64,000 nucleotides of DNA, from contig NW_004191750.1 in assembly GCF_000330505.1 (NCBI RefSeq), positions 591,470 to 655,469 of the forward strand, written 5' to 3'. Both the position numbers and the translations under genes were made by a program. The number at the start of each line of letters is the position of its first letter. Position 1 is the stretch's first letter. This stretch comes from Entamoeba invadens IP1 (taxonomy: Eukaryota; Evosea; Mastigamoebida; Endamoebidae). The notes under the pieces are model-generated. The model had not been told where the DNA came from and did not search any database. It saw only the letters and a program-made list of their open reading frames with translations. Of the stretch, positions 1 to 64,000 are shown piece after piece.

Positions 1-2
1 AC

Positions 3-290
3 GAAAAAGACTTTGTGTTTGTCTCGACTGTGAGGTGCAACAAAAAAGGTGGCCCTGGATTTATGGGTAATTACCATCGAGTCAATGTTAGCTTGACAAG
101 AGCAAGAAAAGTGTGTGTTGTTGTGGGTAATAAAAAAACTCTTAAAAGAGCAGAAGTCTGGAGACGCTTCTTTAACTATATTGCCAAAAATGATTCATAC
201 TACGTATGGGAAAACAAAAGGTTGAGACACAAAAGTATTAAAGTAAATGATAAAGACGAGTATACTAAATTCAGTGGAAGAAAGGCTTAG
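3..290 (+). CDS. C-terminal end of a superfamily 1 (UPF1-like) helicase, partial
   Basis: The reading frame is open from the first bases of the window and ends at TAG 288-290, so only the last 95 or so residues are present. The segment RVNVSLTRAR is a clear helicase motif VI of the UPF1/SMG-2/Sen1 type (the family form is VALTRA), preceded by a STVR stretch matching motif V. A basic tail of about 45 residues follows. Family members are ATP-dependent RNA or DNA helicases, used for example in nonsense-mediated decay, but the fragment cannot tell which subgroup it belongs to. The start lies outside the window. Confidence 0.75.
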   Translation, partial: EKDFVFVSTVRCNKKGGPGFMGNYHRVNVSLTRARKVCVVVGNKKTLKRAEVWRRFFNYIAKNDSYYVWENKRLRHKSIKVNDKDEYTKFSGRKA

Positions 291-659
291 GAGTAATTTA
301 GTTGGGTTGTTTAATTGTTGTGGATGGTGTACGAAGCGTACGTTACATACGACTAAATAGAAGATTGGAAGTCAAAGTGTATAAGATAGAAACAAATTGG
401 TTAAAAAAACTATATATTTTACAATTCAATAGAGTAGTTAATTCATATAATAAATAAATTATAAAGTATAGTATTTTTAATTGTTCCAAAGTTTTATTGA
501 CTTTCATTTAACGTCCGAAAAGGTCTAAAAATGTTTTATCATAAATACATTATATTAGTAATTAATTTATTTTTATTATTCATTTATTAGGTATTAAAAA
601 CGAAACAACAATTACAAAAAAATGGTATTAAAAACTCAAATTATCTCTAAAAGTATCAA
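291..659. other. intergenic, AT-rich
   Basis: Between the helicase stop and the pyrophosphorylase start I see no open frame of coding character. Two copies of GGTATTAAAAAC sit at about 590-602 and 623-634, within 70 nt of the downstream ATG, and could be core promoter elements of the TATA-like type used in Entamoeba. This is inference only. Confidence 0.4.
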
Positions 660-2114
660 ATGTATAAGCCTGTAAATCCAACGACGGACACTATCCCACT
701 CACTAAAGAACACTATAAAAATGGACTTAAACTATTGAGCGAAGGGAAAGCTGCATTAATAACACTTGCAGGAGGCCAAGGAAGTCGACTTGGATTTGAA
801 CATCCAAAAGGGATGTTTGTCATCCCTCTTAAAAATCCAATTTCTATTTTCGGAACAACAGCTGCGCGACTTCTGTGTCTTCAGAAACTTGCGAATGCAC
901 ATGCGAATATTACAACAACAAAATTGCACTGGTTTTTGATGACAAATGAAGAAACAACAGAGGAAATCAAAACATTCTTTAAAGATCACAACTTCTTTGG
1001 ATTGTGCGAAAATCAAATCCATTTCTTCCCTCAAGGTATGCTCCCTGTCACTGATTTTAACGGTAAAACACTTTACGAAGAAATAGGAAAGCCGTTTATG
1101 GCGCCAAATGGACATGGGGGACTTTATAAAGCATTGGAAGATAATGGCGTGTTGGATTTTATGGAGAAGAGTGGCATTAAATACACTGTTGTTCACAATG
1201 TCGATAATATAATGAACAAAGCTATTGATCCAAACATGATCGGGTATATGGATTTGTTACACTCTGACATTTGCATCAAAGTAGTGAAGAAAAGTTTCAA
1301 AGAAGAGAAGATTGGAATTTTAGTTGAAGAAGATAAGAAGGTGAAGTGCGTTGAATATACTGAATTAACAGAAGAGTTGAATAAGATTAAAGACAATGGC
1401 GATTTTGAATATGGAAGTGGACACATCTCAATCAACGCCTATACTACAGAGTTCTTTAAAAAGGCCGCACACACACAATTGCCATTCCATATAGCCAAGG
1501 AGANNNNNNNNNNNNNNNNNNNNNNNNNNNNNNNNNNNNNNNNNNNNNNNNNNNNNNNNNNNNNNNNNNNNNNNNNNNNNNNNNNNNNNNNNNNNNNNNN
1601 NNNAGATAGAGTGAGTGCGTGATATACTGATTACAGAGAGTGATAGATAAGACAATGCGATTTGAATATGAAGTGACACATCTCAATCACGCTATACTAC
1701 AGAGTTCTTTAAAAGGCCGCACACACACAATTGCCATTCCATATAGCCAAGAAGAAGGTCACACATATACTAGAAGATGGCACTAAAGTAGAACCCAAGG
1801 AGAATAACGCTATTAAAAGAGAAATGTTCTTCTTCGACGCGTTCCCACTTGCTGAAAGAGTCTCTGTGTTTGAAATTAAAAGAGAAGAGGAATTCTCAGC
1901 AATTAAGAACTCAATTAAAGAAGAGACTGATAATGTTAATACCGCTATAAAAGATTTTTACGCTTTGAATGTCAAACATCTTAAGAACGCTGGTGCAATT
2001 GTTGACGATTCAAAAAGTAAGGTCTGTGATATCTCATTTGAAAGAACATTTGAAGGAGAAGGACTTGAAGAGTTCAAAGGAAAGACTGTTGTTCTTCCAT
2101 TTTACCTCAACTAA
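660..2114 (+). CDS. UAP1: UDP-N-acetylglucosamine pyrophosphorylase, interrupted by assembly gap
   Basis: This enzyme makes UDP-GlcNAc (or UDP-hexose) from UTP and the sugar 1-phosphate in the cytosol, feeding chitin and glycan synthesis. The nucleotide-binding signature LAGGQGSRLG lies at residues 37-46, followed by the HPKGMF segment typical of eukaryotic UAP1. A run of 100 N breaks the gene at 1504-1603. The bases after the gap (1604-1757) repeat 1360-1503 with many single-base deletions. The good parts are therefore 660-1503 and 1758-2114, which meet in the same frame and would give about 400 residues, a plausible size for the family. The gene itself is probably intact and the break artefactual. 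Confidence 0.85.
1504..1603. other. 100-N assembly gap followed by duplicated low-quality sequence
   Basis: Exactly 100 undetermined bases, the conventional placeholder for a scaffold join of unknown size. The 150 bp after it is a degraded copy of the 145 bp before it, with runs shortened by one base (for example AAAAAGG to AAAAGG). This indicates two contig ends that overlap but were not merged, so the true gap is negative. Confidence 0.9.
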
Positions 2115-2256
2115 ATCAACATCTTTGAAATATTTGTTTTTGTTATTAACCATATTTTTTATATCACTAATCAAACAATTTTGTTTCATAAATTGTTTGT
2201 TGTCAATTCATTAAAAAATTAAAATCTATTTAAAAAAATTTTGAATTTTTAAAAAG

Positions 2257-2327
2257 TGCACTAACCGGGACTCGAACCCGGATCTCCACCTTGGGAGAGT
2301 GAAATTCTGCCCTTAGACCATTAGTGC
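2257..2327 (-). tRNA. tRNA-Gly (CCC)
   Basis: Reading the minus strand, the acceptor stem GCACTAA pairs with TTAGTGC, with discriminator A. The D arm is TGGTCTAAGGGCA, the anticodon loop is CTCCCAA (anticodon CCC) and the T arm is CCGGG-TTCGAGT-CCCGG. The anticodon stem closes with a T-G wobble pair, unlike its sister copy at 3485-3555, where it is C-G. A-box and B-box promoter sequences are intact and a run of T follows the 3' end. There is no intron. CCA is not encoded. Confidence 0.93.
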
Positions 2328-2777
2328 TTTCTTAATATTCATATTGAAATTGACTTGTATTGAGGTTAGATATTAAAATGTTATTAAAAATTTATAAATT
2401 ATTATAAATATCAAAAAAAATTTTGAGATGATGTGTCAAAGTTTCTATCGCAATGTGGTCTTCTGATTATGACAATTTGTGAAATGGTGAGATGTGTCAA
2501 AAGTAATTGAAATGTAATTATTGTGGAGAACACAAAAAGCCAATCACACACATGTAACAATTAAAACCAAAAGTTACACAAAACTACTCAAAGAAGTTGT
2601 ATGATATTGATAACCAAATAAATACTATAATATCTATTTACAATTAAAATGCAATTCATCTTTTCAAAAATAGGATGACATTCTGGACACGTGAAGTGAA
2701 ATGAGTCATTGTACTCTGTGTCGGTGACACGTTACCCACTCTATAAACAGCCAACTGAAAGCAAAGACAAACATTTC
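2328..2777. other. tRNA 5' flank and peroxiredoxin upstream region
   Basis: The first roughly 30 bases match, in inverted orientation, the 5' flank of the second tRNA-Gly (about 3455-3484). The duplicated unit is therefore longer than the tRNA itself. A short frame starting at ATG 2701 reads eight codons (Cys-containing) to a TGA. It could be a remnant of the peroxiredoxin N-terminus in another frame, since family members in Entamoeba begin with Cys-rich extensions. Confidence 0.4.
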
Positions 2778-3416
2778 ATGTGTGAGAAAGAGTGTCCAGC
2801 AAAGAAGGCATATGAAGACTTTCTGAGAATTGTGCCAAAAGTGCAAGTTGGCGAAGAAGCGCCAGAGATCAAAGCTCAGTGCCTTTGTCCGTGTGGTGCA
2901 ATCAAGGACTTTGACATGTCTGAGTACAAGGGCAAGTTCATTGTGTTGTTGTTCTACCCACTCGACTGGACTTTTGTCTGCCCAACAGAGATGATGGGAT
3001 ACTCCAAACTTGCAGAAGAGATGAAGGATGTCCAGTTTGTTGGCATCTCAGTCGACTCCGTCTTCTGACACAAGGCGTGGACCGAGGCACCAAAGGAGCA
3101 CGGCGGTGTTGGAAAGCTTTCGTTCCCACTTGTTTCTGATATCAAGAAGTGCATCAGCATGAGATACAACATGTACAATGCGGCTGACGGCATTGCACGA
3201 CTTGGGTATGTCATTGTCGACACAAAGGGGATTGTCAGATACATGCAAGTCAACGACAACGGAATTGGAAGAAACACAGACGAGACAAAGAGAATCATCG
3301 AAGCAATCAAGTTCTCGGACGAACATGGCGATGTCTGCCCACTCAACTGGAAACCAGGAAAAGACACAATGAAACCAACACCAGAAGGCGTTGCTGCTTA
3401 TCTCACAAAACACTAA
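2778..3416 (+). pseudogene. 2-Cys peroxiredoxin with in-frame TGA
   Basis: Typical 2-Cys peroxiredoxins reduce hydrogen peroxide using thioredoxin. The peroxidatic Cys is in the motif DWTFVCPTEM and the resolving Cys is in GDVCPLNW near the C-terminus, so both catalytic cysteines are encoded. A TGA at 3066-3068 interrupts the frame after SVDSVF and before HKAW, a position where family members have Ser, Thr or Cys. The frame then continues without fault to TAA 3416. The start is uncertain. ATG 2778 is the first in-frame ATG, but the frame is open back to about 2709, and a Cys-rich N-terminal extension may be partly lost by a frameshift. This is either a recent pseudogene copy or a sequencing error. 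Both sides are bounded by inverted tRNA-Gly genes. Confidence 0.8.
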
Positions 3417-3484
3417 TTGACTTGATTCTTCACATTGAAGTCTTTACACACCCACAAGTCAATTTCAATATGAGTATCAAGAAA

Positions 3485-3555
3485 GCACTAATGGTCTAAG
3501 GGCAGAATTTCACCCTCCCAAGGTGGAGATCCGGGTTCAAGTCCCGGTTAGTGCA
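3485..3555 (+). tRNA. tRNA-Gly (CCC)
   Basis: Acceptor stem GCACTAA/TTAGTGC, anticodon stem TCACC/GGTGG around loop CTCCCAA (anticodon CCC), T arm CCGGG-TTCAAGT-CCCGG, discriminator A, then a T run as polymerase III terminator. It differs from the minus-strand copy at 2257-2327 by two substitutions. The two copies face outward from the peroxiredoxin gene with conserved 5' flanks. Confidence 0.93.
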
Positions 3556-3885
3556 CTTTTTATATTTATTATTTATAGTTAAGTTATTAGAAATTATTAT
3601 AAAAAATACCATGAGATAGAGAAAAATAATTTTAAATAATTATTTTTTTTCCTCTGTTTTTTAAATGAATTATTTGAAAAGTTGACAAATCAAGTTTTCA
3701 ATGACAAATTTGTCTATTTAAACAATTTATTAATGATAATGAAATGTTTACATGTATCAAATATAATTATTATTATTATCATTCTTTGTTTTTAAAACAT
3801 TAACCAAAAAATGTTGTTTCTGAATGTAAAATAATTTTTTACGGTTTTGACCAATCAATTGACGACTTGAGTGGTTTTTAGATAA

Positions 3886-5201
3886 TAGACTGGCCAACCG
3901 CACTAAAATTAACCCCAAAATTTAATTTTTAAACCATTTGAGCATTTTGACTTGTTACTTTTCTTTTTACTTAAACTAGTAAACAATAATAAATTTAGTC
4001 ATATAGATTATACGTGCAAACGAAATTAAAAAAAAAATGCTTTAATTTATATATTTCAGCTCAAAAGTTCGTTATTTTAATAAATAATAAAACAAATAAA
4101 TAGAATGAAGTATTAAAATTATTTGAGCAAAATATAACAAATATTCATTTTGGTAATAAAATAATAAATTTTATTGAAAAATATGTACAACTTGTTGTTT
4201 TTGGCATTTTTTCATTATGTGTAAAATTGATAATCGAGTTTTTTTTTCTCAAAAGCAAATTACCAACATCATGATATTCAATAACAACAACAGGAGATAA
4301 ACAATAAATGGGATAATATATTTAAACAGACTTGTAAATTGGTTTAAAGACTGTTAAACATTATTTCATATATTGTACAAAAAAATAAAATACATGTAAT
4401 TTCAAAGAATAAAGTTCTTAACATAATAAACAATTGTAACATTAGATAAATTGTAAATAATGATTAAAACAATTTGTGTGAATTTTAAATCATGATAATT
4501 TAACCCAAATTATAAAAAGTATGAAATTTGCAAGTTATTATTCATTAGTAATAATCACATTGCATATGTTTTAATTGAAATGTTGTTTTGAGAATGAACA
4601 ACGATTTAAACATATAAGTGGTTAACAGTTACGAAAAATAAACATAACGTTATATTTTAAATTGACAAGCCTTTAATTTATATTTTTGAAATAAAAGTTA
4701 CAAATCATATTCATTATACATTTTTACTGTTATAACATTGTAATTGATTGACTGCACAATGATTATGTATTTAATAATGTTGTAAAACCAATTGTTATAT
4801 TCAATTTAGATAATATTAATGAAAATGATTATTGAAAATAATTTATAAATCACATCATTTATTTAAAAAACGATTACTTTTAAAGAATATATTCTTGGTA
4901 AATTTATATTGTTTTTGGTTCATACAGATTTATATTTTTTTGAATATCAAAAAATATAATTTAAAAAAAATAATATTTAATAATCATGTGTTCCCAAAAA
5001 CGTTTATTTTTTAAAATTTGAAATAAATAAAATGTTATTTAACTTTTGTTTATCGCTTCCAAATAATAATTAGTTTTTAATAATTTATTTGTAAAAGCAA
5101 AAGTCGGTTATATGTGTGGTCAACTTTGGTTTCGGCAAAAAGGAACGTTGCTTTAAAAATTCGGCATAATTGAAAATAATGGTCATCGGTTGGCCAGTCT
5201 A
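3886..5201. mobile_element. hAT-like non-autonomous DNA transposon, 1316 bp
   Basis: The ends are perfect 15-bp terminal inverted repeats, TAGACTGGCCAACCG at 3886-3900 and its complement at 5187-5201. They are flanked by an identical 8-bp target duplication, TTAGATAA, at 3878-3885 and 5202-5209. An 8-bp duplication with short TIRs is characteristic of the hAT superfamily. The longest internal frame is about 60 codons, so no transposase is encoded and the element would depend on one supplied elsewhere. Identical duplications and perfect TIRs suggest a fairly recent insertion. Confidence 0.85.
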
Positions 5202-5937
5202 TTAGATAACTATTGGGTTTAGTGGTGATGTTAAAATTAAATAATTGAAAAATTATATATTTTTTAAGAGTTAAAAAAGTATAAATTGAATTATTATTTT
5301 ATATATAATATTTTATTATTCTTAACCATATTTTATAATATATAATTAATTATTATTAAATCAATAATAACATAAATAGTTATTTTTATTTAACTTTTTA
5401 TTCAAACTTTTTAATAAAAGTATAACAATAATATAGTTTATTATTAACAATTCATAAATGAAAAAAAATGGTAAATACTTGTGATTCTTTATATTTCTTT
5501 CTAATTAAAAAAAGGTATTTATTTTTCATATTTTCAATAACTTTTTTTTTAGTTTTGTTTTGTATTATTTTAAAACAATTAATATATAATTAATTCAACC
5601 TAAAAAATAATATAATTTTAATTTAAAAAACAAAACAAAAAGCAAAATAATATTTTAATTAAATACACAAAAAATAATGTACTAAATTTAAACAATAAAC
5701 CAAAAAGAAAAAAAAATGTTTTTGATTAGCGACACAAAACAGAGGAGAACAATAAATCAATTAATTAATTTATTATTGAATAACTAAAACAAACTGAATA
5801 GTTATGTGATACAACTTGTAATAAATATTTTTATTTTATTTTTGTATTATATTTAGTATTTTAAGAGGAAACCTATTAATTTAAAGAAACGAAAAATTGT
5901 TTTTCATGATATTTTGAACCTGATAGTTACATATTAG

Positions 5938-5946
5938 GTATTTAAA
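5938..5946 (+). promoter_or_regulatory. Entamoeba TATA-like element upstream of the receptor kinase
   Basis: GTATTTAAA matches the TATA-like core promoter consensus described for Entamoeba. It lies about 100 nt upstream of the ATG at 6045, which is farther than the short leaders usual in this genus, so its use here is uncertain. Confidence 0.35.
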
Positions 5947-6044
5947 ACATGTTATTTCGTCTTAAAAATAAGAGTAAATTGTACCAGTCATTTGAAATTC
6001 AATTTAATCATATTGGTGCTAAAAATATAACTAAATAAAACATA

Positions 6045-9000
6045 ATGAATGTAATCTGGGTGTTCGTCTTGTGTGAGCACTTTGCACAAACAACACATAC
6101 ACTTAAAAGCATTGATAGTTTAAACCCTTTAAGTGATGATTCATCTTCTTCTTTTGATTTTTCAGAATCAACCAATTTTGCAAACACAAGTTCAAGCGAA
6201 ACCCCAACAACAGAAAAATGTGGAGACTTCTATGGACAAATTGTTGGAGTTACTGGAGCAAGTGTCATACAAGTCGACTGCCAAATAACACGTGTCGCAC
6301 TTTCAAACAACTTTTCACTCACTTTCGCAAACGGTGTGGAACTCGAAGTTTCAGAAACGATTGATCTTATTGACAATTCTGTGCTCACGGTGTATTCAAG
6401 TGTTTTAGATGTGACAAAAGGTGTGACTCTCATCGACACCAGCAGTTTTTTTCTTCTTGATAATTCTACGATTATGTGTTGCGATTTTGAACTAAAAGAG
6501 TATGCAGAACTTGTTGTTGAAGACAGTACACTCACTGTCGAAAATTCATTCTCCACGTATACTGCAGGAAGTATCACACTGTCAGGCAACACTACTCTTT
6601 ATTCTGGAACTTTTAACATTCTACAAGACTCCTCTTTAGTTGTCCAAAACACTCCATACATCCAACCCACTAAAAGTTTTAACATAGCAGGAATATCATT
6701 TCTTTCAACAGGGAGTCCTACTTATACAATAAACCCAACGACATCATCAAAGGTGTTTAATATTCACTCCAAATGCATCTTTTCAATTGAAGACGACTCT
6801 CTGATACAATGTGATAACTTTGCAGTCTTCGAAACAGCTTCGGGGTCTTTGAGTGGAAATGTGAAAGTGTTACCAAAGAGTAATTTTCAAGTTTATAATT
6901 CTGCTGAGTTAGTGTTAAAAAATACGGTTTCTGTCATTACTAAAACCCTTTATGTGTTTAATAACGGGAATTTGGTTGTACAAGATAATAGCTCAATTTT
7001 ATGTTCATCAAATTTTAAAGCAAGCGACAGTGCGTTCATACAAATCATGGGAAACGCAGTAATTTCGTTTGTATCAACGACATTCACCAAAGCTCCTGTT
7101 ATTGAAATGTACAATTCAAGCGTTTTTAAGGCAACTCAACAATTCACTCCAACAGAACAAACATTTGTTACTATGTACAATCACAGTTCTATTCAAACAT
7201 TGTATGTAAATTTAAAAGGAGATGCACAACTTATTATGAATGACAACTCTTCTATTGTTTCATCATCAAATATTAGAACATATGATCAAAGCATTTTAGA
7301 AATTAGGGATTCGACACATATAACATGCAAAGGATATTTTCAAGTCCAACAGAGTGCCAAACTTATAATGTTTAATTATTCAATACTTAACATTAAAAAT
7401 CACTTACTACTTACAGATGATGGTGTTTTGGAATTAAAAGACGAAACAAAAATGACAACACCAATTATGAACTTGAAAGCAAATGGTTTAATCGTGTTGT
7501 CAGGAAAATCAGTTCTGAATATAACAACTTTAATAAATGGATTGGAATATTCAGAAATTGAGGTGACTGAACAAAGCATTTTAGTCACTCCATATTTTAA
7601 TTTAACAAATTCGAAGATTTCACTTGCAAGCCAAAAATTATTTGCAAGTGTGAATGTGGGTTATTTCATGTCTACAAATGGATCCGTTTTTTCAGAAGGA
7701 AATTCATATTTTGAAGTCGACACTTTTAATGTTACTTTAAATTTACTCCAAAATGTGAATAGAGACGTGTTCACTTATCCCCTCTTTGACGTGCAAAATG
7801 TCGAACAAATTAACATCTCGACAATCGAGTCTTCTTCTGATTTTGATATTATCACAAGTCACACAATCATAACAACTACTATTCCTAGTGGTACACATTT
7901 ACTCCAAGATGGTAAATTGCTGCGATATGGAAATTCTGAAATGATATACTGTCATATGAAATTCAACACGATTCGTGACGATGCATATGAAGAACCACAT
8001 TGTCCTTGTTACGGAGTTAATTGCACTTTAGTTCCAAACAGCGACTTTAGCGAGGTTTTTATAAATGACAACAACACATTTGTTAATCTCCAATCGACAA
8101 CTACAACTCAACTGGTTTTTGGAGAGAACGTGGACGATGCCCATGTCAAAATTTCTAATCAACTCACCATAAAGTTTTCTTCGGACTTTTCGAATCAAAG
8201 CGTTGATATTATAAACAGTACGTTCAATGCAACACAAACAAGTTTTACTATTGGAGAATACAAAATGTCGATTAAGTCCTTAAACGTTAAAGATGTTGTT
8301 GTTTATTTACACGGAAAAGTTAACCCAAAGAAAATACAAATAGAACAGTCTACTATTCCCATGTTATTTATGTCTGATAATGGATTTCTTGTGGAAATTA
8401 ATGAAACAAGCAAAGTATTTTTAATTGTGTATTATAACAACGGTCAATTAGAGTTCCACAAAGAGACGATTCCATACTGTGAAAAAGGGTATATTCTTGA
8501 GAATAATTTGTGCCAAAAAGATGTGAACTGTAAAATGAGTAATGGTGAATCATGTGTGAAGTGTTACGATGGGTATAAAGCAGAAAAGAAACGAAGGTGT
8601 TATGTCCCCGACAACCATTGTCAATTGGAGTTCGATAATAATTGCAAATTGTGTTCACCAAATGATACTTATGTTAACAATTCGTGGAGCTGTGATAAGA
8701 AAGTTTCGAATTACAAAACAAAGGACAACAATAAAATCATCACTTGTTTGTCTGGGTTTTATTTAACAATAAGTGGGTGTAGTAAATGTAATGAACTCGA
8801 GCCAAATTGTAAATATTGTGACAATGAAAAGTGCACCGTTTGTGATGATAAATACGAATTTAATTCAACACTTAATTGTGTTTTGAAAGAGTGTTACAGT
8901 ACGGAACCAGTTCAAAAAGACGAGAACGGGAAATGCGACTTGAAACAGGAACAATGCAAACGAATAGTGAATGGAATTTGTGTGGAGTGCACAACAGGTC

Positions 9001-11054
9001 ACTTCAAAAATTCATCTCATTATTGTAACAATTACAAAGATGAAAATTGTACAACACAACACACAAAAGGTTGTACAAGGTGCAAAGACTCTTTTTATTA
9101 TAATTCATCAACTGAACAATGTGATGTATGTGATACAAATTGTTTGACCTGTTATAACAAGGCAGACTTCTGTACTTCATGTGAAGATGGGTATTATTTG
9201 AGTGAAAATAAGTGTATTTTGAATACAATTTTGAAAGAAAAATGTGATACTCTTTCGGTGAATGGTCGTGGGTGTTACTCGTGCAAATCTGGCTATTATA
9301 GAGAAAAGTTGGACTGTGAGCCATGCTCGATTTCTTGTTCCACTTGTATAAATGGGTTAAACTGCATACAATGTAATACATCCAATTATCAGATAGACAC
9401 GGGTGAGTGTGTTTCAAGAAGTTCGTTGATTGGTTGTGGAGTAGACGTGACATCTGTTGGTTGTACACAATGTGCTGATGGATATTATTTAGTACGTGGT
9501 AATCAATGTGCAAAGTGTTTTACAACGTGTACAACGTGTGAGAGTCAAGACGTGTGCCATTCATGTGTTGAAAGTTACATACTAATTAAAGGCACATGTG
9601 TCCACTTTGAAAGTGTTGAAAAGTGTCTTCATAGTTCAAACTCCAAATGTGATAAATGCACATTTTGGAGAAGTCCAAGTAATGATGGATCATATTGTGT
9701 GTATCATATCAAGTGGTGGTTATTGTTAGTGTTGATTCTCTTCATCATAACAGTTTCCATTTTTATTATATTTGTTGTATACAAAGTGAGCAATTTAATC
9801 ATGAAAAAGCGGCACATCAAAGAGCTCAAAAAGAACATTCATATTAACAAAATCAAACGACTTGACATCGATTTGATATTACTTAAAGGTGGAGTTTGTG
9901 TAGATAAAAATGTTGTCGATTTCACAGATGAAAGTGGACCGATTCCAGTCGGTGTGGAAACAGTGCAATTCTTGAATGTCGGCAACACCACTTCCAAGTC
10001 GATGAAAATACAAATAACAACAGCAAATTCGACCGAGAAACTGAAGATGAGAGTCGAGCCGCCAATTGTTTGTATTCGTAAAGGCGAAATATGTGAGTTT
10101 AAAATATGCATAACTCCTCAATTTACAACAAATTTGGACAACGAACACATTGCCATTATCACATACAGTATGAAAACAGATTTGGAAACAGTCAACTCAA
10201 TTCCAATCAAAGCAGAAACACAAGCGTCTTATCGACTCGACCCAGAAGACATTATTGATGGGAAAAAGATCGGGGAAGGTGCATTTGGTATTGTGTTGAA
10301 AGGGTTTTATAGGGGGAATGTTGTAGCTCTTAAAAAGTTAAAGCAGAGGATCTACTGCATTGATAATGATGAATTTGACAATGAACTGAACATGCTTGAA
10401 AAGTTTAATTCCGACTACGTCATTCATTACTATGGGGCTGTGATCGTTCCCAACAAAGTGTGTGTTGTCACTGAATTCGCAGAATTTGGGGGATTTGGTG
10501 ACGTCATGAAAAAACATAAAAGCGACTTTCTTTGCGATAAAATGCGAGTGAAGATCATGTTGGACGCCTCAAGAGGAATTGAGTATTTACACAACAATGG
10601 CGTGTTACATAGAGACATCAAACCAGACAATATTTTAGTTGTTTCTTTAGAAGAAGACATAACAGTTAATGGGAAGCTCACTGATTTTGGATCATCAAGA
10701 AACTTTAATATGTTGATCACTAATATGACATTCACAAAAGGAATCGGCACACCAAAATATATGGCTCCTGAGATGATTGGAAAGAAGAGGTATAATATGC
10801 AGACGGACATATACTCATTTGCTGTCACAATGTATGAGACTTTTGGGTGGTGTAATATCTATACAGAAGCTCAATTCAAATTTCCATGGAACGTCGTCGA
10901 TTTTGTATTGAAAGGGAACAGAGAATCTAAGCCGGATGGAATGAAGGTGGAGATGTATTCGCTTATTGAAGATTGTTGGAAACAGGATCAAGAAGATAGA
11001 CTCAAAATATCCGAAGTTGTTGCGCGGCTTCAAGCTATGTATGATTTGTTTTAG
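6045..11054 (+). CDS. transmembrane receptor-like protein kinase (TMK family)
   Basis: A 1669-residue single-pass kinase. A short hydrophobic N-terminus (MNVIWVFVLC) can act as a signal peptide. Residues 40-800 are Ser/Thr/Asn-rich with recurring short strands of the form SSLVVQNT or GSITLSGN, suggesting a repetitive beta-helix-like ectodomain. Residues 820-1215 are Cys-rich with many CxxC units, as in Entamoeba TMKs. One membrane segment lies near residues 1223-1247. The cytosolic kinase starts near residue 1405 with the glycine loop IGEGAFG, and has VALKKLK with the ATP-binding Lys, HRDIKPDN (Asp near 1524), DFG near 1547 and GTPKYMAPE. All catalytic residues are present, so it should be active. 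Such kinases sense surface ligands or food in Entamoeba. The ligand is unknown. Confidence 0.88.
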   Translation: MNVIWVFVLCEHFAQTTHTLKSIDSLNPLSDDSSSSFDFSESTNFANTSSSETPTTEKCGDFYGQIVGVTGASVIQVDCQITRVALSNNFSLTFANGVELEVSETIDLIDNSVLTVYSSVLDVTKGVTLIDTSSFFLLDNSTIMCCDFELKEYAELVVEDSTLTVENSFSTYTAGSITLSGNTTLYSGTFNILQDSSLVVQNTPYIQPTKSFNIAGISFLSTGSPTYTINPTTSSKVFNIHSKCIFSIEDDSLIQCDNFAVFETASGSLSGNVKVLPKSNFQVYNSAELVLKNTVSVITKTLYVFNNGNLVVQDNSSILCSSNFKASDSAFIQIMGNAVISFVSTTFTKAPVIEMYNSSVFKATQQFTPTEQTFVTMYNHSSIQTLYVNLKGDAQLIMNDNSSIVSSSNIRTYDQSILEIRDSTHITCKGYFQVQQSAKLIMFNYSILNIKNHLLLTDDGVLELKDETKMTTPIMNLKANGLIVLSGKSVLNITTLINGLEYSEIEVTEQSILVTPYFNLTNSKISLASQKLFASVNVGYFMSTNGSVFSEGNSYFEVDTFNVTLNLLQNVNRDVFTYPLFDVQNVEQINISTIESSSDFDIITSHTIITTTIPSGTHLLQDGKLLRYGNSEMIYCHMKFNTIRDDAYEEPHCPCYGVNCTLVPNSDFSEVFINDNNTFVNLQSTTTTQLVFGENVDDAHVKISNQLTIKFSSDFSNQSVDIINSTFNATQTSFTIGEYKMSIKSLNVKDVVVYLHGKVNPKKIQIEQSTIPMLFMSDNGFLVEINETSKVFLIVYYNNGQLEFHKETIPYCEKGYILENNLCQKDVNCKMSNGESCVKCYDGYKAEKKRRCYVPDNHCQLEFDNNCKLCSPNDTYVNNSWSCDKKVSNYKTKDNNKIITCLSGFYLTISGCSKCNELEPNCKYCDNEKCTVCDDKYEFNSTLNCVLKECYSTEPVQKDENGKCDLKQEQCKRIVNGICVECTTGHFKNSSHYCNNYKDENCTTQHTKGCTRCKDSFYYNSSTEQCDVCDTNCLTCYNKADFCTSCEDGYYLSENKCILNTILKEKCDTLSVNGRGCYSCKSGYYREKLDCEPCSISCSTCINGLNCIQCNTSNYQIDTGECVSRSSLIGCGVDVTSVGCTQCADGYYLVRGNQCAKCFTTCTTCESQDVCHSCVESYILIKGTCVHFESVEKCLHSSNSKCDKCTFWRSPSNDGSYCVYHIKWWLLLVLILFIITVSIFIIFVVYKVSNLIMKKRHIKELKKNIHINKIKRLDIDLILLKGGVCVDKNVVDFTDESGPIPVGVETVQFLNVGNTTSKSMKIQITTANSTEKLKMRVEPPIVCIRKGEICEFKICITPQFTTNLDNEHIAIITYSMKTDLETVNSIPIKAETQASYRLDPEDIIDGKKIGEGAFGIVLKGFYRGNVVALKKLKQRIYCIDNDEFDNELNMLEKFNSDYVIHYYGAVIVPNKVCVVTEFAEFGGFGDVMKKHKSDFLCDKMRVKIMLDASRGIEYLHNNGVLHRDIKPDNILVVSLEEDITVNGKLTDFGSSRNFNMLITNMTFTKGIGTPKYMAPEMIGKKRYNMQTDIYSFAVTMYETFGWCNIYTEAQFKFPWNVVDFVLKGNRESKPDGMKVEMYSLIEDCWKQDQEDRLKISEVVARLQAMYDLF

Positions 11055-11339
11055 TGTACTTATTTTATTATTATATTAATTACTGTATTATAATTTTAAA
11101 ATATAGTATTAAATAGTATAGTATAAATAATAAAATATATATTTTACAATATTCTATTGGATCAAATATTATGCTATAAATAATCTATATTTATTTAAAT
11201 AATAATCTAATCAAAACATTGAAATTAAATTACAATCAAATAATAAAGTTGATAACTTTATAATTATAAGGTATTTATTAACTATATATTTACAATATTT
11301 AAACCATAATATTTCTTGCTGTGAATTTGAACAAAAGAT

Positions 11340-12716
11340 TTAATTAAGTGTTAAATCGTTGGGTTTAAGAGTAAGCATTGCGCTAAGGATTTTGTCCAAA
11401 TTGTTGAGTTCTGCTTTATGTTGTAAAAAGTATTGGATTGTATTGAATATATCTTTCAAACGGGTTTCATCCGACTCTCCAACATCAAATTGGTAACCCT
11501 CGAGCGTTTTAATAATTGCACAAGCCGAATTCGAATCGTTATGAAGGACGAACTTTTTAATTTCCGTCAACATACAAACAACGACTTTGTTCACCGACTC
11601 TTCGCCAATGTTGTTATTAATCGGGATTTCCTTCTGATACACACATACTGCTTGTCCTCCAGCCATATTTGTATAATATAACATTGCTTGAACTCTTACA
11701 AATTCTCTTTGTTTCAATTCGTCTGACAGTATCCTACACTTCACTGGGATGTTTATTCCTTTAACAATGTCACTCAATTGCGCACTGTTTTCGACCACTT
11801 CGACATAACGCGGTACAACCATATACACTTTGCCATCGTGTCCGTATTTCTCTGCTTTGATTGCGCCTTGCACAACACTGTTAACATTTTCTTTGTTAAT
11901 CGACCTGTAAGTTCCATTGCATTGTTTCACCATTGGTTCGTATTGAATCGTAAAAGGCTCGCAATCTTCAAATGAAAACACGTTGATAGACACTTTATTG
12001 TCCACTGCAAGTTTCCTGACCTTGTTGATGTTATTCGAGTTCATCTCAATTCCTCTGTTCGACTGCCCATCAGTACAAAAGATTATGGAACTGTTGGAAT
12101 ATGCTTTCGCGATGACTACTGATATAAGCATCCCCATTAATCCCGCGGTCGATCCACGCGGTGTTAAACTATCAACCGACTTCTTTAAATATTCTTCAGA
12201 CTCTTTTATTGGTTTAAGTACAGAGTTTGCACTGGCCACATTAACAACTTCATCATACCCGAGCATCGAGTCAACAAATACAGGCGGTTTTGACCCGTCT
12301 CCATATATTCGACAATTCGACTCAAACTCTACTAAACACACACGGACGTTTGGTCTTGTCTTCCGCAAATTATCAATTTGCGAGTCGATCATATATCTCA
12401 TCATGTTGAGTCTGTCTCCTTCCATGGTACCTGAACAGTCAATACAGAAAACAACGGCGGAGTCTTGTGTTTGTGCCACTTCTTGTTCGTATAAGTACAC
12501 GCCATCTTCATGTAGGGCCACTGGTGCTATATTGTGTTGTTGTTCGCAGATGGGACACAACGACTTTGTTGTGAGTAAAGCACCACACTTTTGACATTGA
12601 GGGAATACATTAATTTTGGAGTCTTGAAACCCAATGCAATCTGTTGGGATTTCAAATTCGACATCTACGTGTTTGTCGTTTTGAATCGCTAACAAATTTT
12701 TCGTGGTCGACTCCAT
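11340..12716 (-). CDS. von Willebrand factor A domain protein with zinc-ribbon-like N-terminus
   Basis: 458 residues. Residues 41-57 contain two CxxC pairs (CQKC and CPIC), a likely zinc ribbon. A VWA domain follows from about residue 86, with the MIDAS sequence DCSGT at 93-97 (the usual form is DxSxS) and a second conserved strand ending in FCTDG. The C-terminal 200 residues have no recognised domain. There is no signal peptide or membrane segment, so it is probably cytosolic. The organisation recalls Sec23/24-like trunk proteins and other cytosolic VWA proteins, but I cannot assign a partner or pathway. Confidence 0.65.
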   Translation of the reverse strand: MESTTKNLLAIQNDKHVDVEFEIPTDCIGFQDSKINVFPQCQKCGALLTTKSLCPICEQQHNIAPVALHEDGVYLYEQEVAQTQDSAVVFCIDCSGTMEGDRLNMMRYMIDSQIDNLRKTRPNVRVCLVEFESNCRIYGDGSKPPVFVDSMLGYDEVVNVASANSVLKPIKESEEYLKKSVDSLTPRGSTAGLMGMLISVVIAKAYSNSSIIFCTDGQSNRGIEMNSNNINKVRKLAVDNKVSINVFSFEDCEPFTIQYEPMVKQCNGTYRSINKENVNSVVQGAIKAEKYGHDGKVYMVVPRYVEVVENSAQLSDIVKGINIPVKCRILSDELKQREFVRVQAMLYYTNMAGGQAVCVYQKEIPINNNIGEESVNKVVVCMLTEIKKFVLHNDSNSACAIIKTLEGYQFDVGESDETRLKDIFNTIQYFLQHKAELNNLDKILSAMLTLKPNDLTLN

Positions 12717-12846
12717 TCTCTGCTATTTTTTAGATAACAATTTTTAGTTGTTTATGGGAAATTAGAGTCATTCAAATGATTTTTTTATTTGGATTCGTGT
12801 TTTAATATATCGAAATTAAAATCAAAATAGAAAAATGAATTACATG

Positions 12847-13665
12847 TTAGTTGCACTTAAGTGCAATGACTTTATCACACTTCAAATGGTCTGAAAACGC
12901 TCGGCCAGTTAACGGATTTTTACTGCTATTGGCGGCTAAGTAATAGTCTTTGAAACACAAGTTGAAGTTGATGTCTCCACTTTTCCTCACCCAAAAGGCT
13001 GAGAAACATGAAAGGAAAAGTGGACTTCTGTCATCGTGCAGTGTAAAAGATTTGTCTTCACAAGCCATGCACTTTGGCGAACGAAAAAGGAATGAAGGAG
13101 ACTCCCATTTGTTCTTTTGCCCCACTAAAAAGAAGTTGTGAGAGGTCACATTCAAAACTGAATTTACAGAAGAAGTTGGGATAACATCTTCTTGGTAAAA
13201 CCCAAAGATATCTTGTTGTTTTGTTACAAACAAGAATATCATTTTTGAATGACAAGCAACTTTGTTTCTGAAATCTCTTGGATCAAATCCATCAAAAGAA
13301 GAATAAAAGATAAGTTCAAGATTTGTACTGTTTGTGTTTTGAGTCAAAAGTTGAGTGTACTCAGCTTCTTTTGTTTCAAAAGGCTGTTCAATTTGAATTT
13401 CCGAATTAGTTGGTAATATGTGGTTCGTTTTAATTTTTGGACTAAGTCCATTTGTTTTAGACTTTTTGAACAAATTATGAGTTGGTGTCAATAACTGGTC
13501 CGAACGTGAATGGATCAGTTTCATCTTTTTCATTGTTCTTGGTGTTGGTGGTTGTGGTGTCAAAGAGAGTTTAACTTCTTTCTCAACTGAAACATCGTAA
13601 CTCAAGTAATCAATTTTTTGGGCTAATTGATTTGTTCGCACTTTAGTTGCAGAGATGTTTCCCAT
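12847..13665 (-). CDS. TLDc-like domain protein, possibly N-myristoylated
   Basis: 272 residues. It is clearly paralogous to the protein at 43294-44160. Shared features are an MGN start, a basic Ser/Thr-rich N-terminal half, a segment with F-S/D-x-FD, a middle IFGFYQ block, a late CFSAFW block, and NPLTG with a CDKVIALKC-type ending. The C-terminal half resembles the TLDc fold (FGFY in place of FGAF), a family linked to oxidative-stress resistance and V-ATPase regulation. Gly2 with Ser5 makes N-myristoylation possible but not certain. No catalytic residues are known for this family. Confidence 0.6.
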   Translation of the reverse strand: MGNISATKVRTNQLAQKIDYLSYDVSVEKEVKLSLTPQPPTPRTMKKMKLIHSRSDQLLTPTHNLFKKSKTNGLSPKIKTNHILPTNSEIQIEQPFETKEAEYTQLLTQNTNSTNLELIFYSSFDGFDPRDFRNKVACHSKMIFLFVTKQQDIFGFYQEDVIPTSSVNSVLNVTSHNFFLVGQKNKWESPSFLFRSPKCMACEDKSFTLHDDRSPLFLSCFSAFWVRKSGDINFNLCFKDYYLAANSSKNPLTGRAFSDHLKCDKVIALKCN

Positions 13666-15109
13666 TGAGTAACGAATGAGTAAACATAATTTAGAGGGTT
13701 TAAATTCTCCTCCATTTTTCGTGTGTGTGATTTGAAAATAACCAAACCCATTTTTGGAATGTAATTTCTCAACTAATATAGAGTCTTTTGTGCCGTCTGC
13801 TTATTTTATTATGAATTACTCTGATTTAAAATAGTGAAACAACAAATAAAAGATAAGTGCTAAACTGTTGTATTGAGTCAATCTAAAGAGCAATTGGTTA
13901 GATTTTATGTTTTAAAATCAAAAGGTTAAATAATATAGGAATTTTAAATGAAAAACTTTAAAAACATTTTTAAAATCAAATATTTTCAGGATGATTGAAT
14001 TTGAAATGTTAATTATTGGTAATGACTTAAGCATCGAAACCAAACTGAAATCAATTACAAACGATAAATGAATTACGCGTCAAATTTATTGAATAGCAAA
14101 GAAATTAATTAATTTAGTAAAAATATGATTTAAGTCTGTTTTATTCCATAACTTACTATAATAATTAATATTAAGTTTTATTTTGTTATCAAAAATTATA
14201 GTATAATCAGTTATTATCAAACTATATTATTATTTAAAGTTTGTATAACTTTGTTGTAAAAATAAAAGAAGAATGCGGGTTAAGAAAAACAGTTGTTTTG
14301 GTACTTAATGAATACCGCAACAAATGGGATTATTTAATAATGTATCATTCAGAAGAGTAGTTTAGGCAGAACAAAGTAATCGCAACTACATTTTATGGTA
14401 TTATATGGAAAACAAATGTTTGGGGAAGTATGATCTCAAAACTTCGATTTATTAATTTTATTTATATAAATTTATATAATAATAATATAAAAACCAATTA
14501 TTATAAATAGTATTAGTTATCGATAAAAGTGTTTAGTTTTTGGGAAAGAGAAAAGTTATAATCCAAATAAAGTTCACATAAAAATCTGTGAGCAGAAAAA
14601 CCAGAAACAACTAAATTTATTCATAAACTTTGTTTTTTTCTGTTTAGGGTTGTCTCATTTTCAACCAAATAACAGACAAACCACGCCTTTTATAACCACT
14701 TATTCATTAAAAACTAATAAATTACAAACCCTTTTATGAAAAATAATGTCCATATTTAGTCTTTTTCTGTCCTTTGTTTTAATTTTTAATCATTTTTCTA
14801 TTTGTAACTTTTTAATAATATTATAACTACAAATTTACAATTTTTGATAATATTTATTAAATATTATTCATTAAATTATTTATTAAATAATAGCTTAAAA
14901 CTCTTTTTTTTATCATTAATAATATATTTTATAATTATAGTTTTTACTAAACGGAAATGAACCTTCGTTAGTTTAAAATAATAATATCAGTGATTGTTAG
15001 TTAAAAAAAAATAAACTAATATATACTATATTTTAATTAAGTTAGAGAATTAAACAAAGAAATTAATTTTGAACTGTATTCCAAAAACCTCAAAGTGATG
15101 GAGAGAGTG
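13666..15109. other. AT-rich intergenic region
   Basis: About 1.4 kb between a leftward gene and the RFC gene. I see no coding frame, tRNA or clear terminal inverted repeats. It is composed largely of A/T runs with a few short, more mixed stretches near 14270-14420. Confidence 0.5.
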
Positions 15110-16164
15110 ATGAAACTGATGAACAAATACCAACCGCGGAATTTCCAAATGTTGACACACCAAAGCGCGAACAATGAGTTGTTAATGAATATGGTTTGTT
15201 TACTATTAATAAAACTAAAGAAGTAACACCCAATAGTATTAATTAACAGACACGAGGAGACAACCCTCCTCACATATTAATCCATGGCTCCAGCGGGTCG
15301 GGGAGATACACGCGTGTGTTACTTTTCCTTCGCGAAATATATGGCAACGACGTTTTAAACATCAGTGAGGAAAGGTATAAAGTTGAGTTAGACAACGGCA
15401 ACGAAATTGAAATCACCGTGCGGTCGTCATTACACCACGTTGAGTTTAACCCGTCCGTCTTTGGACTTCGCGACCGTCTTGTTCTTCAGTGGCTGATCGA
15501 TCAAACCAAAGTTGGTCCACTCAAAAAGACGTTAGTGATCCCACAAGCAGACAAACTGACCCGTGACGCGCAGTTTGCAATTCGTCGCGCGATGGAAACG
15601 GGAAGTTGGCGGTACATCTTTATCACTGAAAACGTGTCTTCTGTGATGCGGCCGCTCCGCTCGCGATTTCTCGACATTCGCGTGGAGTCTCCGACACAAC
15701 CGGAGTTAATAGCCTTACTCAAATACATTCGAGCAACAGAGAATTTCGAAGTGTCTGATTCTCGCATAGAGTCGATTGTGAATGCAAACGTTGGCAACTT
15801 TCGAACCTCTTTAATGTCCTTTTTTGTCTACACTGTCGCCAATTACGAGACAAAACCCGTGTGGAAGACCACATGTGAAGAGATCATCCGAACAATAGTT
15901 CTTTCTCAATCCGTCGATTTAATCTCCAATTTCATCCGCCCCAAACTCTCACAGTTGATCGATTTAGGTATTCACCCTTCCTTAGTATTACAGCACCTCT
16001 TCCGGTTGTGTATGTCTTCTAACATCGATGACTTATACAAATTGGGTGTTATCGGGATCATTTCTAAATTCGACAAAACTCTTACCCTTGGCAGAAACCC
16101 TTGGATTCACGTCGAAAACTGTATCACCGCGTTGATGACCTTATTCTCCGCATTGAAACAATAA
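15110..16164 (+). CDS. replication factor C small subunit (Rfc5/RFC3-like), two exons
   Basis: Clamp-loader subunit that helps place PCNA on primed DNA in the nucleus. Exon 1 (15110-15193) encodes the RFC-box start with KYQPRNF, and exon 2 is 15250-16164, giving 332 residues. The phosphate loop region reads HGSSGSGRYT at residues 40-49, with Arg in place of the Walker A Lys. The Walker B segment reads VIPQADKL without an Asp-Glu pair. The SRC-type motif is LRSRF. The blocks ITVRSSLHHVEFNP and DAQFAIRRAMET match the human RFC3/yeast Rfc5 type, whose ATP site is degenerate in yeast. ATG 15098 or 15119 are alternative starts in the same frame. Confidence 0.85.
15194..15249 (+). other. spliceosomal intron in the RFC gene
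   Basis: A 56-nt intron starting GTTTGTTT (the Entamoeba 5' splice consensus) and ending AACAG, phase 0. Removing it joins the KYQP RFC-box exon to the P-loop exon in frame. Without splicing, the second exon runs back to a TAA at 15244. Confidence 0.85.
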
Positions 16165-16294
16165 TTTGTATGAGTATTTCTTTGTGTTTGATTGGTGCTA
16201 GAGTCTATTGGTTTCATGTAGAGTGCTAACAAACAGTATTGAACGATCAATTAGTCCAAACAAAATGTGACATACGGACCACCTAGTGATCATT

Positions 16295-17326
16295 TTATAT
16301 CATTTTCCACGCAAAGCAAAACAAGAACACAGCCAATGAGAAGATTAGGGCAACCCCCAAACTTACCATGGCACTCCCATACGTCTCAACAATGGAATAC
16401 AGGCCCGTCCTTTTCAAGAAATCGTCAACATCGCCCTGGTACTCTTTCACTTGATACTTCTCGTCCAATGCATTGACTGTATGTTGTAACCATGTGTTAT
16501 ACTCATCAACAAATACATGTCTAACATTTTTATACACGTAAAGAATAAAGCGCGCAATGGAACGTAACACATACACCGCAAATTTGGAAATGTCGTTCCA
16601 AAGGTCGTGTAAGACTTTCACAATTGTTGGAACTAATTGATTCTCTTCATGGGTAATTGATGGTTTAACGTCTTGTGGCTTTTCTTGTGGTATTTCTTGA
16701 ATCACTTCTTCCTCTTTTTCTTGTGGAGTTGGTATTGTAATTGGGATCGGTTCTTCAATATGAGTGTGTGGTATCTCGACTGGAACATCGTGATGGTCAT
16801 CCACTTGGATTTCCAAATGGTCATCTGGCATTTGGTGGTCATCGATGAATTCCGCCGTTTCATTTTCTATAGTACCAATAACTTCGTCTTCTTTCACCTG
16901 TTCGTTTGGTTTGGGGATATCGTCTAAGTTATCAACCTTTGGAGTAACTATTTTAGTTTCACTCCACCAAGTCTTAAGAGACCCAATTAATGTCGAAGTC
17001 TTGTTTGCAACAAAGTTGTATGAAGTCTTCACGACTTCTGTTGACTTAGTTGCAGTATAGACGACGGCATCCTTAGCCCCTTCGCCAAGAGTACTTACAC
17101 CACTTTTTATGAATTGTAAGACTTGACTTTCGGGACTCTCTTGTGTGTCGATTATGTTAGGAATTTCATTGTGTGGAAGTGGTGAAGGTAAACCCTCTGG
17201 TTTGATTAAGATTTGATTCTCATTATTCATATTGTTCATCATTGTTCCCACCGGCTGTACTGAAAACATGGTAACAAATGTCGATAGTAATACAGCAGTA
17301 GTTGCCCATATACTATTAAGTTGCAT
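16295..17326 (-). CDS. membrane protein with acidic/proline-rich linker, unknown function
   Basis: 343 residues that I do not recognise. A hydrophobic N-terminal segment (residues 5-27) could be a signal peptide or anchor. Residues 140-225 are rich in Glu, Pro, His and Asp (repeated DDH and IPxP elements). There is an amphipathic or hydrophobic stretch near 245-270, and a strongly hydrophobic segment (about 315-340) ends six residues from the C-terminus. This looks like a tail-anchored or two-pass membrane protein. No enzyme motif is visible. The start is the first ATG of the frame. Confidence 0.6.
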   Translation of the reverse strand: MQLNSIWATTAVLLSTFVTMFSVQPVGTMMNNMNNENQILIKPEGLPSPLPHNEIPNIIDTQESPESQVLQFIKSGVSTLGEGAKDAVVYTATKSTEVVKTSYNFVANKTSTLIGSLKTWWSETKIVTPKVDNLDDIPKPNEQVKEDEVIGTIENETAEFIDDHQMPDDHLEIQVDDHHDVPVEIPHTHIEEPIPITIPTPQEKEEEVIQEIPQEKPQDVKPSITHEENQLVPTIVKVLHDLWNDISKFAVYVLRSIARFILYVYKNVRHVFVDEYNTWLQHTVNALDEKYQVKEYQGDVDDFLKRTGLYSIVETYGSAMVSLGVALIFSLAVFLFCFAWKMI

Positions 17327-17848
17327 TGTATTTTGATTTGTAGTTTGTCATTTGTTTTGTTGTAGGGTTATTCTTTTCTCTTTTTCCTTTTACTGAAAAA
17401 AAGATAAAAAACATGAACTTATTTTGAAGAAAATTAAAAATCGTATTTAAACCAATTATATATGGTTTATTATAGTTCATTTTTTGGTTTATTTTAAAAT
17501 GTAATTTTTAATTACTATTTTAATTTTTATTTTTTATTACTTTAAAAAGTAATTAATATTAACTAATTTTATTAATAATAATAAAGAAAAATAAATTTTT
17601 TTGTCTTTTCTTTATTTGTTATTTTATTTAATTAGTATTAATAATATTTTTTAATTAGTTTACCATATTATCTAAAAACAATTATAGTATTTTGATATTT
17701 GAATTAAACTATATTAAAGTCACGTGTTTTTGTAAAAAACAATTGAAATGTTATATATAACATTTAAATATTTCTATTGTTTTATTGAAATTCCAAATAA
17801 AAAACATCAAGTAAAAACAAAAAACAAGAGTACAGTCTGTCTTTTTAA
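17327..17848. other. AT-rich intergenic region
   Basis: Long A/T tracts downstream of a possible divergent promoter. No gene is seen. It ends at the TTAA that forms the left target duplication of the MITE. Confidence 0.5.
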
Positions 17849-18032
17849 CGTTATCTGGTCTCAAACGTTATCTGGTGCCTTTTGGACCATAATAAATGGA
17901 ATAATTCGGGGAGCAGTCCCAAAAATCCATCCCAATTGTTTCGGGTTTTTTCACGCTTTACCTAATGCCCGATGTTTAGACAAAAATGAAGCTATTTTTT
18001 GTCCACCAGATAACGTTTGAGACCAGATAACG
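17849..18032. mobile_element. 184-bp MITE with 29-bp inverted repeats and TTAA target site
   Basis: Perfect 29-bp terminal inverted repeats occupy 17849-17877 and 18004-18032. Each repeat contains two direct copies of CGTTATCTGG separated by seven bases. TTAA flanks both ends (17845-17848 and 18033-18036), the target duplication of piggyBac elements. Imperfect complementarity continues a few bases outside the TTAA, so the boundary could be slightly wider. It encodes nothing and lies about 150 bp upstream of the gene at 18182. Confidence 0.8.
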
Positions 18033-18181
18033 TTAAAAGACTGACTCTAGTTTTATGGGTAACTGAGTGAATCTAATTTAACGAACAAAATGAGACACTT
18101 TTTTATAATAAAAGTCAATCTTCAACATATTATTTTTCATACGAAAAATGTACAACAAACAAAACGAACTGAAAATATATA

Positions 18182-19717
18182 ATGTTATTATTTTTACTTG
18201 TCCTCTTTGTTTTTAGTGTCTGTTCAGTGGAAGTGCGCCACATCACTGATTTAGACCGGGTGAAATTACAAGAAGAGTCTAAACATGTGATGTTGATGAT
18301 TCTTCTTGAGAACGATGATACCAAAGTGTCAACATATCAAACTTTTGCACAAAAAAATCAGGACTTAGACGTTGACTTCTGTTACACAATTAAACAAGAG
18401 TCTTTACAAATTGTTCGTGAGAGAGACATTTCCCTTTTTCCCGCATTTGTCATTATAAGACATCACGATCAAAAGGATATGATCCTCCAAGGTGGTTTTG
18501 ACATCCCCAAGATACAACAGTTTTTCGAAATAGGGACATTACCCATCATATATTACTTCATGGACTCCTCTTCTGTCCAAGTCTTTTCGAAGAAGGCATA
18601 TACAACTTCCTTTGTATTTGAACGAAATAAAGACGTGTTGTTTAACCCCTTTTTAAATGAGTACGCAACAGCTTCTTACAAATTGGCGCCCCTCTCAGAC
18701 ACTTCATTTTACTATACAGAGTCGAGTGTCTCACAGTATCAACTCATTTTCAATGATAACATGAGGTACTCCGATGAGTCCGATTTACTCGTCTATTCCC
18801 CCAAATCAAATTTGTCGATGGGACTTTGGATGGATCGAGTAGCTTTCCCACTCTTCCAACCAGTAACAGAAGACTCAAAGAGTCTACTTGTAAAGGCAAA
18901 TATGAAAGCAATTATTATCGTCTCCGAAGATGTCACAAAACAAGACTATTTAAATTACGTATCAATCGCTCGTGCGGCCCGCGGACATATTGCTCTTATG
19001 TACTGCACAAAGGGGAGTTTCTTCGACACTCAAATTGGTGGAGAATTTCCGATCCGTGTTGTCAACGAGAACTTCGAGAGGATATCGGAGGGCGGCATAT
19101 TAGAAGATTTAATCAAGAAATATACAGATGACGACAAAATCGGTGATTTGCGAAGTTATAAAATATCCGACGACGAGAGCAATCCGTTATATGACATGAT
19201 GAAGTTGATGATGGACTCCGGGAGTTATCAAGACTTATTTGAATCGCCGAAGAACAAACCCTATATCGACTTGTTTATGGGAATTATAGCAAACAAAACA
19301 CTTTCTAATGATGTCTTTGCGTTAATGAATCAATTCACACAAATCGACTTCTACTCGGAAGACTCCGACGTCGATGAGATCATCGATTTCTTGAAGAATG
19401 AAAAATTGTGGGCAACCCTAGACGTCATCAATGTCCAGCACTCTTCTATTCCTAAAGAACAAATGACCTTCTTAAACAATTTGAACCGAATCGTCCACGA
19501 CGAAGTCGCTTCAAAAACACTTGAAACGATTGTTCGAAGGACATTCAGATCGCAAATAGTTCGCAATTTCTTTAAAGAGAATCCAGTCATTGAAAATGTG
19601 AAGCCTGAGCAAGTGATAGCACTAGCCAACACCCCGGAGATTAAAGCCATTCTAGAAGACATCCAAGCACTCATGAAAACAGTGGAGGAAAGAAAATTGA
19701 TACACAACGAGCTCTAA
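18182..19717 (+). CDS. ER-targeted thioredoxin-fold (PDI-like) protein lacking CxxC
   Basis: 511 residues. The N-terminal 16 residues are a classic signal peptide (LLFLLVLFVFSVCS). Residues 20-120 have the strand/helix pattern of a thioredoxin-like domain, with VDFCYTIKQ, FPAFVIIR and a following GGFD, but no CxxC active site. The middle region repeats such a pattern. The C-terminal 150 residues are helical and charged. The last four residues are HNEL, close to the HDEL/KDEL ER-retrieval signal. I infer a redox-inactive lumenal PDI relative, perhaps a chaperone. The MITE sits in its upstream region. Confidence 0.6.
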   Translation: MLLFLLVLFVFSVCSVEVRHITDLDRVKLQEESKHVMLMILLENDDTKVSTYQTFAQKNQDLDVDFCYTIKQESLQIVRERDISLFPAFVIIRHHDQKDMILQGGFDIPKIQQFFEIGTLPIIYYFMDSSSVQVFSKKAYTTSFVFERNKDVLFNPFLNEYATASYKLAPLSDTSFYYTESSVSQYQLIFNDNMRYSDESDLLVYSPKSNLSMGLWMDRVAFPLFQPVTEDSKSLLVKANMKAIIIVSEDVTKQDYLNYVSIARAARGHIALMYCTKGSFFDTQIGGEFPIRVVNENFERISEGGILEDLIKKYTDDDKIGDLRSYKISDDESNPLYDMMKLMMDSGSYQDLFESPKNKPYIDLFMGIIANKTLSNDVFALMNQFTQIDFYSEDSDVDEIIDFLKNEKLWATLDVINVQHSSIPKEQMTFLNNLNRIVHDEVASKTLETIVRRTFRSQIVRNFFKENPVIENVKPEQVIALANTPEIKAILEDIQALMKTVEERKLIHNEL

Positions 19718-19767
19718 CTCATCGTTCTTTCCCTTTCTTGAAGAACAAATCACACTTTAATAATAAA

Positions 19768-20947
19768 TTAATCTAGATATGATATTTTTTGGGTTTTAAA
19801 TACTTGATGGGTGTCTACCGTGTTCGTCGACTTCGAACGCGCTATAGTTAAGGCCATCGACGGGGAAGTAACTCTGAACACTGGAGACTCGTCGTCATGG
19901 AGTAACGGGTCAATTGGTGATGCGCAAAGACTCACCTTCTTTTTCCCTCTAAATTCAATACTCGAGTTCTCACGTTCAATGAAGTGTTCCAAAGTGTTTA
20001 AGTTCTTTGAATTCTCAGTCATGAATGACGACACAAATTCATCAATTTCTTTTTCAACTTCAGCTTTCTCGGAATCCGATGATGTTTTCCACTTCCGAGA
20101 GAAGTTAAGTAATGGGTTGAGACCAGAAAAGAAAATGGAAGGAACGTTATCCTTTTTGACAACTTTCTGTTTCTTTAATATGCTATAAAGTTGTTGGATC
20201 AGCAAATCGTATTGTGTTAATGCATTTAATGTTTCTTCGGACGAATGTGCAAGGTATGTAAAGATGTTGTTGACTATCACCGCCATTTGGACGACCAAGT
20301 GATAAAACATGATACTGAAATCTCTCAATATGATGTCCATAGTAATTACTTTGAGTTCCGTTTCATAACAGACGTTGTCGCTCCAGTCAATCCACGCAAG
20401 TGTTTCGAACATCTTACTGAAATACTCTTGATGTCAGTATAGTTTTATTTTATAGTAGAATATACAATTGATATAGTTTATACAACAAACTTACAGATTC
20501 CAGGGTTTTGTGGATGGTCTCTTCATCATTATCTTCTGAGTAAACTGGTTTAGTGCACAAAATGATATTATGTAGTTTATAGAGTTTAACGACATCATTA
20601 AGATGAAGAGCAAAGTACCTCAATAAGAATGAAGAGTCATCGTTCAATTTGGCATTGATTAGAGGAGTCTCAAAGTTCAAATTCAATTCTACGAGATTAT
20701 TAAGAAAGTAGTGTGTCTGGTCCTTCACCATGATATGACGAGATAATATAAAAAAATGGAATAATTCATTCAGCGTTAATTTGGAGTTAAAGCGCGAAGT
20801 AATTTCTTTGGTAAATTTCTCTTGATGAGTTTGGTCAAGGTATTGTAAGTAAAAATCATCTAAATCAACAACTGGTGTGGAGTGAGAGGAATTCTTTAAA
20901 CACTTCTCTAAGGTGACTGTGCTGCGCTTTTTACCAAACTTAAACAT
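19768..20947 (-). CDS. two-exon protein of unknown function
   Basis: Exon 1 is 20491-20947 and exon 2 about 19768-20426, together 371 residues in one frame. The first half is helical (for example LLRYFALHLNDVVKLYKLH), somewhat like an ANTH/ENTH or VHS-type helical bundle, but I see no diagnostic motif. The second half continues helical, then becomes Ser/Thr-rich with basic clusters near the C-terminus (KKKVSLCASP, ARSKSTNT), suggestive of phosphorylation sites. There is no signal peptide or membrane segment. The 3' splice site is the least certain part. Confidence 0.55.
20427..20490 (-). other. probable intron
   Basis: On the minus strand a GTTTGTTG 5' splice site follows the codon for Val in LESV. 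The best in-frame acceptor is ATCAAG, giving 64 nt and keeping the frame into YFSKMFETL. The more usual TTTCAG a few bases later would break the frame. Confidence 0.55.
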
Positions 20948-22797
20948 TTTTGGGTTTGAAGATTGTAGGTTTTCGTTGAAATCTTGTTTTCTTTTTCAAC
21001 TCTGCGATCAACCACTTTTTGTCGTTAGAAAAAACATTAGACTTCAATGAAAATAGATATTTTGAAAAACATGTTTTGAACAGGAAGTTATATATTAAAT
21101 ACCATATTTATATTATATTTTATATTATAATAAAATAGTTTTTGAATTAATTAAAATTGGTGGTATTATTTAATTATCAATAATATATTTAATTATATAA
21201 ATATGGTTGTTAAAGATTATTTCCAAGATTATGTTATATAAATAAATAAAGATAAGATATTTATTTAATAATTAATATAATAAAATAAATTAAATATTTT
21301 GGTAAACACATAATTACAGAAGAGTTATTCTTTATCTTTTCTTACCAAAGTTTAACAACATTTTTTTTTTCAAATCATCAGTGGCATTATTTTTATTTAC
21401 TAACCATTTTAATTGTTTTATTCGACATTATTTAAGAACAATTCGAAAAGGAATTACTACAAACACGTTTTGCCGATATAGAATTGTTAAATAAACAATA
21501 ATTAATAATAATAGATAATTGGAATAATAATAATACAATAATAACGAAAAAAACCAAAGAATTACACTACAATACGAATTATAAGAACCCACACATATTG
21601 ATATTCAAATTAAAATGCCATTATAAAGAACTAGAAAAATAATTTCGTTGATGAAATGCAATAATTGAATGTTTGTGTTTGTTTTGATTTTTCTTCATTT
21701 TTTATTCATAAACAAGAAATGAATAATAATTATCTTCATTTTTTTATAAAATAATAACAATTAGAGACAATTAAATTTATGAATAAAACGATATGTACTT
21801 TGTAAACTATAAATAAAGAACTACGGAGTATGTGTGAACAAAGATACGATAATTGCCTATTACAAGTTTTAAATAATTATAAGAATTTATTAAATATTGA
21901 TTCCTTTGTTTTAAAAATACACAATAGAACAAAGTATAATAAGACTTTATATTTACTAAACCAACATTCATTTTAAAGATAAATAAAATTAAAAAATGAG
22001 TATTCTAAACAATTATCTTAGTTATTATTAAAGTTTGATTATTAATTCGAAAAAAAACGTATATATAATTTAACAACAGGTGATAGTGACGAAGGTATGC
22101 AACTAAAGAATGTACAAAAACCAGAAATCAACTCTAAACAACCATTTCTAATAATTTAATTCAATCGTTTTGCTTGTTTTTTTATTAATTTCGTTGTTCG
22201 GGACATTATATAACGGAGATAAAAAAAATTACAAAATTATTAAACAGTAAAATATAATTAATTTATTATTAACTTAACTTTATAAATTAATTATTTCATA
22301 TAATATAACAAATTTTATAACAATAGAATAATTAATTATTGTTTTAAACAATTAAAAAAACAAGTCGTGATTGTGTTGTCAGTATTCATTAAAAACTCAA
22401 TTATTACTTACCATCATCAACGTTTTGATTCAATTTGCAAAGCTCAGCAGAGTGGAATTATTAAAAACGTTTTAGAACCATTAATAACAATTTAAAACTT
22501 TTACTTATTATTCATTATAATTAAATTCCGCGTCACGAATGAAAACAATGACTTAAACACGTATAATCGAATTTATATAGTGTACAACTTACTCAATGGT
22601 ACCATTATTAACAACACTTGCGGTTACACAATCACAATATAGTTTTATTAAATACAAGTATATTCTTTTAATTATTTTTATATGGTTTGAAAACCCATCA
22701 TTATAAAGAAATAAATTGCCATTGTTGTTTAAAAATATTTCGAAGACTCTGTTTCTTTCTAGCCGACACATCTTCAATTCCAATCTTTAGTTATTTC
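20948..22797. other. long AT-rich intergenic region
   Basis: About 1.85 kb between divergent genes. I see only A/T-rich low-complexity DNA with no coding frame and no paired terminal repeats. The last 110 bases are open in frame with the TBC gene but lack an ATG, so an unrecognised upstream exon is possible. Confidence 0.5.
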
Positions 22798-23916
22798 ATG
22801 GAACCGCTTTCAAACCTTCAAATTAGCAGTCTAATGGACAAAGAAGGAAGAATTTCTAACAATAATATGGACATTTTAAGACGGACTTTATATTATAGAG
22901 GGTGTGAGAAGGATGCTCGAGAACTCTCATGGTCACTCTGTTTGGGGTACTTGAATCACGAGAAGACAACGTCTGAAAGAAAGTTAGAAGAGACACATTA
23001 CCATGTGATTTACGAAAAAACAAAAAGTGTTTGGCAAAATGTTATTCCCGAGCAAAAACAGAATTGGGCGTTATACAAACAGATTGAAACACAAATAGAT
23101 AAAGACGTGACTCGGACAGACAAAGACGAACACTTGTTTCAAACTGACGATTTGCGTCATACCACACTTTTAAAAACCATTTTAATGACATACGCATTTT
23201 TCAATATGAGAATTAATTACCGACAAGGGATGAATTATATAGTCTCTGGTCTAATGAATGTCACAACAAATGAAAACGCGTTGTTTTGGCTTTTCAAATG
23301 TGTGATGGATATCATCCAACCTTTCTATTTCTGTGAAAACGACACCATCATGAGAGCTCTTAAGAAGAATGGGTGTATCCTCAAAGTGATGTCACCACCC
23401 CTTTACAAATATTTGCAACAACGGGATATCACCTATTTCTTTTGCTTCAAGTGGAATGCTTTGTTGTTTAAGAGACTCTTCAATGAAAAGGATCTCTTAC
23501 GGGTTTGGGATGTTTGTTACTTTGTTATTAATAAATAAATGATTAGTTTAGAGGTATTATTCTCAGTTATACAAATAGAACGTCATAACTAGACCATTTT
23601 TGCATTTCCAAACAGAAAGATGTTTTACTACATCACTGCAGCAATACTCAAAGAGTACACCACTGACATTGTTTCTTGCCTCCTATCATTTGATGAATTG
23701 ATGTTATTTATTCAAAAACTGAATGGGACAATTGGAGATGGAATTGTGTATCAAGCGGATGTTGTGTATCAAGAATTTAAGAAGACTGCAGACAGTGAAA
23801 TTGTTCAATATGTCTATGAAAAATTCAGTTACAAACCAGCACCAAAAAATGACATTCGTCGTGTGTTCTTTGATATATACAGTCAGTGCAGACCAAGGTC
23901 TTACTCTACGAAGTGA
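22798..23916 (+). CDS. TBC-domain Rab GTPase-activating protein, two exons
   Basis: 345 residues from exons 22798-23511 and 23593-23916. It stimulates GTP hydrolysis by Rab proteins in membrane traffic. The TBC signature motifs are present: IDKDVTRTD with the arginine finger, NYRQGMNYI with the glutamine finger, and RVWD followed, after splicing, by TIFAFPN. The start at ATG 22798 is the first Met in the frame. Nearly the whole protein is TBC domain, with only about 30 residues before it and about 30 after. The cognate Rab cannot be told. Confidence 0.87.
23512..23592 (+). other. spliceosomal intron in the TBC gene
   Basis: An 81-nt intron, GTTTGTTAC at the 5' end and AACTAG at the 3' end, phase 0. 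It contains in-frame TAA codons. Removal joins VWD to TIFAFPNRK, which restores the expected TBC motif order. Confidence 0.85.
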
Positions 23917-24024
23917 AGATGTAAAATGCTTTCGCATACAAAGTTTATGTCAGATACAAAGATACAAATAATATACTTATTGTGTGATTTATTAAAAAGT
24001 GTGACAACACTAAGAATAGACAAG

Positions 24025-27003
24025 TTAAATGTCGTACTTCGACTTTTTGAAAGCTTCCACAAGACGTTTTCCATCGTGACATGTTGACAAGCAGTGGATG
24101 AATTCGGTATTCACTTGCTTGATCAGTTCTCGTAGTGTCTTGAACTTTCTCTCGTCTTGGTAAGGAACATGAATGAGTTGATACGTGTAAACCAGTGATG
24201 TGTCCAAGTCAAACACATTATACTCAATGATGACCATACAGACTTCTGCAGCCACTTCGATGTGTCCCGTGTATAATAACATTCTGACAACATCTATTAG
24301 CCGCCCCATAGATGTCAACAACTCGATTGCCTTAGGCCAACAATTGTCAAACATGTACTTCAATACAATACTGAGTGATATATACGTCTTTTCTTCATCA
24401 TCCAAAAACAGTGACGCAACGACCATAGCTTCCTCTAATTTGCCAAGGTCAATATACAACTTACAGACTTCCTATTGTGTTAACATGTAACATGTAAAGA
24501 ACATACAAACCCTATTTTGATTGAGTAACTTGTGGAGTTGAATGAGGTGCGTTTTGTCTACTGTTGGATCGTTAAACATCGACACAACAAGCCTTTGTCG
24601 CGACTCGGGATTGCCTTCCATCGTCAATGATAATAAGCAAGCCCGCATCGCGTAATTCATATATTCGCCATCATACGGACTTTTTAACACTTTTAAAAAA
24701 TGTGCAAAGGCCTCTTCACGTTTTCCAACACGCATGTCCGACAGTGCATACGCGTGGTAATACATCTGTTGCTTCCCACCTTTCACTGCAAAGTTTTTAA
24801 GTGAGTTTGTATACTGCGAAAGCGTGTCATCTTGTTGAATAACAGCGTCATCGATATCAACATATGGACTTCCAATGAGTGGCAATTTGGATTGAATGAC
24901 CCACTGCATTAATTCCCAAAACTTCACGTGTTTGAAGTCTTTCACTTCGTTGTTTAATTGAATCAACTTGTTAAGTATTCCACCGGTTGTGTTGTCGGTG
25001 GTGTTGAGTTCTCCACTCTCGTATGTGTCAACACCAAGTAAGATCTTGAAAAACATCTCTCTTCTTTTCAATGGGTCCAAACAATACAACGACGGTTTGA
25101 TAGAAGTGTCTTTAAACATACTACAACACACAAGAAGACCTATGTCCAATACATATATTTCTCCAGTCGATAACAAGACAGCAGGATATTGATTCATCCA
25201 AAACACATCTTTAACACTCGTTTTTATCACCGTCAAATAGTTTTTCGTTTCACTCACAATTTGAAGAGTGGACACGTCGATGATACCAACTTGCTCTCCA
25301 AGTATAATAGCATGATAACAGTCCTTCTTGGGGTTAAATATGATCTTAGTGATCTTCTTAAAGAAACTCACACTTTTACTCTTCCCCGCACAAAGTCTCA
25401 CTAAATTTCCTTTTGTGTCACTCAATAACACAAACGGGTCTTTGCACGCTATAGCAGTGAATTGCCCTTTTTTATATTCACAACATGTGCCGTATCGTCT
25501 ATATTCATTCTTGTCTATTATTAGAATACCATTCTCATAACAAATTCCAGTCGAATTCTTCTCATACATATTTAAGACGTTTCCACTCGGATATGAAATC
25601 TCTTCAATCCCGCTTTGGTACGCGACACATAACACACTCCCATCTTTGTCACTCACAACACTCTTCACTTCCCCATAGAAATTCCGCAATTTGAGAAACG
25701 CCTTTTCTTCCCCATTCATCGGGTCTATCACTACTATCCCATTTTGTGGCTCACCATCATGGCTTTTAGTCTTTGCGCCAAAGAGCCCGATGTTCTCTCC
25801 TATCCATACAACTCCGTTGATCTTGACTTTGGTCACTTCTATGACTCGGTATATCTCTCCGCCCCTCATCACATATACTGTACCATCACTTGTTACTCCA
25901 GAACTGTAGATTTGCTTCGAAACTATATTTGTTAAGTTACTTGCCATCGTATGGATAATCCCCTGCACTTCGATGAAAAAGGGGTTAACGCGTAATTTGA
26001 GTAAAATGAGTGGTCCTTCTAACATCCGAATGACCAAATTCGAATTATCAGTGGAGTCGGTGACAATCCCCAAAGTTGTGTATTTGCGCTGTTTGTTGTC
26101 TCGTGAGAGTATTGGTGTGATCTCCATCTTCCCGCACAACTTAAATTGGACGCCATTCTTTATTTCGTAGACATACACATTCCCTTGTTTGGTGAGAAGA
26201 ACAAAGAGGGATTCATCATATATCATACAGAAATCCATCGGCTCTTCTGGTAAGTCGATCGTCGACAAACTGAATTGGAGCATCGTGTCGAATATTAAAA
26301 AGTGATTTGTTAACAAAATGTACGTGATTTGTCGTCTAATGTTCGAGAAGCGAAGACGAAGGACATCTTCCCCGACTCGAAGAATGTTAGTTGTTGGTTG
26401 CCCCAGTTCATACCCCTTAAACACACTGGATGCCAAGTTACAAAAACACATTGTCTGTCCACCATACACTCCAAATGAACTTCTCGAATAGACGGAGTTG
26501 GTGAAACCGATTGGATCTTTAAATGACTCTTTCACTTCCCATAAACTGAGTTTCGATATGGTGTCGTAACATATTAATACACCATTCTTATATAAAACGA
26601 TAATTGCTGAGGCATTACATTTGTCCCATTGAATACAAACAACAGGAGAATTCTCGGAGTGATTGATTTGAAGTGGTTTGATGGTGGACCATATCCCCCA
26701 TATTTGAACATTGCCGGAGACATCGCCAGACGCAATGACTATGTCGACATCATTTGGAGTCTGTGTCGTGAGTTGGAAATCATTTGTTTTGAATGCAATT
26801 GAAGTCACTTGAGACGTATGACCGTTGTATGCATAACAAAACGCACAACTGATTGGATTGACTATGTGAATGATCGATTGATACGCAACCGCAATTAATC
26901 CACAATTCCACTCACATGCCCGAGAGTTCAACGTGTGTGTAGGACCGGGAAAACAAAGGGGGGTGACCTTTGGTGAACTTTCATTTGGGCTGAAACATTT
27001 CAT
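24025..27003 (-). CDS. WD40-repeat trafficking protein, WDR11-like, two exons
   Basis: Exons 24511-27003 and 24025-24471 give 979 residues. The N-terminal block, with LNSRACEWNCGLIAVAYQS then INPISCAF and a GH-dipeptide WD repeat, resembles the start of WDR11, a Golgi/endosome tethering-complex subunit. Two propellers appear to occupy roughly residues 20-620. The rest is helical with TPR-like repeats (YHAYALSDMRVGKREEAFAHF), as in other WD40/alpha-solenoid coat proteins. The start is ATG 27003; an upstream GTG frame extension is not needed. It could instead be another member of the coatomer/IFT-like architecture class. Confidence 0.6.
24472..24510 (-). other. 39-nt intron in the WDR11-like gene
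   Basis: On the minus strand it starts GTTTGTATG and ends CAATAG, phase 0, joining LNQNR to EVCKLYIDLG. Without splicing the first exon stops eleven codons later. It is among the shortest introns in this window. Confidence 0.85.
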
Positions 27004-27029
27004 TTTCACTTGAGATATTAAGTTCACAT

Positions 27030-27601
27030 TCTATACTAATTATTCGAAACAGTTCTTTTATTATATATTATATAATTCATTGTTATTATATTGATACTAT
27101 TATAATATTATAGAAAAAATTGGTTTTAATTGGTAAAATAGTTTTTTTATTATAATATTTTAATTTAACTAATAATAAAATTATAATATAAAGTATTATA
27201 AAAAAGAGGTTAAATTGTTTTTTCAATTCAACGAATAAAAATAATAAAAAATTGGTTGATTCACCGGTTGTCTAAACAAATTCTATAATATAATAATATG
27301 TATAATAATAATAAAACCCAAATAAAAAAATAAAAACCACAAAAATGGGTAAATAATTTTATTAGTTATTTCCCATAAATGTGTTATTTAATATATATAT
27401 ATTATTTTAATAATAAAATAAACAATACTAAATAATAATTTAGAACATTTGAAAAGCTCAAAAAAGTAGTTTCCAAGTAGCTCTTCGTGGCGAAACCTCA
27501 TCAAAGCGTTTATGTAAATGATTCTATGGTCCAAACTAAATGGTATAGTTACCATAATACCTATTTCTTATAAGAAGGGCATCTAACCTTTCAAACCAAA
27601 G
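27030..27601. other. divergent intergenic region, AT-rich
   Basis: It separates the leftward WDR11-like gene and the rightward SerRS gene. A more mixed stretch near 27470-27600 is probably the SerRS promoter and leader. No gene is seen. Confidence 0.45.
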
Positions 27602-28957
27602 ATGGGACTTGACATCAACTTGTTCAGAACACAGCCCGACGTCATTAAAGCGTCACAAAAGAAAAGAAACGCTTCAGTAGAAGTCGTCGACGAGGTACTT
27701 GCCTTAGACGCCGACTGGAAGAAAAAGGGCTTTGAGCTCGACCAGACTCGAAAAGAGTTAGGAAAGGAACAGAAAGAGCTTGGGATGCTCTACAAAAACA
27801 AAGAAAATCCTCCCACACAAGAGACCATTGACAAGTTCAATGCCAACAAGAAGAACGCGGAAGCCAAAATTGCTCAACTTGAAAAGGAAGTTGCCGACAT
27901 TAAAAAACAAGTTGATGCCAAAATCAAGTCTGTTGGTAATATAGTCCCCGACTCCGTCCCTGTCGAAGTTGATGAGAAGTTCAACAGAGTCGAGAAGAAA
28001 TACGGAGAGTGCAATGCTAAGCCACTCCACCATCACGAATTGATCCACATGATTGGTGGTGCTGATACCGAACGAGCTGTCAAAGTAGCTGGACACCGAG
28101 GGTATTATCTTAAGGGTTGGGGGTTCAAGTTGAATCAAGCTTTGATCAACTACGCCACTCAATTTTTGGAGGCTCGTGGATTCACTCCAATCCAGACACC
28201 ATTTTTCATGAGAAGAGAATTAATGGCAAGAACAGCGCAATTATCCGATTTCGATGATACCTTGTATCACGTCGGAACCGGTAAAGAAAACGTCGACCCG
28301 GATGACCAGAAGTATTTGATCGCGACTTCGGAACAACCATTGACTGCTTTACATGCCGGAGAATGGTTGTTGCCAAAGCAGATGCCAATTAGATACATGG
28401 GGTTCTCCACTAACTTCAGAAAGGAAGCTGGTGCTCATGGTAAAGACACTTGGGGTATCTTCAGAGTCCACCAGTTTGAGAAGGTCGAGCAGTTCTGTAT
28501 GACCATGCCAGACAAGTCATGGGATATGCAAGAAGAGATGATTAAGAATTCGTGCGACTTCTATGAGAGCTTGAAGATCCCATACAGAGTCGTTAACATC
28601 GTTTCTGGCGCTTTGAACAACTCGGCCGCAAAGAAGTATGACTTGGAGGGTTACTTCCCAGGTTTCAATGAGTACAGAGAACTCGTCTCATGCTCCAACT
28701 GCACTGATTATCAGAGCAGAGAGCTCGACGTCAGATTGCAGATGGACAAGAAAGGAAAGGATAAGGTTTACGTCCACATGCTCAACTCTACTCTTTGCGC
28801 TACTGAACGTGCACTTTGCTGTGTACTTGAGAACTATCAGACTGAAGATGGAATCATCATCCCAGAGGTTCTTAGACCATTCTGTGGTGGTGTTGAAAAA
28901 ATCCCATTCGTTGCTCCAAAGCCAGTGTGGACCAAAGAAGACAAGAAAAAGAAATAA
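27602..28957 (+). CDS. seryl-tRNA synthetase
   Basis: 451 residues. It charges tRNA-Ser with serine in the cytosol. Residues 30-110 form the long antiparallel coiled coil that binds the tRNA extra arm (KEQKELGMLYKNKEN and repeated Lys/Glu heptads). The class II core follows: motif 2 in TNFRKEAGAHGKDTWGIFR, serine-binding residues in the TSEQPL segment, and motif 3 in LNSTLCATERALCC. A short Lys-rich tail ends the protein. Length and order are normal for the eukaryotic enzyme. The start ATG matches the conserved MGLDINLFR N-terminus. Confidence 0.96.
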   Translation: MGLDINLFRTQPDVIKASQKKRNASVEVVDEVLALDADWKKKGFELDQTRKELGKEQKELGMLYKNKENPPTQETIDKFNANKKNAEAKIAQLEKEVADIKKQVDAKIKSVGNIVPDSVPVEVDEKFNRVEKKYGECNAKPLHHHELIHMIGGADTERAVKVAGHRGYYLKGWGFKLNQALINYATQFLEARGFTPIQTPFFMRRELMARTAQLSDFDDTLYHVGTGKENVDPDDQKYLIATSEQPLTALHAGEWLLPKQMPIRYMGFSTNFRKEAGAHGKDTWGIFRVHQFEKVEQFCMTMPDKSWDMQEEMIKNSCDFYESLKIPYRVVNIVSGALNNSAAKKYDLEGYFPGFNEYRELVSCSNCTDYQSRELDVRLQMDKKGKDKVYVHMLNSTLCATERALCCVLENYQTEDGIIIPEVLRPFCGGVEKIPFVAPKPVWTKEDKKKK

Positions 28958-29122
28958 GTGATCGTACCATTTCGATTTTTTTACTATATTTAATAAGTTG
29001 TTTAATTATTAATATAGCGTTTGTTTTGTTTGCTGTTTTAAATCTAGTGTTTATAGTATTAAACTATAAATATATAGAATCGAGTGAAATGAAACGAATC
29101 AAAGCAATAAATCACTTCAAGA

Positions 29123-30259
29123 TTATCGAGTGGCGAGTGTAGACGGGTTGAATAAGTACCCGACGTCGACAAGAGTGAAAACGAATGGGAACGTTTGTTC
29201 GACACCTTCTTGTTCATAGCCCAAGTCGTCACGCGTTGGGAGGTAGTTCAACTCGAATCCCAGTGATGGTCTTTTGCCGACCAAATTCTTGAACAGTTTT
29301 TTGCCCTCTCTCTTCTTCATTCTCATCACAATTAAGTCATATTTAGTAGGTAGGCCATAATGTAAAACAGAGTCAGTAAACAGACGAAGTATTTTCAAGT
29401 GGAACCAAGCATGTAACACATGTTTAAAGTTGGTCTCGCAGTACATAATTAATTTGCTCTTCTGGTTGTTGATACTCTCTTCAAGACTTGCTTTCGAGTC
29501 AGCTTCGCTTGTAGTCTCTCTCTTGAATTCTCTCACAGTGTAGTGCTTTTCTCTGCATTCACTTTTGAAGTCGTTCAAAAAGTCTTTGAAGATGACGACT
29601 CTAAATAAATCGAAGTCGTCGTCAGATACAACCAACACCGCAGAGTCACAGACAACAAACTCATTCATCAACTCGTAATTCTTCAGAAACTCCTTTTTAA
29701 GTGCTTTCGCGACTACTACAAACACCGAAACCAAATATTTGGAGTCGACAATAACATCATCGGGAACACATGAATCAAGTCTTCTTGTTAATAAGGTCCC
29801 GGACTCTTTTTTGTTTTCGATGGCTAACTCACGAATCGTCGTTTGATATTTCGACATGAACATTCGAAGTTTAGTTTCGATCTGTTGGATGTCTTTATAT
29901 ATACGTTGTGTAAGGACTTTAGCTGACTCCGTATATGGGTATTTAGTCTCGTCCCATCTGAATTGAGTCAAATCAGTCTCGTTCCATTTGTCTGTGAATG
30001 TGACTTCTTTATTAGTCTCTTGCCAACATGCGCACATCCGTCTCACTGTAGTCCCTACAGAGACATCCATTCTGACCAAGTCGTCCGAAAGAGTCATTAA
30101 AGTGTCCAGCGTCTCAAATTTCAGTTGTGGTGGAATGACACTTTTATAGCACTCGGCCATCCCTTCGGACTTCGACTGCAATCGGTCAAAATTAAACGCG
30201 TCTGCCGTGTTTGTTCCACTTGGAAGTGTGAACAGGTAATAATTCCCGATCTGTGACAT
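29123..30259 (-). CDS. VMA5: V-type ATPase subunit C
   Basis: 378 residues, the usual length for this peripheral stalk subunit of the proton pump that acidifies vacuoles and phagosomes. Recognisable family blocks are FRWDETKYPY, GTLLTRRLDSCVPDD, DSKYLVSVFVVVAK, DFDLFRVVIFKDFLNDF, and the C-terminal HAWFHLKILRLFTDSVLHYG with GLP. The start is the first ATG. It lies convergent with SerRS (166 nt between stop codons) and upstream of CaBP1 in the same direction. Confidence 0.92.
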   Translation of the reverse strand: MSQIGNYYLFTLPSGTNTADAFNFDRLQSKSEGMAECYKSVIPPQLKFETLDTLMTLSDDLVRMDVSVGTTVRRMCACWQETNKEVTFTDKWNETDLTQFRWDETKYPYTESAKVLTQRIYKDIQQIETKLRMFMSKYQTTIRELAIENKKESGTLLTRRLDSCVPDDVIVDSKYLVSVFVVVAKALKKEFLKNYELMNEFVVCDSAVLVVSDDDFDLFRVVIFKDFLNDFKSECREKHYTVREFKRETTSEADSKASLEESINNQKSKLIMYCETNFKHVLHAWFHLKILRLFTDSVLHYGLPTKYDLIVMRMKKREGKKLFKNLVGKRPSLGFELNYLPTRDDLGYEQEGVEQTFPFVFTLVDVGYLFNPSTLATR

Positions 30260-30732
30260 CGCCCTGTTTATTCAGTTTTTCTTTTTTTCTACGTTTTTGG
30301 GTCTATTACAAAAATGGGTTCGAGGTGTTTTCTGTCGTTCTAAAAACGTTACTTTAATAGTCTTTGAAGTATTGTTGAATAATTACTATAATAATATAGT
30401 AATTTAACTATAATATTTATTATAATAGTATTAATTGTCTGATTATATAAAAAATAACATTTTTGGGGACCTGTTTATTAGAAAAACACCATAACCCACC
30501 AATATTGGTGGAAAACTTACTGATTATATGGGATGATTTATTAAGTTCAATAAATAATATTTATAGTTCTATTAATAACATTTATTATTAAATTTGTTAT
30601 TAATCAATATCTATTAATATTTTAATCTATAGTTATTGTATAAATTATGTAGTAATATTTATAGTTAATTTAACTAATAAATTATAATAAATGTATAACA
30701 AAAAGGATCAATGAAAAATGGCTTAGAAGCGT
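30260..30732. other. AT-rich intergenic region
   Basis: Upstream region of the V-ATPase subunit C gene and downstream region of CaBP1. It contains the 16-bp palindrome at 30496-30511 and otherwise only A/T-rich DNA. Confidence 0.45.
30496..30511. promoter_or_regulatory. perfect 16-bp palindrome CCACCAATATTGGTGG
   Basis: A self-complementary sequence with GC-rich ends inside very AT-rich DNA, about 240 bp upstream of the V-ATPase subunit C start. It could be a dimeric factor binding site or a small hairpin. No direct evidence of function. Confidence 0.3.
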
Positions 30733-31140
30733 TTATTGGAGCTCAAAAGAAGTGAACTCTTCAAGAGTGATGAAACCATCACCATTCTTGTCAGCTTTCA
30801 TGACGTGGTCAACGACTCTTTGTGCACCGAGTTTTGTGAAGAAAGCAAGAACTTCAGCTCGGGTCAATTTACCGTCATTATCAGTATCCATTAACTTGTA
30901 AAGGACTTTCAAGCCGAGTTTCGCATCATTCAAATCCATTCCTTGGATTGATTGGAAGAACTTGGTGAATTCAGCAATGTCAATCTCATTGTTGTTGTCA
31001 AGGTCGACAGCTTTGAAAATGACTTTGAAAAGGTTCTCATGTTTAATCTCTCTCTTCTTTGAGACAAAAGCTTTCACCTCGTCGTAGGTAACTTTTCCGT
31101 CCTTGTTAATGTCAATTTGATTGAAAATTGCTTCAGCCAT
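30733..31140 (-). CDS. CaBP1: EF-hand calcium-binding protein, CaBP1 type
   Basis: 135 residues with four canonical EF-hand loops: [36 protein letters not shown] and [12 protein letters not shown]. Length, the MAEAIF start, VKAFVSKKR linker and VLYKLMD match the Entamoeba protein CaBP1, which in E. histolytica is tied to actin dynamics at phagocytic cups. That role is family knowledge, not visible here. The protein is cytosolic, with no signal peptide. Confidence 0.93.
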
Positions 31141-31853
31141 TATATTTTATAGTCCAAGTCCACTTTTATAACATCTCAAATTATTACACGTCTGCAACAA
31201 ATCAACAAAATCGGTCTTTTTCTTACAAATTGGTGTTTAATCAACTTTTCAAGCTTTCATTAATTTTCATTTTACTTCAATAATTGCTTTATAACCAAAT
31301 AAATCCGCTTTTTTATTCAATAATAATAAAAAATGTTGTTAACTTAATTACATCATACAAAATTACTTAATACTTGTATAATATCATTAATAATAAGTTA
31401 ATTTACTATAAATATTGATTTGTTTTTTTATTAACTACTTTTTGGAACAGTTATAAAATACCTCAATCTCATTTTGGTTTTATTTCAAGTTCTATTTGTT
31501 TGTAAGTCCAAACTAAAAAATTAAATTTAAAGATATTACAAAAAGTTTACTAAAAAATAATAATAATGAAATATATTAAAATTTGAATATTTTTAATTAT
31601 AAACTAATACTAATTTTTTAGTAGACATAATTTATTTAAAAAAGAAATGACAAATGTTATATTTATAATATAATTAAATAAATAGTAAAGTTTAATATTC
31701 CATTAGATTATTAATAACATTTCCAAATAATAAATAAATTAATACTTGTTGTAATATAACAAATTAACAACATTAATTGTTTGAACAATAAGAACATCAC
31801 AAATAATGGTGATAAAAAAAGATCTCTAAAAAGAGAAAAGAACTTTAAAATGA
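31141..31853. other. AT-rich divergent intergenic region
   Basis: Lies between CaBP1 (leftward) and the PRA1-like gene (rightward). No coding frame or repeat pair seen. Confidence 0.45.
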
Positions 31854-32466
31854 ATGAGTGAAACAGTTCCATTGACAGGAGCAAAAGACAACGAACCAAC
31901 AAATATCAAAGATGTACCAGCAATAGAGATGGAAGACGTACCACTCATGGACAATCGTGGGATGCATGGGATGACTCAATTAGAGTGGGGACTGTTTTGG
32001 GGGTTTAGTGTTGACTATGAGTTCAAATTTAGTGGAGTGATGCAGCGAGTAAAGTACAACATTGATACCTTTAAGATCAATTACATCGTATTGTTCTTCA
32101 TCATGTTTTTGTCATCATTGTTTGTTTTTGTTATTCAAAATGTTATTGTAGAGTTAGTCAAGTCAAACTCGAGTGACGTGTAGTTTAGTGAGTGGTGTGT
32201 TAGGAGCGATTCATCTATTAGTGTCACTAATTTTCATACTTGTCTTTTTAAACCACAAAAGTCCAGTCGCGTTTATGTGCTTAAAATTTTCGCCATTTGT
32301 GATACTTGCAATTTACTTTACAATATATTTTATTTTCACTATATTGTCGGGAAAGTGGGCGATGTGGGTTATATACACCATTGATCTGTTGGTATGCATA
32401 GGTCACATGTTCTTAAAAACAAGCACTTTAGAGCTTGTCGATGACTTGGAATTTGACTTCAATTAA
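31854..32466 (+). CDS. PRA1-like (prenylated Rab acceptor) membrane protein, probably spliced
   Basis: Two overlapping frames make one protein. The first (31854-32183) has an acidic N-terminus and the PRA1-type stretch QRVKYNIDTFKINY followed by a hydrophobic helix. The second (to 32466) supplies three more hydrophobic segments and the ending CIGHMFLK, matching the HA-F-R signature of PRA1 proteins, then an acidic tail. They join by a short intron: either GTTTGT at 32120 to AAG at 32162, or GTTTTTG at 32124 to TTAG at 32157. Both keep the frame. A real frameshift is the alternative. PRA1 proteins bind prenylated Rabs at the Golgi and ER. Confidence 0.65.
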
Positions 32467-32827
32467 TTCAATATTTTATGTTATTCAATAGGTATATTAT
32501 TTAAAAATATATAGTTTAACTCTATTTTTAAAAATTTAGTAAAATTTAGTAAAATTTAATAATTTTAATTATATTATAATTACATAATTTATTTCCAATT
32601 ATTTATTATTATAATTACTATAGTCTATAGTATCTTATATAGTTACTATTAATAATATATAAATAAAGAATAATGATAATTAAACTAAATTATTATTATA
32701 AAATTTAGTTAAAACAATGGCCTCATATAAGTATAATAAATACTAATATGAATATACTATCAATGAAACCCTTGAATTTTTCCGCTTATATAAATGGGCC
32801 AAGAACTGAACTGTCAAGGGAAGTGAA
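32467..32827. other. AT-rich region and L12 promoter
   Basis: A/T-rich DNA without a coding frame, ending in the L12 leader. Confidence 0.4.
32787..32794 (+). promoter_or_regulatory. TATA box of the L12 gene
   Basis: TATATAAA, 34 nt upstream of the L12 ATG, followed by AAGAACTGAACTG, which resembles the GAAC-type element of Entamoeba promoters. The spacing suits the very short leaders of this genus. Confidence 0.45.
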
Positions 32828-33403
32828 ATGCCACCTAAAGCCGATCCAAATCAAAAGAAAGAGCGTTTGTCATCCACAGCTTAAAAAACTGGAAAAGGTC
32901 GATAAATATCTTTCTAACATAATTACTCACATTTAGTTGTCGTGAAAGTCCTTGCTGGTGATGCCGCCGCCGGTGCTTCCCTTGGTCCAAAAGTTGGTCC
33001 ATTGGGTCTTAACCCAAAGAAGACTGCTGATGATCTTGCTAAGTCAACCCTTGCATGGAAAGGCTTGAGAGTGACTGTCAGAATCACTGTCATTAACAGA
33101 GTCGCCACTTACGAAGTTATCCCATCTGCTTCTGCTCTTATCTTGAAAGCTCTTAAGGAGCCACCAAAGGACAGAAAGAAGAACAAAGGTGTCCCAACCG
33201 TTCACTCTGGCTCCATCTCTATGGACGATGTCTACGAAATTGCCAGAACCATGAGACCAAGATCTCTTGCTAAGAACTTCTCAGGAACCGTCTGTGAAAT
33301 CCTCGGAACCGCCGTCTCATGTGGTTGCCAAGTCGACTCTAGATCACCAAGAGAAGTCATTGCTGACATCAAGGCTGGTAAGATCGAAGTCCCAGAAAAC
33401 TAA
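32828..33403 (+). CDS. RPL12: 60S ribosomal protein L12, two exons
   Basis: Exons 32828-32864 and 32937-33403 encode 167 residues. Exon 1 gives the conserved [10 protein letters not shown] start. Exon 2 gives [25 protein letters not shown], the [17 protein letters not shown] block and the [11 protein letters not shown] segment, all diagnostic for L12 (bacterial L11 family). It binds the GTPase-associated centre of 28S rRNA in the large subunit. Codon use is strongly biased to a few codons, as expected for an abundant protein. Confidence 0.95.
32865..32936 (+). other. spliceosomal intron in RPL12
   Basis: A 72-nt intron from GTTTGTC to ATTTAG, phase 1. Splicing makes a Leu codon from C and TT and joins [12 protein letters not shown] to the VVKVLAGD segment, as expected for L12. 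Confidence 0.9.
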
Positions 33404-33615
33404 TTGATTCGCTTCGCGTGTTTGTATTCAATTGAGTCTTTAGGGTTGTTCTTTTACTAATACATTATAATTAATTTACTATTAATTATCTAATAGTTTT
33501 ATACTATAATTATAATTAAATAGTAATTAATATAGTATAACTTTTTTAATGTGTTGTTGATAAAATAAACTATTTGTTATAGTAAAATAATCAAAGAAAA
33601 ACTATATAAATAGAA

Positions 33616-34005
33616 TTAATAAAGACTGACAAAAATGGCGATGAACGCAGCGAAGATAAGGGTCATCAATATAGCATAGGCGACCATAGCAATTGCCCAC
33701 AATCTCTCCCTTCTGTTGTTTGTTGTTAGTGCAAAAAGTCCATAATAACCGACAAAAGGGAAAATGACGGAGACCAAAAATATGATTCTATTTTTGGGGA
33801 ACTCGTTGATGTCTTCGAAGTCCTCGTCTGTTTGAATGGGGTCGATCCGCCCTGAAGAAAGTTTTGAACGACGACTGACACCAGTTGTACGGGTGTTGAT
33901 TGTCGCGAATGTCTGTTTGCTCTTGCTCATCGTCATACGAACACTTTGTGTTGCGTTGCTGTACACATAGCGATTAGTCGAGCGGGATGAGGTGCTTGTG
34001 TCCAT
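33616..34005 (-). CDS. small two-pass membrane protein, unknown
   Basis: 129 residues that I do not recognise. The N-terminal 70 are Ser/Thr/Arg-rich and probably cytosolic. Two hydrophobic segments lie at about residues 73-92 and 103-127, separated by a short basic hairpin (NNRRERLW). There is no signal peptide. It ends in SLY at the C-terminus. A conserved Entamoeba hypothetical protein is the likeliest class. Confidence 0.55.
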   Translation of the reverse strand: MDTSTSSRSTNRYVYSNATQSVRMTMSKSKQTFATINTRTTGVSRRSKLSSGRIDPIQTDEDFEDINEFPKNRIIFLVSVIFPFVGYYGLFALTTNNRRERLWAIAMVAYAILMTLIFAAFIAIFVSLY

Positions 34006-34140
34006 CGATTATAAATAGAGATTTTTACTATACTTTATACTTTGGATTGAATTATTATAGTTTATTATTTATTTAATTATAATAATAATTTTTATTATTA
34101 TAAAATTTTGCTAGAAAATGAAAAGAAAACTTTGAAAGAG

Positions 34141-35352
34141 ATGAAGTCGAGTGCGACCGAAATCACTGACGACGATTTTGAAAAAGTTTTTAAAAAATCC
34201 TTCCGACAACAACAAAAAATTAAGAAGACGAAATTGCCCGACTCTTCATCACCTCTTTCACAAGATGAAATCAATAAACTCCTTGCAGAAGAACACGAGA
34301 AAAGAGAAAAACAGAAAGAGTCCACGAAAAAAATGATTGAAGAATATGCGAAAGAGACATCCCCCACAAGCGGGACCTTCAAAACTATACAGCACGACCT
34401 TTTTAACTTTCAAGAGGAGAAAAAGGACAAAATAGACAAGAAAATTGAGTGCGAAATACCAAAGAAATGTCAACACGCAATCGCAACTCCATGCAAAACT
34501 TTAACTACAATTTCTGTTCACAAAAGTGGCGATTTGGTGGCGTGTGGGGGGAGTGATGGCGTTGCATACATATACTCCATTTCTTCTCGAAAATTGGTTG
34601 CAAGTTTATTGGGCCACCACTCCACCATTCCGCGACTCTCTTTCTCCGACAACACTGTAGTGACTGTTTCTTTAGATGGAACTTTGAAAGTATGGGATTT
34701 GAATGCGCAAAAGATATCGTGTGGGTTTTCTGTTCTTCCAGATCTGACTGCAGAGAAATTGGCATATAAAAACATGGCAATTTGTGATGACAAGATCTTT
34801 GCTGGCTGTGTCAATGAACGTATATATCAATACGACCAACGTGTGCCAACACACGTCGATGAGTACGTTGTCAGTTCAATTCCCCTTGACGTGGCTTCCT
34901 GTGGAAAGGGGATTATGTGTTCTTGTGAAGATCGTGTCGTAAGATATTTTGACTATGGGAGTGGTTCTGTGACAAAGAGTGTTCAAGACCCTTCTGTAGA
35001 GACCATATCCTGTCTTACAGATTACAAAGGAAAGTATGTTCTTGGGCAGTCCATGAATAACTCGATAGTCTCTTTCAGAGGTGATCCGTTTAGGATGATG
35101 GCTGGAAGAGTGTTTCGCGGGCATTACTGTGGTGCTTGGTCCTGCCGCCCTTCATTTTCGAGTGACGGTCAATTTGTTGTGTCTGGGGATGCTAATGGGA
35201 AGATCTTCATGTGGGATTGGAAGAAGGGGAAGGTATTAAAATGCTATACAAAGGCTCACAATGGGACTGTCGCTGATGTTGCATGGAATCCTGTCATTGG
35301 TAATCAGTGTGTGTCTTGTGGGTGGGATGGTAAAATTAATATATGGAATTGA
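34141..35352 (+). CDS. PRP17: pre-mRNA splicing factor PRP17 (CDC40), WD40 protein
   Basis: 403 residues from ATG 34141. An N-terminal charged helical region (about 110 residues) precedes a WD40 propeller. The C-terminal repeats are distinctive for PRP17: SFSSDGQFVVSGDANGKIF, MWDWKKGKV and the ending CGWDGKINIWN. IFAGCVNERIYQYDQR matches the family's fifth repeat. PRP17 acts in the second catalytic step of splicing in the nucleus, consistent with the introns seen in this window. The frame is open upstream to about 34090, but without an ATG. Confidence 0.85.
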   Translation: MKSSATEITDDDFEKVFKKSFRQQQKIKKTKLPDSSSPLSQDEINKLLAEEHEKREKQKESTKKMIEEYAKETSPTSGTFKTIQHDLFNFQEEKKDKIDKKIECEIPKKCQHAIATPCKTLTTISVHKSGDLVACGGSDGVAYIYSISSRKLVASLLGHHSTIPRLSFSDNTVVTVSLDGTLKVWDLNAQKISCGFSVLPDLTAEKLAYKNMAICDDKIFAGCVNERIYQYDQRVPTHVDEYVVSSIPLDVASCGKGIMCSCEDRVVRYFDYGSGSVTKSVQDPSVETISCLTDYKGKYVLGQSMNNSIVSFRGDPFRMMAGRVFRGHYCGAWSCRPSFSSDGQFVVSGDANGKIFMWDWKKGKVLKCYTKAHNGTVADVAWNPVIGNQCVSCGWDGKINIWN

Positions 35353-35450
35353 ATTTTATTTATACCAATTTAAAATTTCCACGTACACTTTGACGCACAA
35401 CTTAAAATTGAAGTAAAACTAAAAAGAATAACAAATAATCAAATAAATAG

Positions 35451-36074
35451 TTAGAACGATTCGCTCTTGGAAAATGTTGAAGAGGTTTCAAAGGAAGAAT
35501 CAAAAGGTTTAATGGTCATCCCTTCTTTGGTGGTGATTTTAGTTCGAATCGTCTGATTGAAGTGGCACCCGGCTTCGTTGATTTGTTTCAAATCGAAATG
35601 CCTTCCATTAATTATAGCGGAGTTCAGTCTCTTCATTGAAATGCCATCATCTCGTGTTATTTTTCTTGTCTTTCTTTCTTCAAAATAACACCTGTTTTGT
35701 TCGAGAAGGTACACCATTGTGTTGTTTGTAATAGCGTCGAGGATTTGTCTCTTCTCCTTGAGTGTTTTATATTCAAATCCAAGGTGGTCTGCATCAAAAA
35801 CTTTCACACCATTTTTTCTAATGTTAGGTATGGTGAACATTTGAAACGTTAGGTTCCCTCTTTTGTATAATCTGTTAATCGAGACTTCATAACCAAAAGC
35901 AATTAAAGCCCCGACTAAAAAGGACTGTTGAGCTGCATCTCTGTTCTTAGACTCGCGTTTTGCACAACAAATGTTGCGGACTCTTTTGGCTTCACAAGTC
36001 TCTTTACATATTGAGAAAACATTGTGAGCATCTTGCACAAGCCGAAATCGGACTTCAAATGCGCTTCCTGCCAT
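35451..36074 (-). CDS. conserved hypothetical protein, unknown
   Basis: 207 residues from ATG 36074, chosen because the leader upstream is basic and low in coding character, although the frame stays open to 36209. Features are a Cys-containing basic stretch (CKETCEAKRVRNICCAKRE), a hydrophobic segment near residues 50-65 (SFLVGALIAFGYEV), and a Ser/Phe-rich end. The protein is basic overall. I do not recognise a domain. Confidence 0.5.
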   Translation of the reverse strand: MAGSAFEVRFRLVQDAHNVFSICKETCEAKRVRNICCAKRESKNRDAAQQSFLVGALIAFGYEVSINRLYKRGNLTFQMFTIPNIRKNGVKVFDADHLGFEYKTLKEKRQILDAITNNTMVYLLEQNRCYFEERKTRKITRDDGISMKRLNSAIINGRHFDLKQINEAGCHFNQTIRTKITTKEGMTIKPFDSSFETSSTFSKSESF

Positions 36075-37448
36075 TATGATTTGAAGTTGGACAAGAAGAT
36101 TTCTTTTTATAGGGGGTTGTCGTCTCAAGTGTGTTTGACGTTTTCGGTATTGAAAACTATGGGCACTCCACACCTGTATTCCATTTTTGGTTCTTTTGCT
36201 CGCATCCACCTTTCAGTGTTTCACCTCAAAACACGAATTTTTTCCATTTGTTCTGGGAAGTCTATTTTTGCTTCTGAGAACCCACTTCCAAATATCAGAA
36301 CTTCAAATCAAAGCACTTCAAAAGCCTTACAAACTTTTTTTCCTTTTACGAAAACAAAAGATAAAATATGAGACTATTTTGAGGCTATTTTTTAACGTGG
36401 CAATAACAAAAGAGTTTTTTAGTCATTTTTCAAATTTTTGAGTATTTTTTTGTCAATAACATCGGGAAACCCAGTTAACACTTGTACTCTATGATGTTTT
36501 CTAAGAAATTCCATTACCACTCTTACCCCTATCATTTATTACACAAGAAAATCCAACTACTGAAAAATCCCCTTTTAATAGTAAAATTATAACTAATATA
36601 AAAATGAAAGATCGAAAATGTTACACAATAATTTATTTGACAATACAAAGTTGTTGTATTGTCAACAACCTATATTTTGTTTCTTATCAATCACTATTAT
36701 AAAACAACATTTGGCAACTACTTCTTATTTCCCGCATTTTATTTTTTTCTGCAAACAAGTAAAATGAAGTTTTGTTATGTTCAGAGATTTGACTATTTGG
36801 CTTCAGAGTTGTTTCAGAATGTTTGTTTTTTGGTTCATACTTCCCATTTTGACATATATTCATGACATTTGTCAAATTTAGTCTTGAAACACACTTTCTT
36901 CTTGTTCCACACTATTGTTTTTAATTATGTTTTTAAATGATTTTAAATATATATATTAATTTGATGAAGATATCAAAATGCCTCAACTAGATATATGATC
37001 TCTCTTTCTTTGATTCAATTAAACAATCAAAAAAACTCACATACCTTGTTTGCACCCCATTCTCATGTTCTTTCCCACCACTCTCCACTTTATAACTCCT
37101 CTTTTCTTCGTTTTCAAAAGAAAAAATATACTTTGTAATGATGTAACTTTATAGTGATGTCTCCAAATTAAATTCGGATAACGTTCTAAATATTCAAAAC
37201 TCATTGGGCAATTTTATTGTTTTCTTTTATAGAGTTCTCCAAATATCAAAATACGATGGTGCGTAGTAATTCTATAATTTATGATACTATCAAGTATAGG
37301 AGTTCTCTCCAACAAAAATGGATTTCCTCTTTCACATTCAGACTCTTCCATAAAAATAACCCAATGAATTTTACCACTTACTCACAACAAATGACGATAA
37401 CCCGCTCAACACGATCATAACAAATGAATTAAATTGTGAACATAAGCA
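36075..37448. other. intergenic region
   Basis: About 1.4 kb. Pyrimidine-rich patches (36130-36330 and 37010-37110) and A/T-rich DNA, with short open frames that look like chance. No RNA gene or repeat pair recognised. Confidence 0.45.
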
Positions 37449-38201
37449 TCACGCCTCAGGTGGTTTCTTAATCTGGCCCATACCCTGACCGTCATCAGGC
37501 ACGCTATCGGGGCGTTTTGCGTCTACCGGCTTGAATTTTGAGTCTCCTTTATACACTTGTTGCTGTTGTTGGTAATTTCCCATCGGTGGGTAAGCACCAG
37601 GTCCTCTATACATTGGCGGATAACTGAATGAGGGGTCTCCGGGGTGATAATCCGGTGGCAATAAATCGCCTTGAGGCGGGACTACCCTCTGCTGGTCATA
37701 CATGTACTGTGAATTCCTTCGATCGTTATTATCATAGAAATCTGCTGGTATCGGGACATGTTGAGGAGGAGGGAGGATACTTCCTTGAGCGACTTGTGAC
37801 TGCGGCACTGGTGGTCGTTGTGGATTACCAGAAGTATTTCCTTTGTCTGCGGCCATTACGTCTTTAGCCATTCCATCACCCATTCCATTAGCACCCACTG
37901 CTCTTTGTTCCGACAAGTCTTCAGGGATGCTTGTTGAATGGCAAATAGCCGGATAGTCTGCGTTCGAATACGAGAAGTAGTTAGACTTGAACTCAACGAA
38001 CTTGATGAGTGTGTCCTTAACGTCTTTAGATGAATAAACGACTAATTTGTCGTTGGCAAAGATGAAAAGAGAGACTTCACAGTCACAAAGAATGGACAAT
38101 TCCATCGCCTTCTTGATCAACCCGTGGCTCCGCTTTGTGTACGTGGCCGTTCTTTTTCTCTCACTCTCTATCCTTTCTATTTTAATCTTATTCCTTCCCA
38201 T
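37449..38201 (-). CDS. MADS-box transcription factor
   Basis: 250 residues. The first 60 are a full MADS box: MGRNKIKIERI, then RTATYTKRSHGLIKKAMELSILCDCEVSLFIF. They continue with a short helical extension (KDTLIKFVEF). This is closer to the SRF/MEF2 DNA-binding domain class that recognises CArG-like A/T-rich sites as a dimer. The remaining 170 residues are rich in Pro, Gln, Asp, Met and Tyr (PPQGDLLPPDYHPGD) and probably act as a disordered activation region. Nuclear. In an AT-rich genome its sites cannot be predicted from base content. Confidence 0.92.
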   Translation of the reverse strand: MGRNKIKIERIESERKRTATYTKRSHGLIKKAMELSILCDCEVSLFIFANDKLVVYSSKDVKDTLIKFVEFKSNYFSYSNADYPAICHSTSIPEDLSEQRAVGANGMGDGMAKDVMAADKGNTSGNPQRPPVPQSQVAQGSILPPPQHVPIPADFYDNNDRRNSQYMYDQQRVVPPQGDLLPPDYHPGDPSFSYPPMYRGPGAYPPMGNYQQQQQVYKGDSKFKPVDAKRPDSVPDDGQGMGQIKKPPEA

Positions 38202-39146
38202 TTTTAGAACAATTCCTGAACTCAGTTCGGGGGAAACTGAGTTTTATACCCTAAAAATACCCTGCCTCAAGTTTAATTGGGCCTTTGTCTCATTTCATTT
38301 ATAGAAATTTTACCATCGCTTTATTAGAAAAATCTAACTATCTCGACAATTTATGGAAAGAAGCATATTTAGAACATTCTTTTAGAGTTCTGTCTTTTTA
38401 TTTTATCTTTTCAGAAGATAGAAATCCGCCCCAATGTGTCCGATTTGTGGGGGATGGGGAAGCTCTGTTTGACCAAATCAACAGTTCCTGGTTTCCCGAA
38501 ATCACGGACACCACAAAAAGAGAAAACAAATGTGGGATAAAAATTGTTATTGCAAAAAAAGAGTCCAAACACGTAAAAACATTTTGAATAACATTTGAAG
38601 GGAACAAACTTGTGTTGACTTTCGACTAAACCCTCCCGACTCGTGTTGGTAGAACTTCAACACCACAGCGTTTCAGTACAAATCAAACAGTAGTTGTGGT
38701 GCGGTAAGAGACACTGCCTTCTTCAAATTGTCATCTCAGCAAGTCCACGCAAAGTGAACTACAAAACAGTAATACTGTTAACCAAGTAAGAATAAAACAC
38801 ACTCCTAATACATTAGCACAAACACTTTTCATTTATTTGAAGAAAGAAAAGGCGTTTTGGTATAATCTTACACTTCTTGTACTAATTTATAGAACATAGT
38901 TCGTTCGTCATCCGACTCTTCTTCTACTTTTACTAGATATCACAAATTATAATATATTTACTATTAATTAATACTATACATTCAGCAATTATTCTATTTA
39001 TGGAACAATTTATTTTACAATAATTTTATAGTAAAATAATTATAGAATATAGTACACTTAATAACTCAACAAATATGACAAAATGTTATCAAAAAACATT
39101 TTTGTTTTTCAAGAAGAAATTGTTTTTTCAACGGTAGAACTTTAAA
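38202..39146. other. intergenic region with a more GC-rich, non-coding patch
   Basis: Divergent upstream regions of the MADS-box and calmodulin genes. The stretch 38600-38790 has a more balanced composition than its neighbours but no long frame and no tRNA-like fold. An unrecognised RNA gene cannot be excluded. Confidence 0.4.
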
Positions 39147-39605
39147 ATGGCAATGACTGACAAGAAGGAATTAACTGTGGAGCAGCAGCAAGAGTACAAA
39201 GAGGCGTTTCAGTTGTTCGACAAGGACAACGACGGCAAAATAACGGCCGAGGAGTTAGGGACTGTGATGCGTGCTTTAGGTGCAAACCCTACCATGTTAA
39301 AAATTAGTGAAATTGTCAAACAGTTTGATAAGGAAAACAGTGGCAAATTTGATCAGGCGACTTTCTTGAATATCATGTTGGACTATGGACAAGAAGTAGA
39401 CTCAACTGAAGACATCAAGAAAGCTTTTGAGATCTTCGATAAGGAACGTAACGGCTTTATCTCCGCTTCAGAACTCAAACACGTGTTGACTACTCTTGGA
39501 GAGAAACTTAGTGAACAAGAGGTCGACGATTTGTTGAAAGAAATTGGAGTCGAGGATGGGTTCATTAACGTCGAGGCTTTCGTCAAACTCATCACAAGCA
39601 AATAA
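39147..39605 (+). CDS. calmodulin
   Basis: 152 residues with the calmodulin layout: [22 protein letters not shown], then [13 protein letters not shown]-hand loop 1 ([12 protein letters not shown]) and loop 3 ([12 protein letters not shown]) are canonical. Loop 2 ([12 protein letters not shown]) lacks the terminal Glu and loop 4 (around VEDGFINVE) lacks the first Asp, so probably two sites bind calcium well. It is a calcium sensor for kinases and cytoskeleton. A calmodulin-like protein or myosin light chain is the alternative. Confidence 0.85.
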
Positions 39606-39804
39606 CACTCTTTTTATTCATCCGTTTTTCTTATCATTTCACTATCGTGAACATTTCTTATATAAATAGTACTAATAAATAATAATAATAAAAATGGTTA
39701 CTGGGAATACAATTACTATTTACAATGTAAATGTGAAGCAATTACATTCCAATATAACACAATATTTGTTATATTGTAATTAAATAGTATAATAATTAAT
39801 TGAA

Positions 39805-42800
39805 TTAATCTAAATTGTTAGAGCCTAATTTGTGGGCTTTTCCATAATCAAAAGCCTCTTTGGGGATTGATGGGTTATCACGGAGTAAGTCGCAAGAGAA
39901 AAAGCAATTTGTTCCAAACTTTGTAACACTTGTTGGTATAATTATGGAACTGAGTGATGTGCACAAGTCAAACATATGTGCTGGGATTTCTGTGATACCT
40001 TCAGGTAAAACAACTTCTTTTAAGTTGACACAACTAAAGCAACTGTAATATCCAACAGACTTAATATGAGAAGGGAATATGATTTTTGTTAGACTTCTGT
40101 TGTTGAAGAAACACCCTTCGTCCACACGGTGTATACACGTTTCGTTGAGCGTTGACAGACCAAATGCGTCGACGTCTCGTCGTGTTAAAACGACATTATT
40201 ACACACAACACCAATTTTATCGAAGAAGTATTTCCTTGTTGTAAAACTCACTTCAAAGTCGCAATGTGTGATAGACGCATTGCCTATTTGTATTTCTTGA
40301 AGCGAAGTACATTCAGAAAAAACGTCAAAATTAATTTGAACATTCTTTTGATTGAAATAGACAGTTTTCAGTTTCTCACAGTTCATAAAACAACCATCTT
40401 CGACAAGTAACACATTTGCAGAATTAAATGATGTCAAAGATATACAATTTTTGAATGCAAATTTACCAATACACGTGACTGAAGTTGGTATACGTATTTT
40501 ACTCAATTTATAACACCTAAAGAAGGCACAATGTGGGATTGTCTCAAGTCCATCAAAGAGTGCAATTTCAGATAATGAGGTACACCGTTCAAAGACAGAA
40601 TTTCTGAAGTATTTTGTCTGTGGAATACTAACTAGACTATCACATGAACAAAAACACTTGTTTCCAAGAATGACATTTGTGTTACAAGAAATGGATGTCA
40701 ACAAAACACACCCTTCGAAACAACGCTCAGATATTTTTGTAACACTTGTGGGCAATTCAATTGTTTTCATACTGAAACAATTAACAAAACAACTATACGG
40801 GATTTTAACCACATTGTTTGGTAGAATGACACTTGTGAGGTTTACCCAGTCGACAAACATGCGTGGATATAACTTGACATTGTCACTCATTTTCACGCAC
40901 TTGTTGTAACAAGTCGCAATTTTCACATCAGCAGAGTATTTTAAGTATCTGAGGTGGTGTTCGTTTGATGTGTCAATGGTGTGTGTAACTTGCATTTTCT
41001 CCATTTGAAGCTCAACAAACCTTTTGTCTTGCCAACACAATTGTGGATCCCAGATATACCCAAACTCTTTCATGTCACCTTCTGTTAATTTAATATTGTT
41101 AAAATTGAAACCAAGAGCTTTCAGTCGTAAATGGCACTCGTAACTCACAACGAAAATGTCTCTATCCACTCCATTTGTTTCTATTTTGGTCAACTTTTTG
41201 TTATAAAAAAACAGGTATTTGTCTGCTTTTTTCAGTGTCGAAGGTAGTGAAAGTTCTTTTAAATCAACGAGTTTAGAAATATAATTATACACATAAGTGA
41301 CTCCATTTGGAATAACTAATTTGGTCAATGTAGTATTTTCTGTCAACTTTTGTACAATGATATCGTCACTTTCTGTGATATTTTTTAAATCAAACGAGGT
41401 GCCATTTTCACACACAAGACTTGTCAACAAGCTACATCCACTTACAAACCCTTTCCCTATTTTGGTGACACTGCTTGGTATGACAAGTTCTTCAAGATAA
41501 TTATATTCACTGAACGTGTTCTTGCCTATTTCAACAACAGTACTTGGTACTATAAATGTATTTTCAACTCCATACCAAATGCTGTGTTTTCCAATTTTGG
41601 TGATGGATGTCGGAAACACAAAGTTATGAGTTGTATCATAAGAAAAATATTTGTACATATTAATGCAACAATTCTCTGAGATTTCAACGGGGTTTTGTGC
41701 CTCATTATAAATGCTTCTCAAATTAAAGTCCACAAGTGTTGATGGGTAATACACCGTTTGGAGATAATCATTATATTGGAAAAATTCCCCATCAATTTTT
41801 TCTGCCTCATGAAAATCAAACACTTTACATTGTTCGAGGTTGTACAACACAACTTCATTGCAATTTGAATTGGTTTTCACTTCATGTAATTTCTCGTCTG
41901 CAATTTTATCTTCTTCGTTGGTGTAATTTGGAGGACATTCGTCATCAACATCAATAACAACATCAAGTGCAGTATACCCAAATTTATTAACTATTTGCTC
42001 TTCGTCTTTATTGATCGCAAATGTCAATTTACCGTTGAAATTTGGAAGTGTCAGTGCACTTAATTTAGTGCAATTGGTTAACGTATCAATACCACAAAAC
42101 TTGGTGCTTTCTTTAAAATTCAGTTCTTCCAAACTGGAGCAATTACAAAATACTAATGAATCAATATACAATAGCCCTTGTGGAATTACAAATCTACGTA
42201 AAGAAGTGCAATTTCTAAAAGCGGAATTTTCGATGATTTGAAGTGATGACGGGACATCAATTTCTTCAAGTTTTTCACATTGATAAAAGGAGTAACTTCC
42301 AATAATCTTCACGGTGGTGTCCATTTTTACACTTTTCAATAACAAACAGTGGTTGCACACATTATCTGCTATGATTGATTGCCCAACAAATTCGATGTGA
42401 TTCAAATTGGAGTATTCAAATGCATCAAATGAAACACAAATATTTGGTGTGACGACGATGGACTCTATTCCACAACCCCGACCAAAACATTCACAACCAA
42501 ACCCAGTGATAGATGACGGTATGTCAACTTTATTTAAAGACACGCATCTGTTGAAAGTAAGCGGAGGGATGTATTTGAGTGAAAATGGAAGTGCCACATG
42601 TGTTAAATTAGTGCATCCATCAAACGCGTTATCACCAAGAAATGTTACCGAGTTAGGTATGTATATTTCTCGGATGTGTGCGTATTTAAAAGAATTATCT
42701 AAAATAACTCGGACACTATATGGGATCTTTATCACTTGTTGTTCGCAATCTTCAAAACAGTTGTTGTCGATACAATACACATTTTGAGGGATCGTGTTGC

Positions 42801-43137
42801 CATACTTTTCTCTGTCTGTTTTTGTGTATTTCACAAAATGACAAATATTAAAACGTTTCTTCTCTTCCAAATATTTGTCGTAAGAAATAGGATAAGAAAA
42901 TTGGAGTCGTTCGATTGTTGTGTTTGTGAGTTGAATATCGAATGGAGAAAACAAATTCAGTGTTTGGATATTTGGGAATAATTTCATGTTATTTGGTGTT
43001 ATCTGTATTGGGTTGATTCTGATTCTATCAAGCACGTATTGATACTTTTTGGACACACAAACAACATTAATAAAGTCAGTGGAATTTACTAAGTATTTTG
43101 TGACAATTTGCATTGAAAACACGTCAAGTCTTTTCAT
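39805..43137 (-). CDS. BspA-like leucine-rich-repeat protein, 1110 aa
   Basis: An N-terminal helical region of about 100 residues (MQIVTKYLVNSTDFINVVCVSKKY, F-box-like in pattern) is shared with the protein at 52048-52905. Dozens of about 23-residue BspA/TpLRR repeats follow, of the form IxxxAFxxCxxLxxIxIPxSVTxIG, for example NAFDGCTNLTHVALPFSL. The repeats are interrupted near residues 350-450 and 700-740 by degenerate stretches. There is no signal peptide or membrane segment, although an E. histolytica relative is reported on the cell surface. Such repeats mediate protein binding. The family is heavily expanded in Entamoeba. Confidence 0.88.
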   Translation of the reverse strand: MKRLDVFSMQIVTKYLVNSTDFINVVCVSKKYQYVLDRIRINPIQITPNNMKLFPNIQTLNLFSPFDIQLTNTTIERLQFSYPISYDKYLEEKKRFNICHFVKYTKTDREKYGNTIPQNVYCIDNNCFEDCEQQVIKIPYSVRVILDNSFKYAHIREIYIPNSVTFLGDNAFDGCTNLTHVALPFSLKYIPPLTFNRCVSLNKVDIPSSITGFGCECFGRGCGIESIVVTPNICVSFDAFEYSNLNHIEFVGQSIIADNVCNHCLLLKSVKMDTTVKIIGSYSFYQCEKLEEIDVPSSLQIIENSAFRNCTSLRRFVIPQGLLYIDSLVFCNCSSLEELNFKESTKFCGIDTLTNCTKLSALTLPNFNGKLTFAINKDEEQIVNKFGYTALDVVIDVDDECPPNYTNEEDKIADEKLHEVKTNSNCNEVVLYNLEQCKVFDFHEAEKIDGEFFQYNDYLQTVYYPSTLVDFNLRSIYNEAQNPVEISENCCINMYKYFSYDTTHNFVFPTSITKIGKHSIWYGVENTFIVPSTVVEIGKNTFSEYNYLEELVIPSSVTKIGKGFVSGCSLLTSLVCENGTSFDLKNITESDDIIVQKLTENTTLTKLVIPNGVTYVYNYISKLVDLKELSLPSTLKKADKYLFFYNKKLTKIETNGVDRDIFVVSYECHLRLKALGFNFNNIKLTEGDMKEFGYIWDPQLCWQDKRFVELQMEKMQVTHTIDTSNEHHLRYLKYSADVKIATCYNKCVKMSDNVKLYPRMFVDWVNLTSVILPNNVVKIPYSCFVNCFSMKTIELPTSVTKISERCFEGCVLLTSISCNTNVILGNKCFCSCDSLVSIPQTKYFRNSVFERCTSLSEIALFDGLETIPHCAFFRCYKLSKIRIPTSVTCIGKFAFKNCISLTSFNSANVLLVEDGCFMNCEKLKTVYFNQKNVQINFDVFSECTSLQEIQIGNASITHCDFEVSFTTRKYFFDKIGVVCNNVVLTRRDVDAFGLSTLNETCIHRVDEGCFFNNRSLTKIIFPSHIKSVGYYSCFSCVNLKEVVLPEGITEIPAHMFDLCTSLSSIIIPTSVTKFGTNCFFSCDLLRDNPSIPKEAFDYGKAHKLGSNNLD

Positions 43138-43293
43138 CCAACTTTTAATAACTTATTATTATTTCAGTTTTAAATTTTAAATAAACCAATTAATATGAGG
43201 TCGAGTTATTTTTTATTTTATTGGAAATTAACAATTCAAGTTCAAAAAGTTCTCAAAGAAATTAAAAAACACGACAAATAACAATTCAAACAA

Positions 43294-44160
43294 TTAAAAA
43301 CATTTTAACACAGCAATTCTTTCACACACGATTTTTTCTGAGTTTGGTTTTCCAGTGAGTGGGTTTGTGGATGTCTGTGGGATTTTGTAATAATTTTTGG
43401 CGCACATGTTGAAGTTTACATTCCCGTTTGTCTCAATCCAAAAAGCAGAAAAACAAGATAGGAGCATCCCATGGGTATCTTGGTGAATAACAAATGTCTT
43501 CTTTTCATTCATTTTCTCCTCTTTTCTTGTGATAAAAACGGGTCCTTCCCATGGATTTGGTCTTCCAAATAACACGAAGTTGTCTGACGTCGCGTTGAGT
43601 ACATTTTGGTTGCTCTGTGGACACACCAAATCGTTTTGGTAGAACCCAAAAATTTCTCCTGTTTTTGAGACAAAGAGGAATATCAATTTTTCATTGCCAA
43701 CTATTTGAGCTTTCAATTCTCTTTGGTCCATTCCAGAGAGTCTTGAGTCAAAAATGATATTTGACTGAGTGTTACCAGTCTCTTTAATGATTTCTGTCAT
43801 AAAATCTTTTTCTCTGTTAAAAAGGGTAGTTTCATAGTCTTCCAAGTCTTCTACAAATTGGCAGGCAGTTTCTTGTTTTTTGTGTGAATGAGGTGTTGTT
43901 CCTTTAGAAAATGCTCTCAATAGTTTTGCTTTTTTGGCTCTTTTGACAAGAAAGTGGTCTGACTTTGATCTGTTGTAGGTTTTGCCTTTTATTTCAAGAG
44001 ACGGAGAGAGTTGTGTTTCTAGTTCAATTGAGTCTGGAGTCATTGTGTCGACTTTATAAAACATTTGTTGTGGTGACAAATCATAGTCTTTGACGTGTTT
44101 TCTGTGCATTTTGGGTATTGGTGTTGAACGAGCAGACGACGTGGTTGAAGTGTTTCCCAT
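43294..44160 (-). CDS. TLDc-like domain protein, probably N-myristoylated
   Basis: 288 residues and paralogous to the protein at 12847-13665, with the same block order. The start MGNTST fits the N-myristoylation rule (Gly2, Thr6), so membrane attachment is likely. The N-terminal 130 residues are basic, with Ser/Thr-Pro sites. The C-terminal half has NIIFDSRLSG, IFGFYQND, FVLFGRPNPWEG, LLSCFSAFW and NPLTGKPN, a divergent TLDc-type domain. Function unknown. TLDc proteins elsewhere protect against oxidative damage or bind the V-ATPase. Confidence 0.62.
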   Translation of the reverse strand: MGNTSTTSSARSTPIPKMHRKHVKDYDLSPQQMFYKVDTMTPDSIELETQLSPSLEIKGKTYNRSKSDHFLVKRAKKAKLLRAFSKGTTPHSHKKQETACQFVEDLEDYETTLFNREKDFMTEIIKETGNTQSNIIFDSRLSGMDQRELKAQIVGNEKLIFLFVSKTGEIFGFYQNDLVCPQSNQNVLNATSDNFVLFGRPNPWEGPVFITRKEEKMNEKKTFVIHQDTHGMLLSCFSAFWIETNGNVNFNMCAKNYYKIPQTSTNPLTGKPNSEKIVCERIAVLKCF

Positions 44161-45779
44161 TGAGTATTTGGAATATGAGTGAATTGTTTGCTTTTTAAAT
44201 TATACAGAAAATGCAGCAAAAATGGGTTTTTAAAATTATTTTGAAAACATCACTTTTGGTGAAGTAATTTAATAACAAAAACACCAGAAGTTGCAAAAGA
44301 TTGGGCAATCCGAACGATTGATAAAAATACAGGACGTTTTTTAATTGTTTTTTGAAAAAATTTTAAAGTTTGGAAGTTTTGTTTTATTAATACATTAACA
44401 CACTTTTTCAATTGAGTCACTTTTCACATTATTTCTTCGTTTTAAAAATTATTAAGGGATTAGTCCCGAAAAGTAACTGGTGGTTGAAACTAATAATTTG
44501 GTCAATAATAATTCAGCGAATCAAAACCAAATCCATTATTATTGAAGGTTACCGATTTCCCGATTAAATGGCATTATAATACTTAAAATTGAAACGAACA
44601 ATTACAAATGTAATGTTCTTCGAGTTTTTAATTTATCAAATTGCGAGTCAAATTCACAAATTTTTTATTGAATAATCTATTTGCTTTTTGTGGAATTATA
44701 AATTCTTTATTATAATTTATACTAAAAATATTATTAATTTATATTAGTAATATGATACTCATTTTGAAAAAAAAATATAATAAAAAAATATAATAAATAT
44801 AAATTAATTCATTATTGACGAAGATCCATTTACATTTTCTTTCATGCAAAAAACAAAAAATAAAAACAATTTTTTATAGTATTGAAACAAAGCAAAATTA
44901 AAATGGCCAATTAGTGTATCACATTACGGGATTTTAGTCTGGATTATTCCTTAATTATGTTTTTTAATAAAAATTCAAAAAGTGTTTTAACATCAATAAT
45001 TATGTAACGTTTATGAATAATAAGTTTGTTATAAAAATGAAGAAGAAGTGGTGGTTTGTGGATTTGGTATTCCAAAAAACGTATCAAAACATCAAAAGAG
45101 GTGAAGAAATGTTGTTTCAGTTCATAAAATAAAAAAACATTTCATATTACAATTAATTATTTATAGTTATGACGTGGCGGCACGTGGAGCGTAATGCCAA
45201 TTCGTAAATATGGTTGTGGTGATTTTGAAAAATTGAAAATTGACCACTTAACAACTTCACAATATTGATTGGCGCGGTGTTTATAATTCAATTTTAAATT
45301 ATCAAAAGTTACAAATAAATATTACTTTTTAAAAATATAAATAAAAAGTTTGAGCTGTTTCTCATTTGTTACAAATACAAAAGCAATTATTAAAAGCATC
45401 AATAAACACACGACTAAATTATAAAATATGACAACCAAAAGAATGTATATTTTGTTTGTGTCATATAATAGATTTTAATTTTTTTGTAAATAAAAAATGG
45501 AATTAACACCTTATAATATTATCATAATTTACCTTTAGCAAATATTTCATTCAATGTTTAAACAATCAATATTAATTCTTCAAAGTTGTTGTAATAACAA
45601 ATTTCGAATGATATATACACTTTATAATTCAAATATTCCAAAAATTTAAAATCTAAAAATTTTTAACAACATCATTTCAAAATATACAATATTACCTTTC
45701 ATTAGTTGAAAGGTAATATTTTCATTCATTTTTAGAATTTATAATTATTTTCTATGTTCGATAAATAATTTGAAATGAA
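44161..45779. other. AT-rich intergenic region outside the left inverted arm
   Basis: About 1.6 kb with no coding frame. Some weakly inverted segments near 44460-44570 are too imperfect to call an element. Base composition changes sharply to higher GC once the arm is entered, most clearly after about 45900. Confidence 0.5.
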
Positions 45780-45934
45780 TAATTTGGTATTATTTTTTAT
45801 TAATATTTACAAAATGAACACAATTATTTTAAAATAAGATATGATAAAGTAATGATATAAAAACAAGTAGTTTTCAAAAAAACACGATTTAAAGTGAAGT
45901 CGATTAAATGGTACAACTTGAAAGGCTGTGTGTA

Positions 45935-46105
45935 CTACTGTTCAGCTTCTTTTGCTGCCTTCTTGGCGCCCTTTCCATGAGCAAAGCCATGAACGCTTTG
46001 TTTAGGGACTTTCTTGGTCTTTTCGTGTGGTTTGTGAACACCCTTTTCCATTGGTTTCTTGCCGCCTTCTGTTGCTGGTGCTGCTGCTTTAGCCTTCTTG
46101 TCCAT
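45935..46105 (-). CDS. 56-residue Lys/Ala-rich basic protein, left copy
   Basis: The mirror image of the gene at 54185-54355, with identical sequence. The encoded protein begins MDKKAKAAAPATEGGKK and ends AKKAAKEAEQ. It is strongly basic, without hydrophobic segments, and resembles the tails of linker histones or small nucleic-acid-binding proteins in composition only. I do not recognise the family. Confidence 0.5.
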   Translation of the reverse strand: MDKKAKAAAPATEGGKKPMEKGVHKPHEKTKKVPKQSVHGFAHGKGAKKAAKEAEQ

Positions 46106-46578
46106 TGGTTGTGATGCTGAATAGCACCCCTTATATAGTCCGTGCTTTCATTCTTTGCTACACACAACGTGGAACCACGCGCTGACATTGTTCTCTTGTG
46201 CCGTTTCTTGTCAAATAACGCAACAATCGATATATAAATTGTGGTGCTCACACACGTACCGTCACATCGGGACTTGTGGGGAGTCAATAACAAAATGCCG
46301 CGTTCTAAAATGTGCAGCACAATTGCAGTATCATTGTGTATTGTAAGCTGTACCACTCAGTATAGATTGTCCCATTACTGTGCTGACTGCCATGGTAATA
46401 ACCGGATTATTTCATACATCATCGGCAGGCGCGTCTTGTGATGCTGTTTTTTAGACCAAATACGCGCTAAATGCCCAACATTGTGCGTATTTGCATTTGT
46501 GTGATGCCACTTTTGGACAAAATAGAAAACTCAAAATCAACACCACGCAAATACAACTCAATATCATTTTTTACTAGT

Positions 46579-46840
46579 AACTATACTATACATTACGTGA
46601 TGATATGGTACATTGCTACCAACGAGCACAGAACGCCGTGCTGTTTTGTGAACATTTCAATGTACCATACGTGTTGGTACAGAATACCATAGTCTATAAC
46701 TATACTATAAATAGAGAACCGCCATACGTGTCAGCTATATTGGGTGCGCCATCTTGGAATGCAACGCCGCGTCTGCCGCAACCACCGCACTTTGAAAAAA
46801 AACCAAAACAAAACTATACCAATACAATATAACATGGTAT
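46579..46840. promoter_or_regulatory. cluster of iterated and palindromic motifs in the left arm
   Basis: Two copies of AACTATACTATA (46579-46590 and 46698-46709). TATGGTACATTG at 46604-46615 with its exact complement CAATGTACCATA at 46658-46669. A further TACCATA at about 46685 and ATGGTATA near 46834. Interleaved TACCAAC and GTTGGTA add a second pairing. This lies between the two divergent genes of the arm and may hold their promoters or protein-binding iterons. The right arm has the same at about 53450-53711. Confidence 0.5.
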
Positions 46841-46918
46841 AATCAAGGGAACCATTCGATCCGGCAGAATAAAAGTAGTGTGCACGCGTTGTCGACTCAA
46901 ATAATCAAGTCACAGATC

Positions 46919-46930
46919 GGCAGATCTGCC
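46919..46930. promoter_or_regulatory. palindrome GGCAGATCTGCC
   Basis: A perfect 12-bp palindrome 17-28 nt before the ATG at 46947, embedded in overlapping AGATC repeats. The mirror copy is at 53360-53371. Confidence 0.4.
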
Positions 46931-46946
46931 AGATCTACAATTTGAA

Positions 46947-47126
46947 ATGGCGTTATCCCGTCATTTAAACAATTTCCCGCGTAACATGGAAACAATAGTT
47001 GAGGTATGGCACAGTGCTCTTTATTGTTTGTGTGCATTTTCAAGTACTATCTCATTTACTATAAATGTACTATATAATAATGTTATAATTTTATTATTAG
47101 ATAAGACTTTTTTAAAAAGTTTATAA
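46947..47126 (+). pseudogene. truncated 5' gene fragment crossing the inner junction, left copy
   Basis: A 59-codon frame starting MALSRHLNNFPRNMETIVEV. The first 43 or so codons are in the arm and are shared with the right copy. The rest differs because the frame runs out through the inner boundary at 47076. A good Entamoeba 5' splice site, GTTTGTG, lies at 47026 within the shared part. The arm may thus carry the first exon and part of the intron of a gene whose remainder was left behind. A chance frame is possible. Confidence 0.35.
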
Positions 47127-47903
47127 TGAAGATTAAATTAAGATCTGGAGATCTTTTTGTTGCAATATTCTTTGATGTTATTTAACCTTACAATGTCGGT
47201 AGAGTAATTAAAATAACATTTATTTTTAAACCATATGAAAAATATGAAAAAAAAACAAAAAAAACTTAAAAAATCAAGTGTGATTCATTGTTAACAAATT
47301 CTCGTAAATTGAGACTTTACGATATCAAAAATTGATTTGTATTGTTCTGACATGCAATTCAAACTTGTTTATATTTCAAATGATGTGTTGATATTATTAA
47401 TTTAATGATACGATTTTAGTTTTTTTTATTTTTTTTTCGAATTTAGGAAATGTAATAAAAATAACAAGGGTGCCATTCTGAGATTTTTGGTATTTTGTTT
47501 TAGTTTTGTTATTCATCCGCAATCCTAAGGTTAAAGCAATTGTACCACATGTTTATAGTTTTATTACAGTTAATGGAAAAAGTGGGATGCTGAGAAAAAG
47601 AAGATGCTCATCTTAATATTAATTAATTTAATATTATTAATAATAAATAACTAATATAATTTTATTTGGGTTTTTCATTTTATTAATTTTTTGATTAATA
47701 ATTTATATTAAAATTAATAGTAATTTTATTATTTTTCAGTTGAAATTAACCAATAGTTACGAGCATCCTCCTTTTTCGAGCATCCCCATATTTCCTCCTA
47801 CTGTATAAAAATGAAAGCGCATTTAATTGGTTGGTAATGGGGAAAGAGAGTTGTTACAACAAAATGTTGGTGTTGACAAATCAAAACTCAAAAATAGCAA
47901 GAT
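47077..47903. other. AT-rich region inside the inverted repeat, with a foldback
   Basis: Low-complexity A/T DNA from the arm boundary to the EF-hand gene, including the MITE-like element at 47584-47786. Confidence 0.5.
47584..47786. mobile_element. MITE-like foldback, about 200 bp
   Basis: Imperfect terminal inverted repeats of about 26 bp (21 matches over 27 aligned positions) beginning GGGATGCT, each containing GATGCTC again at its inner end. The interior is A/T-rich and non-coding. No convincing target duplication was found, so an old insertion or a simple hairpin are both possible. Confidence 0.45.
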
Positions 47904-48380
47904 ATGGCTCTGAGGATTGACATGTTTGATGTTTTTGACAAGAACAAAAGTGGATATATAGAGCCGGATGAATTTGTAATTGGAATGCGTGGGATAGTTG
48001 GTTCAATTGCCGGCAGTGATATTGAGAAGGTCTATACTTTGATCCTCCGTGCGGCGGACGGTGTTGGGCTTTTTGATGCTCGTGATCGAAAACTGAATCG
48101 CCACGAGTTTGAAATCATTGCTAAGCACACTCCAAATGATTTTGGGGTGGACAAAATTGTTTGTGTCATTCGCCTATTGTTTGACGTCTTTGATACAAAG
48201 CAGAGTGGGTTTATTAGTGTTGCAGACCTTGACAAAGTAACAGACAACAAAAGTGGTACAAAGAGCGTCTCACAACAAATGCGGACGCGTGTGATGCAAA
48301 TGGCGTTCAAGAACGGGAACAACTCACTTAACTTCACGGACTTTGTTGAGTATATCAAAGATTTCATCAGATGCAATTAA
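47904..48380 (+). CDS. EF-hand calcium-binding protein, calcineurin B/NCS-like
   Basis: 158 residues. The first loop DKNKSGYIEPDE is canonical. A second hand around DARDRKLNRHEF is close to canonical, and a third, DTKQSGFISVAD, ends in Asp. The fourth (KNGNNSLNFTDF) is degenerate. The spacing, with a long linker between hands 1 and 2, recalls calcineurin B or calcium-dependent regulatory subunits more than calmodulin. No myristoylation signal is present. It is the first gene inside the inverted repeat. Confidence 0.8.
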   Translation: MALRIDMFDVFDKNKSGYIEPDEFVIGMRGIVGSIAGSDIEKVYTLILRAADGVGLFDARDRKLNRHEFEIIAKHTPNDFGVDKIVCVIRLLFDVFDTKQSGFISVADLDKVTDNKSGTKSVSQQMRTRVMQMAFKNGNNSLNFTDFVEYIKDFIRCN

Positions 48381-48844
48381 TTCTTTTGTTTTAAAATGCT
48401 TTATATTTGGGTTATTACAACTTTCATACTACATTCAAAAATAGAAATAACAACAAATACCTTTTATTCTATATACGTTAATATTTTGTATGTTTAACCT
48501 TACCATATACATATTGTTATTGTTGTTTTTCAACAACATAACCTAATTGTTAGGTCGCTTTGAAAAAGGTGCTTATTTTTGCAAAAATTTAGAACATTTC
48601 AGTTATTCACGACTGATTTGTTAAATCATTTAAAACTTTACATCGTTTCTTTTAACAAACCAATAAAAATATAAAAATATCTTTGTTTCCTTTAAAAGCG
48701 AGTGGATTAATAAGATTGGTCGCAGTATAAGCCACAATTTAACTTTCACAACATCAAAGTAAAACTGTTATAAACTTTACAAACCAGTATTTATTTGATA
48801 ATATACAAGGTTGCCTTAAAAAGAACTGAACAAATAAACCATTA
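48381..48844. other. AT-rich intergenic region
   Basis: No gene or repeat seen between the EF-hand gene and the TLDc gene, which point the same way. Confidence 0.45.
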
Positions 48845-49468
48845 ATGAAAAAATACAGTATTGGTCTTGGACTTGGGCAGAACGTTGTAACCCCAATACC
48901 ACCAATATTTCCTCAAAATCGATCAGACTGTGTTAATCTGAGAGAACCACGTTGTACAGATGCAATTCTGGACTTAATGGAAGCGGAGAGAGTAGAGAAC
49001 TGGTGTGGATTGAAAATAGGGCAAGTTCTATTTGACTCAACAACAGATGATTGGTCCATTAATAAATCTGTATTTGCTTCAAAATTGTATGGCATTTCCA
49101 ACCTTCTTTACATTATTACAGATGGAACTGGAAATAAATTTGGGGCTTTTGTGTCCAAGCCATTTCATCAACAATCTGCATGGGTTCGTGACGAGGATGC
49201 TTTTATATTTATGTTGAAATACAAACTTTCACAAGGATTGAAACCAATAGAAATCACTATGAATGGACACGAACACGCTTTTTATGTCTTTGGGAACGAT
49301 GAAGACGAACTCTGTGCATTTGCGTTTGGTGAGATTCTTGTATATAAAAAAGATTTTAGAAACAAAAGCTGTTGCATCCCAGACTACACAGACAACCCAC
49401 CTTATGTTCTCCTTCCAACCGATCGAGTATTTTATGCTTACAGAATTTGTGTTGTAAAAATGATTTGA
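48845..49468 (+). CDS. TLDc-domain protein
   Basis: 207 residues. From about residue 60 the protein follows the TLDc pattern: VLFDSTTDDW, a buried LLYIITDGTGNKFGAFV strand pair, WVRDEDAFIFML, HAFYVFGN and CAFAFGEILVYKK. It ends with FYAYRICVVKMI in place of the family's Glu-Val-W/Y strand. This is a more typical TLDc domain than the two MGN-start relatives in this window. The first 50 residues are unstructured. Cytosolic, function unknown. Confidence 0.72.
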   Translation: MKKYSIGLGLGQNVVTPIPPIFPQNRSDCVNLREPRCTDAILDLMEAERVENWCGLKIGQVLFDSTTDDWSINKSVFASKLYGISNLLYIITDGTGNKFGAFVSKPFHQQSAWVRDEDAFIFMLKYKLSQGLKPIEITMNGHEHAFYVFGNDEDELCAFAFGEILVYKKDFRNKSCCIPDYTDNPPYVLLPTDRVFYAYRICVVKMI

Positions 49469-49688
49469 TGACTTGGTATTCTATTTATATCTTTTTACAT
49501 TTTTAATTAAACAAATCAATAATAGTTGTTTATAATAAAATATAGTTTAAAGTGCTTATAATGAATTAAAGTTTATAAAAATTAAAAAAATTAAAAATAC
49601 GTTTCATTTGTTACTTATAAAAGATATTTATATTGTTGCGTTCAAACATTTTTCGGCTTGAGTACCATTTTCAAAATTGATTTTAAAA

Positions 49689-50852
49689 TCAGAAGACCCC
49701 ATTCTTTAACTGCAAAATTTTCATTCTGAGAAAGTCATTAATTTGTAAAGCCTTTTTAACTTGCTCTTTCAAGAACATATTTGCATAACACTTTCGATCA
49801 AGTCTTTGTGATCTCCACTCTTGTAATTCATTTGAAGCGACAAGTAAGTCGATGTTGCCTTCTTTTCTTTTTCTAACAGTGTCAAAGACTATATCAAAAT
49901 CACCTTTAAACCCAACTCGAAGTAATGAAGCATCTTCCTTTATAACTTCACAAAGTTGTTCTAATGTTTCTTCATGTCTTGAGATGATATAAGGAGATTG
50001 ATAGTGTGGAGGGGTGCTCAAAACAATTCCAATTGTATAATCCACTGCATTTCCCATTTGTCCAGTTGCTTTTCCAACATTTCCAAAGAAACCATCACTC
50101 AACAATTTATAGAATGCGGTGATGTGACGAGTTGAATTGGATATTGGAACAAATAAATACCTCTCGAAAATGAGACGGACTATTGCTGTATGCCCCATCT
50201 CTTCACCATACTTGTTATAAACTATTTCAGCTACACTCCGGACAACACCCCGAATGGATTCTTTTATCAAAGGGACATATTTGGTGAGTAGATAGACATA
50301 CCTGTTACTTATCTCGTCTCCATTGTCACTGATATTGACGTCATCGACTATTGGAGATGATGTTGCACGAAGCACTTCGTTACCTTCTTCTTCAAGTAAA
50401 ATATCAAACAAATCAGTAAATGGTGTGCTTGTGGTGAACAAATCATCTTTAGAAAATGTGTTGACATCTTTTTGTGCAAAATATAGCATCAAATCAACAA
50501 GACGACCACGAACACTGTAAAAATTGTATAATACATTGGGTCTGGAATGATTCGCTTTTTTCGAGTCTATCTTTGTGTTAATTCAAGTCGTATTTAATAC
50601 AAAAAATAAAGATCAACAAACTAAGTCAAAGTACTTGTCAAGTAAAGGAGATATTTCAACAAAAAGAAACGACCTTACTGTTTGTTCTGTAGATTTCTCG
50701 TATAAACGAGTTGGTATTATAGGAGGAAGGGTTGTGATATTAACACAAGAAGAGACGGGACTTGTAGTCTGTGACACTTTTTTTGTTGGTCTTTTTAATG
50801 GACTTGTATTAAGTGGGTTGTAAAGTCTGTTCACACCTATCGAATACCTCAT
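49689..50852 (-). CDS. two-exon protein of unknown function
   Basis: Exons 50622-50852 and 49689-50570 encode 370 residues. Exon 1 is Ser/Thr/Pro-rich with basic residues and is probably disordered, ending SPLLDKYFDL. Exon 2 is helical, with LVDLMLYFAQKD, a segment YVYLLTKYVPLIKESIRGVVRSVAEI, and IFERYLFVPISNSTRH, which faintly recalls the FLRF-PA block of RasGAP domains. No arginine-finger motif can be confirmed. The last 80 residues are charged and helical. Confidence 0.5.
50571..50621 (-). other. probable intron
   Basis: A 51-nt intron on the minus strand beginning GTTTGTTGA, with acceptor ACAAAG, phase 0. It joins KYFDL to IDSKKANHS and continues in frame to the main exon. The acceptor is non-TAG and so less certain than the donor. 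Confidence 0.6.
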
Positions 50853-52047
50853 TTTACCTTTCTAGTGAGTTTGATTATTTTTATACCGTTCAAACCGTTT
50901 TGTTTTTGCTTTCAATAATTCAATTTTAATTGTCGGGAGTGCGAAAGAACATCGAATTGCGGTGGTTTAAATCCTTTATTTTAAGCAAAGATCGAATTGT
51001 TTCTGTTTTTCAAGTGTCGGGCTTTATTTCTGTTGTTTTTTAAGTAAAAATTTTAAATTAAAAATTAAACTTTTTAATATAAAAATTATTTTTTTTTATA
51101 ATAACTAATCAAAAAAATGACTTGACAAATGTGAAAACACTGTTTTTAATCATTTGTTATTGAATGAAATATTATATTTAACACTTTAATAATTAAATAA
51201 CTATAATATTAATAATTATCATTATTTTTCATTTAATAAACAAAAATTGTTTAGATTGATTAACAATTTGACAAAGTTAGTGAATCAATTTTTTTATTTG
51301 ATTATTACCCAAAATAAAATAAAGAAAAAATTTTTCTTTTGAATAAAATCGTTATTTCTAATTATTTGCACATCATTCACAAAATCAAATATCAATTTGT
51401 CAATGAAAATACCACTAAACAAAAAACGAATTGGTCAACTCAATTTCACTGTTTGAAATCTATAAGATTAAAAATATACAATAGTGGGTGTATCTCCTAA
51501 TTATTTACAGCTTACAATTAATTAATTAATTAACCAATCCACTTCATTTTTTGATGGTCATGTGTAATTCTAAAAAAGAATCCATATCTGTCAACCTCCT
51601 TTATACTTTATGTAAAATCAAACAAATTAATAATAATAGACAGTTTAAATATAACTTTAGATTGTGTCTTTATGATATTGTGATAACATATTCAAGTGAT
51701 ATTATTTAGACATTTTTAAACTGGTTTATTAACTGCCATGAAAAACAAAATATGTATTTCTATTTTTAATTAAAGTGAATGGTTTAATTAATTATTAAAA
51801 AAATTACATTTTTGTAAATGATTGATTTTTATAATAAATAAATAATATATTTTGACTATTTTTTAATATCAATTTATTTGTAATTAGTTGCACTTTGAAA
51901 TGGATTAAAATATTGATTATCATATGTACCAAAGGATTGTGATTTTGACTTTACATTCTATATTTGATATGAGATTAGCAAAAGATGTTTGATATTATAA
52001 ATAACAAACAAAACATTCAATTCATTTAGTTCTAATAATAACACATG
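50853..52047. other. AT-rich intergenic region
   Basis: About 1.2 kb with no coding frame, RNA gene or paired terminal repeats seen. A short, mixed-composition stretch lies at 50930-51040. Confidence 0.45.
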
Positions 52048-52905
52048 TTATAACCTTTCTTTGTTGATGTGTGTTGGCAATTTAAAAATACACCCATAAA
52101 ACACATCAACACCAAAAGTTATTAATGTGCTACCCATTACTACACTCTCGAGGTTTGTGCAATTGAGAAAACAGCGATTCCCAATTGAGGTGACACTTTT
52201 TGGTATTTCAATTGTTTTGAGTTGTGCACATCCAGAAAATGTCACCTCTTCGAGTTTGTCCAATTTCTCTGGAAGCTTCACATCGACGAGACTTTTGCAC
52301 TCACAGAATGCCAGTCCACCAATTCGACAGATGGAGCAACCAAAACTGACGGATTTCAAATTAGTGCATTTGTAAAAGGAATACGAGTCAATTGAAGTGA
52401 CACTCTTTGGGATGTATAAATTCTGGATGTTATTGCAAAACGAAAATGCGAATTGCCCTATTGTCTTCAAAGAAGTTTCAAATGAAGTAAATTGGGGAAT
52501 ACTGATTTGGTAATACGCAAATTGGTCGACATGGTTGATTTCTTTGGGGAGTACAAGTCCATGTTTTCTCACATCCTCCTTTGTGTACATCACGTTAACA
52601 CATTCGACATTGACGTTCGTCTTCTTCTTTAACTGAACAAATTCACTGTAATTGATTTTTGGAAGAAACACTCGGCGGTAGAAATTTTTGTTCTCGAACA
52701 AGTCGTCGGTCTTGGAGTATAAATATAGTGTTTCAAGATGTGTGAAAAGATTGATGTTGTTGTTTAAAAGTGGGACTGGGTTATAGTGGAACTTTTCCAT
52801 TATGTTTGTAAACTTTTTGCAAACAAAAGAGAGCTCAATAAAATCAGAAATACGGCCAAAATATTGAGAAACAACCATCATGTGAAATCCATCGAGAACA
52901 ACCAT
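52048..52905 (-). CDS. BspA-like leucine-rich-repeat protein, short form
   Basis: 285 residues. The N-terminal region (MMVVSQYFGRISDFIELSFVCKKF) matches that of the 1110-residue relative at 39805-43137. Both share the KEDVRKHGLVLPKEI-type hinge before the repeats. Five or so BspA repeats follow, for example YSFYKCTNLKSVSFG and NRCFLNCTNLESVVM. It ends shortly after a repeat core, so it may be a natural short member or a truncated one. No signal peptide. Confidence 0.82.
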   Translation of the reverse strand: MVVLDGFHMMVVSQYFGRISDFIELSFVCKKFTNIMEKFHYNPVPLLNNNINLFTHLETLYLYSKTDDLFENKNFYRRVFLPKINYSEFVQLKKKTNVNVECVNVMYTKEDVRKHGLVLPKEINHVDQFAYYQISIPQFTSFETSLKTIGQFAFSFCNNIQNLYIPKSVTSIDSYSFYKCTNLKSVSFGCSICRIGGLAFCECKSLVDVKLPEKLDKLEEVTFSGCAQLKTIEIPKSVTSIGNRCFLNCTNLESVVMGSTLITFGVDVFYGCIFKLPTHINKERL

Positions 52906-53213
52906 TTATATTAAAGAGTTTAATTCAATTTATATTAAAATATAAATAAAGTTATTCTTGATCAAAGTTAAATGTTAAAATGATTTTTTGAACTTAATCA
53001 ATTTGTTGAGTATTTAAATCAAATAAAAATGTTCATCTTGATTAAGAAAAAGATAAACAAATACATATTAAAAACTAGTAATTTAATAATATTTTTTAAC
53101 TTTTTCTATAATAATTTAATACATTTTAGTTATTATAACAATAATAAAATTGTATTAATAAATTAATAATAAGAGAAATATAAAAAATATTAAAAATGTA
53201 AAAAAATGGATTC
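52906..53213. other. AT-rich region up to the right arm
   Basis: No gene seen. Composition is A/T-rich up to the sharp boundary with the repeat arm at 53214. Confidence 0.45.
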
Positions 53214-53343
53214 TATATAGTACATTTATAGTAAATGAGATAGTACTTGAAAATGCACACAAACAATAAAGAGCACTGTGCCATACCTCAACTATTGTTT
53301 CCATGTTACGCGGGAAATTGTTTAAATGACGGGATAACGCCAT
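53155..53343 (-). pseudogene. truncated 5' gene fragment crossing the inner junction, right copy
   Basis: Starts with the same MALSRHLNNFPRNMETIVEV as the left copy. It diverges after crossing the inner boundary at 53214 into a run of hydrophobic codons from A/T-rich DNA. The divergence exactly at the arm edge shows that the downstream codons are not conserved, so this is not a complete gene here. Confidence 0.35.
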
Positions 53344-54152
53344 TTCAAATTGTAGATCTGGCAGATCTGCCGATCTGTGACTTGATTATTTGAGTCGACA
53401 ACGCGTGCACACTACTTTTATTCTGCCGGATCGAATGGTTCCCTTGATTATACCATGTTATATTGTATTGGTATAGTTTTGTTTTGGTTTTTTTTCAAAG
53501 TGCGGTGGTTGCGGCAGACGCGGCGTTGCATTCCAAGATGGCGCACCCAATATAGCTGACACGTATGGCGGTTCTCTATTTATAGTATAGTTATAGACTA
53601 TGGTATTCTGTACCAACACGTATGGTACATTGAAATGTTCACAAAACAGCACGGCGTTCTGTGCTCGTTGGTAGCAATGTACCATATCATCACGTAATGT
53701 ATAGTATAGTTACTAGTAAAAAATGATATTGAGTTGTATTTGCGTGGTGTTGATTTTGAGTTTTCTATTTTGTCCAAAAGTGGCATCACACAAATGCAAA
53801 TACGCACAATGTTGGGCATTTAGCGCGTATTTGGTCTAAAAAACAGCATCACAAGACGCGCCTGCCGATGATGTATGAAATAATCCGGTTATTACCATGG
53901 CAGTCAGCACAGTAATGGGACAATCTATACTGAGTGGTACAGCTTACAATACACAATGATACTGCAATTGTGCTGCACATTTTAGAACGCGGCATTTTGT
54001 TATTGACTCCCCACAAGTCCCGATGTGACGGTACGTGTGTGAGCACCACAATTTATATATCGATTGTTGCGTTATTTGACAAGAAACGGCACAAGAGAAC
54101 AATGTCAGCGCGTGGTTCCACGTTGTGTGTAGCAAAGAATGAAAGCACGGAC

Positions 54153-54159
54153 TATATAA
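54153..54159 (+). promoter_or_regulatory. TATA box of the 56-residue protein gene
   Basis: TATATAA followed by GGGG, 32 nt upstream of the ATG at 54185. The same element is at 46131-46137 on the minus strand in the left arm. The position fits the short leaders of Entamoeba genes. Confidence 0.5.
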
Positions 54160-54184
54160 GGGGTGCTATTCAGCATCACAACCA

Positions 54185-54355
54185 ATGGACAAGAAGGCTA
54201 AAGCAGCAGCACCAGCAACAGAAGGCGGCAAGAAACCAATGGAAAAGGGTGTTCACAAACCACACGAAAAGACCAAGAAAGTCCCTAAACAAAGCGTTCA
54301 TGGCTTTGCTCATGGAAAGGGCGCCAAGAAGGCAGCAAAAGAAGCTGAACAGTAG
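54185..54355 (+). CDS. 56-residue Lys/Ala-rich basic protein, right copy
   Basis: An ATG 26 nt after a TATATAAGG box opens a 56-codon frame ending TAG, with regular use of AAG, GCA and GCC codons. Composition is about one quarter Lys and one fifth Ala, with HKPHEKTKK and HGFAHGKGAKK in the middle. A longer 150-codon frame (53934-54386) overlaps it in another phase, but it starts far upstream of the TATA box and is rich in codons that look like chance. I prefer the short frame. Histone-tail-like in composition; function unknown. Confidence 0.5.
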   Translation: MDKKAKAAAPATEGGKKPMEKGVHKPHEKTKKVPKQSVHGFAHGKGAKKAAKEAEQ

Positions 54356-54667
54356 TACACACAGCCTTTCAAGTTGTACCATTTAATCGACTTCACTTTA
54401 AATCGTGTTTTTTTGAAAACTACTTGTTTTTATATCATTACTTTATCATATCTTATTTTAAAATAATTGTGTTCATTTTGTAAATATTAATAAAAAATAA
54501 TACCAAATTACGTGCACCCAAATAATAAATTAAATCATAAATTCAACTTTTTACTTGTTTTTAAAAACATTCACACATTTTTTTAACGATGTATTTTTAT
54601 AAAAAAGTAACAAAACTATATTCAAAAGTTTTTTATTTATTGAAAAAAAATAACAATTTAAGTCAAA

Positions 54668-55309
54668 TTATTGTCTTTTCTTTTTTAAGAATTTTAAACT
54701 TGTTGGTTTTGGAGTTGCTTCAGGAACAAATGGATTTTCAAAGGTTGTTGCTTTTGATCTTATTAAAGTTGTCATAACTTGTCTAGCTGCCAATACTACT
54801 TGATTGCCAGTAAATTCTCTCGCGTCAATAATTCTATCCAATAAATTTGCATATCTATACATCTGAGGAATTAACAAGTGTAAATATTTCAACATCCTAT
54901 GTTTTGCTTGTTCTGGAATAAAACTGCTTTCACTTGTCCTTTCAACAAATGTGAACATACTTTGAATAATAAACAGCATGTACCTTTTAAAATCAGAACC
55001 AAGTCCTTGAACGTTCATACAAAAAGTCTGAACTGTATCTTCTGTGACTGGGTCAGCTCTTGCACATAATCTTGAAGTTTCTTTCATTCCAATTTCAAAT
55101 TTTCTAAGTCTGTCCAAACTAGTAACATGTTGATCAGAAAAGTGTTGTGGATATTTTACCATCTCTGTAATAAGAAAATCCAACTTGGGAATGTAACCCA
55201 TTTGGTGTTGATAAAAGTGTTCAAATCTCCTATGAAGTGATTCTTGCAAATCGGGAGACATTTGACCCATCGAAACACACAACAACCATACAAAAAGTGT
55301 CCAAGACAT
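54668..55309 (-). CDS. secreted or lumenal helical protein, unknown
   Basis: 213 residues. The first 17 (MSWTLFVWLLCVSMGQM) form a clear signal peptide. The remainder is mainly helical, with few cysteines, and ends in a Pro/Lys-rich tail (PEATPKPTSLKFLKKKRQ). No ER-retention signal or membrane segment is present, so it may be secreted. I do not recognise the family. It begins just outside the right repeat arm in a tail-to-arm arrangement. Confidence 0.55.
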   Translation of the reverse strand: MSWTLFVWLLCVSMGQMSPDLQESLHRRFEHFYQHQMGYIPKLDFLITEMVKYPQHFSDQHVTSLDRLRKFEIGMKETSRLCARADPVTEDTVQTFCMNVQGLGSDFKRYMLFIIQSMFTFVERTSESSFIPEQAKHRMLKYLHLLIPQMYRYANLLDRIIDAREFTGNQVVLAARQVMTTLIRSKATTFENPFVPEATPKPTSLKFLKKKRQ

Positions 55310-55700
55310 AATACAAATGACAGTTTACGAAAAAGTTTATTTATGTTTTAAAAAACTACCTAAATCTCCAACATAACATCATTTTTATTATATTAGTAAA
55401 ATATTCTTTCCTGTATACTTTCCAATAATTCCAACACCTCTCTCTATCAATTAAAATTCTGTTTGATCAAAACAAATCTATTTTCAAAAGTTCTTGATCC
55501 TCTTCATATCGTTTCATTCTCTTCACAATTTTATTTTTCACTTGTTGGTTCCTCCTATTTTTATATAAATTTAATTAAACTTTTTATAATAAAATATAAT
55601 ACAACTGTTTATTAATAATATGTACTAAAGTGCCTCATAATAATAACTCATCCATCTATATATAGCTAATTACATATTAAAAAACACCATAACACATCAA
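55310..55700. other. AT-rich intergenic region
   Basis: Between two leftward genes. No gene or repeat seen. Confidence 0.4.
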
Positions 55701-57404
55701 TTAGAATATGTTGCACTTCTTTTGAATGCTATTAAATGCGGTCAAGTAGTCCTCCCAACCTATTCTGTATATTTCTCTGGGCTCCACCATCTTCTGTATG
55801 AGTATTTCCATTTGCGAGTACAAAAAGGTGTTCACTCTTTTGATCCCCGTTACAAAGGAGACAGGGACTGTTTCTCCAATCGACGAGTTAGAGCAACACC
55901 TCGGCAGTGTTCCCGCCAAAAGGTAATACAAAAACAGTCCAATAGCATACACCTCAGCTTTCGTTCCATATTTCCCCTTATATATCTCCTGTGCCATAAA
56001 TTGCGGTGTTCCTATCTTCGTGTGCATTTCGTCAGACACAACTCGCGTGGTGTTAAAGTCTGCAATTTTAACAACCAAATTTTCGGGTTCTTTACTTCCC
56101 AACGACGGGTCAATAGTGATGAAGATGTTGTTATATTTGATGTCTCTATGCACCATTTGGACATTAGTGTATAAGTAGTCATACCCCGCGTTAAACTGCG
56201 AAACAACGTGTAAAAAGTAGTTCGGTGGTAACACCTGATTTTCAAATCGTTTCACTTTCATGAAGTCGTCAATCGATCCATAGTAACACCATTCAGTGAT
56301 TAACGTATTTGATCCATACGCTACAAACTTGAGTATATTCGGATGATTCAGCATCTTCAGTACTCTGACCTCACGAAGAGTGAATTCCTCATACTCCGCC
56401 TTACACACTTTAATCGCGTACTTCCGACACATCGACTGGAAAATGGTTCCGACCGCGCCTCTTCCAGCTTCTTTGATACACGGGCGAATGCCCAAACTAT
56501 CAATATCGACTTCTTTGATCTTCTTATACGTGTTTGCTTGATAGAAGAATGGAGACTTCAGTGACATGAGTAGAGTGTTTTCACTGTCTTGTAAAATCCT
56601 TACTGTTTGATCCAAAAGGTCATTAATGTGATCATTCTTCCGTTTCGGAAATGTCGACTTGAGCTTCAGAAGTAAGTCTCCGAGAGAGTAACTTAATAAA
56701 TATTCCGTCATTGTATCGAGCGATGGTACACACCTCTCCGGAAAGCATTTGAACACGGAGAAGTTACTCAAAAATGGCAGTACAAGAGTAAGTGGGGATA
56801 ACACAACCCTTTTGATTGGCGAAGAATCGTCTTGTCTGAGTATAAAAGAATTTTGTGTGATGAAAAGAGGGAATAAGCAGAAGAAAGGAATATCACTGTT
56901 CATATAAGTGACGTCAGTAGTCAGAACATCATTAGTAATGTCGTACATATCCGATGCGTAATACAGTGTTGTGTCATAATGAATTTGTTGTTCGAAAGTT
57001 CGACTCAAAGACTCGGGGTCGCGACTCTCACATTTCAATAACAAGTTCTTATCGTCCAAGATCATTTGTTCTGACGTCACTTGATAACTCTTCCCGACCT
57101 TTTCACAGACAAAGACGCCTTTCAATATGTTTTGTGTCTCTGCCAAATAGGGATGTTTCTTCTGATCAAATTTGATGTCTTTGAAGGTCTTTATTTGCTT
57201 AAGAGCTTGTCGAGCGTTCTTTCCGAAAAGTGACATCGGGACGTCATAATAAAACGGGGTGTCAGTGATTCCGTCATTTGATTGCTTTGTAGTTGTTCCG
57301 ACGTTAATGAATGTGATCGGTTTTTCTGTTTTGATTTCGATGGTTTCTGACGCTTGGAATTTGAGGGAAGTGTTTTGGTACAAGATTTGTAATGTTTGTG
57401 ACAT
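55701..57404 (-). CDS. protein kinase domain protein with atypical DFN motif
   Basis: 567 residues. The N-terminal 300 have no recognised domain. The kinase domain occupies about 312-560, with glycine loop GRGAVG (314-319), the ATP-binding Lys332 in AIKV, HRDIKYNN (Asp421, Asn426), DFN at 449-451 in place of DFG, and GTPQFMAQE. Catalytic Lys, Asp and Asn are kept, so activity is plausible despite the Gly-to-Asn change and an Ala-Gln-Glu in place of Ala-Pro-Glu. There is no signal peptide or membrane segment. Entamoeba has many such divergent kinases. Confidence 0.8.
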   Translation of the reverse strand: MSQTLQILYQNTSLKFQASETIEIKTEKPITFINVGTTTKQSNDGITDTPFYYDVPMSLFGKNARQALKQIKTFKDIKFDQKKHPYLAETQNILKGVFVCEKVGKSYQVTSEQMILDDKNLLLKCESRDPESLSRTFEQQIHYDTTLYYASDMYDITNDVLTTDVTYMNSDIPFFCLFPLFITQNSFILRQDDSSPIKRVVLSPLTLVLPFLSNFSVFKCFPERCVPSLDTMTEYLLSYSLGDLLLKLKSTFPKRKNDHINDLLDQTVRILQDSENTLLMSLKSPFFYQANTYKKIKEVDIDSLGIRPCIKEAGRGAVGTIFQSMCRKYAIKVCKAEYEEFTLREVRVLKMLNHPNILKFVAYGSNTLITEWCYYGSIDDFMKVKRFENQVLPPNYFLHVVSQFNAGYDYLYTNVQMVHRDIKYNNIFITIDPSLGSKEPENLVVKIADFNTTRVVSDEMHTKIGTPQFMAQEIYKGKYGTKAEVYAIGLFLYYLLAGTLPRCCSNSSIGETVPVSFVTGIKRVNTFLYSQMEILIQKMVEPREIYRIGWEDYLTAFNSIQKKCNIF

Positions 57405-57487
57405 TAGCCGGATTAGCCTGTGAAATGCATTTTTCAGTTAAAAAGATGAAGAAAGCATGGAAACTAGAAGATATTACAAACATTTAG

Positions 57488-57937
57488 TTATATAGTTGTT
57501 TTCATGTTTTTTTTAGTCGGCGTTGTGTTCTTCTTTGGACCGGACTCTCTCTTCTTTTTGGCTATCAAAGAATTGTTCTTCTTAGTAAGGGAAAGACGTT
57601 CGCGGGCTTGACTTAAAGGCGATTCTTTGCCATTCGCTTCTGAGAACTGTTTCGACTGAACCATATCAAGCTCGTCGACTAATTTCTCATCAGTTTTCCT
57701 TGACCGGCGACCTTCTAACATCTTCACTTCATACTCGTCGAGTAACATCTTGGGCTTCCTTGGTGACTTTGCAATTTCTACCAACTCGTTGATCTCATCT
57801 AGACTAAAACTCTCTTCGAGAAATTCGCGCGACTTCTTCACAGAAAAGGCGGGGACAAATGTGTCACTCTTGACCATAGGAAGGTCAAGTGACTTAGCCA
57901 CATTCCTAAATAACGGACTCTTCAAATTTCGGGACAT
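57488..57937 (-). CDS. small basic charged protein, unknown
   Basis: 149 residues that I do not recognise. It is highly charged, with an acidic helical centre (LEESFSLDEINELVEIAKSP) and a strongly basic C-terminus (KKKRESGPKKNTTPTKK). The basic tail could serve as a nuclear localisation signal. The start is the first ATG. It is 83 nt from the kinase gene start, in the same direction. Confidence 0.5.
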   Translation of the reverse strand: MSRNLKSPLFRNVAKSLDLPMVKSDTFVPAFSVKKSREFLEESFSLDEINELVEIAKSPRKPKMLLDEYEVKMLEGRRSRKTDEKLVDELDMVQSKQFSEANGKESPLSQARERLSLTKKNNSLIAKKKRESGPKKNTTPTKKNMKTTI

Positions 57938-58893
57938 CTTGACTTTAAAGTTCCTGTTGACAGTAGTTCACCTGATATATGTGTATTTCATAGGTCGACT
58001 TTTCTGAGGTATCTTTGACTTTTTCGTTGGGTATGTTTATTATTTGCAAAGTGCTCGTTAGAGCTAAATATCGGGTAATATCCTTATTGTTTCATTTCTA
58101 TATGCTTTTTGTCGTTCTATTTTTACATTGGACAGTTTGATCTTAATGGTAGTAATTCATCACGAGTTTGGAAGTAAGAATTTTTTTTAACCTTCTGTTT
58201 TTTGGTATTTTAATTCCCCCGTTTTTTTACTGGATTTTTTTGTGAATATTACTCATGTTAAAATTGAGTGTTCTTTTTAAATTGTTTTTAACTAAAGTCA
58301 AAACATTTCGAGTTTATTTTACATAAAAATAAACTAAAATAATGGGAAAGAAACCTATTGTTTGTTTCTTATTTCTAGTGATTTTAAAAGCAATTTGTAG
58401 GATTTCAGTTTTACTTTTGAGTTTATTAGTCTTTTCCTTTCATTTTTTTCACTTGAAATATTATCGTAATTAATTTACAATTTTATTTTATTATTTAATT
58501 AATTTAATTACAAAATTTTTTGTAAAATAACAAAATACGCAAGCCTTATGAAAAAAATTGCCTTCTTGGATTGTATTTTTAATTAAAAAAACTAGAAATT
58601 AATTATTTAATTAATTTTCATTTTTTGAAATCTGTTTTAAATAATATACTATTAATTATAGAATTGTTGTGATTAAAATAATTGATTATGGTAAAATAAT
58701 TGCAGAAGGCAAGCTTTTTCCATAAGGCTAAATTGAGGGACTATAATATTTATTGAAAATTATTTTTTGATGTTTAAAGCAACAACAAAAAATTAAATAA
58801 AAAAACATTTTAATAACACTATTAAAAAGAATGTTTCAGAAAAACATACGAATAACAAAATGTCCACAAAAGCGTATTTCTTACCGATTTTAC
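57938..58893. other. AT-rich intergenic region with a foldback
   Basis: About 950 bp with no coding frame. Contains the MITE-like foldback at 58541-58731. Confidence 0.45.
58541..58731. mobile_element. MITE-like foldback, about 190 bp
   Basis: Inverted repeats of about 25 bp with a few mismatches. The left begins AAGCCTTATG and contains TTGCCTTCT; the right is its complement, ending CATAAGGCTA. The interior is A/T-rich and non-coding. A target duplication is not clear, so its class is unknown. Confidence 0.5.
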
Positions 58894-59511
58894 TTAGAAT
58901 TTCAAGAGGTGTGGGAATTGACCGGCTCTGACGGAGAATGGAGTCTTCATGTATTCCTTGAGGTACTGAGTCTTCTTAATTTCTGGGATGAGAGTTTCGT
59001 CGACTTGTTTTTGTTTGCTCAAGAGGATTTCCTTCTTGCTTTCGAAGTCCTTTTTGATCTCTTCTTGTGGGAGGACCTTTCTGAAGTGGTCTCTCTTCTT
59101 TGGAGTATTCTTCTTGAAGAACATGAAATCGATACCTTCAGTGTTGACCTTAGAGACGTCGACTTTTTGAGAAGTAGCGATGACATAGCGTTGGTTGATT
59201 TGGAGCAATGGAACACCAGAGAGCTTGAATGGACCAGTGACAATCAAAGAGCCCGACTTAATGCATTGCTTCAAGTAAACGACTTTTTTACCAGCATACT
59301 TACCAGCAACAATGATGCAGATGACGCCTGGGACGATACTTTTTCTCAAATGCTCAAGGTTGGCAGCGGGTTTGTCAAGTGGAGTTTGCTTTGGACCCTT
59401 CTTTGTTCGTAACTTTCTCTTTTGCTCCACAATCATGTCGTCGGTCGGATAGTACTCGGGCATCTTTGTGCCATTCGACTTAGTCGGGACAAACCACTTT
59501 GGCGCTGACAT
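58894..59511 (-). CDS. RPL6: 60S ribosomal protein L6
   Basis: 205 residues. The family core is clear: [39 protein letters not shown], then [17 protein letters not shown] basic C-terminal helical region follows. It is part of the large ribosomal subunit. The codon bias is similar to that of L12 in this window. No intron is apparent. The start ATG gives the short [12 protein letters not shown]-terminus. Confidence 0.93.
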
Positions 59512-60106
59512 CTAAGGAAAAGTGACTTTGAAGTTGTTCAAAGACAACCCTAATCGTTTCCTCTTAACTCTTTGTAGTTCATTTTATAACTTTTTACTAT
59601 CGTACTATGGTACTTTTTTGGTTCTGAAATTTATCTTAGGTATTTTGTTTAATTTTATTTGGCGTTTTCTGAATTTTGACTAAGATTCTGATTATATTAT
59701 TTTTATAATTAATTTATATTGTTTACAAACTATAATATAATAATGATTGGTTATAACACTTTTATAATAAATTGAATTTAAAAAATAAGTAATAATTTTT
59801 TCAAAATTATTCATAATTGAATAAAAAGTAAAAAATATTATAATATTAATACTACTACAACAAGATCCAAAAGAAGAAAATAAAACAAAGATTTTTAAAA
59901 AGTCATCTTGAAAAAAAATAATAATAAAAAACCATGAATTTTACACTAAAGCGCACCAAACTCGCAAATGAAAAAAGCAAAACAAATAAATAGTTCTATT
60001 ATTTGTGAGATTGACAAAATGATAGGTGTATTAGGAACGAAAATATGGGAAATTAGGAAAGTGAGAGATGCATTATTTAAGAAGCGAAAAACTGAAAAAA
60101 TATTCA
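59512..60106. other. divergent intergenic region
   Basis: AT-rich region between leftward L6 and rightward START-domain gene. No other gene seen. Confidence 0.45.
60072..60081 (+). promoter_or_regulatory. TATA-like element of the START-domain gene
   Basis: ATTATTTAAG, close to the Entamoeba GTATTTAAAG consensus, 26 nt upstream of the ATG at 60107. Good spacing for a leader of about ten nucleotides or fewer. Confidence 0.5.
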
Positions 60107-60886
60107 ATGGCAACGACTGAGGCACAAAAGGCTGCAACACTCCCAGGAGACTTGAACGTCTTCTCACACAACCCAGAGTTACCAATCTCGACCCGTAAGG
60201 ACTTTGACGATTTCCGTAAACTCTTTGACGAGACAGAAGGCTGGATTGAGTCATACACTGATGAGCACACAAAGGTCCACTTCAAGAACCCATCAAACAC
60301 TGCCGAGATTCAGATTAAACTTGTCTCTGATGCCATGAAGGACATCCCAGCCCAAGTTATTTACGAGGCCATCCACGACCCAGACTACAGAAAAACATGG
60401 GACGACAGAATGATTGAGGGGTTCCTTATTGAACAAATTGACGCGGCCAACGACATTGGTTACTACTCAGTTGGAATGCCGTTTGTCATTTCAAACCGCG
60501 ACTGGGTCAACAGAAGATCGTGGTGGCACAACCCAGAAATGACCGAGTTTGTCATTTTCAACTTCTCCAACAAGCATCCACTTGTCCCAGAAAAGTCTGG
60601 ATTCGTCAGAGCATGGAGTTACAAATCTGGTTATTACATGAAAACCACTGACAAGGGAACTATGTTCTACTACTTCGGTTGGAATTCGTGGAATGGGTGG
60701 ATCCCTGCTTGGTGTGTCAATAAAGCCACAAAAACAATGGTCGGCGGTGTTATTGACAACATTGCGAAGACCTCTTCTGTTTATGAGAATTGGAAGAAGG
60801 ACCACAATCCAAGCGATAGACCATGGCTCAGACTGAACGAGTGGCAGACTAAAGAAAAGGAAGAGTATGAAGCTAGCAAGAAATAA
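60107..60886 (+). CDS. START-domain lipid-binding protein
   Basis: 259 residues from ATG 60107, the start nearest the TATA-like element; an upstream ATG adds 13 basic residues. The protein is essentially a single START domain. Typical features are VIYEAIHDPDYRKTWDDRM, DIGYYSVGMPFVISNRDWV with the following RRSWW, and the C-terminal helix near TMVGGVIDNIAKTSS. START domains bind lipids such as phosphatidylcholine or sterols and move them between membranes. There is no signal peptide. Codon bias suggests high expression. Confidence 0.9.
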   Translation: MATTEAQKAATLPGDLNVFSHNPELPISTRKDFDDFRKLFDETEGWIESYTDEHTKVHFKNPSNTAEIQIKLVSDAMKDIPAQVIYEAIHDPDYRKTWDDRMIEGFLIEQIDAANDIGYYSVGMPFVISNRDWVNRRSWWHNPEMTEFVIFNFSNKHPLVPEKSGFVRAWSYKSGYYMKTTDKGTMFYYFGWNSWNGWIPAWCVNKATKTMVGGVIDNIAKTSSVYENWKKDHNPSDRPWLRLNEWQTKEKEEYEASKK

Positions 60887-61160
60887 TTTTATTCTTTTTT
60901 GTCATTATTTAGGTATGACATTTGTTTTGAAATTTCCTTTTTGTCGGCGAATTGATTTGTCTGTTTTTTGTTTTAAATAAAGAATAGTCTGGTTGGCATG
61001 TCAAATTGTCACACCACCATTTTTACATTTTACATTCCACTATTTGTTACATTTGTATTTGTATCGGTTGAATTTCAACAAATTTGTTTGTTGAATAAAA
61101 TGCTCTATTTACCAAAAACAGTTAAATCGAATTTAAAACAAATATAAATTAAGGCTAAGT

Positions 61161-62204
61161 TCAGACGTTGCACTTCATAGGGAAGTTATGGGACAAGAGG
61201 GTACACGAGAGTTCCATTAAAATATCTGGAGAAGAACTAGTTTCTTCCAAAGAACTGACTTTTTCGTCTTCTTTTGTAATACTGTCACTGTCTTTGTTTC
61301 TTTTTTGAGTTTCTTTGTCTTCAAGTTTTTGAAGTACAAATTTGTCATTTACAACAGTGATGTGTTTGTTTTCTCGAGTAGTTTGTGTTGGGTGTTGAGA
61401 AATAAAGACCGTATTACCATCTTCTATACTTTCTACTATCCAACACTTAGCACCTATCTTCACATTATTTCCTATAGTGATGTTACCAAGTACTTTAGCT
61501 CCAGTACCGATGACTACATTATCACCAACAGTCGGATGGCGCTTTGTTCCACGTTTGATGATACCATTTTCCTCTTTAAAGTTTATAGCACCGAGGGTTA
61601 CTTCTTGGTACATCCGACACCACTTCCCAACTTCAGCAGTTTCCCCTATAACTACACCAACGCCGTGATCTATAAAGAAATGGGAGTCTATTTTTGCACC
61701 GGGGTGTATGTCAATACTCGTTAAAGAGTGAATTTCTTCCATCATTTCTCTGCAATACTCTCTGTCCCCTGTTGTGTATAAGATATGTGCAAGTCGATAA
61801 GCCATGACTGCTTGAATACCAGGATAACTCCGAATGATTATAGCGAGACCAGGTGCAGCCGGATCTCCAGCGTAAGCCGCAACGATGTCTTCTTTTATTT
61901 CTGACCGAATTCGGAGGAAGTTAATTAATACATTCTGAAGCGCATCTTCGACTAGATCTTCCTCGTTATACGCAGAAAGTCCATATCGCAGTATTTCGAC
62001 CAACTCCGTAAGATAAGCAGACGTGTGTCTTAAATTCCTCTCTGTTTTTCTTAAAAAGAAATCGGGGAAGAAGAGTGCTTGAAGATGTGTAAGAATGGTA
62101 GTAGTGTTCTTTGGTGGAAATTGTCTTGAAGAAGTGAAGGCCACATTATCCTCTTTATAGGAAGTAAAGAGAAGTGAAGAGACTTGGCTGATCATTGAGT
62201 CCAT
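61161..62204 (-). CDS. serine O-acetyltransferase
   Basis: 347 residues. It makes O-acetylserine from serine and acetyl-CoA, the first step of cysteine synthesis, which Entamoeba is known to possess. An N-terminal helical domain (1-160) includes DPAAPGLAIIIRSYPG and QAVMAYRLAHILY. Left-handed hexapeptide repeats follow, with the catalytic region DIHPGAKIDSHFFIDHGVGV. The C-terminal tail of about 70 residues is charged and extends beyond the usual length. The long tail resembles the SAT3 isoform of E. histolytica, reported as poorly inhibited by cysteine. That comparison is from memory. Confidence 0.92.
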   Translation of the reverse strand: MDSMISQVSSLLFTSYKEDNVAFTSSRQFPPKNTTTILTHLQALFFPDFFLRKTERNLRHTSAYLTELVEILRYGLSAYNEEDLVEDALQNVLINFLRIRSEIKEDIVAAYAGDPAAPGLAIIIRSYPGIQAVMAYRLAHILYTTGDREYCREMMEEIHSLTSIDIHPGAKIDSHFFIDHGVGVVIGETAEVGKWCRMYQEVTLGAINFKEENGIIKRGTKRHPTVGDNVVIGTGAKVLGNITIGNNVKIGAKCWIVESIEDGNTVFISQHPTQTTRENKHITVVNDKFVLQKLEDKETQKRNKDSDSITKEDEKVSSLEETSSSPDILMELSCTLLSHNFPMKCNV

Positions 62205-63389
62205 GTTAGTGTGGAGTTAGTAGTTCTTAACATATTATATATACCTTCCTCTTGATTTTTCTCTAATATAATTATCATAAATAGGTATAATCTGAAAGAA
62301 ATGTGTTCCCCTTAAATTTGTGGAATTTGTAAAAATTTGATAGTTGAGAAGAATTTCTATTTTAAGAGATTGAAAACTACTTGGGGAATTCTCGAGCAAT
62401 CTGGTCGTCGTTTTTTTAAAAATTTTTAAGAACAAATTTGAATTATTATTATTAGCGTTATTTTGGCTTTTTTTAGTCAATTGTTTCGGGTTTTTATAAG
62501 AAAAAAATGGAAATAAAAAAACAAAGAAAATTTACGAATTGTCTTGAGGTAATAACTTTATACCATTTTTTATTAATTATACTATTTATTAATGGTTGAT
62601 ATATTTTGGAATAAACAGTTATTCTAAAATATATTAATAATAATATCAGTAAATGATATTCACTTTTATACTTTAGTTCTGGAATTGGTTTATTATACCA
62701 AATTGGATAACAATTATTTACAGTGTTATTCACTGGGTTTTCGATTCCCACCATTTTCAATAATTATTAAGTCAGTTTATTAAGAGAAAGGATGAATAGT
62801 TGCACGAAAGACTGGCGATATTTTTTAAAGACGTCTTTTGTGTATTAGGGATGTCTTCCCGTTATTTTTGATGTCCTCACTGTGTATGGGGATGTCCCTT
62901 CTATTAATTTTGTGTCCTCAAAATTTCAAAAACTATAAAACGAGTTATAATTTAACCATTATTTTACTATTTAATAAAATAATCATTTCCAAAAATAAAT
63001 AAAATAGTTAACAAACACTATAGAACAAGTAATTTTGTTATAAATTAATAGTTTGAATGAATTAATTATTATTTTTTATTGGTCATTTAAAGTCACTTTG
63101 AAACAGCTTTTCCAACACAACAACCCAATACTCCCGCAATTTTAGCAAAAATTAATTACAATTATTATATATTGAAAAGTATTTGATATCATTTTATATA
63201 AAACAAAAAATAACAACAATGAGTCAATCAAATTCTGCTTGTGTTTTGTACATTGTTGAGATAATTGTGCTCATCTAACACCTCTTCATTTTCTCTTAAT
63301 ACATTAGATTCATTTTCACCGCGTTCGAATCGAAGCGCTTCAACATTTGCCATTGTTCCTCCAAGCCTTTCGAAATTTTCAATTATTCG
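62205..63389. other. intergenic region next to a transposase remnant
   Basis: About 1.2 kb, A/T-rich except around 62770-62930, where a two-copy tandem repeat lies. It may include the 3' end of the element carrying the transposase, but no terminal inverted repeat could be paired inside the window. Confidence 0.4.
62841..62920. repeat. imperfect 40-bp tandem repeat, two copies
   Basis: Copies at 62841-62880 and about 62883-62920 share the order TGTAT, GGGATGTC, a T-rich centre, and a TGTCCTCA end. Four (G/A)TGTC words occur in 80 bp. Possibly the subterminal region of a DNA transposon; this is inference. Confidence 0.4.
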
Positions 63390-64000
63390 TTAAACAGACT
63401 GGGGAATTTTGATTATTATCTTATCGTTTAACAAAGAAGGGTTCAAAAGATAAAAATGAATATCCCACATTGGGTGCATCATAATATGATAATTGTTGAA
63501 GGCGTGGCACATTAAAATCACATCTGTATATTCATCAAGTGAATATTTCCACTTCTTTTTGGTGATTTCAAAAAGAAGAGTAAGTCTTCCAAAGGAATTT
63601 TCAACTATTAGTCTGCAATTGCTAACAAGTGAATTTCTAAGTTTTGTTAAGGCGTGGCGGTGAGGATCAGAAGGATAAGGCCATGTAGTTATACCATTTT
63701 TTGCACTTCTATAACCTGTATCACCCAAAAAAAACATTCACCATTTCGAATATACTGATCCCATTCATACAAACCAAATATACGAAAATCGTGATATGAA
63801 CCTGGTATTGAAGTTGTTATTCCACATGTCAAACCAAAATAATTGACACTCACACTCGTTTTGATTGCAGAGCAATTCACTTTTGGTGAATAAAACACAG
63901 AATTTGTGAATTCCCTCACACCAACAATTTTTCGTTTATTTGTAATAGCATGATCTCTCACATCAATTGCGGTATAACAATTATCAAGATCCTTTATGTG
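63390..64000 (-). pseudogene. DDE transposase (PIF/Harbinger or IS5-like), frameshifted and partial
   Basis: Two overlapping frames form one transposase that continues beyond the window. The upstream part has AIDVRDHAI, YSPKVNCSAIKT and PGSYHDFRIF with a catalytic-type Asp. The downstream part has FLGDTGYRS with the next Asp, then RLIVENSFGRLTLLFEI with the Glu, followed by about 50 residues. This is the DDE superfamily endonuclease arrangement found in HARBI1 and ISL2EU/IS5 elements. The frames are out of register by one base at a run of eight A (63727-63734), so the gene is broken or the run was misread. Confidence 0.75.

Follow-up and report, generated by a model that had tools for sequence, protein, structure and literature searches.

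Eukaryotic inverted segmental duplications and gene-conversion palindromes, such as those of the human Y chromosome (PMC6790999), consist of two long, near-identical arms in inverted orientation that enclose a spacer. In Entamoeba, a 1.6-kb spacer placed between inverted repeats of 730 bp on a plasmid becomes inverted in both E. histolytica and E. invadens, and in E. invadens this plasmid recombination increases as the cells encyst (PMC3787063). The same report describes recombination between chromosomal SINE1 pairs of E. histolytica, across a spacer of 500 bp for copies that are 85% identical and across a spacer of 12 kb for copies that are 100% identical (PMC3787063). Long-TIR DNA transposons likewise present near-identical inverted arms around a spacer, and two examples (pairs of 311 and 436 bp) lie on the contig considered here.

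The locus described below lies within a 64,000-nucleotide stretch (the window) of contig NW_004191750.1 of Entamoeba invadens IP1, and none of the papers listed in the literature searches describes it in its title or abstract opening. Its two arms are genuine and of a type already known rather than evidence of a new system, with an identity that goes beyond what the assembly can guarantee. The arms differ from the human Y palindromes (PMC6790999) in that they are 1.3 kb long, lack a proven gene and may simply be young rather than maintained by conversion. The 100% identical EhSINE1 pair on E. histolytica scaffold DS571234 is a close parallel, with a 12-kb spacer against 6.1 kb here; that pair, however, belongs to an abundant SINE for which recombination was measured (PMC3787063), whereas the arm of E. 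invadens has two copies and its inversion is only predicted.

Self-alignment of the window recovered the pair at the positions given in Table 1, with each arm 1,297 bp long, inverted and 100% complementary to the other, and a script comparison confirmed that the arms are identical letter for letter once one of them is reverse complemented. The distance between them is 6,137 bp and the complete structure spans 8,731 bp. The equal-length, perfectly inverted arms of the original prediction, and its estimate of about 6.1 kb between them, are thus borne out. Both arms are located on one contig, and in the script comparison the flanking sequence is dissimilar at all four arm edges, so that the locus has what defines an inverted segmental duplication: two long, highly similar copies in opposite orientation on one chromosome with different flanks. 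The length of the arms excludes a chance origin, and there is no assembly gap at either of them, since the sole run of N in the window is at 1504-1603.

Table 1. Positions of the arms, the spacer and the features within them (window coordinates)
Feature	Position	Strand	Details
Left arm	45780..47076	-	1,297 bp, reverse complement of right arm
Candidate 56-aa frame, left arm	45935..46105	-	identical to the right-arm frame; outward
Spacer	47077..53213		6,137 bp
MITE-like repeat, ~355 bp	47181..47535		ends TTAACCTTA/TAAGGTTAA
MITE-like foldback repeat, ~250 bp	47560..47816		TACAGT/ACTGTA ends
EF-hand protein, 158 aa	47904..48380	+	Pfam
TLD-domain protein, 207 aa	48845..49468	+	Pfam
Part of EIN_173660 (370 aa in public record)	49689..50492	-	protein match
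BspA-type LRR protein, 285 aa	52048..52905	-	Pfam
Right arm	53214..54510	+	1,297 bp, identical to left arm
Candidate 56-aa Lys/Ala-rich frame, right arm	54185..54355	+	outward; TATATAAG and ATTCA upstream

The arms probably represent a recent intrachromosomal inverted segmental duplication that would act as a substrate for homologous recombination, with conversion and an occasional inversion of its spacer as predicted outcomes. One GC-rich unit of 1,297 bp would have been copied, in inverted orientation, to a site 7.4 kb away, presumably by DNA-level repair or template switching, and gene conversion of one arm to the other may or may not have followed. By analogy with other Entamoeba inverted repeats, homologous recombination between the arms could convert an arm and occasionally invert the 6.1-kb spacer. 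Either arm could be the source of the other, and the recent date of the copying is likewise presumed.

Copy number and the nature of the arm ends support this reading. The genome search space consisted of 34,981,079 bases (34.98 Mb) in 233 contigs, with approximately 5.9 Mb of the published 40.88-Mb span outside the search, and within it the arm matched only itself and its partner at the DNA level (both candidates scored). The 957-bp upstream part of the arm and its 56-aa frame each matched only the two arms in the same 34.98 Mb at E up to 10 (two of two candidates in both cases). The outermost 40 bases of the arm contain no terminal inverted repeat (local score 8, with shuffled sequences averaging 9.0, P 0.80), and the edges of the right arm share no direct repeat of at least 3 nt. 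The left arm is bordered by a direct repeat of 6 nt, and 12.7% of 2,000 random flank pairs have one as long; for the whole 8,731-bp unit the direct repeat is 4 nt, which 50% of random pairs reach. Trivially, the inverted ends of this unit are the arms themselves. The combination of dispersed copies and a transposase that marks a TIR DNA transposon was absent from the 34.98 Mb, the spacer proteins and the ten (of 16) arm frames scanned. Within the Pfam scans and edge tests made, the earlier statement that no transposase, terminal inverted repeat or target duplication explains the arms holds. An mRNA retrocopy is also disfavored because some 970 bp precede the candidate frame and the arm ends in ...ACCAAATTA with no poly-A tail.

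Among the origins initially proposed, a segmental inverted duplication fits best, given two identical copies only in 34.98 Mb, both on one contig, and no TIR or target duplication beyond chance. That two insertions of a low-copy, unrecognized mobile element landed in opposite orientation is unlikely. Sharp edges, equal length, a composition unlike that of the flanks and the 6-nt direct repeat at the left copy would all suit such insertions, but only two copies were found in 34.98 Mb, there is no TIR, the right copy is without a target duplication, Pfam gave nothing above cut-off in ten of the 16 arm frames of at least 40 codons, no phage or plasmid DNA matched the arm, and the 56-aa frame had no relative in viral contigs. 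The genome-wide search of the arm proposed at the outset thus yielded two copies only and weakened the insertion reading through copy number and the lack of element-like ends, within a search that had ~5.9 Mb of the published span outside it. The remaining published scaffolds may hold further copies, which would weigh against the duplication reading, as does the odd composition of the arms, which a plain duplication of local DNA leaves unexplained.

Near-identical inverted pairs are not rare on this contig. An all-against-all comparison of 262,767 bases (the window and 20 further stretches, some containing N) returned six pairs of at least 200 bp at E up to 1e-20; the pieces were compared separately, so that repeats split at piece boundaries could escape detection. 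Four of the six pairs are at least 98% identical and all four are inverted, while the other two are direct (83% and 69%). Besides the arms, the inverted set includes a 311-bp pair (100% identical, with starts 897 bp apart), a 436-bp pair (one difference, with starts 2.9 kb apart) and a unit of 1.43 kb (98%, 133 kb apart) that belongs to a multi-copy repeat with a tRNA-Gly gene. The 311-bp pair has 25 genome matches at 67-100% and the 436-bp pair at least 63 at 70-100% (best 40 of 109 candidates scored). Both have CAGTG...CACTG termini flanked by TA, and a DDE_Tnp_4 match lies inside the element of the 436-bp pair (one of five frames scanned); these two pairs are the ends of multi-copy DNA transposons. 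In contrast, no such ends, TA flanks, genome relatives or DDE_Tnp_4 match were found for the 1,297-bp arms, which are the only one of the four pairs at or above 98% that is not part of a multi-copy repeat in 34.98 Mb. Two 9-kb control queries from the window, a small sample, had no second copy of at least 500 bp at 90% identity or more (14 of 14 candidates scored in one, the best 40 of 425 in the other).

With regard to composition, the arm has a GC content of 0.39 (~40%) against 0.19-0.26 in 500-base windows lying mostly in the flanks, and the contrast drawn at first sight is therefore genuine. Composition was sampled in 4,642 overlapping N-free windows of 950 bp within 263 kb of the contig, 846 of which are without a stop-free run of 100 codons; in these 846 the median GC is 0.247 and the 99th percentile 0.384. 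Twelve of them reach 0.38, four on or near the arms and eight from a single stretch elsewhere. The four arm windows (overhang of at most 24 bases) are the four highest, at 0.39-0.41, which makes the arm the most GC-rich stretch of its kind in the sample. The GC-rich arm may be foreign DNA, the decayed remains of coding sequence or a non-coding unit that is transcribed.

Several candidate identities for the arm were tried and rejected. As a protein gene it fails, with no frame clearly coding by score: at 53934-54383, 150 codons without a stop form the longest such run in the arm, and their score of -0.09 per codon lies under the 5th percentile (-0.02) set by 613 real coding windows. The Pfam scan of ten of the 16 frames gave rows for three, all at E 0.097 or worse and below cut-off, and a homologue search with the overlapping 94-aa frame found none. 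A non-coding RNA was rejected because Rfam searches with E values up to 5 gave nothing in the arm, and because the folding z-score of the 937-nt upstream part of the arm is -1.29, with two of 20 shuffles as good; at the gathering threshold, the window has only two Rfam matches, both of them tRNAs and both outside the arms. Phage, plasmid or viral DNA was set aside on the same two negative searches that bear on mobile elements.

Each arm contains one 56-aa frame that is a candidate gene only, unproven and proposed from sequence features. Upstream of it, TATATAAG and ATTCA are spaced in the manner of Entamoeba promoters. A TATA-like element with ATTCA precedes one of 82 long frames and three of 508 short frames, and because it is rare before both classes alike, its presence is suggestive only. 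The coding score of the frame (0.15) falls between the 75th and 95th percentiles of real coding windows; it ranks low in two further tests, at the 2.8th percentile when its own composition serves as background and at the 16th for synonymous choice. Frames of this length are to be expected in such DNA: simulated arms contain 1.66 frames of at least 56 aa on average, and 84% of 500 have one. The protein homologue search returned two candidates, none at E up to 1, and no family was found. E. invadens IP1 is represented by a protein in the same database, so the arm frames probably lack annotation. The published expression analysis discarded multi-mapping reads (option -m 1, PMC4053983), so any transcription of the arms would have been missed there.

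Assembly has a direct bearing on the perfect identity of the arms. Celera Assembler can use a single collapsed unitig as a surrogate at several sites, and the resulting copies are exactly identical. It is conceivable, if rather doubtful, that the pair is a product of this kind, with one collapsed repeat unitig filling two real places whose true arms differ slightly or, less likely, with one placement being wrong. The published assembly (1,144 scaffolds, span 40,878,307 bp, gaps written as 100 N) was built with Celera Assembler 3.10 at a unitig error rate of 0.5% from Sanger reads of 1.5-2 kb and 4-5 kb inserts, and a genome size of 10 Mb was assumed so that fewer repeats would be called from coverage (PMC4053983); genome coverage is given as 5X (PMC2657916). 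This coverage, the assembler and its settings would suit such a product, and judging by insert size no library clone would span the 8.7-kb structure. Against it, four dissimilar flanks meet the arms without N and each edge should need bridging reads, a single 1.3-kb arm can be spanned by clones of 1.5-5 kb, and the nearby 436-bp transposon ends kept their one difference, though single Sanger reads can cross such short arms. The 0.5% setting could nevertheless collapse arms with only a few differences into one, and "perfect" is accordingly to be read as nearly identical or better; the identity may be partly a product of the assembler. It informs on age only if real, and conversion, recency or the assembler could each account for it. 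With 8.7 kb beyond the reach of every library, only clones of 1.5-5 kb would underlie the spacer orientation.

If the arms are the inverted duplication favored here, their behavior can be predicted from other Entamoeba repeats. At 1,297 bp and 100% identity they exceed the 730 bp for which recombination in the genus is documented (PMC3787063), and with a spacer shorter than 12 kb, low-level inversion is expected. The original suggestion that the arms are the flanks of an invertible segment is accordingly plausible as a by-product of homologous recombination. A switch function has no support, and the arms yielded no sign of a programmed one: since the arms are identical and symmetrical, inversion leaves both unchanged and flips four ordinary genes, which implies no switching function. 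That the spacer is a programmed segment whose stage-dependent inversion regulates its genes is extremely improbable; encystation does raise plasmid inverted-repeat recombination in E. invadens (PMC3787063), but a flip alters no arm sequence beside either spacer end, and the four spacer proteins and ten scanned arm frames contain no recombinase-like Pfam match. It would also be a long shot that conversion-homogenized arms make the four-gene, 6.1-kb spacer flip during encystation and so act as a natural reporter, on the chromosome, of stage-linked homologous recombination. If real, the pair is a chromosomal inverted repeat of E. invadens with two copies and kilobase-scale arms, and offers a natural, plasmid-free site at which to measure recombination and gene conversion during encystation.

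The genes of the spacer agree with those first read from the DNA: Pfam identifies the EF-hand, TLD and BspA-type LRR proteins, and the gene then listed as unknown corresponds to a portion of E. invadens IP1 EIN_173660 (100% over 267 aa), whose UniRef name mentions a Ras-GAP domain and for which no Pfam match appeared at E up to 0.01. An older duplication of the gene neighborhood was considered and rejected, as identities of 20% over 163 columns for a TLD pair and 30% over 257 for a BspA pair indicate family resemblance, not recent copies. In the 34.98 Mb the full spacer is single-copy save for two MITE-like repeats and one weak self-match (106 bp, 74%), with repeat counts that are lower bounds (best 40 of 129 candidates scored). 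The two MITE-like repeats, which had gone unmentioned before, sit just inside the left arm. The outer one is covered by at least 11 of the 47 spacer matches listed and looks piggyBac-like by reading of its sequence only; the inner one has many copies at 89-95% identity and opposite-strand matches at 65-67%.

Two DNA transposons, named here by the length of their inverted ends, lie on the contig holding the window (C201). The 436-bp element spans the window's end and a neighbouring compared stretch (L015), has a single difference between its inverted ends, terminates in CAGTG...CACTG with TA on the flanks, and contains short frames in its interior, one of which has a DDE_Tnp_4 match. The inverted ends of the 311-bp element, in another stretch of C201 (L027), are 100% identical, and their outermost 65-66 bp are common to the 436-bp element.

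Insertions from two distinct MITE-like families lie side by side immediately inside the left arm. Besides the arms, the 263 kb of C201 (the window and 20 further stretches) contain one other GC-rich stretch (GC 0.38-0.39) that lacks a stop-free run of 100 codons.

The divergently oriented tRNA-Gly(CCC) genes sit in a 109-nt inverted repeat (96%) and belong to a 1.2-1.4 kb unit, with other full or partial copies (95-98%) near 363, 423, 496 and 727 kb of C201 and on another contig (C6). A direct duplicate of about 840 bp (83%), its copies separated by 5.1 kb, adjoins a 100-N gap.

Coordinates of the repeats and associated features
Feature	Window	Elsewhere on C201
436-bp element	62719-64000	L015:1-2085
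311-bp element		L027:2008-3215
MITE-like insertions	47181-47816	
GC-rich stretch		L015:7551-8900
tRNA-Gly(CCC) pair	2250-3562	
Direct duplicate	662-1503	C201:587024-587865
Gap	1504-1603
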